Positions 1-64,000 of a DNA stretch of 64,000 bases are shown here, in pieces. The notes under the pieces are model-generated. The model searched no databases. It had not been told where the DNA came from and saw only the letters and a list, made by a program, of their open reading frames with translations. The first letter of the stretch is position 1, and the number at the start of each line of letters is the position of its first letter. Source of the DNA: Terriglobia bacterium (GTDB taxonomy: Bacteria; Acidobacteriota; Terriglobia; Terriglobales; Acidobacteriaceae); the NCBI GenBank assembly GCA_020072585.1, contig JAIQGL010000017.1:186001-250000 (forward strand). The letters run 5' to 3'. The position numbers and the translations under genes are program-made.

Positions 1-508
1 CCGACTTCAAGTAATAGCGCAAGTACCAGTCCTGGTAAGAGCGCAGTTCCGCCAGGCTGTGCCGGCCAGAGGAATCGACCAGCGCGTATTGGAAAATCCA
101 GCCCAGCCCGGTGGCGTCAGGACCGAGCTCCGTCTTTACTCCCTGCGGCAGATTGGACAGCACGCCCGACAAATATTCCAGCGTGCGCGAGCGGGCCCAG
201 TAAATGTCCGTGCCGTCTTCGAAAATCACGTAGACATAGGAGTAGCCGAAATCGGAGAAGCCACGCACCGCCTTGACGTGCGGCGCGCCCAGCATGGCGC
301 TGACGATGGGATAGGTCACCTGGTCTTCGACGATGTCGGGGCTGCGGTCCCAGCGCGAATAGACGATCACCTGGGTGTCGCTCAAATCGGGGATGGCATC
401 CAGCGCCGCATGCTTCATGGACCACCAACCCGCCAAGCAGGCCGCCGCCACCGCGGCAAAGATCAGGAACTTGTTCTTGACTGAGAAATCAATGACCCGG
501 TTAACCAC
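1..508 (-). CDS. cusA: Heavy-metal efflux RND pump, CusA/CzcA type (N-terminal part)
   Basis: Only the first 169 residues lie in the window; the rest is beyond the left edge. The translation begins MVNRVIDFSVKNKFLIF, continues with one hydrophobic helix (about residues 10-30), then DAIPDLSDTQVIVYSRW and the porter-domain start (GFSDFGYSYVYVIFEDGTD). These are hallmarks of the heavy-metal RND (HME-RND) family, inner-membrane proton-driven pumps for Cu+/Ag+ or Zn/Co/Cd. The GTG start overlaps the last 8 bases of the adaptor gene, so the two are translationally coupled. Metal specificity cannot be read from this fragment because the methionine ligands lie further on. Copper is suggested only by the nearby multicopper oxidase. 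Confidence 0.88.
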   Translation of the reverse strand, partial: MVNRVIDFSVKNKFLIFAAVAAACLAGWWSMKHAALDAIPDLSDTQVIVYSRWDRSPDIVEDQVTYPIVSAMLGAPHVKAVRGFSDFGYSYVYVIFEDGTDIYWARSRTLEYLSGVLSNLPQGVKTELGPDATGLGWIFQYALVDSSGRHSLAELRSYQDWYLRYYLKS

Positions 509-1928
509 GATTCCCCCCGCGATCGGGGGGTTTACGGGCTCCGGTTGCAGACGAGGGCGGATCTTTGCTCTCAATTCGCGGACTATCCGGCCGCTGCCCA
601 CTGGGTGCCGTCTTAGCGTTGCGGGAGGGCTGTTCGGGATCGATGGCCGGCGCATACATGGCCGCCGCCTCTTTCAAGCGGCTCTCTGAGTTGATAAGAA
701 AATTGCCGGAAACCACAATACGCTCTCCAGGCTCCAATCCCTTGACGATCTCCACCCGATCATCGAAGCGCCGCCCCGTTTCCACCAGGCGGGGCGCGAA
801 CAATCCCTCGCCGCGTTCCACGAAAACGGTCTTCTTCAGCCCGGAATCAACAACTGCGGTCACGGGAACCACCATGGCGCGGGAAAATGCGACCGGCAGT
901 TGCACATCAACAAACATGTCGGGCCGGAGAACGTAGCCAGGGTTATCCACCTCAAGCCGCACCTTCAGGGTTCGTGAAGCGGCATCGAACTGTGGCAGCA
1001 CATCGCTGACTCGGCCAGCAAGGGTCTTTCCCTGGTCGGGGAGGGACACCGTCACCCGCGTCCCGGGATGAAGATATTGGGACTCATTCTCGAAAACGTC
1101 TGCCAGGACCCAGACCCGGCGCAGGTCGGCGATGCGATACCACTCCGTGTCGCGCTCGAACTTCTGGCCGGGCGAGACGTTGCGGGCAAGCACGAAGCCA
1201 TCGACGGGCGCCACGATCTTGATGCTATCCGGGAACTGGCGCGTGCGCTTGATCTCCTCCATCTGAAGAACGGACATCCCCAGGTTCTGCAGTTGCTGGG
1301 TGCGCTGCTGGATGTTCGCGTTCGCGGAGGGGAGAGACTGGCCTTCCACCGAGCCTTCCACCGCACTTTTCTTGAAACGGTCCTCAGCGCCGAGGTTGAG
1401 GATGTACGTCTGAATTGTCATCGCAGCCATCGGTGAGGAAAACGTGGCAAGCGTCTGGTCTTTTTTGACCAGGCTGCCTGTTGTGGCCGTGGATACATCT
1501 TGAATGTAACCGTCGATTCCCGCGTTGAGCTTGTAGATACTTACTTCGTCGGGAGTGACCCGGCCAAACAGGCGCAGCTTGTATGTGCCGGAGGATTCCT
1601 CGACCGGACTCACCCGCACGCCGAAAAGCTGCTGCTTCGCCGGATCAATCCGCACCGCGCCGGGAGCCAGCGATGACGGACGGTTCCCAGCGTCTGCGGT
1701 CGCCAGTGCGCCACCGGCATAGACAGGTTCCAGTTGCATTCCGCAATCAGGCGCGATGCCAGGCTTGTCAGACTTGTACGCCGGGTGCATGGGGTCAACG
1801 TAATAGAGGATCTTCGGGGCGCTGGCGCGAGTGCTGGCGGATGTCTTGTGCTGGTTGTACCAGGAACCGGCAAGGAATGTTCCGGCAGCGAATAAGGACA
1901 GCAGCAACACGTAAATGATTTTTTTCAC
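501..1928 (-). CDS. cusB: Periplasmic adaptor of heavy-metal RND efflux, CusB type
   Basis: About 475 residues. It is the membrane-fusion protein that links the RND pump to an outer-membrane channel and can hand over metal. I chose the GTG at 1928 because GGGAGGG lies just upstream and the protein then opens with a signal/anchor helix (KKIIYVLLLSLFAAG). Residues about 35-65 hold a heavy-metal-binding segment (YYVDPMHPAYKSDKPGIAPDCGM), as in CusB proteins with an HMBD domain. Barrel-sandwich and beta-barrel domains follow (VDGFVLARNVSPGQ, GTRVTVSLPDQGKTLAGRV). The gene overlaps cusA by 8 bases. No outer-membrane factor gene (cusC) is visible here. Confidence 0.9.
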   Translation of the reverse strand: MKKIIYVLLLSLFAAGTFLAGSWYNQHKTSASTRASAPKILYYVDPMHPAYKSDKPGIAPDCGMQLEPVYAGGALATADAGNRPSSLAPGAVRIDPAKQQLFGVRVSPVEESSGTYKLRLFGRVTPDEVSIYKLNAGIDGYIQDVSTATTGSLVKKDQTLATFSSPMAAMTIQTYILNLGAEDRFKKSAVEGSVEGQSLPSANANIQQRTQQLQNLGMSVLQMEEIKRTRQFPDSIKIVAPVDGFVLARNVSPGQKFERDTEWYRIADLRRVWVLADVFENESQYLHPGTRVTVSLPDQGKTLAGRVSDVLPQFDAASRTLKVRLEVDNPGYVLRPDMFVDVQLPVAFSRAMVVPVTAVVDSGLKKTVFVERGEGLFAPRLVETGRRFDDRVEIVKGLEPGERIVVSGNFLINSESRLKEAAAMYAPAIDPEQPSRNAKTAPSGQRPDSPRIESKDPPSSATGARKPPDRGGNRG

Positions 1929-2034
1929 AGCAGCCCTCCCGGAGCAGTTCAAAAAGCAGCTAGGCTGAGAGCCCAGGGTCATCAGGTCATTTCGGCCTTG
2001 TGCATCTCTCCGTCGAAGATTCTTGTTGTCTTGA

Positions 2035-2071
2035 CTCAGGTACTCCGGCAGCGAATGCCGGAGTACCTGAG
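2035..2071. repeat. Perfect 16-bp stem hairpin between MCO and cusB
   Basis: Arms 2035-2050 and 2056-2071 are exact reverse complements around a 5-base loop (GCGAA). Neither strand has a U-run after the stem, so it does not look like a simple intrinsic terminator. It could be an mRNA-stabilising or processing hairpin in the MCO-cusB transcript, or a REP-like element. Confidence 0.75.
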
Positions 2072-2097
2072 AAACTACCTGACTGGCTTTCAAGCGT

Positions 2098-2115
2098 CAG
2101 TGATTTAAATCACTG
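2098..2115. promoter_or_regulatory. 18-bp perfect palindrome upstream of cusB
   Basis: CAGTGATTTAAATCACTG is perfectly self-complementary and ends 3 bases past the multicopper oxidase stop codon (TGA at 2121-2119), about 170 bases upstream of the cusB start. A dimeric regulator operator for the efflux genes is possible; a hairpin at the end of the MCO transcript is the alternative. I cannot assign a regulator. Confidence 0.45.
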
Positions 2116-2118
2116 CCA

Positions 2119-4305
2119 TCAAGGCAAGATGGACCACCCAAACATCATGTTGTGATCCTCGTGTGCCAGGTTGTGGCAGTGAGCCACATAGTTACCCGCA
2201 AACGTCCTGAAGCGGCGGAAGAAGGTCACCGACTCGGATGGATCGAGCGCAACCACATCCTCCTTGCCGGTGTCTTCTGGATGAGGGTTGGTGCTGCCGA
2301 CGCGCGAAAGCACCGTATGCTCTTCCTGGTGCATGTGCATCGGATGCACCCAGCCACCGCCTCCGTTCGCGGTAGTCCACACCTCGCCGTCACCACTGCG
2401 GCTCGGAAGAGCCAGTGGCGTGGTGGGGTTGAACTCCAGGCCGTTGATGATCCATTGAGTTTCCCCGCCGGCCGTACCGCTACGCTCCAATGTGAACGTC
2501 CGCTGTGGCAGCGATGTTTTGTTTTTGGGCAGAACCGGCATGGGGCGCAGGTTCTTGGGAACCACACTCACGTCCGTCTCCGGCGGAGCGCCACCGATAA
2601 CAATCTTCATGATCGGCACCTTGTAGGTCGGAATGACTCCCGGAGCATTGAAGTTCGGTTTGCGTCCGTCGGGCATCTCCAGGACGTTCACCAGGTAGAG
2701 CACGTCCCCAGGCGAGGTCGGAGTCCCGTCCAGATACTTGGTGAAGTCAACGACCACCTCTCTCCGTTTTGCCGGCCAGATCTGGAAGGAATCACGCGTA
2801 ATCGGCTTGGGCAGCAATCCGCCTTCGGCGGCGATCTGAGTGAACTGATGGCACTGTTGGCCATCCGGGATCTGGTACTGCCCCTGCGTGCCGGGGGCCG
2901 CGGTCGGAGTGCCGCGCATGAGCATGAGTTCATAGATACGCGACACTGAGGCGCCCAGGAAACGGAAGCGATACTTCCTGCGGTAGACGTTGAGCACCGG
3001 GAAAGCCGTTCCGTTCACCGTGAAGATGTCTCCCACAAAGCCATGGTTCGGGAAGTGGCGGAAATAGAGCTGGCCCCACCATTCGGGGTGGAGCTCGCCC
3101 AGTCCGTTGTGGAAGTCCTGATGCTGCGTGACCCCATCATCGAGGCAGCAATCGTACAGAGCCATGGGAATGTCGTAATCGACATTGAAGGTCTGCCCCG
3201 TCGGGTCAGCCGGATCAATCCGTTTGCGGCCGGGTAGCCCGAGGCCGCTCCTTTGGGTCTCGTCGCCTGGATCCAGGACCGGGTCGTAAATGGGATAGAG
3301 ACCGACCATGCCTTTGTAAACGTTGGCGCCGGTGTGGTGCATGCGGTGGTCGTGAAACCAGAGGAAGGACTGCTTCTCCGCTTCGTCGTTGCCTGCCGCA
3401 TAGTTGAGATAGAGGTTGTCCGTCCACTGCTCCGGTATGTACCCACCTTTGTTGTCCGTGAGATGGTGAGGCTGGCCATCGCTCTCCGGCGCTGTGTGGC
3501 CGTTGTGCAGGTGGGTAAGGAACGCCCAATCCGGCGCCCCGAAGTCCTGGCGATCACGACACAGGGGGTTCAAGTCCAGGTCGTTCTCGAAGCGTACGAG
3601 GTTGGGTTGCCCGTACATGGCGTTGATTCTGGGGCCGGGGAAAGTCCCGTTGAAGCCGTAAATTGTGCTGGAGGGCAGCGCCTGCGGGCCGGCGATCCCG
3701 GTTGGCGGGATCACAGGCAGGCCGCCGCTGGTAATGGGCTGTACCTGCGAACTGCTGAAAGAATGCGTTCCTACCTGTACCCTGATGTGGTAAAGCTTCG
3801 GGTTCGGCAGCGGGAAGCCGGGTACCCTGATGCCATTGGCGGTCCCTGATACTCCACTCCCGTCCGTCCATAGCTGGTGCGTCCCTGCGTCGGGAACGGC
3901 GGGTCCGGGCACTCCCGCTGTGCGACCCCGCGCTCCCAGTGCATCCTGCCGGCCCCGGAGCGGACTCGGCGGAAGAACGATGTTGCTCCCGAACGCCGAT
4001 GTCCGCACTCTCCATGCATCGGGAGCGTTCGGTGTCAGCGTGCCGTCAGGCTGCCGATACCCCGGCAGCATCGCAGACGGGATAGGAAGCGGATCGGTGA
4101 ACGGGCTCAGGATGAATGGACTGGTGGGAAAGACTTCGATCGGGCTGAGACCGGTGACAATGTCGATGTCCTGCGGCGTCTGATCTATGAAACCTGAACA
4201 TTGTTGGGCCCAAGTACGCCCGGGGACGAGCATGCCCGCCCCGCACAGCATACTCAACTTGATCAATTCTCTCCGGCTTAGTTTGGTAATGTCTAGTTTG
4301 CTCAT
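2119..4305 (-). CDS. Multicopper oxidase, Tat-exported (bilirubin oxidase/CotA-like)
   Basis: About 728 residues. The ATG at 4305 follows GGAGGAGAGACGAG. The N-terminus has a twin-arginine signal (SRRELIKLS) and an AQ cleavage end, so it should be exported folded. The copper-site motifs are visible: HLHNGH and WFHDHRMHHTG in the first half, HPMHMHQEEH at about 654, and HCHNLAHEDHNMM near the C-terminus (type 1 Cys about 710 with a following Met as likely axial ligand). Such enzymes oxidise metals (Cu+, Mn2+, Fe2+) or phenolics with O2. Sitting upstream of cusBA, a periplasmic cuprous or manganese oxidase role is plausible but inferred. It is longer than CotA (about 510 aa), with inserted loops between the cupredoxin domains. 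Confidence 0.9.
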   Translation of the reverse strand: MSKLDITKLSRRELIKLSMLCGAGMLVPGRTWAQQCSGFIDQTPQDIDIVTGLSPIEVFPTSPFILSPFTDPLPIPSAMLPGYRQPDGTLTPNAPDAWRVRTSAFGSNIVLPPSPLRGRQDALGARGRTAGVPGPAVPDAGTHQLWTDGSGVSGTANGIRVPGFPLPNPKLYHIRVQVGTHSFSSSQVQPITSGGLPVIPPTGIAGPQALPSSTIYGFNGTFPGPRINAMYGQPNLVRFENDLDLNPLCRDRQDFGAPDWAFLTHLHNGHTAPESDGQPHHLTDNKGGYIPEQWTDNLYLNYAAGNDEAEKQSFLWFHDHRMHHTGANVYKGMVGLYPIYDPVLDPGDETQRSGLGLPGRKRIDPADPTGQTFNVDYDIPMALYDCCLDDGVTQHQDFHNGLGELHPEWWGQLYFRHFPNHGFVGDIFTVNGTAFPVLNVYRRKYRFRFLGASVSRIYELMLMRGTPTAAPGTQGQYQIPDGQQCHQFTQIAAEGGLLPKPITRDSFQIWPAKRREVVVDFTKYLDGTPTSPGDVLYLVNVLEMPDGRKPNFNAPGVIPTYKVPIMKIVIGGAPPETDVSVVPKNLRPMPVLPKNKTSLPQRTFTLERSGTAGGETQWIINGLEFNPTTPLALPSRSGDGEVWTTANGGGGWVHPMHMHQEEHTVLSRVGSTNPHPEDTGKEDVVALDPSESVTFFRRFRTFAGNYVAHCHNLAHEDHNMMFGWSILP

Positions 4306-4387
4306 CTCGTCTCTCCTCCGCCTTCTAATCATTTCTGATTTTTAAGTTCACACCACTGATAGAAAAATGGGTTCAGCCCTTCTTTCC

Positions 4388-6705
4388 TCACAATGCCAAT
4401 GGGTTCAAGTTCAGAAAACGTTGCACGGGCGTTGTTGAGCCGCTCGTGCCCACTGCAGGGATCTCCACCAAGTTGTCGGTTCCGGCCGGGCTATCTCCGT
4501 TGGGGACGAACAGCTGAGGGTGGTCAAATGGCGCCTGCTGCAATCGCACACGGTCGTCCGTGAGGGCGAGCAGGAAAGCCACGAGGCTCTTACTCTGGTC
4601 CCCGCTCAACATCAGAGGCAAAATGGCCGGGGCTTTCGTCGCATTCGTCGCCGGGCCGAAGTCCCCGCCGGAGTCGTAGAACTCCACTACTTGCGCCAGA
4701 GTGGATTTCCCTCCATTGTGGAAATATGGGCCGTTCAGTTCCACGTTACGCAGGCCAGGCACCTTGAAGGTGCCGGCGACATCCGTGGCCTCCGTCGCCG
4801 TCAGGGCACCCGAGAGCAGCGGGAACCCCTGCGCATTCAGCAGAGTATTCGGGAACGTGGCGTTGCCAGCGCCGGTACAACCGAGCCCATTCCCCGGAAC
4901 CTGGAAGAGACCTGGCGACGACGCCTGAAAGAACTGGGTCCAGGACCAGGGGCCGAAAATGTCCGTTGCCCCCAAGCCGAGATCGTCCGCAGTCGGTCGG
5001 ACGCCGAGGTTGTACCAGCCTGTGTCATAGGTGGCTACCGGCAGCGGGATCGCCGGAGAAATTGGTGTCGACAACCCGCCCGGAAACGGAATGATCTCGT
5101 CGACTACGTTCACCGCATAGGTGCTGGGATCGAACGTGATCACATCGGTGCCGAGGGGCACCGGAGTCAGCGGCCCGGGTGGAGTCCAATCCAATTTCAT
5201 GAACATGCGCTCCATCCTCAGGTCGAAGCCGGCTTTCTTGAGCGCGACATCCCCAGCTTCGACTCCGCCGCCCGTCAAGTTCCTGACCGAGGCGCTAGTA
5301 GTCTCTGCGCCCACGTGACACCCGATACATCCCACTCCGAAACCGGCCGGAACCGGAAACGACGGCGGCGGCGACACCGGCCGTTCAAAGAGGGCAAGGC
5401 CATTGCAGGGTTGTCCGATACCAGCAGAGGCATGCCGGTGACAGGATCAAATGTGGTGGTGCTGAATACTCTGGTAAGCAGATACTGGTCCATGGGGCTG
5501 CTATCCGCCACCAAGGTCCCCTCGTAGAGCATGATGGAGAGCCCCCAGAAGAGGGCGAAGTTGTCTTCCATCATGTTGTAGCTGCCCACGGGCATTCTCT
5601 TGCTGTAATTCCACCACTTCGGCTGGAAAGCTTGCTGGATCAGTGAACGGTACGTGACCGTGAGCCCCTTGCCTGTAGTCGTATCTGCCAGGCTACCCAG
5701 TACGCTATCTGTGGGATCCACCTTCTGGAGCCCTAGCGGTTTGGCAAGCAGCAACTTGTGGCCGAGATCAGGGAAAGCGCGCCCGGCGGCCGACATCTCC
5801 ACGCCGTTAAGGGGCGGCCCCACCGCCTGCGATGCAGGACTCGCGTTCGGAATATGGATGTCAATCTGCACCGGGCTCCCTGTACTACCCAGCATCCAGA
5901 CGTGGGCTGTGCCATCCCTGTTCCCGAACGGATTCACGCCGTTGAATTCCGGCTGGGCCCGCCCGTTCCAGAATTGGCGGTGGTTGAAAACCGCGTTGAT
6001 GGCGGAGGGAGTGTTCTTCCCCGTCACTTGCCGCACATTCACGCCGCTCACGCTGAACACCGGGTCTGCCACCGATGAGGTCAACTCGGCCCCGGACTTG
6101 CTGAAACCCATGAACTGGCTTTTGCGGACACCCTGCGACCCGACGATATTGTCGACGTCCTTGGTCGGAAGAGTGGTGAACGGGAAATCATTTGAAATCA
6201 GGGTGTAGTTTGGCCCGTAGCCAAAGCCGTCCCACCCGCCATTGGCGCCGGGGTTAAGCTGGTTCCGGTCTCGCCCATCCACGCCGGCCTTGAAGTGGCA
6301 GGTGGCGCACGCCGTTTTGTTGTCGCTGCCTGCCTGCATCTCCCAAAACAGGGCCTTGCCCAACTGGATAGCAGCGGCTTGGTTGGCAATGTAATCTGTG
6401 AGATCGCCTCGCACGACGCCGACCGGGCCATTGGGAAGAACCGGATTGGCCACCGTCTTGAGCGATTGCAGAAGTAAACCCGGGAGAACCGGGGCAATGG
6501 GTACCGGACCAAAAGCCGTAGTGCAACTGTAAGTTTGCACCTGCGCTAGTGAGGGTTCAGGCATCAGCAACATAAATGTCAGGGCCACGGCTAGAATGGC
6601 GGGAAACGCCTTTCCTGATCTTGTGAATCGCGACCTGCCGAACAAGCGCGCCACCAGGAAACCGACGGGAACGAATCTGGGAGCTTGGCATCGTGAGTCT
6701 TGCAT
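4388..6705 (-). pseudogene. Di-heme cytochrome c peroxidase/MauG family, interrupted by a frameshift
   Basis: Two overlapping reading frames make one protein. The first (start ATG 6705 after AGGAGG) has a signal sequence ending in SLAQ, then GKALFWEMQAGSDNKTACATCH, the first c-type heme site (about 133-137). It runs out of the family at DNPAMALPSLNGRCRRRR. The second frame carries on with GLALFERP, then the second heme site GCIGCH, and later GTFKVPGLRNVELNGPYFHNG, typical of the C-terminal heme domain. The switch is at about 5400-5405 and is explained by one missing base. Family members are periplasmic peroxidases or MauG-like oxidases. It may be a true pseudogene, a sequencing error or, less likely, programmed frameshifting. 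Confidence 0.82.
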
Positions 6706-6806
6706 TGGGGGCCTCCTCCGCCTCCGGCGGCATGTTCAAAGTTCGATTTTCAAGTCCAGTGCGGTCGAAGAGCAGGTTCGTTCTTCGACCGCCTGGGGCT
6801 GTCTCA

Positions 6807-9797
6807 CTACCGGATGCGAGTGAGTACGGACGACGCCACGCCACCTTTCGATGACCGGGCACTGATGGAGACGACTCCGCACGGCGTTCGGTATTGGCCA
6901 CCCGCATTGCAGGCCGGCGCCGGGGCTCCGACCACATCAATGAGGTAGAGGCCGCCCGCACCGCCGGTGAAGAGGTTGCCGACACCTCCGTTCGCCGGGT
7001 CGGGGTCATACATCCAGAAGCCTGTTGCTGGGTTCTGCACACAGGGCGCAGCGGCGGTTTCGCAGCGGTAAGGCTGCAGGAAGATCTGGATGGTTGGGTC
7101 TATGGTGTTGTCCGTGACGTTGACGATCAACCGCTGCTTGTTGCTCCGGTACTCCGCCGCCGTGATACTGAAAACATCGGTGACGGTGACCGTCGTGGTT
7201 ATCGGCGCCGAAGCCACACCGGCCGAGTTGATGGCCGTAAGAGTCAGCGTTACGGTGGTGGGCACGGCCGGAGCGTTGAAGGATATGGTCGCCGAGGTTG
7301 GCCCCGAAGCAGTCACACACAAGTTTCCTTGGTTTGTTCCCAGGGCACAGCCGGCGGATGGGAACAGCAGAGTTCCCGCCGGAGTCTGCGTTACGGTGAA
7401 GGTGAGCGGCGTCAGCGCCGGCACGTTGGGATCAGAGCCGGTGACCAGCAGGCTCACATCTGAAGAATTCACGGGTATCGAGGTGGCCGCCACGGGATTA
7501 ACCACGGGAGGCGAAACCGCGTTGAGCGGATTGATGGTCACCGTGGTGGATACCGGCGCCGAGATAACGCCGATGGCATTGGTCGCGGTCACCGTAACCG
7601 TGATGGGGCTGTTGACGAGCACACCCGCAGGCGCGGTGTAGCTCACGGTGGCGCTGGTTGCCCCAGTGGGGCTGATCACTAGGTTGAGCAGAGCAGGCGC
7701 CCCGGTCTGGCTTACCGCCCAGGTGAGCGGCGTTGCCGCTGGCACGTTGGGATCAGAGCCGGTGACATTGAAAGAGCCTGTCAATCCGGTAATCACTGTC
7801 TGGTTGGCGATGGGATTCACGGTCGGAGCCGACGCTGGCGCGACAGTTACGGACGTGGTCGAACTCGAAGACCCGCCGCAATTGGTGGCTGTGAGCGTCA
7901 GGTTGAACACCGTCTGGACAGCTACCAGGGGCGCTGTGTAGTTGGTCACTGGCACGGTGGCATCAGAGAATGTTCCGCCAGTTGCCGTCCAGGCATAAGT
8001 GATCGGCGTTGTTCCGCTGGCGCTGCCGGTTAAGAGAATAGTTGCGCCAGAGTTAACTCCGTACGGGCCTCCGGCATTGGCGACTGCCGCCACGCAGACC
8101 ACGGTCGGAACAACGTTACTGGGCCAGGGATTGAGCTGCCCCACCAGCGTACCCGCCGATGAGCTATATCCGCCCTGGGCCAGGAAGGTGATGGTATTGA
8201 AGTTGTTCTCCGGGAACGGAGTGCCGGGAATGTTCTCCGGGAAGATGTACTCCAGAATAGGAGCATGATACTGGCCATAGACGATCCCATTGGCCGACCT
8301 GGGCGAAGCAGCGGTAAGGGGAGCAGTAAATGCGCCCTGGATGACCGCTCGCACCTCGCGCGGCGGCGGCAGGAAGCTGTCCGCGGCGTTCATCACGCAG
8401 TCCTTGACCGGTTTGGTTGGAATTGACCCGAACGGCAGGCACGGCGGACGGAAGCGCCAGCGGCCCCTAACTGCGCCCAGGCCATTCTCCGGGCCCGGAT
8501 CGACGCTGATCGTGCCAAAATCGCGGTCCGTGGCCGCTCCGGTGATCGCGTTGAAATCGATCCCATAGAGATGGATGATCCTCTGGTTCGCTCCAGTCGG
8601 ATCAGCGTCGGTGGTCATGCCTTCAAAGCGGCTTCGTACGGTCGCTTCGCCGGCGCCCACAACCGTCAGACCTCCAGTGCCGATGATGGTCACCTCAGTC
8701 GAAACGTAGGCTGGGTTGGTGCCGGGGAACGTATAGATGGCGGTGTTGTTGCTAATCGTGTGGGCCGAGATATAAGTCGCAGCTCTTCCAGCCGCCGGCC
8801 AGGGCCCAGCGGTCGGGCCTCCACCCGGACAGCCGGTCATGGCGCAATCCTGCACCAGCGTTCCCGCGAAGGTTACGATGTCGCCAACTTCGAAGGGCGC
8901 CTGGATGCTTGGATCAGGTGCGCCGCCCCCCGGAGGAAGCGTTGTGAAGTAGGTGCATGGGACGCCAGGCGTAGTTGGGGAGAAGCACGCTACTCCTGGA
9001 TTTCCTACTATGGGCCTCTGGGTTTTAGGACACCGAGGATCGTCCGGGTTGCCGGCAATGTTCGGATCGGCCACCACGCGTGGCATGCACATGGGAAAGC
9101 CGGTGGCGGATGCGATCGTCGGATTGTCCTGGTCCACCTGGAAGCGCGCGTCCGGAGTTTGTCCCCGGCTATATCGTCCGGTGCCCAGCGCGACATCTCC
9201 AGCAGCGGTAATGATCGGATCGTTAATTTGCACCCGCGCGCCGCTGGCGCAATTGCCCATCACGCCTCCCACGCGCATTTCGCCATTCGCGTAGTTGATG
9301 CAGTTGATGTGTCCCATGCCCGAGTTGAGGGCATGCTGGGAAATAAAGATAAGCCCGGCAATGTACACGTCAGCGCCACCCGCGCCGCCCAGCACGCGGT
9401 TGCCGATCACGTGCGCTTCATAGGTGGTCAGAGGGGCCGGAACGTCTTCTAGAGCCATGCCCGTAGCCACCCCGGTGTAGGGCGCTGGCGCAAGGGCAAA
9501 AAGTTCCTGCCAAGTGAGGGCGTTGGCAGGCAGGATCACAATGGTTTCCGAAGGCACGGTGATCAAGTGGCCGTTCACGGCGATGAAGCCGCCCTGGTGC
9601 GCGCCTGAACCGTTGCCGCTGCCGGGTCCGCCCAGCGTGGCTGTCTGAATAAAGCCGGTGATGTCAAACTGTGACGATGGGGGGACCGGCAGTTGGCCCC
9701 AGGCGCTGGCCGAAATGGCCAATAGACAGAGCAACAGCACGACTGCAAAGCGGTTTGTCCGGAAGATACTTGTCCGGAAGATACTTGTGAAACTCAT
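6807..9797 (-). CDS. Large secreted protein with Ig/cadherin-like repeats
   Basis: About 996 residues. The ATG at 9797 is preceded by AGGAG and gives a signal peptide (RFAVVLLLCLLAISASAWGQ). An N-terminal region of about 600 residues, rich in Gly/Pro and paired Cys, has no family I recognise. From about 620 on come PKD/Ig-like modules, including near-repeats with the phrase VTGSDPNVPA followed by PLTWAVSQT or PLTFTVTQT. It is probably extracellular or surface-bound. A 15-bp tandem duplication in the signal-peptide region gives SIFRTSIFRT. It is the first gene of the minus-strand run leading to the peroxidase, oxidase and Cus genes, so it may be the structural part of that exported redox cluster. 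Function unknown. Confidence 0.75.
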   Translation of the reverse strand: MSFTSIFRTSIFRTNRFAVVLLLCLLAISASAWGQLPVPPSSQFDITGFIQTATLGGPGSGNGSGAHQGGFIAVNGHLITVPSETIVILPANALTWQELFALAPAPYTGVATGMALEDVPAPLTTYEAHVIGNRVLGGAGGADVYIAGLIFISQHALNSGMGHINCINYANGEMRVGGVMGNCASGARVQINDPIITAAGDVALGTGRYSRGQTPDARFQVDQDNPTIASATGFPMCMPRVVADPNIAGNPDDPRCPKTQRPIVGNPGVACFSPTTPGVPCTYFTTLPPGGGAPDPSIQAPFEVGDIVTFAGTLVQDCAMTGCPGGGPTAGPWPAAGRAATYISAHTISNNTAIYTFPGTNPAYVSTEVTIIGTGGLTVVGAGEATVRSRFEGMTTDADPTGANQRIIHLYGIDFNAITGAATDRDFGTISVDPGPENGLGAVRGRWRFRPPCLPFGSIPTKPVKDCVMNAADSFLPPPREVRAVIQGAFTAPLTAASPRSANGIVYGQYHAPILEYIFPENIPGTPFPENNFNTITFLAQGGYSSSAGTLVGQLNPWPSNVVPTVVCVAAVANAGGPYGVNSGATILLTGSASGTTPITYAWTATGGTFSDATVPVTNYTAPLVAVQTVFNLTLTATNCGGSSSSTTSVTVAPASAPTVNPIANQTVITGLTGSFNVTGSDPNVPAATPLTWAVSQTGAPALLNLVISPTGATSATVSYTAPAGVLVNSPITVTVTATNAIGVISAPVSTTVTINPLNAVSPPVVNPVAATSIPVNSSDVSLLVTGSDPNVPALTPLTFTVTQTPAGTLLFPSAGCALGTNQGNLCVTASGPTSATISFNAPAVPTTVTLTLTAINSAGVASAPITTTVTVTDVFSITAAEYRSNKQRLIVNVTDNTIDPTIQIFLQPYRCETAAAPCVQNPATGFWMYDPDPANGGVGNLFTGGAGGLYLIDVVGAPAPACNAGGQYRTPCGVVSISARSSKGGVASSVLTRIR

Positions 9798-10245
9798 GAT
9801 GGCTTCTCCTGATCGAAACAGTTTTCCTGCTAGGCCCAATTCCCCCGACTTCAGGCCGGGCGCCTGTCGAACGCTTCGGGCCCAGGGGAGCGGAAATGAT
9901 CTGTTCTCAAGTCCTGGCGTCAGCATGGGACTTTGGTAACGTGGAGAATTTTGCCGCGCTCAACAAATCACAACAATCAGGTGAGTTTGGTAATTCTCAT
10001 GCGGAGAACCCCCCACGAGAGGCCACAATTTGATTGCGAAGCTTGGTGCTGAATAGGTTTGCTATGAGGGCGCTGCCTGTGAAATTACAATCCGCGTGTG
10101 ATCTCGCGCAGCGGTATGTTCGGCTCTGAGCGGGCGATGAGTCGCAGGGCAAACTCCTGACTCGCTTTCTCAGTCTGCTCCTGTTCTGAACACCAGCTTT
10201 ACGCTTTTCAGATTGAGTATTGCGGACAAGAATTTGTACGAGCGG
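9798..10245. other. Intergenic stretch, probable promoter region of the oxidase cluster
   Basis: 448 bases between the response regulator and the secreted Ig-like gene, both on the minus strand. I see no gene here; an in-frame extension of the downstream ORF to 9926 lacks a signal peptide or ribosome site. No clear promoter hexamers could be assigned. Confidence 0.5.
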
Positions 10246-10878
10246 CTACGACTGTATGATGCCTTTGCGGACGGCATAGCGGACCAGTCCCGCAGTGTCA
10301 TGGATGTCTAGTTTGTCCATCATATTTGAGCGATGGGACTCCGCGGTTTTGACGCTGATGCCCAGCAATGTCGCAATTTCCTTGGTGGTCTTGCCCTCGG
10401 CCACTAATTGCAGCACCTGGCGTTCGCGATCGCTGATCGGTTTCTCTGGAAGATCATCTTTCAGAAGAAACGCCTGCACGATGGTGCGCGAGATGCTCTG
10501 GGTCAAAAACATTTCGCCCCGGCATACCGCGCGTAGTGCCTGGACCAGTTCACCTGCGGCCTTCGTCTTGAGCACGTATCCGGTTACACCGGCGCGCAGG
10601 CTTTCCAGGATCAGGTGATCTTCTGTGTGCATGGTAAGCAGGATGACTTTTATCCGCGGATTGGTCTTGATAATTTCCCGCGCGGCGTCAACGCCGTTTA
10701 GCAGCGGCATCGCCAGATCAAGGACCGCAACTTCAGGACGATGGATCTCACACAATTTCATCGCCTCGCGCCCGTCCGGCGCTTCCGCCACCACCTCAAA
10801 CCCTTCTCGCTCCAGAAGAACCCGCAGCCCTTGACGGACCATCTCGTGGTCGTCAGCCAGCATTACACGAACTGCCAT
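10246..10878 (-). CDS. NarL/FixJ-family response regulator
   Basis: About 210 residues. The ATG at 10878 has GAGG 7 bases upstream; an in-frame GTG lies two codons earlier. Receiver domain 1-120 with acidic pocket (LADDHE), phospho-acceptor Asp in VAVLDLAMPLLNG and Lys in LKTKAAGE. The LuxR-type helix-turn-helix follows in the last 65 residues (LSDRERQVLQLVAEGKTTKEIATLLGIS pattern, then KTAESHRSNMMDKL). It is divergent from a HisKA_3 kinase at 11544, the usual partner type, so the two probably form one system. Its targets may include the downstream oxidase/efflux run, but that is inferred from position. Confidence 0.92.
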   Translation of the reverse strand: MAVRVMLADDHEMVRQGLRVLLEREGFEVVAEAPDGREAMKLCEIHRPEVAVLDLAMPLLNGVDAAREIIKTNPRIKVILLTMHTEDHLILESLRAGVTGYVLKTKAAGELVQALRAVCRGEMFLTQSISRTIVQAFLLKDDLPEKPISDRERQVLQLVAEGKTTKEIATLLGISVKTAESHRSNMMDKLDIHDTAGLVRYAVRKGIIQS

Positions 10879-11543
10879 CTGCACACCTCATCGGGGCCCG
10901 GAATCTAAGGAGCCATCAACCTGAGCAGAGAGGCTCCAAATCCTGTTGCGACAAATCTCTACATAAGGAAACCGATGATCACATGCTTATACTTTTTGGA
11001 GCTTACACCGAAAGAGCAGCGTTCATACATTAAGAAATTCCTGAACTGTGCAAAGCTCTGAGGGTCACAAGAATTATTTCTACGGGAGTGTGCACTTTTC
11101 TACTCATGGTCTGAGTCGCGGACGAGCGTTACTCCGCTTCGCAAAAAACACATCTTCCATCAATTTGCAATACAGCGCGACCTGCTGCCGAATAAACATC
11201 TCAGCAAGGGCCTTGTCTCTGAATTTTTTCAGTTGGATTAAATAATCCTAATAACCTATTGCTTCGGTTTCAGCAGACGTTCGTTTCGCAAAGCGCAGCG
11301 ATGTACTCCGCAGTAACTCTCCGGGTGCGCCTTTTTAGAAAATTAAAATCTCTAATCTTGCGCTAATCACTCTTTAATACTTGCACGTTAGAAATATCTG
11401 CAAAGGTGTACTCTGGAAACAGTGTTTTAGCTTCCGCAAATGCCCCGGATTGCGCAAGTCAGATGATTCAAGCGACTGTACCCATACTCTCAATAGTCGC
11501 TACTTACATGTTGCTAAAACACCCCCTTGGAGGAGGCTCCTGA
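10879..11543. other. Divergent intergenic region, no gene seen
   Basis: 665 bases of relatively AT-rich DNA between the divergent response regulator and sensor kinase. Short plus-strand frames here have no ribosome site or recognisable protein. It must hold both promoters, but I could not fix hexamers. A GGAGCC/GGCTCC inverted pair lies near 10908-10936. Confidence 0.5.
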
Positions 11544-13580
11544 ATGGGCCGGACTCGGAGCGCGACGTGGCCCGTGGCGTCGCGATTGGTTTTGGCGGTT
11601 CTGCTCGTCGGTGTTACCGGCACCCTGATTTCCTGGCGCCTGGTCACGATCAATGAGCGCTCTCACATTCAACGAATGACGCGCCTCGCTGCATCCGCGG
11701 TAGCGGCCGATATGAGCGCAGACGTGGAAGCCTGGACGCTGGCCCAGGTGCGCCTGGCCAAGATGTGGGAATTTGGCGAGCCCACCTATGAGCAATGGAC
11801 ATCGTCTGCCAATCTCTACTTTGATCATCATCCCGGCTGCATCGCCATTGAATGGCTTGATCCCAAGCATCAGGAGCGCTGGGTCTCCCGGTCTCCGGGC
11901 GAGAAGGTACCGCTGGCGGACAATGGCGTGCGCGAATCCGTGCTCCAGCGTGCCCAGTTGTCAAAGCAGGCGACGTTGTCAAGCCTGCTTATTTCGCCTA
12001 CCGGTCAGAAGCAGTGGTTCACGGTGGTTCCCATCTATCAAAAAGATCGGTTCCGCGGATTTGTCCTGGCCTTTTTTGACACCCAGAGATCGTTCAATAG
12101 CATGTTCACGGACATTGATGGACTGGGTTTTTCGGCCGAGGTTGAGGAAAACGGTGTGGAGGCATTTCGCCTGGAGGGCAGCACCCCGGAAAACGAGCAT
12201 GACTGGGCGCAAACCATAGACGTTCCTCTACGGGGCCCTTCATGGCGGGTGAAAGTCTGGTCCAACCCCGCGGCCATGCGGGAAATGCGTTCAAACCTCC
12301 CGCTGATGACGTTGCTTTTCGGCTTCGGCGCGACCCTGCTGCTGATGGTGATTGCGCAGTTTGTCCGCAAGCTAAGCATTGAGGTCGCCGAGCGCCGTCG
12401 CATTGATGAATCTTTGCGCAGCTCGCAGGCGCGTTTCGCCGGCATCCTGCAGATCTCGGCTGAAGCAGTGATTTCGGCCGATGCCGACCAGCGCATTACG
12501 CTCTACAACCAGGCTGCAGAGAAGACTTTCGGTTACACCGCGCAAGAAGCCATGGGACAATCCATCGACATGCTGATTCCCGAACGCTTCCGCGCCGCGC
12601 ACGCTAAACACGTCACCCAGTTTGCAGAGTCGGCGAAGCAGAGTTTGCTCATGTCGGCGCGAAGGCGGGTCTTTGGCCTGCGCAAAGACGGGACTGAGTT
12701 TCCCATGGCGGCCTCCGTATCACGGCTCGATGTCGGCGGCGAAAGGCTCTTCACCATCATTTGCAGCGATGTTACCGAGCAGGCACGTGCCGCGGAGGAA
12801 CTTCGCCGGGCGCATGACGAACTGGAATTGCGTGTCCGCGCGAGGACGGCCGATCTCGAAAAGAGCAACCGGTCTCTGCAGGGTGAAATCCTTGAACGCA
12901 AACGCGCGGAAGAAGAGGTCCAGGAACTTTCCCGGCGGATGATGCGCGTGCAGGAAGAGGAGCGCCGCAACCTCGCCCGCGAACTGCATGACGGGGCCAC
13001 CCAGAACCTTGTCGCGCTGGCCTTGAATATGGCCGGCATCCGTGATTCCGGAGGACTCGCGCCCGGCGCACTGGCTATGATTGAAGAATCCGTGCGGCTG
13101 GTGGAAAGCTGCACCAGCGAGCTGCGCACCATTTCCTATCTGCTGCACCCGCCTCTTCTGGAAGAGCTGGGTCTGCGCCGGACCTTGCGCGGGTACGTGG
13201 ATGGCTTCAGCAGGCGCAGCGGCATTGCCGTTATCTTGACAACCGAAGGGGAGCTGGAGCAATTGGGTTTCGACGTGGAGTTGGCGGTCTTTCGCATTGT
13301 GCAGGAATGCCTTTCCAATGTTCACCGCCACGCTCACAGCGCCTCCGCATCCATCCTGCTCTCTCGCAGTGAGCAGCTTCTTACGCTGGAAATTGCTGAC
13401 CAGGGCCGTGGCCTGCGGTCTGGAGCTGACTGCGCTGGAGTAGGCATTGCCGCGATGCGTGAGCGCGTTCGACTGCTCAAAGGACACATGGAGATCAGGA
13501 CCGGCGCCTCCGGCACCACCATCGCGATTCGTCTTCCTCTGTCCGCCGAACAGGGCGCTTCCTCAGGGGCGGTTGCTTAG
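11544..13580 (+). CDS. Membrane sensor histidine kinase (PAS, HisKA_3)
   Basis: 678 residues, ATG after GGAGGAGG. Domain order: transmembrane helix at about 11-33; an extracytoplasmic sensor of about 210 residues without a certain family; second helix at about 250-272 (LPLMTLLFGFGATLLLMVIA); PAS domain at about 290-410 (VISADADQRITLYNQAAEKTFGYT); a coiled coil; HisKA_3 dimerisation domain with the phospho-acceptor His in RELHDGATQNL; and an HATPase with GVGIAAMRERV and GTTIAIRLP. This is the NarX/DegS-like kinase class that phosphorylates NarL-type regulators, so the divergent regulator is its likely partner. Signal unknown. Confidence 0.93.
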   Translation: MGRTRSATWPVASRLVLAVLLVGVTGTLISWRLVTINERSHIQRMTRLAASAVAADMSADVEAWTLAQVRLAKMWEFGEPTYEQWTSSANLYFDHHPGCIAIEWLDPKHQERWVSRSPGEKVPLADNGVRESVLQRAQLSKQATLSSLLISPTGQKQWFTVVPIYQKDRFRGFVLAFFDTQRSFNSMFTDIDGLGFSAEVEENGVEAFRLEGSTPENEHDWAQTIDVPLRGPSWRVKVWSNPAAMREMRSNLPLMTLLFGFGATLLLMVIAQFVRKLSIEVAERRRIDESLRSSQARFAGILQISAEAVISADADQRITLYNQAAEKTFGYTAQEAMGQSIDMLIPERFRAAHAKHVTQFAESAKQSLLMSARRRVFGLRKDGTEFPMAASVSRLDVGGERLFTIICSDVTEQARAAEELRRAHDELELRVRARTADLEKSNRSLQGEILERKRAEEEVQELSRRMMRVQEEERRNLARELHDGATQNLVALALNMAGIRDSGGLAPGALAMIEESVRLVESCTSELRTISYLLHPPLLEELGLRRTLRGYVDGFSRRSGIAVILTTEGELEQLGFDVELAVFRIVQECLSNVHRHAHSASASILLSRSEQLLTLEIADQGRGLRSGADCAGVGIAAMRERVRLLKGHMEIRTGASGTTIAIRLPLSAEQGASSGAVA

Positions 13581-13803
13581 ACAGCGTTCATGGTTCTCCT
13601 GCCGTTAAATCAGGAATCAACCTGATGCGTTTTTCCTCCCATGGATATATCTTTCAAGATAATGCAACCTCTACTGTAGTGACGATCCTCCAGGGGCTTT
13701 AGTTCGGGTTGGCGAAGGGGGCGAAGTCGCGTTGAGTCGGTCCGGCGAGTTTGTGCCAGTGGCCCGCGGACATTCTTGCGAATGCACGAATGGAGACGAG
13801 AAA

Positions 13804-14199
13804 ATGCTGCAAGGTGCCGCGAAGTATCTGCGAATCCTGGTGGTGGATGATTCCCCCGCATTTGTACGGACGCTCTGTGCCTTCTTTGAAAACGATCCCA
13901 ACGTTGAAATCGTTGGGACCGCTAGCAGTGGCCACCAGGCACTCGTCACAGTTGGCGAGTTACAGCCCGATCTGGTGCTCATGGACCTTCAGATGCCGGG
14001 CATGAGCGGTCTGGAAGCTACCAAGGTGCTTAGTCGCCGTTTTCCCGCAATCCCTGTCGTGATGCTGACCGCCCATGACATGCCCGGACTGCGCCAGGCC
14101 TGCAAGGACAGCGGTGCGTACGAGTTTGCCGCCAAGGACCGGCTCAGCGTTGAACTGCCCGCCATTCTTGCGCAACTGCTTCCGAGTCGGGAGAGCTAA
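13804..14199 (+). CDS. Single-domain response regulator (CheY-like receiver)
   Basis: About 131 residues. I placed the start at the ATG at 13804, with GGAG upstream; the frame is open further 5' but that part is not protein-like. The receiver motifs are LVVDDSP, DLVLMDLQMPGMSG (phospho-Asp), MLTAHD and AAKDRLS (Lys). No output domain follows. It lies after the sensor kinase on the same strand with a 220-base gap, so it may be a further phosphate acceptor or shuttle for that kinase. Confidence 0.88.
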   Translation: MLQGAAKYLRILVVDDSPAFVRTLCAFFENDPNVEIVGTASSGHQALVTVGELQPDLVLMDLQMPGMSGLEATKVLSRRFPAIPVVMLTAHDMPGLRQACKDSGAYEFAAKDRLSVELPAILAQLLPSRES

Positions 14200-14299
14200 T
14201 GAAGGAAGACTCCATGGTCTTAGCTTTTGATTTCCCTTAAGTCGATTCATGTTGCCGGCGGACATCAGCACCTGATGGCCAACACCATCGCTGGACATA

Positions 14300-15181
14300 T
14301 TACGCTTTCTGATTAACTGCCGTATCGCTATCGAGTCTTTGGGCGAGACACCCGACCGCGAGCAGAATTCCGTGCAGAAGAGCTTGCGGCCGGGGCGGAC
14401 AGCCCGGAACGTAAACATCCACGGGCAGGACCTTGTCGACGCCTCCCAAAGACGCATAGTTCGCACCGAAGATACCGCCACTGATGCCGCATGCGCCGAC
14501 TGCGACAACTACCTTGGGGTCCGCCATTGCTCGATACGTCTTCAATAGAGCAAGCTCCATGTTCCGGCTGACAGGACCGGTTACCAGAAGCATATCGGCG
14601 TGCCGCGGAGACGCAACAAACTGGATCCCAAACCGTTCGATATCGTGGATCGGATTGTTGAGTGCGACAATCTCCAGTTCGCATCCATTGCATGACCCCG
14701 CATCCACCTCGCGTATGGCAAGAGACCGTCTTAAAAGCTTGTGGATATTTTCGCGTGCCTTGCGGCCAAGGGTCTCAACGTCCGTATCGGTATGGCCAGA
14801 TTGGAACTGCACCTCGCGCAATTGCTGATGCGTTCCATCGGCATTCAACGCATATTCTGCCGTAAGAACCAGTTTGTGGCGGTCCATGGTTGCCAGTTCA
14901 AATTCCCTGGTAATTTGTACTGCTTGATCGGATGATGCGTCCGCGCATAAACCGCAGAACACACACAGACCATAGTCAACCGTGACTCTCCGGGAATCAC
15001 TCTTATCGCGGAGGGATATCGCTCCCGTTGGACACACTTCTGCGGCAGGGCGAGCGTCCTTCCATTTTTCGAAGTCGAAGGCGGGGCGTCCGCGAAAGTT
15101 TTCGGAGATTTTTGCTGCCTCATCTGGATAGCGCGCCGTTACAATGCCGGTCTTGATCGTCTTCTGAATGATATTGAACAT
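14300..15181 (-). CDS. hyfI: Hydrogenase-4-like small subunit fused to a ferredoxin domain (HyfI/NuoB-like)
   Basis: 293 residues. Residues 1-130 are a HycF/NuoI-like ferredoxin domain in which only one half-site of each four-cysteine motif remains (VCPTG and YGLCVFCGLCADASSD), enough for a single 4Fe-4S cluster. Residues about 155-290 are the NuoB/HycG-like small subunit with its four cluster cysteines (SCNGCE, VGACGISGG, YVPGCPPRP). This subunit relays electrons next to the large subunit at the base of the membrane arm. It is the last gene of the operon, 3 bases after the large subunit stop. Fusion of these two subunits is unlike E. coli Hyf and suggests a diverged Ehr-type complex. Confidence 0.85.
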   Translation of the reverse strand: MFNIIQKTIKTGIVTARYPDEAAKISENFRGRPAFDFEKWKDARPAAEVCPTGAISLRDKSDSRRVTVDYGLCVFCGLCADASSDQAVQITREFELATMDRHKLVLTAEYALNADGTHQQLREVQFQSGHTDTDVETLGRKARENIHKLLRRSLAIREVDAGSCNGCELEIVALNNPIHDIERFGIQFVASPRHADMLLVTGPVSRNMELALLKTYRAMADPKVVVAVGACGISGGIFGANYASLGGVDKVLPVDVYVPGCPPRPQALLHGILLAVGCLAQRLDSDTAVNQKA

Positions 15182-15184
15182 CGC

Positions 15185-16774
15185 TTACCGATCCGTTCCT
15201 GAGTACGATAGATTGAAACTCTTGTTGATGACGGGAAAGTCCGCAATGATATTGCCCTGGACAGCCTCGACCAGCGCCGGCCAGTTGTTGAGCGAGGGAT
15301 CTTTGATCTTGCAGCGTTCCAGATGATTGTCTGTCCCTGTGCGAATCCAATGGATGATCTCGCCTCGCCATCCCTCGACAGCGCCTAGGGCGCAGCGGTC
15401 CGAGGGTATAGCCCGAGCAGGTGCACAGAACTCTCCCTTGAGGCTTTCATCCACAGCCTTCCGGATGATCGAAATGGAATCTCGCACCTCTTCGATGCGG
15501 ACTTGCATTCTGTGCCAGACGTCCCCCGCCTCGTAAACCGGAACACGGAGTGAATAGCGGGAATAGGCGGCATAGGGATGATCACGCCGCGTGTCCAGAT
15601 CGATTCCTGATGCCCGCCCTGCGACGCCGACGATGCCCAAATCCCTTGCCTTCTCATGTTTAAGAACGCCGGTTTGTTCCAGGCGGTCGCGCGTGGACTC
15701 GGAGGAGTCAATCATCCCAATAAGGTCCTGGAATTCACGAGCAAAAGAGTCTATCGTGCTGCAAAGCGTATCCCGTTGTACGGCATTCCAACCCCTTCGT
15801 ACCCCGCCGACGCAGATCATGCCGCGCAAGAGGCGACTTCCCGTCAGTTGCTCATTTAGCATTACCAACATCTCCTTCAAGCGGCTGGCATGGGCATTCG
15901 CTATGACGAAGCCAACATCTGTTGCGATGGCTCCAATGTCGGCGACATGATTGCAGAGCCGTTCGAGCTCCAACAGAATGGTTCTCATCACCAGGGCGCG
16001 TAACGGAATTTCCATCTGGGCCGCGCGCTCTATGGCCTGGCAGAAGGCCGTGCCGTGCGAGAAACTCGAGTCCCCCGAGATGCTCTCGGCGAGAAAAACA
16101 GCCTTCGGTATGGGGAGCTTTTCAAAGAGCTTCTCCGTGCCCTTGTGCGTATAGAACATCCGGAGCTGCAGGTAGAGGATGGGTTCGCCCGCCACCGCAA
16201 AATTGAAGTGGCCGGGTTCGATGATTCCGGCATGGACCGGCCCTACGGGCACTTGAAAAACGCCTTCACCCAAAGCGGGGCGGTAGATATGGCGCTCTCC
16301 CTCGAAAGGCGGCAACACGGTCTCAAGGGGAAAGTCCTTGCGCAAGGGGTGAACATCCGGCCAATTGTCGTGCAAGGCAACCCGGCGAGGATTCGGATGC
16401 TCCACGGCCTTCAGTCCAAACCAATCCTGGATTTCGCGCTCTTGCCAATTCACCGCAGGCAGTTCAGCTGAAAGCGACGGAAAGCTGGGATCATCAGGGC
16501 GTATCGGAGTTCGCACCAGCAGATAGCGACTGCTTCCCTTCTGGTCAAAGACATAGTAGTTGAAGAAAACACCTTCTGAGGCCCGCCGGTCCTCGGCGAA
16601 TACCATCACCAGTCTGGCTCCGAACTCGCCTCTCAGGTAGTTCGTGATGGGCCGAATATCCGGATCATTCAGGGTGAGATAGGTTTCATCCTCGCGGTCA
16701 GCAGTCAAAGATTGAATCTGCGCACCAAACTTCTGGCGAAGAGCCTCAAAAAGCGGAAATGCTGGCTGCGTCAT
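15185..16774 (-). CDS. hyfG: Hydrogenase-4-like large subunit lacking NiFe ligands (HyfG/NuoCD-like)
   Basis: About 529 residues. The ATG at 16774 overlaps the previous gene stop (ATGA). Residues 1-150 are a NuoC-like domain (NWQEREIQDWFGL, LHDNWPDVHPLRKDFPL); the rest is NuoD/HycE-like. The two cysteine pairs that hold nickel and iron in true hydrogenases are absent: the first motif reads SISGDSS (about 231-237) and the last DPSLNN (about 492-497). There is also no C-terminal maturation extension. It should therefore not be a hydrogenase. It resembles the energy-converting hydrogenase-related (Ehr) complexes, proposed to couple an unknown redox partner to ion movement. Confidence 0.87.
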   Translation of the reverse strand: MTQPAFPLFEALRQKFGAQIQSLTADREDETYLTLNDPDIRPITNYLRGEFGARLVMVFAEDRRASEGVFFNYYVFDQKGSSRYLLVRTPIRPDDPSFPSLSAELPAVNWQEREIQDWFGLKAVEHPNPRRVALHDNWPDVHPLRKDFPLETVLPPFEGERHIYRPALGEGVFQVPVGPVHAGIIEPGHFNFAVAGEPILYLQLRMFYTHKGTEKLFEKLPIPKAVFLAESISGDSSFSHGTAFCQAIERAAQMEIPLRALVMRTILLELERLCNHVADIGAIATDVGFVIANAHASRLKEMLVMLNEQLTGSRLLRGMICVGGVRRGWNAVQRDTLCSTIDSFAREFQDLIGMIDSSESTRDRLEQTGVLKHEKARDLGIVGVAGRASGIDLDTRRDHPYAAYSRYSLRVPVYEAGDVWHRMQVRIEEVRDSISIIRKAVDESLKGEFCAPARAIPSDRCALGAVEGWRGEIIHWIRTGTDNHLERCKIKDPSLNNWPALVEAVQGNIIADFPVINKSFNLSYSGTDR

Positions 16775-18273
16775 GGGCCACCCATCACTATATCGGCTGC
16801 ATGCTGAATGAGCCGGAATAACGGAGCGGGTATCCAGAAGCCCATAATGACAATCATGGCAGCCAAAACCACGACAGAGTATTTTTTCCAGCCGCACATT
16901 TTGGTCCGAGAAAGGCCCGGGTCCTCGCCGAGCACAAGGTTGGCGATGTGCACGAGGAATCCTGAAAAAATTGTCACGAGAAAGCCAGTGAATATGACAG
17001 CCAGAGCGAAATAGCCTGCGCTGAAGCCTGCGCGCAGGATGGTGAATTCGCTCTGGAAAAAACTGAAAGGAGGTGATCCGGTGACAGCAAGAGTCACCAT
17101 GAGAAAGGCGGCTCCAGTCAAAGGCATTGAATGGATCAGACCGCCTTTTGTCTTGCGGAATAGATCGGTTTTGAGTTCTTGCTGCACGTTGCCGGCGCAA
17201 AAGAAAAGCAGGGGTTTGGTAATCGAATGAAATGTCATGTGCAGAAGCATGCCCAGCATACCCAGAGGCCCTCCGAAGCCGAGCGCCAGTACCATGATCC
17301 CGCTGTGGTCAATGCTCGAATATGCCAGCAGACGCCGGAAGTTCTTCTGCACAAGAATAAAGGGGACGGCCACTCCGATGGAGAGCAGACCGAACAGAAT
17401 CAAAAGATGCGAGCCAAACTGCGCGCCCAGGCATTTGGAACTCAGAATGTAGAACCGCACCAGACCATAGAGAGCACAGTTGAGGACTCCCGTGGCAAGC
17501 ATGGCCGCCCCGGGGATCGGTGCTTCGCTATAGGCATCGGGTTTCCAGGTATGCATGGGAGCGATACCGGCCTTGGTCCCATACCCGAGAAGAATAAGGA
17601 TAAAGGCCAGCCGCATGGTCGGCTTGTCAAACTGGGCTGCTTTCCCGGCAAGGACCGACCAGTTCAGCCCGGCAAGCGTGTCTGTACCAAGGGCCCCATA
17701 GGCAGAATAGTAGACCAGAATCGTACCGAACAACGCCAGGGAGAGGCCTACGCCGCCGATGATCGCATACTTCCACGCTGCCTCCAGCGAGGTTTCACGT
17801 CCGTAAAACATGACCAGGAACACTGACGCCAGGGTGGTTCCCTCAACCGCCACCCAGAGAATCCCCAGGTTGTTGGCGAGTACGACCAGAATCATGGCGA
17901 AAACCAGGAGAGGCATCAGAGTGTAGTACTCGCGCAGCTTACCAATGGCAAACCGGCCGCCAGTTTTTTCAGCTTCCTGCAGGACTCCGCTTCTCTCTTC
18001 ATGCCGAAAATAACCGACTGCATAGACGGAACACGCCAGCGCCGCAAACGCCGATAAGAGCACAACCAGCCCACTGAGAGCGTCGGCGTAAAAGAACCCA
18101 TTCAAGACCGAAACCGGGCCGCGGCGAAGCACCTGAGCAACTAACACGGCTGCCAAACCAAGCAGAATGGCAAAGGCTGTGACGTTGACCGCCTCCATCA
18201 TGCGCCGTTTGCGGAGGAGGAAAGCCAGGGGGCCAGAGGCCAGCGGAACGATAAGGAGTCCAAGCAAGATCAT
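16771..18273 (-). CDS. hyfF: Antiporter-like membrane subunit (HyfF/NuoN/MrpD-like)
   Basis: 500 residues, about 14 membrane helices, of the proton-conducting antiporter family (Proton_antipo_M). Recognisable stretches are VAVEGTTLASVFLVMFYG, GYGTKAGIAPMHTWKPDAY and LLAYSSIDHSGIMVLALG, with the helix-interrupting Lys/His region. It ends in ATGA shared with the large subunit start. In complex-I-like machines this subunit moves protons or sodium across the inner membrane when driven by electron transfer. It is one of two such subunits in this operon. Confidence 0.92.
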   Translation of the reverse strand: MILLGLLIVPLASGPLAFLLRKRRMMEAVNVTAFAILLGLAAVLVAQVLRRGPVSVLNGFFYADALSGLVVLLSAFAALACSVYAVGYFRHEERSGVLQEAEKTGGRFAIGKLREYYTLMPLLVFAMILVVLANNLGILWVAVEGTTLASVFLVMFYGRETSLEAAWKYAIIGGVGLSLALFGTILVYYSAYGALGTDTLAGLNWSVLAGKAAQFDKPTMRLAFILILLGYGTKAGIAPMHTWKPDAYSEAPIPGAAMLATGVLNCALYGLVRFYILSSKCLGAQFGSHLLILFGLLSIGVAVPFILVQKNFRRLLAYSSIDHSGIMVLALGFGGPLGMLGMLLHMTFHSITKPLLFFCAGNVQQELKTDLFRKTKGGLIHSMPLTGAAFLMVTLAVTGSPPFSFFQSEFTILRAGFSAGYFALAVIFTGFLVTIFSGFLVHIANLVLGEDPGLSRTKMCGWKKYSVVVLAAMIVIMGFWIPAPLFRLIQHAADIVMGGP

Positions 18274-18281
18274 AGGTTTAC

Positions 18282-18968
18282 TTACTCTCTCAACTTCCGC
18301 AGCTTGCTGACGTCCATTGAGTCGAACGCCTCGCGGATACGGAAGACGAGAATTCCAAGAACCATGACCGCGACCAGAACATCAAAAAAAATGCCGAGTT
18401 CAACCACTAATGGCATTCCATAAGTTAATGAAATCGCGGCCAGGAAGAGGCCGTTTTCAAGCGAAAGTAGTCCCAGTACCTGCGTCAATGCCTTGCGGCG
18501 GTTCACCATCACAAAAAAACCAATCAGAAATAGAGAGATGGCCACTGCGAGGGTGTTATGTCCAAGCGCAGCTCGGGCAGACGTTTCTTCCGGATGATAG
18601 AAAGATTCCGCAACCACGTAACCCAGCAGAGTCAGGCCGCCGGCAATGAGGATTGAGAGTGGGACGTTGATCAGCGGCTCAATCTCCCGGCGGATGCCGA
18701 TCCGCTCCACCAGGCGCTCCAGCAACCGGGGAAGCACTCCTGCTTTCAGGACGATGGTCAGGAGCGCCGCAATATAGATGTGACTGGCCTGGTTAAAGTA
18801 GCCGATGACAGCCGCGATCCCTCCCAGGAGAAATGACTGAACGGCGAAGATGCGAATGCTGGAAACGATCCAGCGCTGCCCCACCCCCGCAATCTGCAGT
18901 ACCAGGACGAGAGCCGCCATCAAGGTGATGATCCTGTTTCCAAGCTCCGGATTGGGGACAAAGGGCAT
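18282..18968 (-). CDS. hyfE: Membrane subunit HyfE (NuoK-like)
   Basis: About 228 residues, six or more membrane helices. I used the ATG at 18968 with GAGG about 8 bases upstream; an upstream open extension to 19160 is soluble-looking and overlaps hyfC in another frame. It contains VMVNRRKALTQVLGLLSLENGLFLAA, matching the NuoK-like half of hydrogenase-4 component E with its membrane glutamate. It lies between hyfC and hyfF with only 8-9 bases of spacing. Confidence 0.88.
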   Translation of the reverse strand: MPFVPNPELGNRIITLMAALVLVLQIAGVGQRWIVSSIRIFAVQSFLLGGIAAVIGYFNQASHIYIAALLTIVLKAGVLPRLLERLVERIGIRREIEPLINVPLSILIAGGLTLLGYVVAESFYHPEETSARAALGHNTLAVAISLFLIGFFVMVNRRKALTQVLGLLSLENGLFLAAISLTYGMPLVVELGIFFDVLVAVMVLGILVFRIREAFDSMDVSKLRKLRE

Positions 18969-18976
18969 ATAAAGCC

Positions 18977-19918
18977 TCAAAAGAGAAACGTTGAAATAAG
19001 TGCGAGCGCTCCCAGAATGAAAGCAACCATGAGTAGTTCCGGCACGCGAAACAGCCGTAACTTTGCGTTCGCTGTTTCTACCAGGACAACCATGCACGCC
19101 AGCAGAATCATCTTGGCAAGATAAACCGCTAACCCCACGCCAACGGTCCGCAGCGTCCAATCGGAGCTCAAACCGAAGGGAAAGAATGTGTTAACCAGGA
19201 GCGTCATGAGCACCAGTTGCTTGATGGAAGAGCCCCATTCGATCAAAGCCAGGTACGGGCCCGAATACTCAAGGACCATGGCTTCGTGGATCATGGTCAA
19301 TTCGAGATGGGTCGCCGGGTTATCAACCGGGATCCGTCCGGTCTCGGCAATCAGCACAATAAAGAGCGCCGCAAATGCCAGCATCTGCGACGGGGCCAGA
19401 AACCTCCAACTCTGGGTCACGGCTATCTTTGCCATTTCGCTCAGGTTGGTGGAGTTGGCGCCCAGAGCGACCGTGAAAATAGCCAACATCATGGCCGGCT
19501 CCGCGATCGCGGATATTGTCATCTCTCTGCTGCTGCCCAGGCCACCGAACGAACTTCCGGTGTCGAGCCCGCCGAGGGCAAGAAAGAAGCGCCCCAGCGC
19601 CAAAAGGCCAATCACTGCGAGCACGCCACCGAACAGACTGAGAGGAGCATGGGTCGTTGTCATGGGGATCATGAGTCCGACCAACGTAGCTGTGCAAAAA
19701 ACCACGTAGGGCGCAGCAGAAAAAATCCATGACGCCGTCTCTGGAACCACCATTCCCTTGCGCAACAGCTTGAAAATGTCCCGGTACGATTGCAGCACCC
19801 CAGGCCCCCGGCGGGTCTGAAGCCTGGCCTTCAGCGTCTTGATGATGCCACTTAACAACGGAGCAACCAGTAGTAACAGCATGAGTTGCAGCCCCGAGTT
19901 AATAAGCACTTCGATCAC
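18977..19918 (-). CDS. hyfC: Membrane subunit HyfC (NuoH-like)
   Basis: About 313 residues. The GTG at 19918 overlaps the hyfB stop as GTGA and has GGAG 7 bases upstream, so I prefer it over the in-frame GTG at 19936. It is NuoH/HycD-like: RRGPGVLQSYRDIFKLLRKG near the N-terminus, AETGRIPVDNPATHLELTMIHEAM in the middle (conserved loop that meets the peripheral arm) and eight or so helices. It links the redox module to the antiporter-like subunits. Confidence 0.92.
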   Translation of the reverse strand: MIEVLINSGLQLMLLLLVAPLLSGIIKTLKARLQTRRGPGVLQSYRDIFKLLRKGMVVPETASWIFSAAPYVVFCTATLVGLMIPMTTTHAPLSLFGGVLAVIGLLALGRFFLALGGLDTGSSFGGLGSSREMTISAIAEPAMMLAIFTVALGANSTNLSEMAKIAVTQSWRFLAPSQMLAFAALFIVLIAETGRIPVDNPATHLELTMIHEAMVLEYSGPYLALIEWGSSIKQLVLMTLLVNTFFPFGLSSDWTLRTVGVGLAVYLAKMILLACMVVLVETANAKLRLFRVPELLMVAFILGALALISTFLF

Positions 19919-21960
19919 TTGCGCACTCCGAACCACAAGAGCAATACGAGGGTTACAAAGATGTAGGCCAGGTAGGCATGAATGCTTCCCGCCTGGATAG
20001 TCCGCATTCTGGTGGAAAAGCGGAAGATGAACTCTTGCAGAGGAGCATAAAGCCGTTTCTCAAAGGTAGGCTCGATTTCACTCTCAAAATGTATCTCTTT
20101 CGGAAAATACGGCGAGACATCAAAGACGGTTTGAATCTCGCGGCGCGGCTTGTACAAGACGGAGAAGATCATCCGTAACGCTTTGGAAAATGCGGTGGCC
20201 GTGTATTCATTTTCTTCAGAAAGTCCTGGCAGGCCACAGTCCCACACCGGACCGCTCTTACGCCCGAAACGCCGCACACCTATCGACACCAGGAGAGTAG
20301 CAGGAAGCAGCAAAATCAGGAGGCCGGCTCCGATAATTGCCGTTGACACGGTGCCACTGCGGGGCGTGCCGGCAGAAAGCACCAGTCCGCTGCCCGTAAT
20401 CAGATTGGCGACGACTCGCTGCCCCAGCAACTGGTCCGTCATCGCATTAAAAACCGGGAGGAACCAGGTAACGCCCAGGCCGAGCGTCACGCAAGCGCCG
20501 GTTAGAATGCCCATGCCCACCAACATCGAACGCGGCGCTTCGTGCGCATGGCTGGCCTTGGTTCCCCGTGGCAGAGCCAGAAACGTGATGGCGAAAGCCT
20601 TCACAAAGCAAGCCGCCGCCAGAGCGCCGGTCAATGCCAGCATCGCCCCTGCGAGAGGAAACAAGATACGCGTCAAGCTCCCTGTCACGCCAAAGCCTGC
20701 GAGCAGGCTCTGGTAAGTCAGCCACTCGCTTACAAATCCATTCAGCGGAGGAAGGCCGGAAATGGCGATTGCGCCAATCAGGAAACAGAAAGCCGTCACG
20801 GGCATAGGGCGGATGAGACCGCCCATTTCCTCCATGTTGCGGGTTCCCGTCGAATGAAGTACAGACCCGGCTCCCAGGAACAAAAGGCACTTAAAGATCG
20901 CATGATTCAGGGTGTGAAACATTGCGGCGATCAGGGCCACACCAGCAAGGAGAGGATGCCCCGCTACGCGGAAAATCAAAGCCGCGCCCAAGCCCATGAG
21001 AATGATCCCGACATTCTCGATACTGTGATAAGCCAAAAGCCGTTTGAGATCGTGTTCCATTAAGGCGTACAAGACGCCGAGAACAGCGGAGATGAGTCCC
21101 ACGATGAGCACGAGCAGGCCCGCCCATGATGGCACTCCGCCGAGCGAGTCCAGGAAAATGCGGGCCATCCCGTAGATGCCTGTTTTGATCACGATTCCGG
21201 AGAGCAGGGCCGAGATGTTGCTCGGCGCCACCGGGTGTGCTGCGGGCAACCAGATATGGAAAGGAATAACACCGGCCTTAATGCCAAAGCCCAGGAAAAA
21301 CAGCACGAACGCCGCGGATTGACGGCCACTGGACAAGTGCGCCGCAGCGGCGTGAAAGCTCGCGAACTCCGCACTGCCGCTCCCCTGGATCAAAACAGCA
21401 AAACCAAGGAGGAGGCACCCAACATCAGCGTGGGCCATGATGATGTAAAGCAACCCCGCTTGCCTGCTCTCCCTTTGTTCGTGGTAAAACGCAACCAGCC
21501 CATAGGCTGCTAACGCCATCACCTCCCAACCGATCAGGAACAGAAACGCATTTGCGGCAGTAAAGGTGATGGTCAAGCTGACCAGCAAGAGATGAAACAG
21601 AAAGCCAAAGACTCCGATGTTCCTCTTGCCTTCAAATTCTTTCAGGTACCCGAATGAATAGATGGCAACCGCAATGACCAGGATCGCTAACGTCAGGTTG
21701 AAGAAACCACCCAGGGCATCGCAGGAAAAGCTATATGCAAATAAGGGAACGCCTGAAGACACCGACCAATGGACTGGGCTTCCCTGAAGAATTCCGAAAA
21801 CAACGGCGAGCGCTTCGAGGGAAGCGCCTGTTAAGGCTGTGCCGCAACAGATATAGCGGGCAAGGGCTGGTTTTTGCCAGCTTGCGATGGAAGCACAAGC
21901 TCCGGTCAAATAAACGGCAATGCCAAGCTCAAATGCCGCGCGCACCGGAAACATGCTCAT
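19915..21960 (-). CDS. hyfB: Antiporter-like membrane subunit HyfB (NuoL-like)
   Basis: 681 residues with about 16 helices. Family landmarks: LFLIGWEVMALAAYGLVAFYHEQ, GFGIKAGVIPFHIWLPAAHPVAPSN and LLAYHSIENVGIILMGLG. The C-terminal part (WDCGLPGLSEENEYTATAFSKALRMIF) is typical of hydrogenase-4 component B. It heads the six-gene operon hyfB-C-E-F-G-I. A start two codons later is possible. Proteins of this family also work outside hydrogenases, for example DabB in bicarbonate uptake, which matters because a SulP transporter lies directly upstream. Confidence 0.92.
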   Translation of the reverse strand: MSMFPVRAAFELGIAVYLTGACASIASWQKPALARYICCGTALTGASLEALAVVFGILQGSPVHWSVSSGVPLFAYSFSCDALGGFFNLTLAILVIAVAIYSFGYLKEFEGKRNIGVFGFLFHLLLVSLTITFTAANAFLFLIGWEVMALAAYGLVAFYHEQRESRQAGLLYIIMAHADVGCLLLGFAVLIQGSGSAEFASFHAAAAHLSSGRQSAAFVLFFLGFGIKAGVIPFHIWLPAAHPVAPSNISALLSGIVIKTGIYGMARIFLDSLGGVPSWAGLLVLIVGLISAVLGVLYALMEHDLKRLLAYHSIENVGIILMGLGAALIFRVAGHPLLAGVALIAAMFHTLNHAIFKCLLFLGAGSVLHSTGTRNMEEMGGLIRPMPVTAFCFLIGAIAISGLPPLNGFVSEWLTYQSLLAGFGVTGSLTRILFPLAGAMLALTGALAAACFVKAFAITFLALPRGTKASHAHEAPRSMLVGMGILTGACVTLGLGVTWFLPVFNAMTDQLLGQRVVANLITGSGLVLSAGTPRSGTVSTAIIGAGLLILLLPATLLVSIGVRRFGRKSGPVWDCGLPGLSEENEYTATAFSKALRMIFSVLYKPRREIQTVFDVSPYFPKEIHFESEIEPTFEKRLYAPLQEFIFRFSTRMRTIQAGSIHAYLAYIFVTLVLLLWFGVRK

Positions 21961-22104
21961 GAGACCGGCCCGCAGTTGTGCGACGAAACCATTTTCGCGT
22001 AAGTCAGCGCCACGAATCCGTGCGTGTTATATCTCCCATTACTAAGAAGCGACCCCATAGCAATCTCCGCTCACGTGGAAGCACACTATCTACACAACAT
22101 CAGG

Positions 22105-23865
22105 CTAATCTTCATGCTGAAGTACCGATGATGTCACCCCCGTCAATGCTGGCATGGACGGGGCAACATCGGCACGTCGTCTGCCCCAATTAATTCCGGG
22201 CGGATGCCGCTTCACAGCTTCTGGGGCCAGATTCTTGGCCCTGTCCAGGGCATCAGCCACACTCGCGCAGATATTTTCCAGCCCGACATGCTCGTGAAAT
22301 TCAGCCTGGCGCATTTGTTTTGAAGGCTGCTCTCTAGCTCCACAAAGAATAAGCTGTCTCCCGGATTCGTGCACACGATCCGCAAAATTCTCTAATGCCT
22401 GGATACCCGTGGAGTCAATGGCAGTCATGTTCCGAAGCCTCAGAATAATGATTGGAGGCAGATTGGACAGACGAGACACAATAGCATCAATCTTGTCGGT
22501 TGAGCCAAAAAGGAAAGGGCCGTGGATCCTGAAAATGCTGACATAAGGAGGTATCTCTTTGTGTTGCAGGATGTGGACATGCCCTTCACGAACGTACTCC
22601 TCCGTTACTTCAGATACGGTCGTGGTCTGGGTAACTTTCCGGATGAAGACCAGCACGGCTAAGATCATGCCGGCCTCCACGGCCACGGTAAGATCGGCAA
22701 ATACGGTCAGCAGAAAAGTCATCAGCCAAGTCCCAATTTCCAGCTTTGACAATTTCAAAAGCTCGGGAATCTCCTGCCATTCGCCCATGTTGTAGGCCAC
22801 AACCAGTAGGATGGCCGCCAGAACGGAAAGGGGAATAAACCGGGCCAGCGGCGCGGCAAAGACGACGATTGCCAGCAAAGTAAGCGCGTGGATCATTCCG
22901 GCCACCGGCGTTTTGGCTCCGGAGCGGATGTTGGTGGCGGTTCGAGCGATTGCTCCGGTAGCCGGGAGGCCCCCGAACAGGGGCGAGAGAATATTAGCGA
23001 TACCCTGACCAACAAGTTCGACGTTGGGGTTGTGCTTGCCCCCGCTCATCCGGTCGGAAACCACTGCGGACATCAATGATTCAATTGCGCCCAGCATGGC
23101 GACCGTGATTGCCGGAGAGACCAGGGGCCGGAGCAGATCCACGCGAAAATGGGGGACCTTGAGCGTTGGAAATCCGGATGGGATACCACCAAAACGCGTG
23201 CCAATCGTTTCAACAGGCAGCTTGAAAATGATGACCGCTGCGGTGCCTACAAAGAGTGCGACGATGTATCCAGGAACCCGCTTTACGAAGATCATGAAAA
23301 GGATAATCACGACAAGCGCCGCAGTTCCCAGGGTTGTTTCCAGTGGCGAGAAGGACGGGAAGCTGTGTACAAGCGTCAGGATTCGCGACCCAAATTCGCC
23401 CGGGACCTTGTCTATTTTCAGCCCAAAAAAATCCTTGATCTGGGTGCTTGCGATAATGACCGCAATGCCATTGGTGAAACCAACCACCACGGGGCGTGGT
23501 ATGAACTTGACCGCCGTGCCTAAACCGGTTGCGCCCAGGACCAGAAGTATGACGCCAGCCAGCAGGGTGCACATGAACAGCCCGTCAACACCATGCTTCG
23601 CGACAATGCCAAACACCACGACCACGAATGCCCCGGTTGGACCACCGATCTGCGTTGAGGACCCTCCCAAAGCTGAGATCGTAAAACCTGCGACAATTGC
23701 GCAGTACAGACCCGTTTGAGGAGGCACGCCCGAAGCGATGGCGAAGGCCATGGCCAAAGGAAGAGCAACAAGTCCGACGGTTATACCTGCAACAAGATCA
23801 GCCACGAACAGGCGTGAAGTGTAAGTCTTGAAATGTAGTATTGATTTAGGAAGCCAATTACCCAT
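22105..23865 (-). CDS. SulP-family anion transporter with STAS domain
   Basis: 586 residues, ATG after AAGGGGAT. Residues 1-430 form the membrane domain (VADLVAGITVGLVALPLAMAFAIASG, GPTGAFVVVVFGI); residues about 440-560 form a STAS domain with the phosphorylatable motif AIDSTGIQALENFADRV. SulP proteins carry sulfate, bicarbonate or other oxyanions with Na+ or H+. The gene lies 144 bases upstream of the hyf-like operon and 108 bases downstream of an ArsR regulator, all on one strand. Substrate cannot be told from sequence. Bicarbonate is an attractive guess in view of the NuoL-like neighbours. Confidence 0.92.
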   Translation of the reverse strand: MGNWLPKSILHFKTYTSRLFVADLVAGITVGLVALPLAMAFAIASGVPPQTGLYCAIVAGFTISALGGSSTQIGGPTGAFVVVVFGIVAKHGVDGLFMCTLLAGVILLVLGATGLGTAVKFIPRPVVVGFTNGIAVIIASTQIKDFFGLKIDKVPGEFGSRILTLVHSFPSFSPLETTLGTAALVVIILFMIFVKRVPGYIVALFVGTAAVIIFKLPVETIGTRFGGIPSGFPTLKVPHFRVDLLRPLVSPAITVAMLGAIESLMSAVVSDRMSGGKHNPNVELVGQGIANILSPLFGGLPATGAIARTATNIRSGAKTPVAGMIHALTLLAIVVFAAPLARFIPLSVLAAILLVVAYNMGEWQEIPELLKLSKLEIGTWLMTFLLTVFADLTVAVEAGMILAVLVFIRKVTQTTTVSEVTEEYVREGHVHILQHKEIPPYVSIFRIHGPFLFGSTDKIDAIVSRLSNLPPIIILRLRNMTAIDSTGIQALENFADRVHESGRQLILCGAREQPSKQMRQAEFHEHVGLENICASVADALDRAKNLAPEAVKRHPPGINWGRRRADVAPSMPALTGVTSSVLQHED

Positions 23866-23973
23866 ATCCCCTTTTTCCCTAGAACAAGCTGCGGACGCCT
23901 ACTTCCCGCCGATTTTGCGAAGCACACTCTTCGTCTGGTGATGCCGACGCACCTTCCAGAAAAGGGCCTTTCA

Positions 23974-24306
23974 TCATCGTCTACGGGTCACCATGAGCTG
24001 CGTCAATAAGTCCTTCACTTCAATCAGGTTGTTGTTGAAGATCTTCTTGGCGACATCCAGCAAGTTGAACAGCTCAGGATCGCGGACTGAGTAATACACG
24101 TTCTGGCCTTCTTTTCTTGTTGCCACGATGTTGCGGCTTCGTAGAATCGCCAGCTGCTGCGAAAGGTTGCTCTGCTCAACGTCAAGGCGAGAACACAGAT
24201 CATTGACTCCAAATTCACCCTTGCGGAGCTCGTCCAGGATTCTGATTCGCAAGGGATGGGCAAGAGCCTTGAAGAACTCGGCCTTAAATTGACTAATTTC
24301 AACCAT
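23974..24306 (-). CDS. ArsR/SmtB-family transcriptional regulator
   Basis: 110 residues with the winged-helix fold: FFKALAHPLRIRILDELRKGEFGVNDLCSRLDVEQSNLSQQLAILRSRNIV, then the beta-wing RKEGQNVYYSVRDP. The recognition helix carries one Cys (NDLC), but no CxC metal box is present, so it is not a standard arsenic or zinc sensor; a redox or small-molecule signal is possible. As first gene before SulP and the hyf-like operon, it probably represses them and itself. Ribosome site is weak. Confidence 0.92.
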   Translation of the reverse strand: MVEISQFKAEFFKALAHPLRIRILDELRKGEFGVNDLCSRLDVEQSNLSQQLAILRSRNIVATRKEGQNVYYSVRDPELFNLLDVAKKIFNNNLIEVKDLLTQLMVTRRR

Positions 24307-24635
24307 CGTTAATATTCATATATTATCATATTATATTGCGCATAAGGCGCGCCGACCGATCCAATGCATGGTGTGGCCCGAGCCTATCCCAGGAAAGGAT
24401 CCACGCCGAAACTCAATCGTTCGGTGTGATCACATAGAGAACGTGCGGCTCATGAAAATTGTGGCGATTCTCGAACAAACAAAAGAACATCCCATTCCCG
24501 CAATACCCGGAAATAGTCTCGTGTAGCCGCCAGATGGCTGTCTGGGTTATTCAGCAATTTCATCCTTATCAAGCGTGACAATCGATCTGGATTGATATTA
24601 TTGAGTATCACCTGTTCATCGGAAAAAGGCAGGCA
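24307..24635. promoter_or_regulatory. Divergent intergenic region with AT-rich candidate ArsR operator
   Basis: 329 bases between arsR (minus) and the macA-like gene (plus). Bases 24311-24336 are almost pure A/T (AATATTCATATATTATCATA and on) and contain an imperfect inverted repeat with AATAT and ATATT ends. This is the kind of site ArsR proteins bind, and it could hold the arsR promoter. The remainder shows no gene. Confidence 0.45.
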
Positions 24636-26036
24636 GTGAAGCTAACAAAGAAAAAATCATTGGTCGTTGTCCTGTTGATCGCAGGAGTAGGGGTCTTTGC
24701 CGCCTTCAACTTCAGAAGCAAGGGAACGGTCGAGTACTACACGGCAAAGGTCGAAACCGGAGAGATCAAACAATTGGTGGAAGCCACAGGAACCATCAAT
24801 GCGGTTATTACGGTGCAGGTAGGTTCTCAGGTATCGGGCACGATTGCCAGGCTGTATGTGGATTTCAACTCGCACGTGAAGAAAGGGCAGGTAATCGCGC
24901 AGATCGATCCTCCACTATTTCAGGGAGCGCTCGCGCAGGCGAAGGCCGACCTGGAAAATGCCAAGGCAAACATGGCGGTAGCCATTGCCAATACGGCCAA
25001 GGCCAGGGCCGCCGATGCGCAGACCAAAGCGGACTATGAGCGTAATCTGGGTCTTGGCAAACAGGGCGTGGTCAGCCAGCAAGCTCTCGATGTAGCCAAG
25101 GCCAACGCCGAGAGCGCCGCAGCCCAGGTTTCAGCAGCACTGGCGCAGGAGAACCAGGCACGCGCGCAGGTCCAGCAAAAACAGGCGGCCGTGCAAGTGG
25201 CGCAGACGAACCTGGATTACACAACGATCCACGCTCCGATTGACGGCACGGTGGTGGCGCGCAACGTTGATGTTGGGCAGACCGTGGCCGCATCATTGCA
25301 AGCGCCCACGCTGTTCACGATTGCCCAGGACCTGACCAAGATGCAGGTATATGCCAAGACCGACGAATCCGATGTTGGCCAGATCCGCTCGGGACAAAAA
25401 GTGACGTTCAAAGTGGACGCCTATCCGCGGGAGACATTCACCGGCACGGTCTCGCAGGTAAGAATGAACTCGACCGTGGTGCAGAACGTGGTGACGTACG
25501 ACACAATCGTTGATTTCAATAATCCGGAGCTGAAACTGTTTCCCGGCATGACCGCCTATGTGAGCATTCCGGTGGCGACGGCGGCGAGCGTCCTCAAGGT
25601 ACCGAACGGCGCTCTGCGGTACAAGCCTGACTTGCCGGCGGAAGAGATCCGCGCTCTGTACCAGAAGAACGGCATCCCCGAAAGCAGTGGCCTCCGGACC
25701 CCAAGCCCGCAAGGGGCGAAAGCCGACAGCTCGCCGGCCGGCGGTCCCCGGCAGCAGGGTGCCGGTTCACGCAAGGGCGCAGCCGGCGGAGGGGAGCCAG
25801 CCGAGGAGAGTGCGGGCCCCAGATACGAAACTCAGGTCGTGTGGAAACTTCTTGCTGATAAGTCGCTTGCGCCGGTCCGCATCAAGACCGGGATCACCGA
25901 CCACACATTTACGGAGATCATTCAGGAGCTGAATGGAGAACTAAAGGCCGGAGACGATCTGGTAACGGGCGTGGCCCAGGGCCGCGCGGCAAGCGCTCCG
26001 CGTCCCGGCGGTCCGGGCGTTCCGCGCGGGCGATAG
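24636..26036 (+). CDS. macA: MacA-like periplasmic adaptor (HlyD/RND-MFP family)
   Basis: 466 residues from a GTG with GGCAGG upstream. One N-terminal membrane anchor (about 8-25); lipoyl halves [23 protein letters not shown] and [23 protein letters not shown] flank a long alpha-helical hairpin rich in Ala/Lys/Gln (about 90-190). A beta-barrel follows ([26 protein letters not shown]). A Gly/Pro/Ala-rich, probably disordered stretch (about 350-395) interrupts the membrane-proximal part and is not usual in MacA. It is first of a four-gene operon with an ABC ATPase and two permeases, forming a tripartite exporter for peptides, macrolides or lipids. Confidence 0.92.
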
Positions 26037-26046
26037 CAGGACTGCC

Positions 26047-26844
26047 ATGAGCGCACAACCAACGAACTCGCTTCAAGCTGCTGAGCCCGCGGAAGAAGTC
26101 AAGCGCGAGGAAGTTGTCATTCAGGTCCAGGAGCTGCACAAGACATACGATCTGGGCGAAACCCAGGTGCATGCTCTGCGCGGGGTGACGCTGGAGATCA
26201 GGCGGGGAGAGTTCGTTGCCATTATGGGCGCAAGCGGCAGCGGAAAATCCACGTTCATGAACATCCTGGGATGCCTGGACAAGCCCAGCTCAGGGCGATA
26301 TCTGCTGGAAGGCACAGATGTTTCCAGTCTGGAGAAAAAGCAACTGGCTGGGATTCGCAACCGCAAGATCGGGTTCGTCTTTCAGGGATTCAATTTGCTG
26401 GCGCGCACGACCGCACTGGAGAACACCGAGCTTCCCACTCTGTACAGCCGCGTGGACAAAATCGAGCGGCGCCGGCGCGCGGTGGAAGCACTGAAGATGG
26501 TGGGTCTGGGAGACCGGACCGGCCACTTCCCTTCACAGCTCTCCGGCGGCCAGCAACAGCGCGTGGCCATTGCTCGAGCGCTGGTCAACCGGCCTTCGAT
26601 CCTGCTGGCCGATGAGCCCACCGGCAACCTGGACAGCCGCACATCCGTCGAGGTAATGGAGATATTCCAGTCGCTGAATGACAAGGGCCTCACCATTATT
26701 CTGGTGACGCACGAGCATGATATTTCCCAGTTTGCGAAGCGGAGCATCGTGTTTCGCGACGGCAAGATCAAGCGGGACGAGATCATTCCAAATCCAGCCC
26801 GCGCCGCCGAAGTGCTGAAAACCATGCCATCCGTGGAAGAGTAG
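26047..26844 (+). CDS. ABC exporter ATPase, MacB/LolD type
   Basis: 265 residues. Walker A is GASGSGKST, the signature [15 protein letters not shown], Walker [13 protein letters not shown], and the switch His in LVTHEHD. An extra N-terminal tail of about 25 residues precedes the ABC domain. It starts 10 bases after the adaptor gene and should energise the two separate permeases that follow, rather than being fused to one as in E. coli MacB. Confidence 0.95.
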
Positions 26845-26852
26845 AGGGGCCA

Positions 26853-28073
26853 ATGGATTTGCTTTCCACACTCCGGATCGCCTTACGGGCGCTGGCGCGC
26901 AACAAGATGCGCTCAACCCTGACCATGTTGGGAATCATCATCGGCGTGGGCGCCGTCATCGCCATGGTAGGAATCGGGCAGGGCGCTGACCAGACCGTGC
27001 AACGCCAGATCGCCAACCTGGGCTCGAACATGCTGTTTGTCAGCTCAGGCTCCATGAACCGCGGCGGTCTGAACCTTGGCTGGGGCGCAACCAAGACCCT
27101 GGTGCGCGCTGACGTTGCCGCCATCGTAAGGGAATGTCATGCCGTGGCCGCGGCCGCGCCGGGAACCCAAACGTCGGCCCAGGTGGTCTACGAGAACGAC
27201 AACTGGGGTACGCGCATCACCGGCACCACTCCGGAATATTTTGAGATTCGCACCTGGCCGTTCCAGAGCGGCGCCGGATTTACTGAAGATGACGTGACCA
27301 ACGCAGCCAATGTCGCCGCTATCGGTGAAACGGTGCGAAAGAACCTCTTCTCCACAACCGAGGCCGTGGGCAAGACGATCCGCATCGGAAACCTGCCCTT
27401 CAAAGTGGTGGGCGTCCTCGTGGCCAAAGGACAGTCGCCGGCCATGAATGAAGATCAGGACGACACGATTATCGTGCCCCTGACGACGCTGCAAAAGAAG
27501 ATTACCGGGCAACCGTGGCTGCGCTTCATCATGGTTTCCGCCAAGTCCCGCTCCGGCAGTTATGCCGCGCAGCAGCAGATTCAAGCCTTGCTGCGCGACC
27601 GGCACCGCATCCGCCAGGAACAGCCGGATGATTTCACCGTCCGCAATCTGGCGGACCTGGCGGACCTGGCTTCAGAAGCCAGCAAGGTGATGACGGGCTT
27701 GCTGGCGTCCATTGCCGGCGTGTCGCTACTTGTCGGTGGAATCGGGATCATGAATATTATGCTGGTTTCCGTCACCGAGCGCACGCGGGAGATCGGGGTC
27801 CGGATGGCGATCGGAGCAACCGAGGGCGACGTGCAGCGGCAGTTCCTGATCGAGGCTGTTGTGATGAGCCTGATCGGCGGCGCCTTGGGGATTGCAGTTG
27901 GGGTCGGGGCCTCGCTTCTGATCGCTTCGACGGCGGGGTGGCCGATTTTGGTTTCCGCCAGCGCCATTGCCGGGGCCGCGGTTGTCGCCATGGCGATTGG
28001 GATTTTCTTTGGATATTATCCGGCGCAGAAAGCGGCGCGGCTGGACCCGATTGAGGCGCTACGATACGAATGA
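26853..28073 (+). CDS. ABC exporter permease, MacB/FtsX type (first copy)
   Basis: 406 residues: N-terminal helix ([22 protein letters not shown]-like), a periplasmic MacB_PCD domain (about 50-250) and three C-terminal helices of the FtsX domain ([34 protein letters not shown]). The C-terminal phrase [13 protein letters not shown] is typical. It starts 8 bases after the ATPase gene. With the next gene it may make a heterodimer. Confidence 0.94.
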
Positions 28074-28092
28074 AGAGGAGTTGCCGACACCG

Positions 28093-29310
28093 ATGTCGTT
28101 GAACACTATATTTCGAGAGGCGCTGCAGGCGCTGGTGCGCAACCGGGTCCGCAGCCTGCTGACCATGCTGGGAATCATCATGGGAGTAGGGTCATTCATC
28201 TGTGTTGTGGCTGTCGGCAATGCGGGTTCCAGCCGTGTGGAAACGCAACTCAGCAATGTGGGTGACAACCTGATTTGGGTTGAAGCCGGCAGCCGCGCTC
28301 GCAGCGGAGTCCGCATCGGCAGCCGCGGAACCAGGACCCTGATGGTGGGAGACAGCCGGACTGTCCTGGACCAGGTCCCCGGCATCAAGAGCGCCTCTCC
28401 GAATGTCGATGGGCGCATTCAGGCGATCTACGGCAACCTCAACTGGGGTACGCAATACCGGGGGGTAGGCCCGGAGTACTTTGAAATCCGCAAGTGGGAG
28501 GTGCGCCTCGGCGCCGCGTTCACTCAGGACGATATGGAGCGCAACGCCGCTGTATGCGTGCTTGGCCAGACCGTGGCAGCGAACCTGTTTGAGGATGAAG
28601 ACCCAATCAGCAAGACCATTAACATTAAGTCGGTGCCTTTCAAGGTGATTGGCGTGCTCCAGGGCAAGGGGTTCTCCGCCACAGGGCAGGACCAGGATGA
28701 TTTTGTCGTGATGCCTCTGACCACCGCGCAGAAAAGGATCACGGGCGCAGAGTGGCTGGACGACATCTTTTTTTCCGCTGCCTCAAGAGAAGAGATTCCC
28801 GAGGTCACCAAACGGATCATCGGCGTGATGCGCGAGAGACATCATCTCCGGGCGGGCGAAGACAATGACTTCAACATTCGCACGCCGGAGGAACTCATTC
28901 GCGCGCAGCTCGCCGCAGCCAATGTATTCACGCTCTTGCTGGGGAGCGCTGCCTCCTTGTCCCTGCTGGTTGGGGGAATCGGGATCATGAACATTATGCT
29001 GATTTCCGTCACCGAGCGCACTCGCGAGATCGGCATCCGTCTGGCGGTTGGGGCTACCGAGCAGGACATCCAGATGCAATTCTTGAGTGAAGCTATCGTG
29101 ATGAGCCTGATTGGCGGCATGCTCGGTGTTCTTGCCGGCGTCCTGGGAGCGCTCTTGTTGCAGAACACGCTGCACTGGGAGATGCAGCTCTCAACCCAGA
29201 TCATGGCGATTGCTGGCTTGTTTTCCGCGGCGGTGGGAATCTTTTTTGGTTATTACCCGGCGCGAAAAGCCGCACAACTCGATCCGATTGAGGGTCTGCG
29301 CTTCGAGTAA
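28093..29310 (+). CDS. ABC exporter permease, MacB/FtsX type (second copy)
   Basis: About 405 residues from the ATG at 28093; GAGGAG lies 12 bases upstream, a little far. Same layout as the preceding permease and clearly a paralogue ([79 protein letters not shown]). The pair probably arose by tandem duplication and may work as a heterodimer with one shared ATPase. Confidence 0.94.
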   Translation: MSLNTIFREALQALVRNRVRSLLTMLGIIMGVGSFICVVAVGNAGSSRVETQLSNVGDNLIWVEAGSRARSGVRIGSRGTRTLMVGDSRTVLDQVPGIKSASPNVDGRIQAIYGNLNWGTQYRGVGPEYFEIRKWEVRLGAAFTQDDMERNAAVCVLGQTVAANLFEDEDPISKTINIKSVPFKVIGVLQGKGFSATGQDQDDFVVMPLTTAQKRITGAEWLDDIFFSAASREEIPEVTKRIIGVMRERHHLRAGEDNDFNIRTPEELIRAQLAAANVFTLLLGSAASLSLLVGGIGIMNIMLISVTERTREIGIRLAVGATEQDIQMQFLSEAIVMSLIGGMLGVLAGVLGALLLQNTLHWEMQLSTQIMAIAGLFSAAVGIFFGYYPARKAAQLDPIEGLRFE

Positions 29311-29339
29311 AACTTGAAACAGCCGAATTTTGAACCCAC

Positions 29340-30695
29340 CTATTCGTTATAGCGATTGAATGGATATTCGTTGATCCAGTGAAAACCACGGGTATTCAAC
29401 AGGAACTTAGGCACTGGAACACGGTGCAGTTTGGCATGAATCTGTTTGCCATCGACGTTCCCATCGAGCGTCATAGCGTCAGGTTGTGGCCGGTCAAATG
29501 CGATCTGCATACGCTGCCCGGGATTTTCGCGTCTCCAGACTGTAACCGTTTTCTTTTGTACATCTGTTTGATGGATAAATCGCTGCCGCTTTCCGCCCAC
29601 AGACTGGAAGACCACTTCAAAACTGTTGTCGAAGATGGCCTGCTGCCAGCGCGATTGATCATTGAGCTGCGGAGGCTGGCCGCCAATCGTAAACTCATCC
29701 ACCATCCATATCCCGTAAAGCGGGGCTGTTGGAGCAAGGAAGCCGGAGGTCCTGGCGCGCTGATAAGACGAGTAGAGGTCCGTCGAGGTCAAATACAGCC
29801 CCAACAGCAGCTGGGCAGCGAAGAACGACACATTCAGCCACCTGCGCTGAAAAAATGGACTGTGGACCTGTGGCTTTACTTCGCGATTGAACACAAAGAA
29901 GTTGGCCAATCGTTGCAGGTCCGGAAGCAGAAGCCACACGGACATGAGCAAGAGATGAAACGAGTAAAGTTTCACCGGAACGTCATAGCTCATGTTCATC
30001 ATGAAGACATTGGTCATGGTGGCCGCGGAAACCAGAGCGCCCAGCATGCTGACGCGCGGAAAAAACAGCAGGATTCCGCCCACCATCTCCATCAACCCAG
30101 CAAAAATCTCATAGCTCCTGGAAGCTCCCAAGAAGGTCCATAGCAGGCTCATGGGAGTGGAGTCGCCGTTGGTCGTGAGCAGCCGTGAGAGCGGAGGGTC
30201 CGGCATCTGGTTCGGAATCACCTTGACTGCTCCGTAGCTGAGGAGCGCCGCTGCCAGCACAATGCGCACACAGAGTCTCAGCCATCCATGGAGCTTTTGG
30301 TAATTTGACCGTTTCCGGTCGAGCACTGACCACACGACCGCGGCAGTGATCGCCAGCACCGCGTAGCAGAGCGTTTTGACGTAGTCGTACGTGGTGTCTC
30401 CGCTGCCATTGGTGAAGACGGTGATCTTGTAACTCAAGTGCAGAACGTGCTCGGCGACCCATGGAACAAGAGCCCGCCAGAGACGGTCCCAATTCACGTC
30501 GAGAAAATCCGTATAGGGAATAAGGTCCACGGGAAATGGAAAGCTATAAAGGATGAAATAGATGAATGCCAACCTGAACCCAATGCGAGTGCCGAAGCTC
30601 CAGGGCACAGGCGGGGTAGCACTTTCCAGCGCCGATCCCGGCTCGATCCTGGCTTGTGTTGCCGCTTGTCCATGGGATTCCCCTTGAATGTTCAT
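29340..30695 (-). CDS. DoxX-like integral membrane protein
   Basis: 451 residues with about eight membrane helices, then a soluble C-terminal third. The central part (ILLFFPRVSMLGALVSAATMTNVFMMNMSYDVPVKLYSFHLLLM) resembles the DoxX/DoxD-like membrane superfamily. The last 130 residues (FTIGGQPPQLNDQSRWQQAIFDN) look extracytoplasmic and beta-rich. It stands alone, convergent with the exporter operon. No specific role can be given. Confidence 0.7.
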   Translation of the reverse strand: MNIQGESHGQAATQARIEPGSALESATPPVPWSFGTRIGFRLAFIYFILYSFPFPVDLIPYTDFLDVNWDRLWRALVPWVAEHVLHLSYKITVFTNGSGDTTYDYVKTLCYAVLAITAAVVWSVLDRKRSNYQKLHGWLRLCVRIVLAAALLSYGAVKVIPNQMPDPPLSRLLTTNGDSTPMSLLWTFLGASRSYEIFAGLMEMVGGILLFFPRVSMLGALVSAATMTNVFMMNMSYDVPVKLYSFHLLLMSVWLLLPDLQRLANFFVFNREVKPQVHSPFFQRRWLNVSFFAAQLLLGLYLTSTDLYSSYQRARTSGFLAPTAPLYGIWMVDEFTIGGQPPQLNDQSRWQQAIFDNSFEVVFQSVGGKRQRFIHQTDVQKKTVTVWRRENPGQRMQIAFDRPQPDAMTLDGNVDGKQIHAKLHRVPVPKFLLNTRGFHWINEYPFNRYNE

Positions 30696-31109
30696 TCATC
30701 CTCCTGCCGGTATCCGGCCCATTTTGAAGCCTTGGGTTATTTAGTTGGCCTGTCCAATAACCATGCGTCCACTTATCGATAGCAAACTCAGCCACGCCCT
30801 CCCGCGGAAGTCACGAACCGACGAGGGCGCATATGTTAGAACCCAGCCTGTGCCCGCAGACGGCCAACAATTCGCGGCGCGAGCACTGCCATTGGAATAT
30901 CTGGTATAAACCATTTCGCTGTCCTTAGTGAATGATAGTGTGCCTTGGACCGGGATGGGTCAGCAACACAGCAGTGCCCAGGCAAGCGGATCACAACAAG
31001 AATTCTAATCACGCGAGGGTTGGCGTGCACTCCAGCTCTGCAAATCCGCATCCAACTCTAAGTACAATTTAAGGCGACAAAGTCAATTCACACCAGAAAT
31101 TCACTCAGA
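30696..31109. other. Divergent intergenic region, no gene seen
   Basis: 414 bases between the DoxX-like gene and the treS fusion. No convincing frame, RNA or repeat was found. It must hold the promoters of both divergent units. Confidence 0.5.
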
Positions 31110-34100
31110 ATGAAAGATTGGTATAAAGACGCAATTATTTACGAAGTCCATGTCCGCGCTTTTTTTGACAGCGTGACGGACGGGATTGGCGACTTTGGGG
31201 GGCTGACCCAGAAGCTCCCCTACCTGGAAGACCTGGGAGTCACGGCAATCTGGCTTCTTCCCTTCTGTCCTTCGCCCTTGAAAGATGATGGCTATGACAT
31301 CGCCGACTATACAAACGTTCATCCTTCGTACGGCTCCTTGAAGGACTTTCAACGTTTCATGCGCGAAGCCAAGCGCCGCGAACTGAAGGTGATCACCGAG
31401 CTGGTGCTCAATCACACATCGGACCAGCATTTATGGTTCCAGCGGTCGCGCCGGGCGCCGCCTGGAAGCCGCTGGCGCAACTTCTATGTCTGGAGTGACA
31501 CGCAGGAAAAATATCGTGACGCGCGCATCATCTTCAAGGACTTTGAAGCCTCAAACTGGACCTGGGACCCGGTCGCCAAAGCCTATTTCTGGCATCGCTT
31601 TTATTCCCACCAGCCGGACCTCAACTGGGAGAATCCAGAGGTGCGCGAAGCCATGTTCGCCGCCGTGGATTTCTGGTTTGACCTTGGCGTGGACGGCCTG
31701 CGGCTGGACGCCGTGCCTTACCTCTATGAGCTCGAGGGCACTAACTGTGAGAACCTGCCCCAAACCCACGTCACGTTGAAAGAGTTGCGCAAGCATGTGG
31801 ACGAAAAATATAAAGACCGCATGCTGCTGGCGGAGGCCAACCAGTGGCCTGAAGACGCCGTTTCTTACTTCGGCAACGGTGATGAGTGCCATATGGCGTT
31901 CCATTTCCCGATCATGCCGCGGCTCTTCATGGGATTGCGCATGGAGGACCGGCACCCGATCACCGAGATCCTGCGCATCACGCCTGCTATCCCGGCAAAT
32001 TGCCAGTGGGCCATGTTTCTGCGGAACCATGACGAACTTACGCTGGAAATGGTGACAGACGAAGAGCGCGATTACATGTACCGGACCTATGCCCATGACC
32101 GCAGCATGCGGATTAACCTTGGCATTCGCCGGCGCCTGGCCCCCTTGCTGGAAAATGACCGCCGCCGTATTGAATTAATGAACGCATTGCTGCTCTCCCT
32201 GCCCGGCACCCCTGTCCTTTATTACGGAGACGAGATCGGCATGGGCGACAACATTTATCTTGGTGACCGGAATGGAGTTCGCACCCCCATGCAATGGAGC
32301 GCGGACCGCAACGCGGGCTTTTCGCGCGCCAACCCGCAGAAGCTTTACCTGCCGGTGAACATCGATCCCGAATATCACTACGAAGCTCTGAATGTGGAGA
32401 CGCAGCAAAACAACGCCCATTCACTGCTATGGTGGATGAAGCGGATGATCGCGCAGCGAAAGCAGCATCCTGCCTTTGGCCGCGGAACCATGGAGATCCT
32501 TTTTCCCGCCAACCGGAAGGTGCTGGCGTTTGTGCGCGAGCTTGCCGACGAGAAGATCCTGGTGGTTGCCAATCTTTCGCGCTTCACGCAATGCGTGGAG
32601 TTGGATCTGGCAAAACATCGCGATGCAGTACCCGTGGAAGTCTTTGGGCGCAATCGTTTTCCTGCCATCGGCGAGCAGCACTATCTACTTTCGCTGGGGC
32701 CTCACGCGTTCCAATGGTTTCACCTGCAGCCCCAGGAGTTAAGCCGGGAGTCGTTCGCGGTCACAGACCGGCCGGAAGATATACCTGTGCTCAGAGTAGC
32801 GGCGGGAATCCTCGACGCGGCCACACGAAGCACGATTGAGCGGATGCTTCCCCGCGTTTTGCGCACGCGGCCCTGGTTCACCATCAAGCACCGCATGATC
32901 CGGGAGGTGAAAATCCATGACGCCATCGCTTTACCGGAAACCTCGGCCCAGGTCCTGCTGATTCGGATTGAGTATGCAGATGGTGAGCCGGACCTCCTCA
33001 CGGTGCCGCTTTCATTGGCCACAGGAGAACAGGCGGAAAGCATACTGCGGGACAAGGCACACATCGTCCTGGCGAAGTTGGAGGGACTACCGGAGGCCAA
33101 CTCCATTGTTTACGGCGCCATCTTTGACCGGCAGTTCACTGATGCCTTGCTCATGGCCATGCTGCGCCGCCGCCGCTTCCGTGGCGAAAAGGGAGACATT
33201 GTCGGGACCCACACGCGTAAGTTTCGTGACGCATCAAGCCTGATTCGCTCCAGGCTGGAGCCCCAGCCGCAGACGCTGGATCTGAACAACATCAATGTCA
33301 CCCTGGGTGAAGACTTTGTTCTCAAACTGTACCGCAGAGTAGAAGCCGGTCCCAATCCGGACCGCGAGATGGGCGAGTTCTTGACGAACAATACTGAATT
33401 CTCCCACATCGCCGCTACATTGGGCGCAATCGAATATCGTGTGGCGCACGACGAAACCGATGAAGTGACAACGCTCGGGACGCTCACCTCCTATTCGCGA
33501 AATACGACCGATGGATGGACCTACATGCTGGACCATCTTGGATTGTTCTTTGAACGCGCGCTGTCAACGGGCGAGAACGATCCGCGATTAAAAGACCTGA
33601 AATCCGGCACTCCTCTGGAATTGGCTTATGAGCCGGTGCCCGCTCTGATCAATGAATTACTGGGAGGCCACTCTGAGAGTGCGCTCCTGCTGGGACGCCG
33701 CACGGCGGAACTGCACATTGCTTTGAGCGGACGTGCAGACATACCGGACTTTGCGCCCGAGCCTTTCACCGAATTCTACCGCCATGGCCTCTACCATGGA
33801 TTTGTGGCGCAAATGAGCAAGTCGCTCGACGCTCTACGATTTCAAATGGCCACTCTGCCAGAGCCGGCACGGGAAGAGGCGCGGGCGATACTGGAACGCG
33901 AGGACACTCTGCGGGAACGTTTCACGGCTCTACGTGATACCCGAATTTCCGGAATGCGTATCCGTCACCACGGCGACTACCATCTGGCCAATGTGCTTCA
34001 TACCGGAAGTGATTACATCATCACGAACTTTGACGGAGATCACACGCGGCCCATGAGCGAGCGGCGCATCAAGCGGTCCCCCATCAAAGATGTTGCCAGC

Positions 34101-34418
34101 ATGGTTCGCTCCTTTCATTACGTCTCGCACGCCGTCCTCTTCAACCGCGTTCCCGGCATCATTACGAACCCGGATGCCGATCCCAGGCTGGAACGGTGGG
34201 CTGAAGCCTGGTACCAGTGGGTGAGCGCGCTCTTTTTGCGAGGCTACTTTGAAACCGCCGGACCGGCGCAATGTCTGCCCAAAACACAAGCCGAGACAAA
34301 GGCCCTGCTGGATGCTTATACGCTTGAGAAAGGATTGCTCGAAGTGGAATATGAGCTTGAACGCAGGCCGGACTGGATCCGCATTCCTTTGCACGGAATT
34401 CTGGAACAGCTCCAATGA
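31110..34418 (+). CDS. treS: Trehalose synthase-maltokinase fusion (TreS-Mak)
   Basis: 1102 residues. Residues 1-550 are a GH13 enzyme that interconverts maltose and trehalose: DAIIYEVHVRAFFDS, DGLRLDAVPYLYE (nucleophile Asp), LAEANQWPEDAVSYFG (acid/base Glu region) and FLRNHDELTLEMV. From about 640 on is a maltokinase domain of the aminoglycoside-phosphotransferase fold with catalytic HGDYHLAN (Asp 956). The metal-binding motif, normally DFE followed by G and an acidic residue, reads NFDGD (Asn 973), so kinase activity is uncertain. The gene overlaps malQ by 4 bases (ATGA). Together they link maltose, trehalose and maltodextrin pools, in osmoprotection or glycogen turnover. Confidence 0.93.
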   Translation: MKDWYKDAIIYEVHVRAFFDSVTDGIGDFGGLTQKLPYLEDLGVTAIWLLPFCPSPLKDDGYDIADYTNVHPSYGSLKDFQRFMREAKRRELKVITELVLNHTSDQHLWFQRSRRAPPGSRWRNFYVWSDTQEKYRDARIIFKDFEASNWTWDPVAKAYFWHRFYSHQPDLNWENPEVREAMFAAVDFWFDLGVDGLRLDAVPYLYELEGTNCENLPQTHVTLKELRKHVDEKYKDRMLLAEANQWPEDAVSYFGNGDECHMAFHFPIMPRLFMGLRMEDRHPITEILRITPAIPANCQWAMFLRNHDELTLEMVTDEERDYMYRTYAHDRSMRINLGIRRRLAPLLENDRRRIELMNALLLSLPGTPVLYYGDEIGMGDNIYLGDRNGVRTPMQWSADRNAGFSRANPQKLYLPVNIDPEYHYEALNVETQQNNAHSLLWWMKRMIAQRKQHPAFGRGTMEILFPANRKVLAFVRELADEKILVVANLSRFTQCVELDLAKHRDAVPVEVFGRNRFPAIGEQHYLLSLGPHAFQWFHLQPQELSRESFAVTDRPEDIPVLRVAAGILDAATRSTIERMLPRVLRTRPWFTIKHRMIREVKIHDAIALPETSAQVLLIRIEYADGEPDLLTVPLSLATGEQAESILRDKAHIVLAKLEGLPEANSIVYGAIFDRQFTDALLMAMLRRRRFRGEKGDIVGTHTRKFRDASSLIRSRLEPQPQTLDLNNINVTLGEDFVLKLYRRVEAGPNPDREMGEFLTNNTEFSHIAATLGAIEYRVAHDETDEVTTLGTLTSYSRNTTDGWTYMLDHLGLFFERALSTGENDPRLKDLKSGTPLELAYEPVPALINELLGGHSESALLLGRRTAELHIALSGRADIPDFAPEPFTEFYRHGLYHGFVAQMSKSLDALRFQMATLPEPAREEARAILEREDTLRERFTALRDTRISGMRIRHHGDYHLANVLHTGSDYIITNFDGDHTRPMSERRIKRSPIKDVASMVRSFHYVSHAVLFNRVPGIITNPDADPRLERWAEAWYQWVSALFLRGYFETAGPAQCLPKTQAETKALLDAYTLEKGLLEVEYELERRPDWIRIPLHGILEQLQ

Positions 34419-35947
34419 GATTCCCTCGTTCGGCAGGAGTGCTGCTGCATCCCACATCACTGCCCGGTAGCTACGGAATCGGAGAGCTGGGGCCACAGGC
34501 ATTGCGCTTTGCCGAATATCTGCATGCATCCGGAATCAAGATCTGGCAGGTGCTGCCATTGAATCCCACCGGCTATGGCGATTCTCCTTATCAATCTTTG
34601 TCGTCGTTTGCCGGCAATCCGCTGCTCATCAGCCTGGAAGCGCTGTCCGGAGAAGGCCTGTTCGATCAAGATGCATTGCATTCGGCGCCGGAATTTCCTG
34701 AAGGCCGGGTGGATTTCAGCGCGGTCATCCCCTGGAAATTTGGGTTGTTGAGAAAGGCCGCTTCTAATTTCTTCGCATCCCGCGCGACCCTCAAAAAAAC
34801 GGATTACGAACATTTCGTTGAGAGCAATCGCTCCTGGTTGGATGACTACGCGCTCTTCATGGCCGCCAAAGACGCCCATCACGGAAAAACCTGGACCGCA
34901 TGGGACCCTGACTTGGCTGGGCGTCGTCCGTCAGCAATCCAACACTGGTGCGAAAAGCTCTCCCCGGAAATAGCAGCATACAAGTATTGGCAGTTTAGGT
35001 TTTTCCACCAGTGGAATGAGATCAAGTCCAATTGCACGCGGCTCGGCATCCGCATCATGGGAGATATTCCCATTTACGTCGCCCATGACAGCGCGGATGT
35101 CTGGGCAAACCCGGAAATGTTCTGGCTCGACCAGAATGGCAATCCACTCAAGGTTTCGGGCGTTCCACCGGACTACTTCAGTGCTACCGGTCAGCTTTGG
35201 GGAAACCCAATCTACCGCTGGGACGTAATGAAGAGCTCGGGTTACCTCTGGTGGATTGAGAGACTTCGAGCTTCACTCAAAGTCTTTGACATGGTACGTC
35301 TGGACCATTTCCGCGGCTTTGAGGCCTATTGGGAAATTCCTGCCGGTGAGCCGACAGCCGTGAACGGCATATGGGTCAAAGGCCCAGGCGCCGAGCTTTT
35401 TCAGGCGCTCACTCATCGTCTGGGCCCGCTGCCAATCGTTGCCGAGAACCTGGGTGTGATCACGCCGGAGGTGGAAGCCATACGCAAACAGTTCGACTAT
35501 CCGGGGATGGCGATCCTCCAATTCGCGTTCAGCACTGATCCACAGGCGCCCACGTTTCGTCCGCATAATTATGCACAGCAACTCGTGGCCTACACCGGTG
35601 GGCATGACAATGACACCATGGTCGGCTGGTGGCGCTCCGGAGTGGCTCAGAGCACGCGCAGCCAGGCCGATGTGAAAAAAGAATACGCTGACGCGCAAGA
35701 CTATTTCGGCATCGCGTCAGCGGACTTCGACCGTGAAGTGAATTGGATTTTTATTCGTGAAGTCATGAAGTCCGTGGCCGACACAGTGCTGGTCCCCATG
35801 CAGGACATTCTGGGACTGGGTAGCGAAGCGCGCATGAACACTCCGGGCACTCTTGGCGGTAACTGGACGTGGAGGCTGGCGCCCGATGGTCTTCAAGAGC
35901 AAGATCAGAACCGGTTGAAAAAGTTTGCGGAGATCTATGAGCGTTAG
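34415..35947 (+). CDS. malQ: 4-alpha-glucanotransferase (amylomaltase)
   Basis: 510 residues, GH77. It moves glucan segments between maltodextrins and releases glucose or maltose in the cytoplasm. Key motifs are LLHPTSLPGSYGIGELG, YGDSPYQSLSSFAGNPLLI, FDMVRLDHFRGF (nucleophile Asp), VAENLGVITPEVE (acid/base Glu) and YTGGHDNDTMVGWW. It starts within the TreS-Mak stop codon (ATGA), so the two are translationally coupled. Confidence 0.96.
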   Translation: MRFPRSAGVLLHPTSLPGSYGIGELGPQALRFAEYLHASGIKIWQVLPLNPTGYGDSPYQSLSSFAGNPLLISLEALSGEGLFDQDALHSAPEFPEGRVDFSAVIPWKFGLLRKAASNFFASRATLKKTDYEHFVESNRSWLDDYALFMAAKDAHHGKTWTAWDPDLAGRRPSAIQHWCEKLSPEIAAYKYWQFRFFHQWNEIKSNCTRLGIRIMGDIPIYVAHDSADVWANPEMFWLDQNGNPLKVSGVPPDYFSATGQLWGNPIYRWDVMKSSGYLWWIERLRASLKVFDMVRLDHFRGFEAYWEIPAGEPTAVNGIWVKGPGAELFQALTHRLGPLPIVAENLGVITPEVEAIRKQFDYPGMAILQFAFSTDPQAPTFRPHNYAQQLVAYTGGHDNDTMVGWWRSGVAQSTRSQADVKKEYADAQDYFGIASADFDREVNWIFIREVMKSVADTVLVPMQDILGLGSEARMNTPGTLGGNWTWRLAPDGLQEQDQNRLKKFAEIYER

Positions 35948-36061
35948 CTGGTCCCTCTTCACCGCGGGCAGTCGCGTAACACGCTGTCTCCGCGTTGGAC
36001 GAATGACACATTCGAGAATGTGCCAGCGTCCAGGCTCCGCGCCATATTTCGCTCTACTCTT

Positions 36062-38023
36062 TTACATCACGCTGGGTGCATCGATTCCCATCAGTTCCAG
36101 ACTCTGAATCAATGCCCGGCGCACAACCGCCGCAGTGGTCAGCAAAAAGGTCTTCTTCTCTTCGTCGGTCTCCGTGAGGATATGGTGCTTATGATAGAAA
36201 TTATTGAATTGCTGGGCCAGTTGGAACGCGTACTTCGCCGCGTAAGCAGGTTCCGTGGTGGCAATGCACTGTTCTACCGTGCTTGAAAGCTGTCCAGCAC
36301 GAAGCCAGAGCTCCCACAACTCATCGTCTTCTTTCAGGAAGCGCAAGTCAGTCTGGCCGGCAAGAATATCTTCCGCGCTCAGGCCGGCCTTGCGAAAGAT
36401 GTTTGTCGCGCGCACGATGGCATACTGCGCGTATGGGCCCGTCTCGCCTTCAAAGCTAAGGGCCTCTTTGAAATCAAAAGCAATCACGGAAGTCTTGGTA
36501 AACTTCAGCATGAAGTAACGCAACGCGCCAATCGCGATTTGCGATGCAATCCCATGCCGCTCGGATTCGGGCATCTCCTGGTGTCTTGTATCCACTTCTT
36601 TCTGCGCCGCTGCAATCAGGGAATCGAGCAGATCATCGGCCTTTACGCCAAAGCCCTTGCGTCCGGAAACCTCAATGTAGGCGCGCTTCTGGTCTTCTTC
36701 AGAAACGTCATAACCCAGGTCCATGGCGCAGCGCGGCGTAAGCGCCACCATCTCGTAAGAAAAATGGTGGTAGTTTTCCGCCTGCTCCGCATGGCCCAGC
36801 CCGCGGATGGCCTCAATCACGTTGTTCTGGGGATCGGCCTGACGTGAGTCAATTACGTTATAGATTGCATTTACGCCGCCAAAGTGCGGGTGATCGGGCT
36901 CGCCGCTCTCAGCGGAGATCCAAACCTGGCGGCCATCGTGATAGCGATAGAAGCGCTGGTAGCCAAAATCGCGTCCCAGCAATCCAAACTTCCACAGATG
37001 GTAAGCAATGTCTTTGCCGACATATGTCACAGTATTGTTCGAGCGAACGATTACCTTGGCATCTTCATCGGGCCCTTTTGCACCCTCTTCCGCAGCCTTG
37101 GTGCCGGCGCGCTTCATCACCCAGCAGCCCTTGTTCTTGCCTTCGGTTTCAAAGTAGAGCACGCCCTTCTGCTTCAGCTGCTCAAAAGCCGATTCCCAGA
37201 AATGCAGATGCAGAATTTCACTCTCCTGCGGCAGGAAGTCATATTCAATGCCAAGCCGCTGCATGGTTTCCAGGTGCCGGCGAATGATGGCATTGGAGAT
37301 CAGCCTGGCGATCTCGGCTGGCTCGTTGCCGCCACGCTCAATGTCGTGCAACGTTTGCAACCTTAACTTTAAGTTTTCCTTGCTTTCTTCATACCAGCGG
37401 GAGACTTGCGCATAGAGATCCCAGCAGTAGTAGTCAAACGGCTGCTTGCTGTTTCCGACGGTGATCAGAGACTCGATCTCGCTCTTCCCTTTTTTCTCCA
37501 GGTAAAGAAACCCCACCACTACATCCGCCACCTGGACACCGGTATTGTCGATGTAGTTCTGCACATCTACTTTTGCGCCCGCCGCTTGCAGAAGACGCAC
37601 AAACGTATCGCCCAGAATGGCGTTGCGCAAGTGGCCGATATGCGCCGCCTTGTTGGGGTTGATGCTGGTGTGCTCAACCAGAATTTTTTTGCCCGTGACC
37701 GATCCTTGCCGCGCCACTCCCGCTCGCAGGAGAAGTTTCGCGGCTTCCTGGCGGTTGATGCGGGCATTGATGTAACCTGCGCCCGCAACCTCAAATTTTT
37801 CAAATCCAGGGACATGGCCCAGCCCGGCCACTATCTCCTCTGCGATCTTGCGCGGTGGTTTGCGTAGCTTCTTGGCAAGTTCAAAGCTCAGGGGGAGCGC
37901 ATACTCTCCCAGCCCAACGTTGGGCGGCTGATCGACCACAATCCGTGGAAATTCAACGTCATATTGACGCTTTAACAGGTCACGAACCCGCTGGATAAGC
38001 TGCAGCTGTAATTCCAGGTACAA
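36062..38023 (-). CDS. argS: Arginyl-tRNA synthetase
   Basis: 653 residues, class I synthetase charging tRNA-Arg. An N-terminal Add-1 domain (about 1-110) is followed by the HIGH motif (SINPNKAAHIGHLRNAILGD), the ISGRKGFGVKADDLL region in place of KMSKS, and the DALR anticodon-binding domain at the C-terminus (LAQQFNNFYHKHHIL). Full length. Convergent with malQ; a short CACATTC/GAATGTG inverted repeat lies between them (36007-36022). Confidence 0.96.
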   Translation of the reverse strand: MYLELQLQLIQRVRDLLKRQYDVEFPRIVVDQPPNVGLGEYALPLSFELAKKLRKPPRKIAEEIVAGLGHVPGFEKFEVAGAGYINARINRQEAAKLLLRAGVARQGSVTGKKILVEHTSINPNKAAHIGHLRNAILGDTFVRLLQAAGAKVDVQNYIDNTGVQVADVVVGFLYLEKKGKSEIESLITVGNSKQPFDYYCWDLYAQVSRWYEESKENLKLRLQTLHDIERGGNEPAEIARLISNAIIRRHLETMQRLGIEYDFLPQESEILHLHFWESAFEQLKQKGVLYFETEGKNKGCWVMKRAGTKAAEEGAKGPDEDAKVIVRSNNTVTYVGKDIAYHLWKFGLLGRDFGYQRFYRYHDGRQVWISAESGEPDHPHFGGVNAIYNVIDSRQADPQNNVIEAIRGLGHAEQAENYHHFSYEMVALTPRCAMDLGYDVSEEDQKRAYIEVSGRKGFGVKADDLLDSLIAAAQKEVDTRHQEMPESERHGIASQIAIGALRYFMLKFTKTSVIAFDFKEALSFEGETGPYAQYAIVRATNIFRKAGLSAEDILAGQTDLRFLKEDDELWELWLRAGQLSSTVEQCIATTEPAYAAKYAFQLAQQFNNFYHKHHILTETDEEKKTFLLTTAAVVRRALIQSLELMGIDAPSVM

Positions 38024-38259
38024 AGTGTCTGCCTTTTGTTTGAATGTTCTGCGGTTGGCTTATTTTCACGCCGTAAGTTGCTGACGGAAAAGGCGATTAT
38101 AACAAACCATGCAGCATATCCCGGTTTGACGCCAATCTCTGCTGAACCTATGATGGAAGTTTGGGCCTGTTGCTGGCATGCCATTGGCAATCAACTCGCG
38201 CTGGTTCTTGCCAGCGTAGAGTTTTGGCCGGCAAGGGGCGGGAAAACCTGTAATGCTGT

Positions 38260-38290
38260 AAAGGACTTTGGAAGCCACAGTCCTTTTGTT
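38260..38290 (+). terminator. Terminator-like hairpin in the larC leader
   Basis: AAAGGACT and AGTCCTTT pair perfectly around an 11-base loop, followed by a broken T-run (TTGTTGCTTTG). It lies 27 bases before the larC start within the 293-base argS-larC divergent gap, where no other gene is seen. It could attenuate larC transcription; chance is possible. Confidence 0.35.
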
Positions 38291-38316
38291 GCTTTGAATT
38301 TGTATTCGATTTCTCC

Positions 38317-39684
38317 ATGCGCATTGCCTACCTAGAGTGCTTTTCCGGTATCAGCGGCGATATGTTTCTGGGCGCCCTGCTGGATGCCGGAGTTCCGCCT
38401 GAGCTCTTTACCAGCACGATAAAAGCCCTGGGCGTGGACGCTCGCCTGGAAATCTCCCGTGTGGACCGCAGCGGCATCAGCGCCACCAAGCTGGACGTGA
38501 TTGCAGCAGGTGAAAAAGAGCTGCCGCGAGAAGAGTTCTGGGAAAAGGAACTAAAAGCGGTACACAGCCACGAGCATGAGCACGGTAGCCACACGCATTC
38601 GCACGACCATGCCCACTCGCACAGCCACGGAGACTCGCATTCGCACAAACACGAGCACGAACACAGTCACTCGCATGAACACGCCCCTAGCCATAGCCAT
38701 TCGCATCGTGGGCTGAAGGAGATCCGGCAGATTATCAATGCCGCAGCCATCAGCCAGTCGGCAAAAGACCGAGCCATCAGAATTTTTGAAGCGCTGGGAG
38801 CGGCAGAAGCGAAAGTCCATAATTCAGACGTGGAGAAAATCCATTTCCATGAAGTCGGGGCGATTGACGCGATTGTGGACATCGTCTGCGCCTCAGTTGG
38901 CGCGGAAGCCCTCGGGGTGGATGAGTGGATTTGTTCACCGCTGAACGTTGGAGGAGGAACGGTGGTCTGCGCCCACGGCACGTTTCCCATCCCTGCGCCA
39001 GCAACTCTGGAACTGCTGAAGAAGGCTCCCGTTTACTCCGGCGAAATACAGAAAGAGCTGGTTACGCCCACGGGCGCGGCGATCGTCAGCATATTGGCGT
39101 CGCGCTTCTCACGCTTCCCCACGCTGAAAGCGGAAAAGGTCGGCTACGGCGCGGGCACACGCAACTTCAAGAACTTCCCGAACGTTTTACGGCTCACCGT
39201 GGGTGAAACGGCCGCGCTGCATGAGTCACCATTTCCGGTGGAAGAAATCACAGTGCTTGAAGCCAACATTGATGATATGTCGCCGCAGGTCTTTGGCTAC
39301 GTGATGGAAGAGGCCCTGCAACAAGGTGCGCTGGATGTCTTTGGCACACCTGTTCAGATGAAAAAAAGCCGTCCTGGCATGCTGTTGACCGTGCTGTGCC
39401 GGAATGAAGACAGCCAGCGCCTGACCCGGCTTATTTTGGCTGAGACCACAACATTGGGCGTTCGCATCCGGCGTGAAACCAGGGCCGCGCTGGCCCGCCG
39501 GCACATGAGCGTCAGCACCAAATGGGGCGAAGTACGCATGAAGCTCGCCAACCTGAACGGCAGTGTCAGCAACTACGCTCCTGAGTATGAAGATTGCAGC
39601 CGTATCGCTAAAGAACAGAAAGTGCCATTGAAAACCGTCATGCAGGAAGCTATTAAAGTTTATCTGGAAGCAACCAATGGATAA
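38317..39684 (+). CDS. larC: Nickel insertion protein LarC (DUF111 family)
   Basis: 455 residues. LarC is the CTP-dependent nickel cyclometallase that completes the nickel-pincer cofactor of lactate racemase-type enzymes. Landmarks are YLECFSGISGDMFLGALLDAGV, EKIHFHEVGAIDAIVDIVC, NVGGGTVVCAHGTFPIPAPAT and LEANIDDMSPQVFGYVMEEAL. A histidine-rich insert (residues 83-130, about 22 His in 48) should store or deliver nickel. It is one continuous frame, unlike the lactobacillar gene split by a programmed frameshift. No larA, larB or larE is in the window, so the client enzyme is elsewhere. It overlaps metG by 8 bases. Confidence 0.93.
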   Translation: MRIAYLECFSGISGDMFLGALLDAGVPPELFTSTIKALGVDARLEISRVDRSGISATKLDVIAAGEKELPREEFWEKELKAVHSHEHEHGSHTHSHDHAHSHSHGDSHSHKHEHEHSHSHEHAPSHSHSHRGLKEIRQIINAAAISQSAKDRAIRIFEALGAAEAKVHNSDVEKIHFHEVGAIDAIVDIVCASVGAEALGVDEWICSPLNVGGGTVVCAHGTFPIPAPATLELLKKAPVYSGEIQKELVTPTGAAIVSILASRFSRFPTLKAEKVGYGAGTRNFKNFPNVLRLTVGETAALHESPFPVEEITVLEANIDDMSPQVFGYVMEEALQQGALDVFGTPVQMKKSRPGMLLTVLCRNEDSQRLTRLILAETTTLGVRIRRETRAALARRHMSVSTKWGEVRMKLANLNGSVSNYAPEYEDCSRIAKEQKVPLKTVMQEAIKVYLEATNG

Positions 39685-41752
39685 GGGCAGCCAAAAGTTT
39701 TACATTACGACGCCCATTTACTACGTAAACGCGCGTCCGCACGTGGGACACGCCTATACCACGCTGGTGTGTGACGCGATTGCGCGCCGCAAGCGCATGC
39801 TGGGCTTTGATACCTACTTCCTCACCGGCACGGATGAGCATGGCCAGAAGATTGAGCGCTCCGCCGTGGCCGCCGGAATGACGCCCAAGCAGTTCGCCGA
39901 CGAGGTTTCAGGGTTGTTCCGCTCACTGTTTGAGAAAATGAACATCTCAAACGACGATTTCATACGCACGACCGAGTCACGCCATAAAGCGGGCGCGCAG
40001 GAGCTGTTCCGCCGCCTGCAGGCGAACGGACACATTTACAAGGGCAAATACACTGGCCAGTACTGCGTTTTTGACGAGCTGTATGTCGACGCCGCGGGCC
40101 CCGGCGCCCCCTGCCCGGAGTGCGGGCGGCCCACCGAAACGGTCAGCGAAGAGAATTACTACTTTAAGCTTTCCGCCTTTGCTGACCAGTTGCTGGCGCA
40201 CTACCAGCAGAATCCTGGATTCATCCGCCCGGAAACCCGTCGCAATGAGGTGATTGCCTTCGTCAAGAGCGGCCTGCGCGATCTCTCCATCAGCCGCAGC
40301 ACCTTCAAGTGGGGGATTCCCGTCCCCGGCGATCCCAAGCACGTGATGTATGTGTGGCTGGACGCGCTGATCAATTACTGCTCCGCGATCGGCCTGGGAT
40401 CAAAAGACGAAGCGGAGCAGAAAAAATTCGAGCATTACTGGCCGGCGGATGTGCACATGATCGGCAAGGAGATCATTCGTTTTCACTGCGTCTATTGGCC
40501 TGCCTTCCTCATGGCCGCCGGCCTTCCGCTGCCGCGCTCCGTGGTGGCGCATGGCTGGCTGTTGTTCGAGGAAAACAAGATGTCAAAATCGCGCGGCAAC
40601 ATTGTGCGCGCGGAAACCGTTATCGACGTAATGGGCAATGACGCATTGCGTTACTTCCTGCTGCGCGAAGTCGTATTTGGGCATGACGGCTCCTTCAGCT
40701 TTGATGCCCTGGTACAGCGCTATAACTCTGATCTGGCCAATGATCTAGGCAATCTCTCCAGTCGTACGCTGACCATGATCAACCGTTATTTCAACGGCTC
40801 TGTTCCTTATCCTTCGCCGACTGTGGCGCGCAAAGCCACCGACGACGTGATTAAAGAGCACGCACTGAAGGTGATCCAGGAGTTTGGTGAACTGTTCGAC
40901 GATTTCCAGTTCTCCCGTGCTCTGGAAACCGCGTGGAGCCTGGTTGGCGATGTCAATAAGTATCTGGTCGACGAAGAACCGTGGATTGTGGCCGAGAAAG
41001 AAGGCGAGGAAAATAAAGCCCGCCTGGCGACGATCCTATATACGGCGGCAGAGGCGCTACGGATCGTTACCGCGCTGGCGCATCCGATGCTGCCGGAATC
41101 CACGGCAAAAATCTGGAACCAGCTTGGGCTGGGCGAGATCAGCAAGTTCAACCTGGCTGAACTGAAGTGGGCGCAATTACCGTTAGGCGGCAAACTAGGC
41201 AAAGTGGAACCGGTATTTCCTCGCGCCGACAAAACTTCAATCGAGAGGATGCAACAAATGGAACAGGAGCGAGCAGCACAGGCTGCCTCCACCGCAACGT
41301 CATCAGCCGCGACTGCGCCCGCTCAGGCAGGACAACCGGCGACACAGGCCGCCCACGGCCCAACGGATGCCGCGCCACCGGCCAAAGCTGCACCGCCTGT
41401 TCAAGCCGCAGCTGTTGCTGACGGAAAAATCTCCATTGACGACTTTATGAAAGTGGAGTTGCGAGTCGGCATGGTGAAAGTGGCGGAAAAAGTAAAGGGC
41501 GCGGACAAATTGCTGCGCCTGGAAGTGGACATAGGCACGGAAGTCCGCCAGCTGGTCGCCGGAATCGCCCTGGCGTATAAGCCGGAAGACCTGATTGGAC
41601 GCAAAGTCGTCATCGTCGCCAACCTTCAGCCGCGCAAACTGCGCGGACTGGAATCCAACGGCATGATCGTGGCTGCGTCCGTTGGCGAAGACGGCAAACC
41701 GGTGCTGGCGGGATTTCTGGAAGATGTACCCATCGGAGCCAAGCTGAAATAA
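39677..41752 (+). CDS. metG: Methionyl-tRNA synthetase with C-terminal tRNA-binding domain
   Basis: 691 residues. HIGH-type motif PHVGHAYTT, zinc-knuckle cysteines (CVFDELYVDAAG, CPECGRPTE) and the signature ENKMSKSRGN. After the anticodon-binding helices comes a low-complexity Ala/Pro/Gln linker (about 535-580), then an EMAP/Trbp111-type OB-fold domain (SIDDFMKVELRVGMVKVAEKV). Charges initiator and elongator tRNA-Met. The start lies inside the 3' end of larC (8-base overlap), so the two are cotranscribed. Confidence 0.96.
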   Translation: MDKGSQKFYITTPIYYVNARPHVGHAYTTLVCDAIARRKRMLGFDTYFLTGTDEHGQKIERSAVAAGMTPKQFADEVSGLFRSLFEKMNISNDDFIRTTESRHKAGAQELFRRLQANGHIYKGKYTGQYCVFDELYVDAAGPGAPCPECGRPTETVSEENYYFKLSAFADQLLAHYQQNPGFIRPETRRNEVIAFVKSGLRDLSISRSTFKWGIPVPGDPKHVMYVWLDALINYCSAIGLGSKDEAEQKKFEHYWPADVHMIGKEIIRFHCVYWPAFLMAAGLPLPRSVVAHGWLLFEENKMSKSRGNIVRAETVIDVMGNDALRYFLLREVVFGHDGSFSFDALVQRYNSDLANDLGNLSSRTLTMINRYFNGSVPYPSPTVARKATDDVIKEHALKVIQEFGELFDDFQFSRALETAWSLVGDVNKYLVDEEPWIVAEKEGEENKARLATILYTAAEALRIVTALAHPMLPESTAKIWNQLGLGEISKFNLAELKWAQLPLGGKLGKVEPVFPRADKTSIERMQQMEQERAAQAASTATSSAATAPAQAGQPATQAAHGPTDAAPPAKAAPPVQAAAVADGKISIDDFMKVELRVGMVKVAEKVKGADKLLRLEVDIGTEVRQLVAGIALAYKPEDLIGRKVVIVANLQPRKLRGLESNGMIVAASVGEDGKPVLAGFLEDVPIGAKLK

Positions 41753-41844
41753 CTGCTCTTACCCGAGGAATCGTTATGGCTTGATAGTTCGGGCCAGCGT
41801 CTCCACCATTCATCTTCGTCGGCACTTCTGTTATCTTGGCGAGC

Positions 41845-42888
41845 ATGCGGATTGCATGGATTCACCTGCGGTTTGCGTTTCTGGGCACGATTTTCCTGAT
41901 CGGGTCATTGCCAAAGACCGCGGGCGCACTCGACCCGATGGCACTTTACCTCCCGGATCAAAACCAGACAGATCAAATCATTGTTCCCGATGGCACGCAG
42001 ATTGAGCTGCGTTTTGCGCAAGACGTTTGGGGGCAGGCGGTCAAGAAATCCGCTCTTCCGGTCCAGGTTGCCGGCCAAGTCCAGCCCGGCGATACAGTGC
42101 ATCTGGTTTCCGTGGCCGATGTCCGGATTGGCGCGCGGGTCGTTATTGCCAAGGGCGCACTGGCGCAGGCCACGGTTGTCGACGTTGTCGCGCCGATCAT
42201 GTATGAAAGGCAACAGGCGTCAGAGACAGGATTATTTCTCCGTCTTGACTGGCTAAAGAGCATTAATGGCGCAGAGATTCCGCTTCGCGCCTTCAAGAAA
42301 GGCGCTTCGGGCCGCTTTCATGTAAAGGTTGTCTCTGACGGCAAGCGAGCAAAGGTGTTCCCCGACAAGATCACCCCGTTTCTTTCCAAAATGGCCACAT
42401 CCAACGATGAAGACGATGCTGGACACCGTATCGCCCAACGCGGTATCCAAAAAACAGATGGGCCCAAAAACTGGATTCCGGCGGGAACCACGATTACAAG
42501 CTTTGTCCAGGGAGCGTTTCCGCTGAATGCCGCCGAGGTGGAGCAAGCCCAGGCACAACTTCCCAAGTTGAATTCCGGAGCTATGCTGTCCATCTATCGA
42601 AGTCAGGACCATAAGTCGGTCCAGCGCGCCGTCTCCTGCGACAGCCAGGAACCAACACAGATCGGAGAGCGGCAGTATGTTGTGTTGGCGCTCGCAGCCG
42701 GACAACACAGCTGCCAAGTGGACAAGGAAGAACCACTGGTCATCAATGTTCGCGCCGGAGATGAGGTTTTCGCCCATCTGCACCCGCGGACACTGGGTGG
42801 AGGATGGACCCTCAAACTGGTCTCTACGTCGGAAGGCGAGGCGGGCGTGGCCGCCGCTGAACTGGTTTCAGCGGTAACACCACGATAA
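41845..42888 (+). CDS. Secreted protein of unknown function
   Basis: About 347 residues. I used the ATG at 41845; a TTG three codons earlier is possible, and the ribosome site is poor. Signal peptide WIHLRFAFLGTIFLIGSLPKTAGA is followed by repeated beta-rich segments (GTQIELRFAQDVWGQAVKKS, QPGDTVHLVSVADVRIGARVVIAKGALAQATV), a pattern seen in envelope-stress and DUF2846-like proteins of Acidobacteriota. A later part (SIYRSQDHKSVQRAVSCDSQEPTQI, QHSCQVDKEEPLVINVRAGDE) fits that idea. Exported, otherwise unknown. Confidence 0.65.
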   Translation: MRIAWIHLRFAFLGTIFLIGSLPKTAGALDPMALYLPDQNQTDQIIVPDGTQIELRFAQDVWGQAVKKSALPVQVAGQVQPGDTVHLVSVADVRIGARVVIAKGALAQATVVDVVAPIMYERQQASETGLFLRLDWLKSINGAEIPLRAFKKGASGRFHVKVVSDGKRAKVFPDKITPFLSKMATSNDEDDAGHRIAQRGIQKTDGPKNWIPAGTTITSFVQGAFPLNAAEVEQAQAQLPKLNSGAMLSIYRSQDHKSVQRAVSCDSQEPTQIGERQYVVLALAAGQHSCQVDKEEPLVINVRAGDEVFAHLHPRTLGGGWTLKLVSTSEGEAGVAAAELVSAVTPR

Positions 42889-42942
42889 CGCAACTAATCG
42901 TTGCGGAGCTCCCATTAAGTTTGGCAGCCTAAATGTTGTTTC

Positions 42943-44049
42943 CTAGCGGCCGGCATGATCGCGTAGCTCGTGAATCCGTGCCGCGAGCGATTGCGCCTCC
43001 GCCGTCAGATTGCCGGAAAGAGCGGCGGCAGCCTGCATCTCACGCTCAGCGTCCTCGAGTTGGGACATCTGCAGATAAGCTTTTGCCAGGTAAAAATGCG
43101 CAGACTGCGTGAACGATGAGGCCGGCGCAGCCAGCACCTCTTTCAGCGGGGCCACAGACTCCGAAGGATGCCCTTGCAACAACCGGCAAACGCCCAGATA
43201 AAAATTGGCTGGGACCGCCCTAGGTTGACTTTGGACGGTTTTCTCCAGCAGGTGGGCTGCGTCCTCGTAGTGGCCTTCAACGTAAGCCAGCATGGCCTGT
43301 TGGAAAAAAGCACGGCCTGGCCCTGTCATGGAAGAAAAGGATGACGATGGTTTTGCGCCCGGCTCAGTTCCCGGCCCGGTAGAACCGCCGGGCTGGTTAA
43401 AGGTGTAGGGCGGCGCTTGCACGGCGGCCAGACGATAGAGTTCCACGGCGCCTTCTTCACTCATTCCCGGAGAAGCTGGCTCTTTCCGCGCGTTGCTAGG
43501 CGTGGAACTGGGGACAGGAGTTGGGTGGCTTGTAGCAACCTGCGTCTCGGGCATTACCTTTGGCCCCTCCGCTTCCCGACTGTCGCGACCCGGTTTTATT
43601 TCTGGCCGTGGGTTTTTCTTTTCTGCTCTCTGTGCCGGATGGTCTGAAGCATGCTGCTCGCTTCCAGCTTCATTCCGGGGTCTAGGCGCAACCGGCGTGT
43701 TTGGAGGAACCTCCGTTGGAGTGTTGGCAGTTTGTGCCGGCTTGCGGCTGCTCTGGCGAAACAGATAGACCCCTGCTGCTACCAGGATAAGGACCGCAGC
43801 GGCAATCCCAACGCGGCCCCAGCCAGAGGTCCAAAACTTTCTTGCCGCAGCCCCAGGGGCTTCTTGCGGGACAGTCGCAAGGCCGGCACGGATAGTCTTC
43901 AGCGTTTCCGCATGTGCCAGACAGTGCGGACAACTCAGAAGATGTATCTCAAGATCGTCCTGCAAAGCAGGGTCAAGCCGGCCGTTCAGGTACTTTTCCA
44001 CGAGTTCGCCATCTGCTATACGCTGGCAATCCATTGTCTCCCGCAACAT
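42943..44049 (-). CDS. Anti-sigma factor with zinc finger and tetratricopeptide-like C-terminus
   Basis: 368 residues. The cytoplasmic N-terminus carries the zinc-binding anti-sigma motif (HLLSCPHC), then a membrane helix (about 83-100, GIAAAVLILVAAGVYLF), a Pro/Ser-rich periplasmic linker, and TPR-like repeats near the C-terminus (FFQQAMLAYVEGHYEDAAHLLEKT, HFYLAKAYLQMSQLEDAEREM). It lies 23 bases after an ECF sigma gene and should hold that factor at the membrane. The TPR part may sense periplasmic protein or peptides. Starts at 44049 (AAGGA upstream) or 44034 are both possible. Confidence 0.85.
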   Translation of the reverse strand: MLRETMDCQRIADGELVEKYLNGRLDPALQDDLEIHLLSCPHCLAHAETLKTIRAGLATVPQEAPGAAARKFWTSGWGRVGIAAAVLILVAAGVYLFRQSSRKPAQTANTPTEVPPNTPVAPRPRNEAGSEQHASDHPAQRAEKKNPRPEIKPGRDSREAEGPKVMPETQVATSHPTPVPSSTPSNARKEPASPGMSEEGAVELYRLAAVQAPPYTFNQPGGSTGPGTEPGAKPSSSFSSMTGPGRAFFQQAMLAYVEGHYEDAAHLLEKTVQSQPRAVPANFYLGVCRLLQGHPSESVAPLKEVLAAPASSFTQSAHFYLAKAYLQMSQLEDAEREMQAAAALSGNLTAEAQSLAARIHELRDHAGR

Positions 44050-44072
44050 AATTCCTTCCCATCCCTGTGTGG

Positions 44073-44657
44073 TTACTGAGGCCGCTTGTGTGACAGGCCG
44101 GCGAGCTTTTCCGCAATTTTTTTTACCAGTCTCGATTTTCGCGCTCGCACTGCGTCATGGGATAGATTCAGCCGTCGCGCAATGTCCGCCAAAGAGTGCC
44201 CCTCCAGCAGTGACCAGACCAGGAGTTTCCGGTCCAGCGGCGCGCACGAGTCGAGTTCACGGTGCAGAAGCCGTTGCCTCTCCGCGAGTTCCAGATCGTC
44301 AACAAGATCGCCGCCGCGCAGTTCCGCGTCGGGAAGGTCACACTCTGCGCGGTGCGCACGCGAGCGGAGAAAGTTGTTAATGAGATTGCGCGCCGTGCCT
44401 TGCACAAAGGCCGGGAGCTTTTCCGCGTCACGCAACTGGCCTGCACGCACGGCTGCCAGGACCGCAAGAAAGACGTCCTGCGTAAGATCGCGGGCTGCCT
44501 CAGAATCGCGCGTCCGCACGGTGGCAATCAGGAAGATGCCTCGGGAATAGGCGGCATATAGTTCCGCTTCAGCGGCGGTGTCACCCGCTCGAATCCGTTC
44601 CACCAATAACGCGTGGTTGGCTGTTGCCGCCGATTCCGTATTGGCCTCCCTTTCCAT
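44073..44657 (-). CDS. ECF-type RNA polymerase sigma factor
   Basis: About 194 residues from the ATG at 44657; upstream codons to 44780 do not look like sigma factor and overlap the divergent gene leader. Region 2: LYAAYSRGIFLIATVRTRDSEAARDLTQDVFLAVLAAV; region 4: LDRKLLVWSLLEGHSLADIARRLNLSHDAVRARKSRL. It directs RNA polymerase to a small regulon and is paired with the membrane anti-sigma gene just downstream. Confidence 0.9.
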   Translation of the reverse strand: MEREANTESAATANHALLVERIRAGDTAAEAELYAAYSRGIFLIATVRTRDSEAARDLTQDVFLAVLAAVRAGQLRDAEKLPAFVQGTARNLINNFLRSRAHRAECDLPDAELRGGDLVDDLELAERQRLLHRELDSCAPLDRKLLVWSLLEGHSLADIARRLNLSHDAVRARKSRLVKKIAEKLAGLSHKRPQ

Positions 44658-44850
44658 GACTCCGGACAATCCTGGATGGCAAATGCAATAACAACGCTGC
44701 CAGTTGTTGCGGGACCAAGGCCACTGCGGCCTGAAAATTTTCTTGCCGCTCCATGTCACACTTCGCCCGCTTGCGCCCACAGATTACAGAACAGCGGGCC
44801 GCCCGGGCAACGGCTGCCCCCTGATTCTACTTTTATCAGGAGAACAAAGC

Positions 44851-45534
44851 ATGAACCAAAGATTCAAAGCAGTGCTGGTGGCGGCAGCGTTGTTTTCAAC
44901 CATAGCCGGGCCCGCTTCCAGGGCCTGGGCACAAGGTGTTGGGTCAAGGTCAGAGATCAGCGCCGGATACACCTACGCCAGCGTGGACCAAAACGTGGGA
45001 TTCGGCAGCAGCGGCCGCCTGAATTCCAATGGCTGGAATACAGCATTCACAATCGGGGCACGCCCGTCCTTTGGCTGGGAATTCAACTTCGCCAATGTCA
45101 GGCATTCGGAATCCGGCGACGCCGTGGTAGGCGGAATCGGCGCCGTACAGGCAAAAGCTTCGGAACAGCTGAATACTTTTGTGACTGGACCACGATTCAT
45201 TCTGGATCGGGGCCCGGCAAGACCATTCTTTCATGCACTCTTCGGTATCGATCATGAGAGCCTGTCTGTTTCGACTTCATCCGCCACTACGTCCGACAGT
45301 GAAAGCATCAGCGACAATTCTTTTGCCGCCGTGCTGGGCGGTGGTCTGGTAATCCCTTTGAGCAGGCACATGGGCTTGATCACGGAAGGTGACTACTTGC
45401 TCACACGCCACGGAATTCCGAATGATATTGCTATTTTGGCAGGGATTCCATCATCCAGCGCAACTCAGCATAATTTTCGCGTGACAGCCGGAATCGTTTT
45501 CCGCCTTGGTTCCGGGTTTGAAAGGTCGAAATGA
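44851..45534 (+). CDS. Outer-membrane beta-barrel protein
   Basis: About 227 residues from the ATG at 44851, which follows AGGAGAACAAAGC. Signal peptide (LVAAALFSTIAGPASRAWAQ), then alternating beta-strand pattern with eight or so strands (SEISAGYTYASVDQNVGF, TAFTIGARPSFGWEFNFANV) and a C-terminal strand close to aromatic-x-aromatic ends (FRVTAGIVFRLG). This fits an OmpA-like eight-stranded barrel. Divergent from the ECF sigma gene, so it is a candidate target of it. Confidence 0.8.
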   Translation: MNQRFKAVLVAAALFSTIAGPASRAWAQGVGSRSEISAGYTYASVDQNVGFGSSGRLNSNGWNTAFTIGARPSFGWEFNFANVRHSESGDAVVGGIGAVQAKASEQLNTFVTGPRFILDRGPARPFFHALFGIDHESLSVSTSSATTSDSESISDNSFAAVLGGGLVIPLSRHMGLITEGDYLLTRHGIPNDIAILAGIPSSSATQHNFRVTAGIVFRLGSGFERSK

Positions 45535-45603
45535 TCGTTCAACATGCTATATGGCCACGCGATAAATGCGCTGTCCAGCAATAACGGATAAGTGCACCGC
45601 GCG

Positions 45604-45634
45604 CCGCCTGCAACTACATCGGGGTTGCAGGCGG
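45604..45634. repeat. 11-bp perfect hairpin after the beta-barrel gene
   Basis: CCGCCTGCAAC and GTTGCAGGCGG pair exactly around a 9-base loop, 69 bases past the beta-barrel stop. No clear U-run follows, so a Rho-independent terminator is doubtful. A REP-like or mRNA-end hairpin is as likely. Confidence 0.6.
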
Positions 45635-45727
45635 AACGCTTTTGGGGAACTCGACCTGTGTGCTGCATCCACGGTGCAGCTGACACTCGAGAGTAACCCG
45701 GCAGACGCGATAACATAGACGTCAGCC

Positions 45728-46525
45728 ATGTACATCGACTCGCACGCCCACGTTGAGGGCCACAAATTTGATTCCGATCGCGCCGAGATGCTCGCCCGCG
45801 CCTGTGAAGCGGGCCTGGAGCGCATTCTCGCCATCGGCAGCGGTACCGGCCCGGGAACCTACGACTGCGCGCTGAAGATCGCTGAGCAGCATGATTGGAT
45901 CTTCGCCAGCACCGGATTGCATCCTCATGAGGCTAGTGTAGCGACGGAAGCTGATTACCGTGAGATGGCGCGGCTGGCAAAACATCCGAAGCTGATTGCG
46001 TGGGGTGAAATTGGCCTGGATTATTTTTACGACCACTCGCCGCGCGAAGTGCAGAAAGAAGTCTTTCGCCGCCAGATGGAACTAGCTCAAGACGCCAAGC
46101 TGCCCATCATCATCCATTGCCGACCGTCGAACAACAGTGAAAATGCCTGGGACGACACTTTGCAAATGCTGCGCGATCACTGGGCGCCCAGCGGGCTGCC
46201 GGGAATTCTCCACTGCTTTACCGGCGAATGGAAGCACGCGCAGGCCGCGCTGGATTTTGGCTTCTACATTTCCTTTGCCGGCAACGTAAGTTTTCCCAAA
46301 GCGAAAAATATCCGTGACGCCGCGAAACAGGTCCCGCTAGACCGCATGCTGATAGAAACAGATTCGCCCTATCTCGCGCCTGTGCCGCATCGCGGCAAGC
46401 GCAACGAACCCGGCTTTGTCGTCAATACCGCCGAAGCGATCGCCCAATTGCGCGGAACCAGCAAAGAAGAAATCGGGCACAAGACTGCGGAGAATTTCTA
46501 TCGGTTGTTCCCGCAGACGCGATAA
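45728..46525 (+). CDS. tatD: TatD-family metal-dependent deoxyribonuclease
   Basis: 265 residues, TIM-barrel amidohydrolase fold. Metal ligands are visible: YIDSHAHV, ASTGLHPHEA, WGEIGLDYFYD, PIIIHCR, GILHCFTG and LIETDSPYLAPVPHRGKRNEP. It is a cytoplasmic 3'-5' exonuclease or quality-control hydrolase. No partner genes are close. Confidence 0.94.
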   Translation: MYIDSHAHVEGHKFDSDRAEMLARACEAGLERILAIGSGTGPGTYDCALKIAEQHDWIFASTGLHPHEASVATEADYREMARLAKHPKLIAWGEIGLDYFYDHSPREVQKEVFRRQMELAQDAKLPIIIHCRPSNNSENAWDDTLQMLRDHWAPSGLPGILHCFTGEWKHAQAALDFGFYISFAGNVSFPKAKNIRDAAKQVPLDRMLIETDSPYLAPVPHRGKRNEPGFVVNTAEAIAQLRGTSKEEIGHKTAENFYRLFPQTR

Positions 46526-46626
46526 GAAGCGAACCAGGGACCAAGAGCACACACGGGACGGGCCAGCGAACGCCAGGAGCATGTCTCTGGATGTCTTGGC
46601 ACCCGGTGATCAGTATCTTGCCGCAG

Positions 46627-48132
46627 CTATTTCTCTCCACACGCTTTGATGTCGGGCTGTCGCATGACAACTTCCTTATGGAATAGATCCATCTTCTTGT
46701 CGCCGGCCTGCTTCCCCAGGATTTTCAGGTCGGCCCCTGCCTGGCCGGTCACAGTGATTCTTTCCAGCTTGCAGGGCACCAGGCTCAACGAACCCGCCGA
46801 GGCCATAGTGAAAACCGTGACCACCTGAACGTAGGCTGAAGCTTCATTCTTGAAATAATCCTTGGCTTTCTGGGCCAGAGTGTTCTTGGCGAGAGAGGCC
46901 GCAACCCGGTCGGCAAAGCCCGAGGGGATGTCCTTCTCCAGAACTTCGAAGCCGCTCTCCGTTCCCAGGTTGAGTGATAGTTTGGGGATGGAAACACCGA
47001 TCAGGATTGCGTGCGGAGCAAGCGACATGGTGGTCGAGTTCTTCATCCTGCCATCGGCCTCCGCCGTACCTGCCGAGGATGGAGCGCCGTTGGTTACCGA
47101 AATTCCCTGCGCACCACTGAAATTCACGGTAAATGAGCCTTTGGCAACTTCCTTCTTTGCCCCAAACCCCGGCTTCACGATGAAGTTCTCTTCCACTTTC
47201 AATACAAATGGAATCCCGGCAATGGGCAGCGGCGTGATGAGTGCGGCCGGCAGTTTGAATGACGCATCCTCAAGCCCCGCGGCGTCGCCCTCGCCACGGA
47301 TGGCGGACCAGTCAATATTGAACTCTCCGCTGAAATTGGAGTTGGAAAATGAGAAGTCCGAAGCTCCGCCATTCTCGATAGTCATGCTGGCGGCACTCAT
47401 GAACTCGCTGATGTGCCCTTTTCCTTCGAGCACGGCTTCCAGGCTGTTGAATTCTTTTGAAACCTTGAAACGCACATTCAATTGCTTCGCTTCGGGCGTG
47501 GAAGAAAAGTTATAGTGCCAGCCCTTTTCCTCCCCTGAGCCGCTATCAGCATGCACAATACCCCACTCCCGCAGGTTGCTCCAGCGGTCCTCGCCGCTAT
47601 CAGGCAGGGCCGCGGACATACTGCCGAATTGAATGGGCGCCTTCCAGGAAATCGTCCCGTGCTGGATCAGGTCGCCCAGGCCAGCGCGCTCGGCCACAAT
47701 GACTCGATGCCCTTCCATTTCAGAAGACGAAAGCACGTTCATCACCGCCAGGTTTTCCAGGAACATGACTTTGCCGGGCACGAGTTGCCGGGCCTTGTCG
47801 TCAGCCAGATCAAACACAAAGACCTGGCCATCGCGGCTAAGACTGAGCAGGCTCTTCCGCCATTGGTTTTCCACGATCTGCACTGTGTTGGGCGTATAGG
47901 TTACGTTGAAGACGGTGCCGGGCAGATCGCGCAGGTCGCGAAAAGGACGGCTGATGATCCCGCCCTGTTTCGTTCTCGCCATTCCGCTGGAAACGTTGCC
48001 GGCAGGCATACCCTGGCCGGATTGCTGCTTTTGCGAATCTTTCCTGCACCCGGAAGCCAGGAGCAGACAGAGTGAACAGGCAATTACACACACGCGCCAC
48101 AAATGGCGCAGATCAGACTTGAATGAATACAC
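46627..48132 (-). CDS. Predicted lipoprotein of unknown function
   Basis: 501 residues. A type II signal peptide with lipobox (LLLASGC, Cys about 29) shows lipid anchoring. The N-terminal half has a short WD/propeller-like phrase (SLLSLSRDGQVFVFDLADDKARQLVPGK); the rest is beta-rich with no family I recognise (NGGASDFSFSNSNFSGEFNIDWSAI). It is followed on the opposite strand by tatD. Periplasmic-facing, role unknown. Confidence 0.7.
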   Translation of the reverse strand: MYSFKSDLRHLWRVCVIACSLCLLLASGCRKDSQKQQSGQGMPAGNVSSGMARTKQGGIISRPFRDLRDLPGTVFNVTYTPNTVQIVENQWRKSLLSLSRDGQVFVFDLADDKARQLVPGKVMFLENLAVMNVLSSSEMEGHRVIVAERAGLGDLIQHGTISWKAPIQFGSMSAALPDSGEDRWSNLREWGIVHADSGSGEEKGWHYNFSSTPEAKQLNVRFKVSKEFNSLEAVLEGKGHISEFMSAASMTIENGGASDFSFSNSNFSGEFNIDWSAIRGEGDAAGLEDASFKLPAALITPLPIAGIPFVLKVEENFIVKPGFGAKKEVAKGSFTVNFSGAQGISVTNGAPSSAGTAEADGRMKNSTTMSLAPHAILIGVSIPKLSLNLGTESGFEVLEKDIPSGFADRVAASLAKNTLAQKAKDYFKNEASAYVQVVTVFTMASAGSLSLVPCKLERITVTGQAGADLKILGKQAGDKKMDLFHKEVVMRQPDIKACGEK

Positions 48133-48180
48133 TTCTACGACTCCTCAGATGAGCTTTCGGTTGGGTTGAGATTACGTTCG

Positions 48181-48789
48181 TTAACGTCTGCTTGCGCCCA
48201 GGTTGCGGCAAAGGGGTTCGAAATCGCTCTGGCTTCCGTAGTCCAGCGTGACATCTGCTTTTTCTTTTGGCCCGTACATTCCCACGCCTACGCCGCGCGG
48301 GCTGCCGTTAGTATTGAACCCGGCGGCCAGGCTTCCGCGATCGTCCAGATTCAACTGCTGCCCGTCCCATGCGCCTTCCAGGCTGAAATCCAGTTTCTGC
48401 GCGTTTTTGGGCGAGTAAAGATGTAGCACCGTTCGCTTGCCGTCGGCGCTCAGCCACGCGCTATAGACCGTGCCGCTCAAGGTGTATTTGTGCGCCGCCA
48501 GCTTCGGTCCGCAGAGCATGGCAGAGCCATTCAGGTTTGACGGCTGGACTGAACTGCGCTGCCTGCCCGGCTGGCTATAGTAGATGTCCAGGTACAGCCC
48601 GTAATCGGCGCCGTAAGAAGAGTGCATCTTGCCGTAGCCGTGCCAGCGCATGGCCGGCGTCAATCGCCCGCCCATGTGCAAGGCCCATGGAGAGAAAACG
48701 AATATTGATAGGATGCCTACCACAACCGTCACCACGATTGTCCCCAGGCATCCCAGCTTTGCGGTGGGCTTTCCCTGCTCGTTCGCCAT
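48181..48789 (-). CDS. Small single-pass membrane protein of unknown function
   Basis: 202 residues. One membrane helix at about 13-37 (LGCLGTIVVTVVVGILSIFVF), then a soluble beta-rich domain (KYTLSGTVYSAWLSADGKRTVLHLYSP). It lies 48 bases upstream of the lipoprotein gene on the same strand, so the two may form an operon. No family recognised. Confidence 0.65.
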   Translation of the reverse strand: MANEQGKPTAKLGCLGTIVVTVVVGILSIFVFSPWALHMGGRLTPAMRWHGYGKMHSSYGADYGLYLDIYYSQPGRQRSSVQPSNLNGSAMLCGPKLAAHKYTLSGTVYSAWLSADGKRTVLHLYSPKNAQKLDFSLEGAWDGQQLNLDDRGSLAAGFNTNGSPRGVGVGMYGPKEKADVTLDYGSQSDFEPLCRNLGASRR

Positions 48790-48951
48790 TTTTGTACTGC
48801 CTCCTGCTTCGAATAGGGCGGTGCCGTGCAGGTTTGCCCCTGGAAACCCGTTCTCTCACTGTTTGAATTTGGACTTGCTTCTTACACCGGTTGGATGGCG
48901 ATCTGGCAGCCGCCCGGTCGGTCATTGCTGCCGTTCTTTCCTCGCGATGGA

Positions 48952-49806
48952 CTAGCTTCCGTGGCGTGCGGAAAAGAGATCGGGCCGGTGAGTATCATCC
49001 ACCATCCGCTCTTGTCCGATTCGCCGAATCAAAAATACCAGCGGCAGAAAAGCCAGGCCCGCGCTCAGGTGTTTCAGCGTATGCCCGCTGACGATTCCCG
49101 CTAAACCGCCGATTCTCCCTAGACCATAGATCGGTTTATCAAGAAGTTCAAACACCTTGGCTGCAACGTTGCCAATCCCCGCAATCACGAACGCCGGCGT
49201 AGCGCCATTGCGTGACGGAAAGAACAACAACAGCATCGCGCCCACGCAGAAGATTAATCCTTGATAAAGAGCGTACCATCGCAGGTCGCCGCGTCCAAGC
49301 TGCTCACTCACACTCCACTCATGAACCGTCCACAACCCAACTGTGACGAGCGCGGCCAGGGACCAGGCGGTCGAACCGCCGAAGCGATCCGCAATCATCG
49401 CGCCCACACAGCCTGACATGGCAATGATCATCGGCAAGCGGTCAAACACAAGGCGTTGGTTGTCCGGCGCCAGGTGATAGTAGCCCGATCCGATGCTGGT
49501 AAGAACAAGACCGAAGAAGAGTGTTGCCAAGGCCCAGCGCGTGCCTGCATCAAGAGTTAGTCCGGCCTTCGCCACAAACAACATGCCAAGCAATCCCGAA
49601 ACCAGGAACGCCAGGTTCGACAGCACATCCAGGCCATGGGCAATGCCGGCAATACTGCGCTGATCTGCGAAGTGGTGATAGGCCTCCGGTTGCGGGATGG
49701 GCGGAAGGAACGCTACGGCAGCCAGGGCAGCGATACAAACGCCCGTGATCATCAGCCATCGGGTTGAAGACTTCCAGGCACGTATGCGGGTCAGCACGGC
49801 TGCCAT
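48952..49806 (-). CDS. CREST-superfamily membrane hydrolase (ceramidase-like)
   Basis: 284 residues with seven predicted helices. It carries the conserved set of the alkaline ceramidase/PAQR/Per1 superfamily: a Ser and His in GSGYYHLAPDN, an Asp in LVFDRLPMIIAMSG, and two His near the end (GHTLKHLSAG). Members are integral-membrane, zinc-dependent amide hydrolases. Bacterial members are annotated as alkaline phytoceramidase-like; the natural lipid here is unknown. It stands by itself. Confidence 0.8.
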   Translation of the reverse strand: MAAVLTRIRAWKSSTRWLMITGVCIAALAAVAFLPPIPQPEAYHHFADQRSIAGIAHGLDVLSNLAFLVSGLLGMLFVAKAGLTLDAGTRWALATLFFGLVLTSIGSGYYHLAPDNQRLVFDRLPMIIAMSGCVGAMIADRFGGSTAWSLAALVTVGLWTVHEWSVSEQLGRGDLRWYALYQGLIFCVGAMLLLFFPSRNGATPAFVIAGIGNVAAKVFELLDKPIYGLGRIGGLAGIVSGHTLKHLSAGLAFLPLVFLIRRIGQERMVDDTHRPDLFSARHGS

Positions 49807-49867
49807 GGAGGAAATAAACCCCTCACTCGAACCAATGTTTCAAGACAGATCAACAGAATAATCCCTC

Positions 49868-51979
49868 CTACTGCATGCCGAGCTGCCACTCCAGGAAAGC
49901 AAACTTCAGAGAAAGCTCGTCGACGATCTGGCTAAATGGACGTCCACCTGAGTGGCCCGCCTTGGTGTCATAGAGCAAAAGTACGGGGCGTCCGGAAGAG
50001 GTTGCCGCTTGCATGCGCGCCGTCATCTTGCGCGCCTGCTCAGGCGGGACACGGGTGTCTGCATCGCCGCTGCTAAAGAGTATCGCCGGATATTTAGTTT
50101 TGGGCTGAACGTGCTGATAGGGTGAATAGGCATAAAGAAACTTGAACTGCTCCCGGTCAGCCGCATTGCCATATTCCAGAAGCGCCGGCGGATTATTGTT
50201 CCTGGTCCACTTGTAATAGCGCACCATGTCGAGATCAGGATGGTCGCAAATAACAGCTTGATACAATTCCGGCCGCTGTGTGACAACGGCGCCCATGAGC
50301 AGGCCACCATTACTGCCTCCCCAAATCGCCATTTTCTGCGGGGTGGTGTATTTGTTCTTGACCAGCCATTCCGCTGCGGCGATGAAATCATCAAAAACGT
50401 TCTGCTTTTTTTCCAGCATGCCCGCTTTATGCCAGGCTTCACCAAACTCTGAGCCGCCGCGCAGGTTAGCCACGGCATAGATACCGCCTTGTTCCAGCCA
50501 CCACGCTGCCTCAGTGCGGAACTGCGGCGTGAGGCTCACATTGAACCCTCCATAGCCGTAAAGAATCGTGGGAGTCTTGCCATCCGGCTTGTAACCCTTG
50601 CGATGCAACAGAAACATGGGCACGCGCGTGCCGTCTTTCGAGGAATACCAGACCTGCTCCATTTCATAACGGTCTGAATCAAAAGGGACAGCATTGCGGT
50701 ACCAAAGTTCGCGCTTGCCTGTGGAAGCCGAGTAACGAAAGATCGACTGGGGTGTAGTGTAAGAAGAAAAGATCAGGATTCCTTCGTCCTGGTCGGCGCG
50801 ACCGTAAATGACCGCCGAGCCGGAAGAAGGCAGCGCAACCTCACCTATCGGTTTTCCCTCAAGAGAAAAGATCGCGATGCGCGAAGTCACGTTATGCATG
50901 TAGTTCACAAAGAGCTTGCCTCCTATCAAGGCGAAGCTCTCAATCGCGTCCTGGGTTGCGGGCACGATCTCTTGCCATTTTTCTGGTTTGGAATCGCGCA
51001 GATCGATTTTTAGAATCCGGTTGCGCGGCGCCTGCCAGTCGGTCTGAACAATCAGAAAGTCGCCGGCAAATTGCGGGGTGAAATGAGCGTTGATTCCCGT
51101 AATGAGCGGATGGACAGGGCCGTTATCATTGAGATTTTGAATGAACAGTTCGTTTTTAGCCCATCCTGCCTGCACATTCATTAAGAGATACCGGCCATCT
51201 TCTGACACATTGTTGCCGAGCCATGTATCCGGCCCGTATCCTTCGCCAAAGACCACGGGATCTTTAGCTGGATCGGAGCCAAGGGCGTGATAGTAGATTC
51301 GTTTACCGGAATCGCGGTGGCCCAGGGTGTAATAGAATCCGCTTCTGTCCTTCTTCCAGGACGTGCCCATATACAAGGCACGCGGAAAAACGTCGGGCAG
51401 GTCATGGCGGGTGTTCAAATCCATGATGCGCATTTCAGTTTCGTCTTCTCCGCCACGCCGCACCGCATAGATCATAAGACTGGCATCTGAGGTGATATCG
51501 CGAATTCCCACGCTGGTGGTGTGGTCCGTGCTCATCGGATGGGGATCGATCAACAGTTCATCTGTTCCGGCGGCCCCTTTCCGGCGATAAATGCTGGCAA
51601 GGTCCTGGTCAGCGCCTTTCTTAGTGAAGAAGTAATAACCGGCTTCCTGAACGGGTGAGCCCACGGTGTCATGGTGAAACATCTCCAAAAGCCGCTTGGA
51701 GATGGCGGCCCTCTGCGGCAGTTTGTCCAGAAGTGAATGTGTATAGGCGTTCTGGACGGCTACCCAGTCGCGCGTCTCCTTGCCATCCTGCTCTTCCAGC
51801 CAGCGATATGGATCAATGATTTCTACGCCGTGAATCACTTCCTTGACGTTGTCCTGCCTTGTGGCCGGGGGCGCAGGCGTTTGTGCACTAGCGGGCAGAA
51901 TGCACAACACGACAAAGGTCGCTTGCAGCAGAGCGTTCATCGACCGGAAAAAACAAGACAAGGATTGCTTGCGACGCAT
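49868..51979 (-). CDS. Prolyl oligopeptidase (S9A), secreted
   Basis: About 703 residues. The ATG at 51979 has GAGGG upstream; an in-frame GTG lies two codons earlier. A signal peptide (ATFVVLCILPASA) precedes a seven-bladed propeller domain (about 80-420) and an alpha/beta hydrolase domain with the catalytic Ser in GGSNGGLLMG, Asp in SSGDADTRVPP and His in KAGHSGG. It cleaves short proline-containing peptides in the periplasm. It starts 9 bases after the metallo-beta-lactamase-fold gene, so both are cotranscribed. Confidence 0.95.
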   Translation of the reverse strand: MRRKQSLSCFFRSMNALLQATFVVLCILPASAQTPAPPATRQDNVKEVIHGVEIIDPYRWLEEQDGKETRDWVAVQNAYTHSLLDKLPQRAAISKRLLEMFHHDTVGSPVQEAGYYFFTKKGADQDLASIYRRKGAAGTDELLIDPHPMSTDHTTSVGIRDITSDASLMIYAVRRGGEDETEMRIMDLNTRHDLPDVFPRALYMGTSWKKDRSGFYYTLGHRDSGKRIYYHALGSDPAKDPVVFGEGYGPDTWLGNNVSEDGRYLLMNVQAGWAKNELFIQNLNDNGPVHPLITGINAHFTPQFAGDFLIVQTDWQAPRNRILKIDLRDSKPEKWQEIVPATQDAIESFALIGGKLFVNYMHNVTSRIAIFSLEGKPIGEVALPSSGSAVIYGRADQDEGILIFSSYTTPQSIFRYSASTGKRELWYRNAVPFDSDRYEMEQVWYSSKDGTRVPMFLLHRKGYKPDGKTPTILYGYGGFNVSLTPQFRTEAAWWLEQGGIYAVANLRGGSEFGEAWHKAGMLEKKQNVFDDFIAAAEWLVKNKYTTPQKMAIWGGSNGGLLMGAVVTQRPELYQAVICDHPDLDMVRYYKWTRNNNPPALLEYGNAADREQFKFLYAYSPYQHVQPKTKYPAILFSSGDADTRVPPEQARKMTARMQAATSSGRPVLLLYDTKAGHSGGRPFSQIVDELSLKFAFLEWQLGMQ

Positions 51980-51988
51980 AGTCACCCT

Positions 51989-52999
51989 CTATTTGGCTGG
52001 TGCCGCATTCTCCGCAAGAGGAGTTGGCACCTTCTTGGTACCTGCCAGTTCAGCCGCAGTCTGCATGATGTTGCGCGTGGAAAAAGGCCGGAAGAATCCC
52101 CAGCAGGTAGCAGTAGGTGGCGCTGGCGCCGCAGGTGGTGTTGTTGCATCCGGACAGTTGCCATACTTCTCTTTCATTTGAGGAAGCACTGCGTCGACCA
52201 ATGCCTGGTCGCTCTTCCCTGCTGCCTGCGCTTTGCTTATGGCTTCGCGCAACGTGACTAAATAATCATGAAAATCGCGCACATCCGCCGCGGTGGCAAC
52301 GTCTCCATGTCCGGAAACGAACGTTCCTGAAGGACGATCGGCCAGCAGCTTCTCCAGCGTCTTCACCCAATCATTGGTGGTGGCGTCAATCAAGTTGGGC
52401 AGGTGCTTCTGCCAGACCAGGTCGCCGGCAAAAACCACGTTGGCATCGGGCACGGTCACCACGGAATCGCCGCCGGTGTGGCCCAGCATGTAGCGAACTT
52501 GAATCTGCCGCGTGCCCAGATAAATATCCACTGCGTCAGTGTAGACTTCATCAGGCAGCACCAGCGCCTCAACCATGGCCTTTTGCTCAGGCTTGGGATT
52601 AGCGCCGAAGAACTTGAGATTTTCTGTGCGCAGCCAGCCACGCAGGTTGTGGTGTGCCACGATGGTTGCTCCCTCCTTGGCAAAAACCGCGTTGCCGCCG
52701 GTGTGGTCCAGGTGGTAGTGCGTATTGATGACAAAGCGCACCGGCAGGTCGGTAACTTTCCTGATTTCAGCTAGCAATGCCCGCGCAGACTCCTGGCTGG
52801 TAAATGTGTCGATCACTACCACGCCGTTGCTGCCAACAACAAATCCCGCGTTGCTTCCGGCTTTGCCGCCATCGGCGCCAATGGCCGCGTAAACGCCCTC
52901 GCCGATTTTCTTTACGGTGAAGTCTGCCGTATCGGCACAAAAAGCAAAGGTCGAAAGAAAAAGAAGAATCAATAGAAGAGGAGCCGTTCTGGTTCGCAT
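51989..52999 (-). CDS. Metallo-beta-lactamase-fold hydrolase, secreted
   Basis: About 336 residues. The ATG at 52999 gives a signal peptide (LLLILLFLSTFAFCA); codons upstream to 53080 are not needed. The metal site is HYHLDHTGG (about 125), with later ligands HTGGD and SGHGD. The arrangement resembles the glyoxalase II/SoxH-like and quinoprotein-relay MBL families rather than clinical beta-lactamases. A Pro-rich tail follows the fold. Operon with the prolyl oligopeptidase. Confidence 0.88.
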   Translation of the reverse strand: MRTRTAPLLLILLFLSTFAFCADTADFTVKKIGEGVYAAIGADGGKAGSNAGFVVGSNGVVVIDTFTSQESARALLAEIRKVTDLPVRFVINTHYHLDHTGGNAVFAKEGATIVAHHNLRGWLRTENLKFFGANPKPEQKAMVEALVLPDEVYTDAVDIYLGTRQIQVRYMLGHTGGDSVVTVPDANVVFAGDLVWQKHLPNLIDATTNDWVKTLEKLLADRPSGTFVSGHGDVATAADVRDFHDYLVTLREAISKAQAAGKSDQALVDAVLPQMKEKYGNCPDATTPPAAPAPPTATCWGFFRPFSTRNIMQTAAELAGTKKVPTPLAENAAPAK

Positions 53000-53234
53000 G
53001 CCGCTGATAGTAACATCAATTCCGGCCATTTCGCTCGTCAGGACGCCACACTCAAAAACAGCCATTTGGGACACCAACAAGCAAATGGCGCTTGACTTTC
53101 ATACCCTCGCCGTCCCAAAACGGATTTGTTACGATGGAGATGGGGGAAGGGCGGCCTGATATTCAGCTGGCAAGACCGGGTTGCAATCCAATTACCTACA
53201 GAATTCGTACTCTTAAGAAAGCGAGAGAATACGC

Positions 53235-53780
53235 GTGAGCGGCACGCAAGCGCCAAAAACTAACGACGACGCTTCCCTGATTGCGTGCATCCGCGCCGGA
53301 GACCAAAGCGCCATGGCCGACTTGTATGACCGCTATTCCGGAGTCGTATACGGAGTCGCCCTGCGCGTACTGGCCAGCACTACCGCAGCGGAGGACGTGG
53401 TGCAGGAAGTGTTCCTTCAGCTATGGCGCAATCCCCGGGCTTTTGACGCTGACCGTGGCCGGCTGGCCCCCTGGCTGGCGGTGATCGCACGCAACCGCGC
53501 TATCGATCTGTTGCGGAAACGGCCCATGGAAGACGATATAGACGAAATGCCCATCTCCACCGGAGTAAACCTGGAAGATGAGGCTTCACAGCGCCTGGCA
53601 GTTGAGAAAGTTCGCGGCGTTCTGGGACAGCTTCCCCAGGACCAGCGCAAAGCCCTGGAGATGGCATTTTTTGAAGGCATGACCCATACGGAGATCGCCG
53701 GAAAAACCGGAGAGCCGCTGGGTACCGTCAAGACCCGCATCCGCACTGGATTGCTGGCCTTGAGAAAAGCATTTGCATGA
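53235..53780 (+). CDS. ECF-type sigma factor (SigK/RpoE-like)
   Basis: 181 residues from a GTG. Region 2: YDRYSGVVYGVALRVLASTTAAEDVVQEVFLQLW; region 4: LPQDQRKALEMAFFEGMTHTEIAGKTGEPLGTVKTRI. It belongs with the sigma factors regulated by RskA-type anti-sigma factors. The stop overlaps the next start (ATGA), so sigma and anti-sigma are made in a fixed ratio. Confidence 0.94.
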   Translation: MSGTQAPKTNDDASLIACIRAGDQSAMADLYDRYSGVVYGVALRVLASTTAAEDVVQEVFLQLWRNPRAFDADRGRLAPWLAVIARNRAIDLLRKRPMEDDIDEMPISTGVNLEDEASQRLAVEKVRGVLGQLPQDQRKALEMAFFEGMTHTEIAGKTGEPLGTVKTRIRTGLLALRKAFA

Positions 53781-54589
53781 ACGATCATCCACAATTCGCT
53801 GAAGCGCTGGCGTTATATGCCATGGGCGCGCTTGACGACCCGCAGGACCTGGCAGCGCTGCAGGCCCATCTGGGCACGTGCGGAGATTGCCGTCGTGAGC
53901 TTGATGCTTTGCGCGCCGATGTGGCGTTGCTGGCGCTTTCCGCTACCGGCCCGCAGCCTCCGGCAAGATCGCGCCAGCGGCTGCTCAGCGCAATTGCCGC
54001 AGAACCGCCGCGTGAGCACAAGGCCCCGCAGCGCTATGCAGTAGGCCGTTTGCGTCCGCGCTGGTTTTCCTTCGCGCCAATCGCGGTAATGCTGCTGCTG
54101 GCGGTTTTCAGTCTGCTGCTGTGGCGTGATGTCCGGAACACGAGATTCCAATTAAGAATGGCCCGCACGCAGATCGAACAGATGCAGGCGGAAGTAGCAG
54201 AGAAAAATGGCGCTCTTGAAGAAGCCAGGAAGATTGGCGATCTGCTGCACGCATCGGACGCGTGGCCGATTACGCTTGTGTCCGTAAAAACTCCGCCGCA
54301 GCCCCAATTGAAGATGATCTACTCGCGCGAAAAGGGCAGCCTGCTGCTGATGGCGAGCAATGCGCCCATGTTGCCGGACGATAAGATCTACGAGCTATGG
54401 CTGCTTCCCGCCGATGGCGGCGCTCCCATGCCTTGTGGCTGGTTCAAACCAGACAAGCAAGGCAATGGGATGATCTTCCATAAGCTGGCATCCGCAGGCA
54501 TTACCGCAAAAGGCTTTGCCGTGACCGCTGAGCCTGCCGGCGGCAGTTTGACTCCCACCATGCCGATCAGGTTTGCTCCTGCGAGTTAG
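53777..54589 (+). CDS. RskA-like anti-sigma factor
   Basis: 270 residues. Zinc-binding anti-sigma N-terminus (HLGTCGDC), a membrane helix at about 95-113 (FAPIAVMLLLAVFSLLLW), a short coiled coil (QIEQMQAEVAEKNGALEEARK) and the RskA C-terminal domain (LPDDKIYELWLLPADGGAPM). It holds the adjacent sigma factor at the inner membrane until released by proteolysis. The 283-base gap after it shows no gene. Confidence 0.93.
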   Translation: MNDHPQFAEALALYAMGALDDPQDLAALQAHLGTCGDCRRELDALRADVALLALSATGPQPPARSRQRLLSAIAAEPPREHKAPQRYAVGRLRPRWFSFAPIAVMLLLAVFSLLLWRDVRNTRFQLRMARTQIEQMQAEVAEKNGALEEARKIGDLLHASDAWPITLVSVKTPPQPQLKMIYSREKGSLLLMASNAPMLPDDKIYELWLLPADGGAPMPCGWFKPDKQGNGMIFHKLASAGITAKGFAVTAEPAGGSLTPTMPIRFAPAS

Positions 54590-54872
54590 CTATCGGGTAT
54601 ATGATCCGTCGTTGAAACTCAAGCATCACTTTGCTTCTCCTGAAACTAAAAGCCTTCCATCCACCGCTGCTCAAACTTGAGGTCTTCAGCCGTCAGTGTC
54701 AATGGAATTCATGATTCGGGTCAGCTGAAATCGCCGCGGGTCGAGTTACCGGATTGAAGCGAATAAAAACGCTTTGTCACGGTTGAAGGGATCATCCCAT
54801 CCCAAATTGGCTCACATTCATACGTATCCAGAGTCAATACCTTGGCTGACCACTGTTTTTCAAGGAGTTCCT

Positions 54873-56738
54873 GTGCAACCCAAATCCCTGACGCTCTACC
54901 GTACGCTGCGCTTTGTTCTTCTGCTATCGATCACGAGTATTTACGCTGTTGCACAGGACGCTTCGTCACAGATCAAGTCAGAGATCGAACGCCTGCAACA
55001 ATCCTTGAAGGACAAACCTGTTTCCAGCCCTGATCTGCCGAACGCCGGCACCATCATTGGTGACGGGCTCAATGGCTCAAGGGCGTCGCTGGCTACGGGA
55101 CATCTTTACCTGAGCCTGGAAAGATTGGGCCAGGCAGAAGACTTTCTGCAAGGCGCACGGAGCGTTGACGAAAAAGCGGAGGCGATCAAGGATAGTCTTC
55201 CCGCGTTTGAAACAGAATGGGGGAAGGCGAACCTGCAATTGACGGCGATGGACAGATCGGCCAGGGAGCGAGATTGGCGCGGCACGACTACAGCGATTCG
55301 AGCACTCTCTGAAACGGCGCAGGGCCGGGTTATTCCGCTACTGGAAGGCAGCCGAGGCTTCGCAACGGCAACCAAACCCAAAGACGGCTTGTTTTATATG
55401 GGACAGGCACAGGGTGAAGCAGCATTTGCCACGTTCGTGTCCAAATTGAACGCACCGCGCACAGGCACACCATTTCCTCTCCGTTCCGTGCTGCCTGAAC
55501 TACAGGCGCTACAGGAAAAGACCAATGCAGCGTTCCAGCCGCCACGGTCTATTGATATGCATCCTCGGTTCATTGCGTTGAATTCCACGCTTAAATTTGC
55601 GCGCGAACTGGATTCATCGAAAGCGTACGCAGGAGCGCTCTATCAGTATCTTGAAGCGGTGCGCCACTATGGCATGCTGGATCCTGCCGTGCCCGACGCC
55701 GCGAAGCAAACTGCGCTGCGCAACACAATTGCCGATGAACTGAAGAAATCCAGCAGCGCCAGGCGCGACGACTCGATTGCCCAAATCTTTCTGGAAAGGG
55801 CCTACGGATGGCTCAATAAGACTGACGGCGCCGCGCCTTCCCCAGATGAATGGCGGAGCGTCCAGATCATTCTGGAGCAGGTATTGCCCGCTTATTACGC
55901 CACGCTCAAGCCCGCAGCTCCATTGCAGCAGCGTGCCGGACGCACGGCAACGCTGACACTTGTCCGCTGGCCCTACACTTGAAACATCTCCGATCCAGCA
56001 AGTTTGCTGGCCCAGGAAGTTGCCGCCAAGTATGCCGGACGCGTAACGTTCGTGAGCGAAAACTTTGGTGATTCAAAACTGGCGGACCGGTTTGGGGTGA
56101 AAGGGTATCCCGCTATATTTCTGGATGAAGTCCTGATTGCGGCGCCGCGGGACTTTGGTTATTTTGGCGAAAAGGAAGGCACCGGACGCTACGCTCCCTG
56201 GCGCAACGCTGACAACCAGGCAAAGTTCAAGACTGATCTTACCCGGATGATCGACCTGATACTTGCCGGCAAGAAAGATGTGGTCAGCCGGGAACACGCC
56301 GGAACAAGTACAAGCCTGGCGGCTGTTACTTCCCTGCCTAAATTCAAATTGACTGACCTTTCCGGCAAGCCGCTTACTGCGGAGCAGGCCTCCGGCCGGG
56401 TGGTGATGGTGGAGTTCTGGGCCACATGGTGTCCGCCCTGCCGCTCGACGCTGGAATGGCTCGGCGATCTAAAGAAAAAATATGGCGACAACATCGCCAT
56501 TCTGGCGCTGGCCGTGGAGTCACCGGAAGACAAAGTCAGGGAGACAGTCAGCTCGCTCAGCCCTGATCTCCACTGGGCCATCACAGATGCGGCCACCGCT
56601 CAGGCCTTCGGCGATATCACTGCCGTCCCAACCATGTTTCTGTTTGACCGCTCCGGTAAAACCGCGAGCGTGATGTATGGTGCGCCACCTGACCTGCACC
56701 AGCAGGCGGAGAAGGTGCTGGACGGATTGATCAAGTAA
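54873..56738 (+). CDS. Candidate selenoprotein: secreted double thioredoxin-fold protein with in-frame UGA
   Basis: Read through the TGA at 55980-55982, this is one protein of 621 residues with Sec at 370. The GTG at 54873 has AAGGAG 5 bases upstream and gives a signal peptide (FVLLLSITSIYAVAQ). Residues 30-350 are helical, of no family I know. Residues about 358-470 are a thioredoxin-like domain: strand TLTLVRWPYT, then UGA, NISDPASLLAQEVA helix, strand RVTFVSEN, and the cis-Pro loop VKGYPAIFL. The UGA is exactly where the catalytic Cys would be. Residues 485-621 are a TlpA/AhpC-like domain with WCPPC (520, 523). Without recoding, the second half would start at a TTG with no ribosome site. 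Probably an extracytoplasmic disulfide or peroxide reductase. The alternative is an ordinary nonsense mutation. Confidence 0.78.
55989..56017 (+). promoter_or_regulatory. Bacterial SECIS-like hairpin after the in-frame UGA
   Basis: CCAGCA (55995-56000) and TGCTGG (56005-56010) pair perfectly around the loop AGTT (56001-56004); a lower UCC/GGA helix (55989-55991 with 56015-56017) continues the stem after a small internal loop. The loop begins 18 bases after the UGA and its second base is G. Both match the published bacterial SECIS consensus (loop 16-37 bases from UGA, G in the first two loop positions), the site where SelB binds. Confidence 0.75.
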
Positions 56739-56747
56739 CCCATTTAT

Positions 56748-56872
56748 CACGAAGGACACAAAGGAACACGAAGGCAGTTCTGGTTAAAGATTTGAGGCAA
56801 CGTTAAGCCCGCTATCACCCTCAGTTGCCAGCTATCCTATGTCCCCTTTGTGTTCCTTCGCGGACTGTGTGG
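56748..56872. repeat. Intergenic inverted repeat of the 'cacgaaggacacaaagg' type
   Basis: A left arm (56748-56774, CACGAAGGACACAAAGG and on) faces a right arm (56843-56872) whose reverse complement reads CGCGAAGGAACACAAAGG. Such arms form a large imperfect hairpin. Similar phrases occur as scattered intergenic repeats in many environmental bacterial genomes. Between the arms I see no gene. Confidence 0.55.
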
Positions 56873-56927
56873 TTCAGCCCTGCTTTTCTCATTCTTTTGA
56901 GGTACGGCCGCCTCCGCAACTCCCCTT

Positions 56928-56935
56928 AAATTTTT
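56928..56935. repeat. Left 8-bp target site duplication
   Basis: AAATTTTT directly abuts the left inverted repeat and is repeated exactly at 61042-61049 after the right one. Eight bases is the duplication length typical of IS1595-family elements. Confidence 0.85.
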
Positions 56936-57144
56936 GGGGATTATCCACTTGACACATACAGGCTCGTAAGCTATTGATTATAGGCAGCCGTGACAGGGCA
57001 AAGTCCAACGTTGGACGCTTGCAATCAGTTGCCAACAGGGTGTATTTCTCAAACTGCAAGACTCCGCAACTAAACAGAACGGGCCGTTCCAATGTTTGAC
57101 GCATTGAAGCGGCCCTAACCAAAGCACCTGATTGAGAGGCGACA

Positions 57145-57417
57145 ATGGCTACCCGTAAGACTAAACGCACACGCAAGCCACGTTCAAGTTACAGCCGCTT
57201 TCCAGAGGTCAAAGGGAAGGTGGTTTCACTGGTCGAGGTTGACCACAACGCAAGCGCGATCATCATCATGTTCGAGGACAATACCGTTCTCGGATTCGAC
57301 ATTGATTCCAGTCATGTTGTGTTCCCTCAGTTGTTCGACAGGAACAAAGGGAATTGGAAACCACTCAAACATTGGCCGCCGATCTATAGTCCAATATCCA
57401 TGGTCAAATGGCCGTAA
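57145..57417 (+). CDS. Hypothetical cargo protein, 90 aa
   Basis: ATG with GAGAGGCG upstream. The first 15 residues are very basic (TRKTKRTRKPRSSYSR); the rest looks like a small beta domain (KGKVVSLVEVDHNASAIIIMFEDNTVLGFDI) ending PISMVKWP. A strong intrinsic terminator follows, which supports expression. It is the first cargo gene inside the left end of the transposable element. I do not recognise the family; a nucleic-acid-binding role is only suggested by charge. Confidence 0.6.
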   Translation: MATRKTKRTRKPRSSYSRFPEVKGKVVSLVEVDHNASAIIIMFEDNTVLGFDIDSSHVVFPQLFDRNKGNWKPLKHWPPIYSPISMVKWP

Positions 57418-57424
57418 AAACAGA

Positions 57425-57444
57425 CCCGCTTCGGCGGGTTTTTT
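57425..57444 (+). terminator. Rho-independent terminator
   Basis: CCCGC-TTCG-GCGGG hairpin with a stable tetraloop followed by six T, starting 7 bases after the 90-aa gene stop. Textbook form. Confidence 0.93.
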
Positions 57445-57573
57445 ATTTGGGGGACAGAGGATGTAAGAAGTGATATAAAACTCGTAACGCCCGACTGCGA
57501 ATCGGGCGTTGACGACATCCTAATAAATTGCGGTTTGGGCTGGCACTCAAATCATACAGTGGAGTTGTCTGCC

Positions 57574-58236
57574 ATGCAAGCGACCAATGATCCTCAAATC
57601 CGCGAACTGTTGCTTCCCTTTGTTCGCAACGAGCATGGCACTTCAGAGACAATATACATTGAAGAATTTGCCCTCTATGGTGGGGCCAACAGGGCAGACC
57701 TTGCAGCCCTGAATGGAGTCTCTCACGGCTATGAAATTAAAAGTGATAAAGACACGCTTCTTCGCCTCCCGCAACAGGTGGATGCCTATAATGCAGTGTT
57801 TGAAAGAGCAACATTAGTCAGCGGAGTCCGGCATCTCTCGGCGGCGCTAAACATGATCCCCAGATGGTGGGGCGTTGTGGAAGTACGTAGCCACCAAGAT
57901 TCCACTGTTTTCTTGGAGCGAGTACGTGAGTCAAGGCCCAACCCAGAACCACACGGGGAAGCTATAGCTTCCCTCCTGTGGCGACCCGAAGCTCTTCATA
58001 TTCTGACAAGTCTCGGTCTTGACAAAGGTGTCCGATCTAAGCCAATGGAACACTTGATTGCGCGCCTCGCAGCAGAACTATCGCCTGAAAAACTGTCGCG
58101 CATTGTTCGCGAAACCCTACGCGCTAGGGGAGATTGGCGAGCTGCTGCACGACTACGGCGATATGATGCGAAGTCCCCACGGCTCTCCAATCAGTCGCGC
58201 TCCCAACGCATTTTTGCTGAGAACACTGGTCTATAA
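57574..58236 (+). CDS. sce7726-family protein (PD-(D/E)XK nuclease-like)
   Basis: About 220 residues from the ATG at 57574, with GGAG 11 bases upstream. The pattern IYIEEFALYGGANRADLAAL, then NGVSHGYEIKSDKDTLLRLP fits the sce7726 family, and the Glu...Asp...Glu-x-Lys order (EEFAL, RADLAAL, YEIKSD) matches the PD-(D/E)XK nuclease core. The later part (IASLLWRPEALHILTSLGL, GVRSKPMEHL, IVRETLRARGDWR) is also family-typical. Family members usually sit beside beta/sce7725-type genes, as here, where the beta-family gene is convergent and overlaps it by 113 bases. Function unknown; a defence or toxin role is inference. Confidence 0.8.
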   Translation: MQATNDPQIRELLLPFVRNEHGTSETIYIEEFALYGGANRADLAALNGVSHGYEIKSDKDTLLRLPQQVDAYNAVFERATLVSGVRHLSAALNMIPRWWGVVEVRSHQDSTVFLERVRESRPNPEPHGEAIASLLWRPEALHILTSLGLDKGVRSKPMEHLIARLAAELSPEKLSRIVRETLRARGDWRAAARLRRYDAKSPRLSNQSRSQRIFAENTGL

Positions 58237-59257
58237 ATTTGTCACCCCAGCTATATTGTGGCCCTTTCCAGCTTGAATGGCCTTTCACCATCGTTGCCAA
58301 TTTGGGATATTGCACCGATGGTGCCAGTTGCTCTCTGATTGCTTTTTTCTCGGCTGTTTTCGCCCATTTCTTGCGTGGCTGCGCTTGGCCTTTTGCGACG
58401 ACATAATTGAGACTATCCGTGTAGCGGATATTGGGACTCATGTTCATCATTCTTGGATCTAAATCCCCAGCAAGAACGGGATGATTGATAGCGTAATCCG
58501 CAAAGGTCGGCACCCTCTTATTCATGCTCTTTTGCTTTGACCGGACAAACAGCCATGCTAGCCAATCCTCACGATCCAACTCGTCAATTTTGTTTTTCCC
58601 CACCTCGCTCATGTCTTGAGGGAATGATGACGATGCGACTGTTAATGTTCGCCACTCAGCCAATCGCGGCAGTGCATCAATCAAAAATGGGAAAAATGCC
58701 TTGGATGGTACCTTTGCACGAAAATCCACAAGCAAATCGATACTATCTGGTTTGGCATTCAGCATCGCGAGAAGTGAGTCGATTTGAGCGCCCAACTCCG
58801 CGATACCTTCAAGATCAGCCTCTAGAAGCCGAAGACAACAACCGCGCCCGTCTGTTTCGATAGCATTTTTTACGGAATCGGCATAGTCTTCCACTCGATC
58901 CAGGCCAACAGTGGGGATGAAAGACACGTTGCCTTTCCGCAACGCTACAAAAAGAGAATCCACTGGCGATATTCCATCTTTTAGGTCGTCCTCGGTTTCG
59001 ATATAAACGGCATCTACGAAAACTGAGGGAAGCGCTGCAAGAACTTTGACAAAGTTGGCACTCACGTCCTTGACGTGCTTGTCTATGGTCTTTGCCAAAA
59101 CTGGAGGACCGTCCTCTGGATAGGCTTTCGGTATCGGGGGAACCTCAATAAGAGGTGTAAATTTTTTGAACAGCTTGGCGTCGGTGTTTTTTAGAGCGTT
59201 TAATTCGCCCTGCTTGCCTTTGAGAATTGGCACATAGTGAGAATGGTCAAACTTCAT
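58124..59257 (-). CDS. Beta-family protein (phage T4 beta-like, PF14350 type)
   Basis: 377 residues. The opening KFDHSHYVPILKGKQGELNA and FKKFTPLIEVPPIP is typical of beta-family proteins, cytoplasmic proteins named after a phage T4 product and often found next to sce7726 genes. The middle shows an alternating alpha/beta pattern, possibly a TIM-barrel-like fold (VDAVYIETEDDLKDGISPVDSLFVALRKG). No ribosome site is evident. Its 3' end overlaps the convergent sce7726 gene by 113 bases, so antisense interference between the two transcripts is likely. Role unknown. Confidence 0.75.
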   Translation of the reverse strand: MKFDHSHYVPILKGKQGELNALKNTDAKLFKKFTPLIEVPPIPKAYPEDGPPVLAKTIDKHVKDVSANFVKVLAALPSVFVDAVYIETEDDLKDGISPVDSLFVALRKGNVSFIPTVGLDRVEDYADSVKNAIETDGRGCCLRLLEADLEGIAELGAQIDSLLAMLNAKPDSIDLLVDFRAKVPSKAFFPFLIDALPRLAEWRTLTVASSSFPQDMSEVGKNKIDELDREDWLAWLFVRSKQKSMNKRVPTFADYAINHPVLAGDLDPRMMNMSPNIRYTDSLNYVVAKGQAQPRKKWAKTAEKKAIREQLAPSVQYPKLATMVKGHSSWKGPQYSWGDKFIDQCSQQKCVGSATDWRAVGTSHHIAVVVQQLANLP

Positions 59258-59334
59258 ATTTTGAGGAAACTCGACTTTCTAAGGGGCGGATAATACGCTC
59301 ACCCCGAGATCTAATAATTGGACTATAATTTTGA

Positions 59335-59418
59335 CGGAGGGCAGGGGATTTGAACCCCATCGCCTGCGAGACGATTCCCGGTTATAAATCGGGTTCTGCC
59401 ACCTGACAGTTACCCTCC
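59335..59418 (-). tRNA. Class II tRNA-like gene, apparent anticodon UAU
   Basis: On the minus strand a cloverleaf can be drawn: acceptor GGAGGGT/GCCCTCC, a short D arm (CTG/CAG with GG in the loop), an anticodon arm with loop TTTATAA, a long variable arm (ATCG/CGAT), and a canonical T arm GGGGTTCAAATCCCC. Length 84, discriminator G, no encoded CCA. A long variable arm belongs to Leu, Ser, Tyr or Sec tRNAs, while the loop reads as UAU (Ile, AUA), and the anticodon stem has an A-C mismatch. It is either a diverged element-borne tRNA with odd decoding or a degenerate copy. Confidence 0.65.
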
Positions 59419-59601
59419 GTAAAAGGCACGCTCACCATGGCTCGATTCGCCCCGTCCCTCAGACAAAACGAATCGGGCCTTTGTGTTATCGGCCACTGAT
59501 ACGGCAAGCGCGACGGTATCAGCAGCCTATAACTCTTATGGGCATATTTTCCTCGTCATCTGCAAGGCACACTTCTCCCTGCGAAAAAATCGCAATTTTT
59601 C
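59419..59601. other. Structured non-coding stretch inside the element
   Basis: No frame is convincing. Two features stand out: a CGATTCG/CGAATCG inverted repeat (59443-59475) and a small TGCGA/TCGCA hairpin followed by ATTTTT (about 59579-59600) that could end a plus-strand transcript just before the next promoter. Confidence 0.4.
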
Positions 59602-59630
59602 TTGACGGGGAAATACCGGAGGGCTTATAT
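59602..59630 (+). promoter_or_regulatory. Sigma-70-type promoter of a putative small RNA
   Basis: TTGACG (-35) and TTATAT (-10) are separated by exactly 17 bases. Transcription should begin near 59636-59638. No protein start follows; instead a terminator ends the unit about 80 bases on. Confidence 0.6.
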
Positions 59631-59636
59631 TGAGGT

Positions 59637-59717
59637 TGCTGAGACATCAACAAAGCCGAATCGGTTAGTTCCCCGATCAAACAAATTTTAAGGCCCGTTG
59701 GCTGACGGGCCTTTTAA
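59637..59717 (+). ncRNA. Putative small RNA of the transposable element
   Basis: Bounded by a promoter (59602-59630) and an intrinsic terminator (59690-59717). The about 80-base transcript has an ATCGG/CCGAT hairpin in the middle and no open reading frame with ribosome site. It may regulate transposase or cargo, or be an antitoxin RNA. I do not recognise a known family. Confidence 0.5.
59690..59717 (+). terminator. Rho-independent terminator of the putative small RNA
   Basis: AAGGCCCGT (59690-59698) pairs perfectly with ACGGGCCTT (59705-59713) around a 6-base loop, followed by a T-rich tail (TTAATTTT). The left AA side could also serve in the opposite direction. Confidence 0.85.
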
Positions 59718-59904
59718 TTTTGGCTGGAAATTAAAAGACAAAATGTCAGCTACTGAGGCTTGGCCTGCTAGCTGGGCTACTCTTGGCGATTCATCCTATT
59801 TGGGCTGAACCAGTCAGCACGGTAGCAAGTATGGACTTGCTACCGGGATATCAACCTTCGCCTAGTTACTAAGGCAAAAACTTAAATCTACAGTATTGTA
59901 AACT

Positions 59905-60048
59905 ATGACTATGAAAGTTGAAAAAGAAAAATTTGATGCCCTTTTAGGAAGGCTTATTAAGGCAAAACCTATGCCAGAGAAGAAGGTTAGGACTCCGAAG
60001 AAACGGAGTCCCAAGCCAATTATAGGGCGGGATCGCGATCGGCAGTAA
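59905..60048 (+). CDS. Small hypothetical protein, 47 aa
   Basis: ATG at 59905, or the second ATG at 59911. The translation begins MTMKVEKEKFDALLGRLIKA and becomes strongly basic (KKVRTPKKRSPKPI) with an RDRDRQ end. Its 3' end overlaps the 3' end of the transposase gene on the other strand by 29 bases. Short, charged proteins of this look occur near mobile genes and antitoxins; a DNA- or RNA-binding role is only a guess. Ribosome site is weak. Confidence 0.5.
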   Translation: MTMKVEKEKFDALLGRLIKAKPMPEKKVRTPKKRSPKPIIGRDRDRQ

Positions 60049-60955
60049 GCTGGCTATATTGCATAGGTGTGACGTTGCACATCCGCGCAATTGTCTTTAT
60101 GAAAATATCCACGTCTTTGCGGTTGTTAAAGCGGTAATCAAATTCTGCCATGTACCGCTCAAGATGCTTTACGCTCACCTGATGAAAACTCCCTATAAGT
60201 CCGCGCTTGAAAAGTGACCAGTAGTTTTCGATTGAGTTTGTATGCACGTTGCCGCGTACCCATTCCTCTTTTATGTGATTCACTGAATCATGTTTGCGGA
60301 CTTTGCCAACCGATTTATAACCCGCGTGTTCGTCCGTCATGATGTGCGCTATTTCATCAGTGTGCTTTAAGATCGTGCCGACCAGGGTAGCTTTTGAAAC
60401 CGTGTTTAAACGCATTGTGCGTACCCTGCCGCTGTCGCCGCGCTCGATCAAGCCCACAACTGCGGGTTTCTCATACCGTGCGCGCTTGCGCCGTTTATCG
60501 AATTTGCCGCCGATGTACGTTTCGTCAACTTCAACGGTGCCCGTAAATAGAGAGCCCTCCGTTTCTTCCATGGACTTGCGGATACGGTGCGCCAGATACC
60601 AAGCTGTTTTGTAGCTGCCGATGCCAAGGTGCCGCTGTAGCTGCTTTGCGCTGATTCCCTTTTTAGCGTCCGCGATGAGAGCAACGGCCATGAACCATTT
60701 TGTTAACGGAAGGTGCGAGTCATGGAAGATCGTGCCGGATGTTGCGGAGAATTGCTGCTGGCATGAGTCCTCTAAGCACTGGTACAGCTTGCCGCGCTTG
60801 TTATCGGTTTCCTTGCTCACCTTGCGATTGATGGTAGAAACCTCAGCATTGCCGCACGTACCGCAGCGGATGCCATCAGGCCAGCGCATCTGCTCAAGGT
60901 AATTCCAGCAGGATTCTTCAGTCTTAAATTTCTCGTTTACGTCTATGAGGTTCAT
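60020..60955 (-). CDS. IS1595-family transposase (ISXO2-like DDE)
   Basis: About 311 residues from the ATG at 60955, preceded by GGGGGCAGGG. N-terminal zinc ribbon (CGTCGNAEVS and later YQCLEDSC), then a helix-turn-helix (GISAKQLQRHLGIGSYKTAWYL) and the DDE-type core (TVEVDETYIGG, AHIMTDEHAGYKS, HTNSIENYWSLFKRGL). Full length and unbroken. It lies 66 bases inside the right inverted repeat and should mobilise the whole 4.1-kb element. Confidence 0.93.
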   Translation of the reverse strand: MNLIDVNEKFKTEESCWNYLEQMRWPDGIRCGTCGNAEVSTINRKVSKETDNKRGKLYQCLEDSCQQQFSATSGTIFHDSHLPLTKWFMAVALIADAKKGISAKQLQRHLGIGSYKTAWYLAHRIRKSMEETEGSLFTGTVEVDETYIGGKFDKRRKRARYEKPAVVGLIERGDSGRVRTMRLNTVSKATLVGTILKHTDEIAHIMTDEHAGYKSVGKVRKHDSVNHIKEEWVRGNVHTNSIENYWSLFKRGLIGSFHQVSVKHLERYMAEFDYRFNNRKDVDIFIKTIARMCNVTPMQYSQLTADRDPAL

Positions 60956-61041
60956 TTCCCTGCCCCCTGAATATTTATGCATCTGGCCTAACAGGGAAAA
61001 TATTATTACATTTTTACATCTGTGTCAAGTGGATAATTCCC

Positions 61042-61049
61042 AAATTTTT
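61042..61049. repeat. Right 8-bp target site duplication
   Basis: AAATTTTT, identical to the copy at 56928-56935, immediately outside the right inverted repeat. Confidence 0.85.
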
Positions 61050-61052
61050 GGG

Positions 61053-61108
61053 TTGACATAGCTGTATTTTGGATTGCATATTTATACACTCTACTGCATA
61101 ATTATTCG
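61053..61108 (+). promoter_or_regulatory. argR operon promoter with two tandem ARG boxes
   Basis: Two near-palindromic sites, TGCATATTTATACA (61075-61088) and TGCATAATTATTCG (61095-61108), each match 12 of 14 core positions of the ArgR consensus TGAATwwwwATTCA and are 20 bases apart, close to the E. coli box spacing. A TTGACA at 61053 with CATATT 18 bases on gives a -35/-10 pair overlapping the first box. The second box ends 2 bases before the argR ATG. This fits ArgR repressing its own operon when arginine is plentiful. Confidence 0.75.
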
Positions 61109-61110
61109 GT

Positions 61111-61551
61111 ATGACAAAATTGGCCAGACAGCAACTGATTGTCGAACTCGCGCACGAAGGCCCCCTGCCCAACCAGCAGGAGCTGTGCAAGGTGCTTGCG
61201 CGCCGGGGCTTCCCGGTCACGCAGGCCACCCTTTCGCGGGACATCAATGAGCTGCGCCTGGTGCGGACGCCCGAAGGCTACGCTTTGGCCAATGGCGATG
61301 CGCCCAGTGAACCGCTCCCCGCGGTTTCACGCGTGGTGCGGGAGTTTGTACGCGAGGTCCGGCGCGCCCAGAACCTGCTGGTGATCAAGACCACTTCCGG
61401 CAGCGCCCAGCCGGTGGCCCTTGCCGTGGACAGCGAGGGATGGGAAGAAGTGGTCGGCACCGTCGCCGGCGATGATACTGTGCTCATCATCACGCCCGAC
61501 AATAAAAATGCCAGGAAGCTACAGACGCGCCTTGAGGACATGCGCGCCTGA
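61111..61551 (+). CDS. argR: Arginine repressor ArgR
   Basis: 146 residues. Winged-helix DNA-binding domain (about 1-70; QELCKVLARRGFPVTQATLSRDINELRLVR) and a C-terminal hexamerisation and arginine-binding domain (QNLLVIKTTSGSAQPVALAVDSE, VGTVAGDDTVLIITP). It heads the arginine operon directly behind two ARG boxes. No Shine-Dalgarno sequence is visible. The stop overlaps the argC start (TGATG). Confidence 0.95.
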   Translation: MTKLARQQLIVELAHEGPLPNQQELCKVLARRGFPVTQATLSRDINELRLVRTPEGYALANGDAPSEPLPAVSRVVREFVREVRRAQNLLVIKTTSGSAQPVALAVDSEGWEEVVGTVAGDDTVLIITPDNKNARKLQTRLEDMRA

Positions 61552-62597
61552 TGCCGCAAACAATCCAGCCCGCGGTTGTTGGAGCAACCGGCTATGCCGG
61601 TTTTGAATTGGCGCGCCTGCTCGCGCGTCATCCTCACGCCAAAAAACCCGTACTTTTCACGCGCAACGGTGAGGGCGGCTCTCCAGCAAAACTGGACGAG
61701 CTTTATCCGCACGTCAGCGGCAATGGTGGCTACCCCCTGGTGCCTTTTGATTGGGAAAGCGTGCGGGCACAAGGCGTTGACGTGTTGTTCCTGGCCACAC
61801 CGCATGAAGTCTCGCGCGAGTGGGTCCCGGAAGCGATGGAGCAGGGCGTCCACGTGATTGACCTGAGTGGCGCATGGCGGCTGGGCACGCCGGAGTACCG
61901 CGCCATCTACGACTTCAAGGACGATAATCCCGCGCTTGCCGACAAACTCACCGCGCAGGCGGTCTACGGAATCCCTGAACTGCATCGCGATGAGCTGAAA
62001 GAAGCCGCGCTGGTGGCCAATGCCGGCTGTTATGCCACTTCCATCATCCTTGCGCTTGCACCGCTGGTGCGCGCGGGGCTGGTTGATCTGGATCACGGAG
62101 TGGTCTGTGATTCCAAGTCCGGGGTTTCCGGGGCGGGCAAGCAGCCTACGCAGAAAACCCACTTCGTGGAAGTGGCAGAAAACCTATCCGCGTACTCGGT
62201 CTTCAATCATCGCCATACCGGGGAGATTCTGGAGCAGCTTGGCCTGCTCCCGGAACAGCTTATATTCACGCCGCATCTGCTGCCGATTCCGCGAGGAATT
62301 CTCTCGACCATCTATGTGCGGCTGAACTCAACGATGACCGCAGATGCGATTGAAAGCTGCATGAAAAAGTTTTATTCGGCTTCTCCGTGGGTACGGGTCT
62401 TCCCTGCCGGCAAGCTGCCGCAGATCCAGTATTCACTGCATACAAATTATTGCGACGTTGGTTTTACGCTGGCGCAGGACGGCAAGCGGCTGGTCATTGT
62501 TTCCTGTCTCGATAACCTGGTGAAGGGCGCGGCCGGCCAGGCGGTGCAGAACATGAACGTGGTGTTTGGATGGAATGAAGAGGAGGGCCTGAGATGA
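61551..62597 (+). CDS. argC: N-acetyl-gamma-glutamyl-phosphate reductase
   Basis: 348 residues. NADPH-binding Rossmann start (AVVGATGYAGFELARLLARHP), catalytic Cys in VANAGCYATSIILALAPL, and the substrate loop HRHTGEILEQL. It reduces N-acetylglutamyl phosphate to the semialdehyde, step three of arginine synthesis. Start shares one base with the argR stop; the stop overlaps the argB start (ATGA). Confidence 0.96.
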   Translation: MPQTIQPAVVGATGYAGFELARLLARHPHAKKPVLFTRNGEGGSPAKLDELYPHVSGNGGYPLVPFDWESVRAQGVDVLFLATPHEVSREWVPEAMEQGVHVIDLSGAWRLGTPEYRAIYDFKDDNPALADKLTAQAVYGIPELHRDELKEAALVANAGCYATSIILALAPLVRAGLVDLDHGVVCDSKSGVSGAGKQPTQKTHFVEVAENLSAYSVFNHRHTGEILEQLGLLPEQLIFTPHLLPIPRGILSTIYVRLNSTMTADAIESCMKKFYSASPWVRVFPAGKLPQIQYSLHTNYCDVGFTLAQDGKRLVIVSCLDNLVKGAAGQAVQNMNVVFGWNEEEGLR

Positions 62598-63376
62598 AGA
62601 TCGTGGTCAAACTCGGCGGAGCCACGCTGGAAGACGCTGCGCTGCTGCAACGAGCAGTACTGGCCGTGAAACAGCTTGCCAGAGAGCACCAGGTCGCCGT
62701 GGTCCACGGCGGCGGCGGTGCGCTTACGCGCATGCTGGCACAGATGGGCAAGCAGAGCCAGTTTATTGACGGTCTGCGCGTCACGGACGCCGAGACACGC
62801 GACTTCGCTGTGATGGTCCTTGCCGGACATATGAATAAGAAGCTGGTGGCGGCGCTGGGCAGCATTGGGCAGTCCGCCATGGGGCTTTGCGGCGGCGACG
62901 GACAGGCTTTCCGCGCGCGCAAAAAAGTAACACTTGGCCAGGACCTTGGCTTTGTGGGCGAGATCTCTTCGGTTGATCCGCGCTGGATTGAAACCATCTG
63001 GCAGGAAGGCTGTGTGCCTGTGATTTCCAGCGTAGCCCTGGGCAGTGATGGGCAGTACTACAACATCAACGCGGACCAGATGGCCTCAGCCTGCGCCGTG
63101 GCCTGCCACGCCAATGCTTTGATCTTTCTCACCGATGTTTCCGGCGTGAAAGACGCTGACGGTCTGGTGATCCGCTGGCTTGACCTGGGCACCGCCGCGG
63201 CACTGACACAAAAGTCCGTGATTGCCGGGGGCATGCTCCCCAAACTGCAAGCCTGCAAAGACGCTCTTCTGCACGGCGTGAACCGTGTGCGCATTTTGCC
63301 CGCGGCTGAAGTGGAAGCTTTGCCGGAATTTTATTTCGCCAAGATTGAATCAGGAACGGAGGTTCTGGTCGCTTGA
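62594..63376 (+). CDS. argB: Acetylglutamate kinase
   Basis: 260 residues, amino-acid kinase fold. VKLGGATLEDAALL and VVHGGGGALTRM make the nucleotide and substrate site; later ISSVALGSDGQYYNINADQMASACA and FLTDVSGVKDADG are typical. It phosphorylates N-acetylglutamate, step two of the pathway. It overlaps argC by 4 bases and argD by 4 bases. Confidence 0.96.
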   Translation: MKIVVKLGGATLEDAALLQRAVLAVKQLAREHQVAVVHGGGGALTRMLAQMGKQSQFIDGLRVTDAETRDFAVMVLAGHMNKKLVAALGSIGQSAMGLCGGDGQAFRARKKVTLGQDLGFVGEISSVDPRWIETIWQEGCVPVISSVALGSDGQYYNINADQMASACAVACHANALIFLTDVSGVKDADGLVIRWLDLGTAAALTQKSVIAGGMLPKLQACKDALLHGVNRVRILPAAEVEALPEFYFAKIESGTEVLVA

Positions 63377-64000
63377 ACTTGGAACAGGTAAGCAAACTCG
63401 AATCCAAACTGCTGGTCTCAACCTATGACCGCTATCCGGTATTGCTGCATAAAGGCCGCGGCGTCTACCTCTATGACAACAAGGGCCGCCGTTACCTGGA
63501 TTTGCTGAGCGGCATCGGGGTAAACGCGCTGGGGTACGCGCATCCGGCAATCACGAAGACGATCGCACGGCAGGCCAAGCTGCTGGTGCATACGTCGAAC
63601 CTTTTTTACCACGAGTATCAGGGACGTCTGGCCGCCGCGCTGACAAAAATTTCCGGCATGGACCGCGTGTTCTTCACCAATAGCGGAACGGAAGCCTGGG
63701 AAGGCGCACTGAAGCTGGCACGGGCCTATGCCCAGGCAAACTGCGTTCAGGGCGAGCAGCCAAAGTTCCGGATTCTTGCATTGGAGCATGCTTTCCATGG
63801 CAGAACCTTTGGCGCCATGTCCACCACGCACAAAGAAAAATATCGCCTCCCGTTTGCACCCATGGTGCCTGGAGTTGAGTTTGTCCAGTTCAATGACGTG
63901 GCTGACCTGGAACGCAAGTTTGACTCAACGGTCTGCGCGATTGGGTTTGAGTTTGTGCAGGGCGAGGGTGGCATCCGTCCGGTAAGCGGGGCGTTTGCCG
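63373..64000 (+). CDS. argD: Acetylornithine aminotransferase (N-terminal part)
   Basis: The first 209 residues; the gene runs past the right edge. It starts at a TTG overlapping the argB stop (TTGA), with GGAGG 10 bases upstream. Class III PLP aminotransferase features: YPVLLHKGRGVYLYDNKGRRYLD, GYAHPAI, FFTNSGTEAWEGALKLAR and LEHAFHGRTFGAMSTT. The order argR-C-B-D implies a full arginine operon continuing to the right. Confidence 0.93.
   Translation, partial: MNLEQVSKLESKLLVSTYDRYPVLLHKGRGVYLYDNKGRRYLDLLSGIGVNALGYAHPAITKTIARQAKLLVHTSNLFYHEYQGRLAAALTKISGMDRVFFTNSGTEAWEGALKLARAYAQANCVQGEQPKFRILALEHAFHGRTFGAMSTTHKEKYRLPFAPMVPGVEFVQFNDVADLERKFDSTVCAIGFEFVQGEGGIRPVSGAFA

Follow-up and report, generated by a model that had tools for sequence, protein, structure and literature searches.

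A probable exported selenoprotein of Acidobacteriota and Planctomycetota: a thioredoxin-fold domain with an in-frame UGA and a bacterial SECIS-type hairpin

The gene and its features

The DNA described here is a 64,000-nucleotide stretch of contig JAIQGL010000017.1 from a Terriglobia bacterium (Acidobacteriota), referred to below as the window. On its forward strand lie two open reading frames that share one phase and are separated solely by a TGA at 55980-55982. Read through, they make a single frame from 54873 to 56738 with one in-frame TGA, at codon 370 of 621. The original prediction had recognized two same-phase frames split by one TGA, and that part stands. The second frame, 56004-56738, does not hold as a unit: it is the open reading frame that mechanically follows a stop, and the conserved protein runs through the position unbroken. 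By eye, we see no ribosome-binding site before the TTG at 56004, in agreement with the earlier statement that the downstream half has none of its own. The features of the locus are:

54862-54867, plus strand: Shine-Dalgarno-like AAGGAG, read in the sequence, 5 nt 5' of the GTG start at 54873
54873-56738, plus strand: probable selenoprotein gene that opens with GTG and closes with TAA, encoding 621 residues if the TGA is counted as selenocysteine (Sec), from the reading frame and homologues
54873-54953, plus strand: signal-peptide-like N-terminus, residues 1-27, judged by eye (hydrophobic, ending near AVAQD); homologues have similar N-termini, and split forms have separate ones
54960-55901, plus strand: predicted all-helical N-terminal domain, residues about 30-343, from AlphaFold, split forms and no Pfam family at cut-off
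55947-56264, plus strand: predicted Sec-thioredoxin domain, residues about 359-464, from AlphaFold, conservation in 41 rows and a weak profile match to the C-terminal thioredoxin domain
55980-55982, plus strand: putative Sec-encoding TGA, residue 370, with TGA in 42 of 43 distinct sequences at this column and TGC in one
55995-56010, plus strand: putative bacterial SECIS hairpin CCAGCA-AGTT-TGCTGG, with its loop 18 nt 3' of the UGA
56331-56735, plus strand: C-terminal ResA/TlpA-like thioredoxin domain with CPPC at 56430-56441, from Pfam (Redoxin, AhpC-TSA, Thioredoxin) and ResA/DsbE structures in Foldseek

Homologues and conservation of the UGA codon

A search of 150 related genomes gave seven full-length homologues, our own included, the other six being 37-80% identical to the window protein. 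Each of the seven has exactly one internal TGA, always in the column of residue 370. We then have two wider samples. A collection of species genomes was scanned with patterns that allow any codon at position 370; of the 44 stretches that matched, 27 encode a relative, in Acidobacteriota, Planctomycetota and one Armatimonadetes metagenome-assembled genome (MAG). A phylum sample of 396 genomes, with up to four candidates scored per genome, gave 17 matches, or 16 once a match that on reading proved to be a DsbA-like protein without the motif (G492) had been dropped. Several carrier genomes recur between the searches, and identical stretches were removed before counting.

After this removal, 40 of 41 loci have TGA at the column and one, from the Armatimonadetes MAG (L071), has TGC, which makes a Sec/Cys pair. 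Two further TGA sequences, one cut by a contig end (L056) and L123, bring the column to 42 TGA and one TGC among 43 distinct homologous sequences, near-copies included (in the 45 nt that follow the TGA, 40 sequences give 39 different versions). The search for homologues with cysteine at residue 370, which the original prediction had called for, thus yielded a single Cys form, and the conservation of TGA in 42 sequences rules out the sequencing error (a TGC, TGT or sense codon misread) that it had named as a danger. The genome of this sole Cys form still holds selA.

Searches with the Sec domain found the family in 1 of 201 genomes of an Armatimonadota sample (L071 itself, beside three weak unrelated matches), in 2 of 294 of a Planctomycetota sample (both TGA) and in 9 of 399 of a sample of our own class (all TGA). 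Weak matches in G618, G665 and G739 and at a second place in G360 were other thioredoxin-like or DsbA-like proteins without the motif, and one candidate from the 150 related genomes (L020) matches just residues 427-619 and has its TGA elsewhere. Viral contigs, scanned with one exact degenerate pattern, gave no match. Carriers are sparse even among close relatives, with 3 of the 9 same-genus genomes among the 150 related ones holding the gene. In a tree of the 41 rows the Cys member nests among Sec members on a very long branch (2.12). From these sequences, the placement suggests that the Cys form derived from a Sec form; because the branch is so long, the order is no more than suggested.

Both sides of the TGA appear to be under purifying selection. 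Between the window and L014, dN and dS were 0.203 and 2.48 in the N-terminal part, 0.021 and 1.36 in the Sec domain, and 0.062 and 1.40 in the C-terminal part. Over 24 comparisons (eight pairs by three regions), dN was below dS in all 22 that could be computed, the remaining two giving no dS and many dS values being near saturation. The least clear case is the N-terminal part of the window against L018 (0.973 and 1.63).

A bacterial SECIS-type hairpin

The predicted hairpin consists of a stem CCAGCA (55995-56000), a loop AGTT (56001-56004) and a stem TGCTGG (56005-56010). The stem pairs perfectly over 6 bp and begins 12 nt from the UGA, with the loop at 18 nt, so the 6-bp stem and AGUU loop originally reported are exact in the sequence. 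The published bacterial SECIS rule places the loop 16-37 nt after the UGA, with 3-9 nt and a G within its first two positions, above an upper stem of 4-16 bp and with an energy of at most -7.5 kcal/mol; the review's model also expects the two loop-end bases to pair (PMC13188914). Applied by hand, this rule accommodates the window hairpin, as first proposed; the 48 nt that follow the UGA, with the hairpin in the fold, reach -12.6 kcal/mol.

The same geometry recurs across the family. All 40 TGA loci have an AGUU or GGUC loop at 18 nt, with six stem pairs possible in 37 and five in 3. The energy over the 48 nt after the UGA is -7.5 kcal/mol or lower in 39 of the 40, the exception (L089) standing at -7.1. 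In the minimum-energy fold of these 48 nt the hairpin forms with at least five pairs in 28 loci, with the inner four pairs alone in 5, and is absent in 7. Where the loop is GGUC (16/40), the 10-mer GCAGGTCTGC lies at offset 18 from the T of the TGA.

Stem formation alone was rejected as proof of a SECIS element. When synonymous codons were resampled, at least five pairs formed in 3-61% of draws depending on the gene; pairing by itself is weak evidence, because the peptide D-P-A-S/G-L-L comes close to dictating the stem. The case is instead one of frozen codons, covarying loop ends and a hairpin that the Cys form has lost. Among 118 columns with four- or six-fold degenerate codons, the median share of the top codon is 0.55, and the only fully invariant codons are GCA at +6 (40/40), AGT at +7 (24/24 with Ser) and CTG at +9 (40/40). 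GCA makes up about 2-23% of the Ala codons in the homologue genes, yet is fixed at +6. When six-codon windows of the alignment of seven members are ranked by codon identity, the one at +6 comes first of 491.

The loop ends covary between A-U (24) and G-C (16) over the 40 loci, or 24 and 14 over 38 distinct rows. Against 500 shuffles, which leave the relatedness of the sequences in, three of five covariation measures exceed every shuffle; the pair-count and pair-type measures, which were reached by 499 and 500 of the 500, fail because the signal comes from one pair of columns. In the Cys homologue the residues DPASLL are retained, with the codons CCC GCG AGC CTG CTT for the last five. Its stem is broken, with a hairpin energy of -1.1 kcal/mol, whereas TGA members range from -5.4 to -7.9, the comparison being with one Cys sequence.

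An apparent freeze of codons upstream of the TGA (Tyr TAC and Thr ACT, seen in seven members) was also considered and fails over the 40 TGA loci, with ACT in 11.

Selenocysteine machinery in carrier genomes

The genome to which the window belongs (6.9 Mb, 96.8% complete) contains the genes that the original prediction had asked for, selA, selB, selC and selD. The scores were 542.7 bits for selA, 385.2 for selB, 371.5 for selD and 73.9 for tRNA-Sec, and ARAGORN calls the last as tRNA-SeC with anticodon TCA.

Beyond this genome, selA alone was looked for. It lies over the cut-off in 250 of the 396 genomes of the phylum sample, comprising 16 of 16 carriers and 234 of the 380 others (hypergeometric p 5e-4, a rough figure since the genomes are related); in three carriers (G287, G423 and G484) it was judged from E-values. 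The 27 genomes with loci from the species scan include 24 with selA over the cut-off, that of the Cys form among them. One genome (G534) has two sub-threshold selA fragments at contig ends. Two others (G544 and G554) have the TGA gene, and selA was not found in their assemblies, which may be incomplete.

The selD gene of our own genome (L010, G000:C72:81590-82516) itself has a single TGA in frame, close to the start, and a hairpin is predicted downstream of that codon. By its sequence, selD is likely to be a second selenoprotein gene of this genome.

Protein architecture

The full-length AlphaFold model (mean pLDDT 88.1, pTM 0.77) consists of essentially helices over residues 30-343, a domain in thioredoxin order over 359-464, and then a second thioredoxin domain. 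A two-domain model agrees with it, with pLDDT of 71-74 around Sec (71-88 over both models). The Sec domain is predicted to follow the order beta-alpha-beta-alpha-beta-beta-alpha with the redox residue before the first helix. Residue 370 follows the first strand and precedes the first long helix by three residues, and Tyr-Pro at 412-413 stands where thioredoxin has its cis-Pro loop, the cis assignment being by position and not by geometry. The models thus bear out the earlier claim that the TGA occupies the active-site position of one continuous thioredoxin-like domain.

The Sec domain has the motif LVRWPYT-U-N-I-S-DPASLL. Of the 40 TGA rows, 38 have Ser at Sec +3 (U-x-x-S) and two have Cys there (U-x-x-C), both from the G119/G126 lineage, which reads U-H-L-C. 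A C-x-x-C motif (CPPC, CLPC, CGPC, CVPC or CPMC) follows 137-154 residues after Sec in all 41 rows.

Known families cover only the last part of the protein. Pfam has no match at cut-off in the window protein until residue 487, beyond which the thioredoxin superfamily matches. At cut-off, neither Pfam nor NCBIfam models cover the helical and Sec domains. In NCBIfam release 20.0, all 17 matches of the window protein are below cut-off; 16 lie in the C-terminal domain, and in the other a model for protein disulfide oxidoreductases matches residues 369-418, in the Sec domain, below threshold (11.5 bits). The other six first members were judged against NCBIfam on E-values alone. With both models, the Foldseek matches listed belong to the thioredoxin superfamily alone (ResA, DsbE, TlpA, CcmG, Sco and the like). 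We take them to concern the CPPC domain; the output gives no aligned ranges. The helical domain is unmatched among the 50 matches listed. A profile search of PDB sequences with the Sec domain gave weak matches only, the best being a thioredoxin (E 0.015). The C-terminal domain is a CxxC thioredoxin domain with ResA-like structure that scores below the cut-off of the ResA model.

In seven relatives (L074, L076, L077, L088, L089, L091 and L092) the helical domain is a separate, adjacent gene. The break comes before the Sec domain, and the second gene contains the TGA and has, by eye, a signal-like N-terminus of its own. Since the TGA stays inside the second gene in these split forms, it does not sit at a gene boundary.

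Genomic neighborhood

Neighboring open reading frames were picked by codon scoring. Over the 42 loci, no gene family keeps one position from clade to clade. The largest mixed neighbor cluster has members at 15 of the 42 loci, in scattered places, and near relatives share some neighbors (the window with L104 and L105; L058 with L059 and L062).

Directly upstream of the gene in the window, at 53235-54589, are an ECF sigma factor and then an RskA-type anti-sigma factor. The pair occupies the same place in the same-genus carriers L104 and L105, and in none of the remaining loci among the 42 compared. Just 3' of the gene, an intergenic imperfect inverted repeat (56748-56871) has 27-nt arms that are 74% complementary; its core, CACGAAGGACACAAAGG, occurs once in the window. 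Further downstream, on the minus strand at 58124-59257, a gene that matches the Pfam family 'Beta protein' strongly (209 bits) lies beside an open reading frame without a family.

An unfused metallo-beta-lactamase gene is found upstream in the window, at 51989-53080. In L092/L116 (L116:6447-8564, G156), a single gene encodes a metallo-beta-lactamase domain followed by the helical domain, beside a separate Sec-thioredoxin gene. We regard a connection between metallo-beta-lactamases and the family as a lead only.

Alternative readings of the in-frame UGA

On these sequence data, the UGA at codon 370 is almost certainly read as Sec, and the gene very probably encodes a selenoprotein, itself probably exported, in which the UGA is kept together with a bacterial SECIS hairpin. 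The selenoprotein that had been predicted as probable is in this way supported: the Sec genes are present in its genome, the homologous column holds Sec or Cys codons, and the TGA is no sequencing error.

Other readings of the TGA would have to explain the same pattern. Were it a real stop between two separate genes, the downstream part would start by coupling at an internal TTG or GTG; there is a TTG at 56004, and termination at a part of the UGAs would be compatible with our data. Yet the motif on the two sides of the TGA forms one conserved block inside one predicted domain, a homologue reads Cys through the position in an uninterrupted frame, and in the seven split forms the break precedes the Sec domain and leaves the TGA inside the second gene. 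Together with the lack of a ribosome site seen by eye before 56004, this makes a pair of genes very improbable. A pseudogene or a sequencing error would look much the same in a single gene with one in-frame stop, but it would hardly leave the same TGA in 42 distinct sequences with dN below dS on both sides, and we consider it barely credible. Equally far-fetched is the idea that TGA has become a sense codon throughout the genome, for which we found no supporting point: four of the first seven genes (L016-L019) end in TGA, which is a normal stop there, and the sole homologue without the TGA lacks the hairpin.

A different question is what a Sec protein of this kind would do. The Sec domain might be a selenium-dependent peroxidase, or an envelope enzyme that oxidizes in the manner of DsbA/DsbG; the CPPC domain would then regenerate or resolve it. 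Among the entries of the catalogue in PMC13188914 are peroxiredoxin-like and arsenate-reductase selenoproteins with U-x-x-S, as in most members here. At cut-off, however, no peroxiredoxin or glutathione peroxidase model matches the Sec domain of the window protein, and AhpC-TSA and Redoxin match its residues 487-614 only. We see such a role, above all that of a peroxidase, as a serious alternative, if somewhat less likely than not.

A proposed relay from selenium to the CPPC domain

The reading we favor, and hold tentatively at close to even chances, is a relay from Sec to the CPPC domain, its biochemical role being drawn from position, fold and established pathways. SelB carrying Sec-tRNA would bind the hairpin and insert Sec, as in the established pathway. 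Judging from its position and the fold, Sec would be the attacking, N-terminal redox residue of the thioredoxin-fold domain. After export, this domain may attack a disulfide, sulfenate or peroxide on a substrate, which the helical domain may hold, or near which the substrate may sit; the helical domain might also hold a partner. The CPPC domain would then reduce the oxidized selenium in cis, and could be recharged by a membrane transporter of the DsbD/CcdA type. Because most members are without the second residue of a U-x-x-C pair, the neighboring CPPC domain is the natural resolving partner. The transporter domain DsbD_TM was found in all 28 carrier genomes tested (28 of the 52 carrier handles known at the time, some from the same genome); it discriminates little, because 10 of 14 controls have it too. 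The lack of a recurrent neighbor in a constant position across clades also counts against the relay.

Taken as a whole, the family may, with much the same reserve, be a sparse class of exported selenoenzymes in Acidobacteriota, Planctomycetota and one member of the Armatimonadota. Sec would be almost obligatory in this class, with an intramolecular relay from a Sec-thioredoxin to a CPPC-thioredoxin domain, and a helical domain that presents the substrate and is a separate secreted partner in some relatives.

Comparison with known selenoproteins

The type case of the bacterial SECIS element, E. coli fdhF, likewise has an in-frame UGA with a hairpin directly downstream, a loop 18 nt from the UGA and Sec machinery in its genome. 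It shares with the GGUC form of the present family the 10-mer GCAGGTCTGC and its spacing; in family searches, however, the window protein has no resemblance to formate dehydrogenase.

Closer in fold are the Sec-containing thioredoxin-fold oxidoreductases listed in Table 1 of PMC13188914 (thioredoxin, thiol:disulfide interchange protein PF13098, peroxiredoxin-like proteins and Redoxin PF08534), which also have Sec at the N-terminal redox position. The difference is that PF08534, PF13098 and PF00085 match only the CPPC domain of the window protein. The Redoxin entry of that table (PF08534, UxxC) appears to differ in that here PF08534 covers the CPPC domain only. Similarly, ResA, TlpA and DsbE resemble one part of the protein: the C-terminal domain matches the ResA model over residues 485-604 with 63.3 bits, and ResA and DsbE head the Foldseek lists. 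That domain is, however, one of three in a predicted selenoprotein, and its score is below the curated cut-off of the ResA model (170 bits). The NCBIfam family NF041054 (WAxxUGC_long) has a ResA-like domain too and, going by its name, includes selenoproteins; it matches the CPPC domain of the window protein at 26.8 bits against a cut-off of 300, whereas the Sec of the window protein is in another domain.

The 2026 table of 119 prokaryotic selenoprotein families and subfamilies (PMC13188914, Table 1), in the portion at hand, has no entry with this architecture or motif, and the fusion of a helical domain, a Sec-thioredoxin and a second thioredoxin is absent from that portion. The arrangement had been unfamiliar from the start, and this impression has been confirmed as far as the accessible part of the table and the Pfam and NCBIfam models over the helical and Sec domains extend. 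Further selenoprotein literature was compared (PMC5029168, PMC2398784 and the deep-Sep paper PMC12013277, each in part), and no description of the motif, or of such a protein in Acidobacteria, was found in the open-access literature searched. By sequence, this looks like a selenoprotein family that is missing from the catalogue consulted.

Significance

With this finding the prokaryotic selenoproteome would gain a well-supported family, with a domain arrangement and two domains that Pfam and NCBIfam do not cover at cut-off. Genes of this kind would be split by any annotation that treats the UGA as a stop. If the reading is correct, a family with one fast-diverged Cys relative among 43 sequences would also lie in a blind spot of search methods based on Cys/Sec pairs. 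For the organisms themselves, the implication is that selenium goes, in some Acidobacteriota and Planctomycetota, into a redox enzyme that is probably exported.
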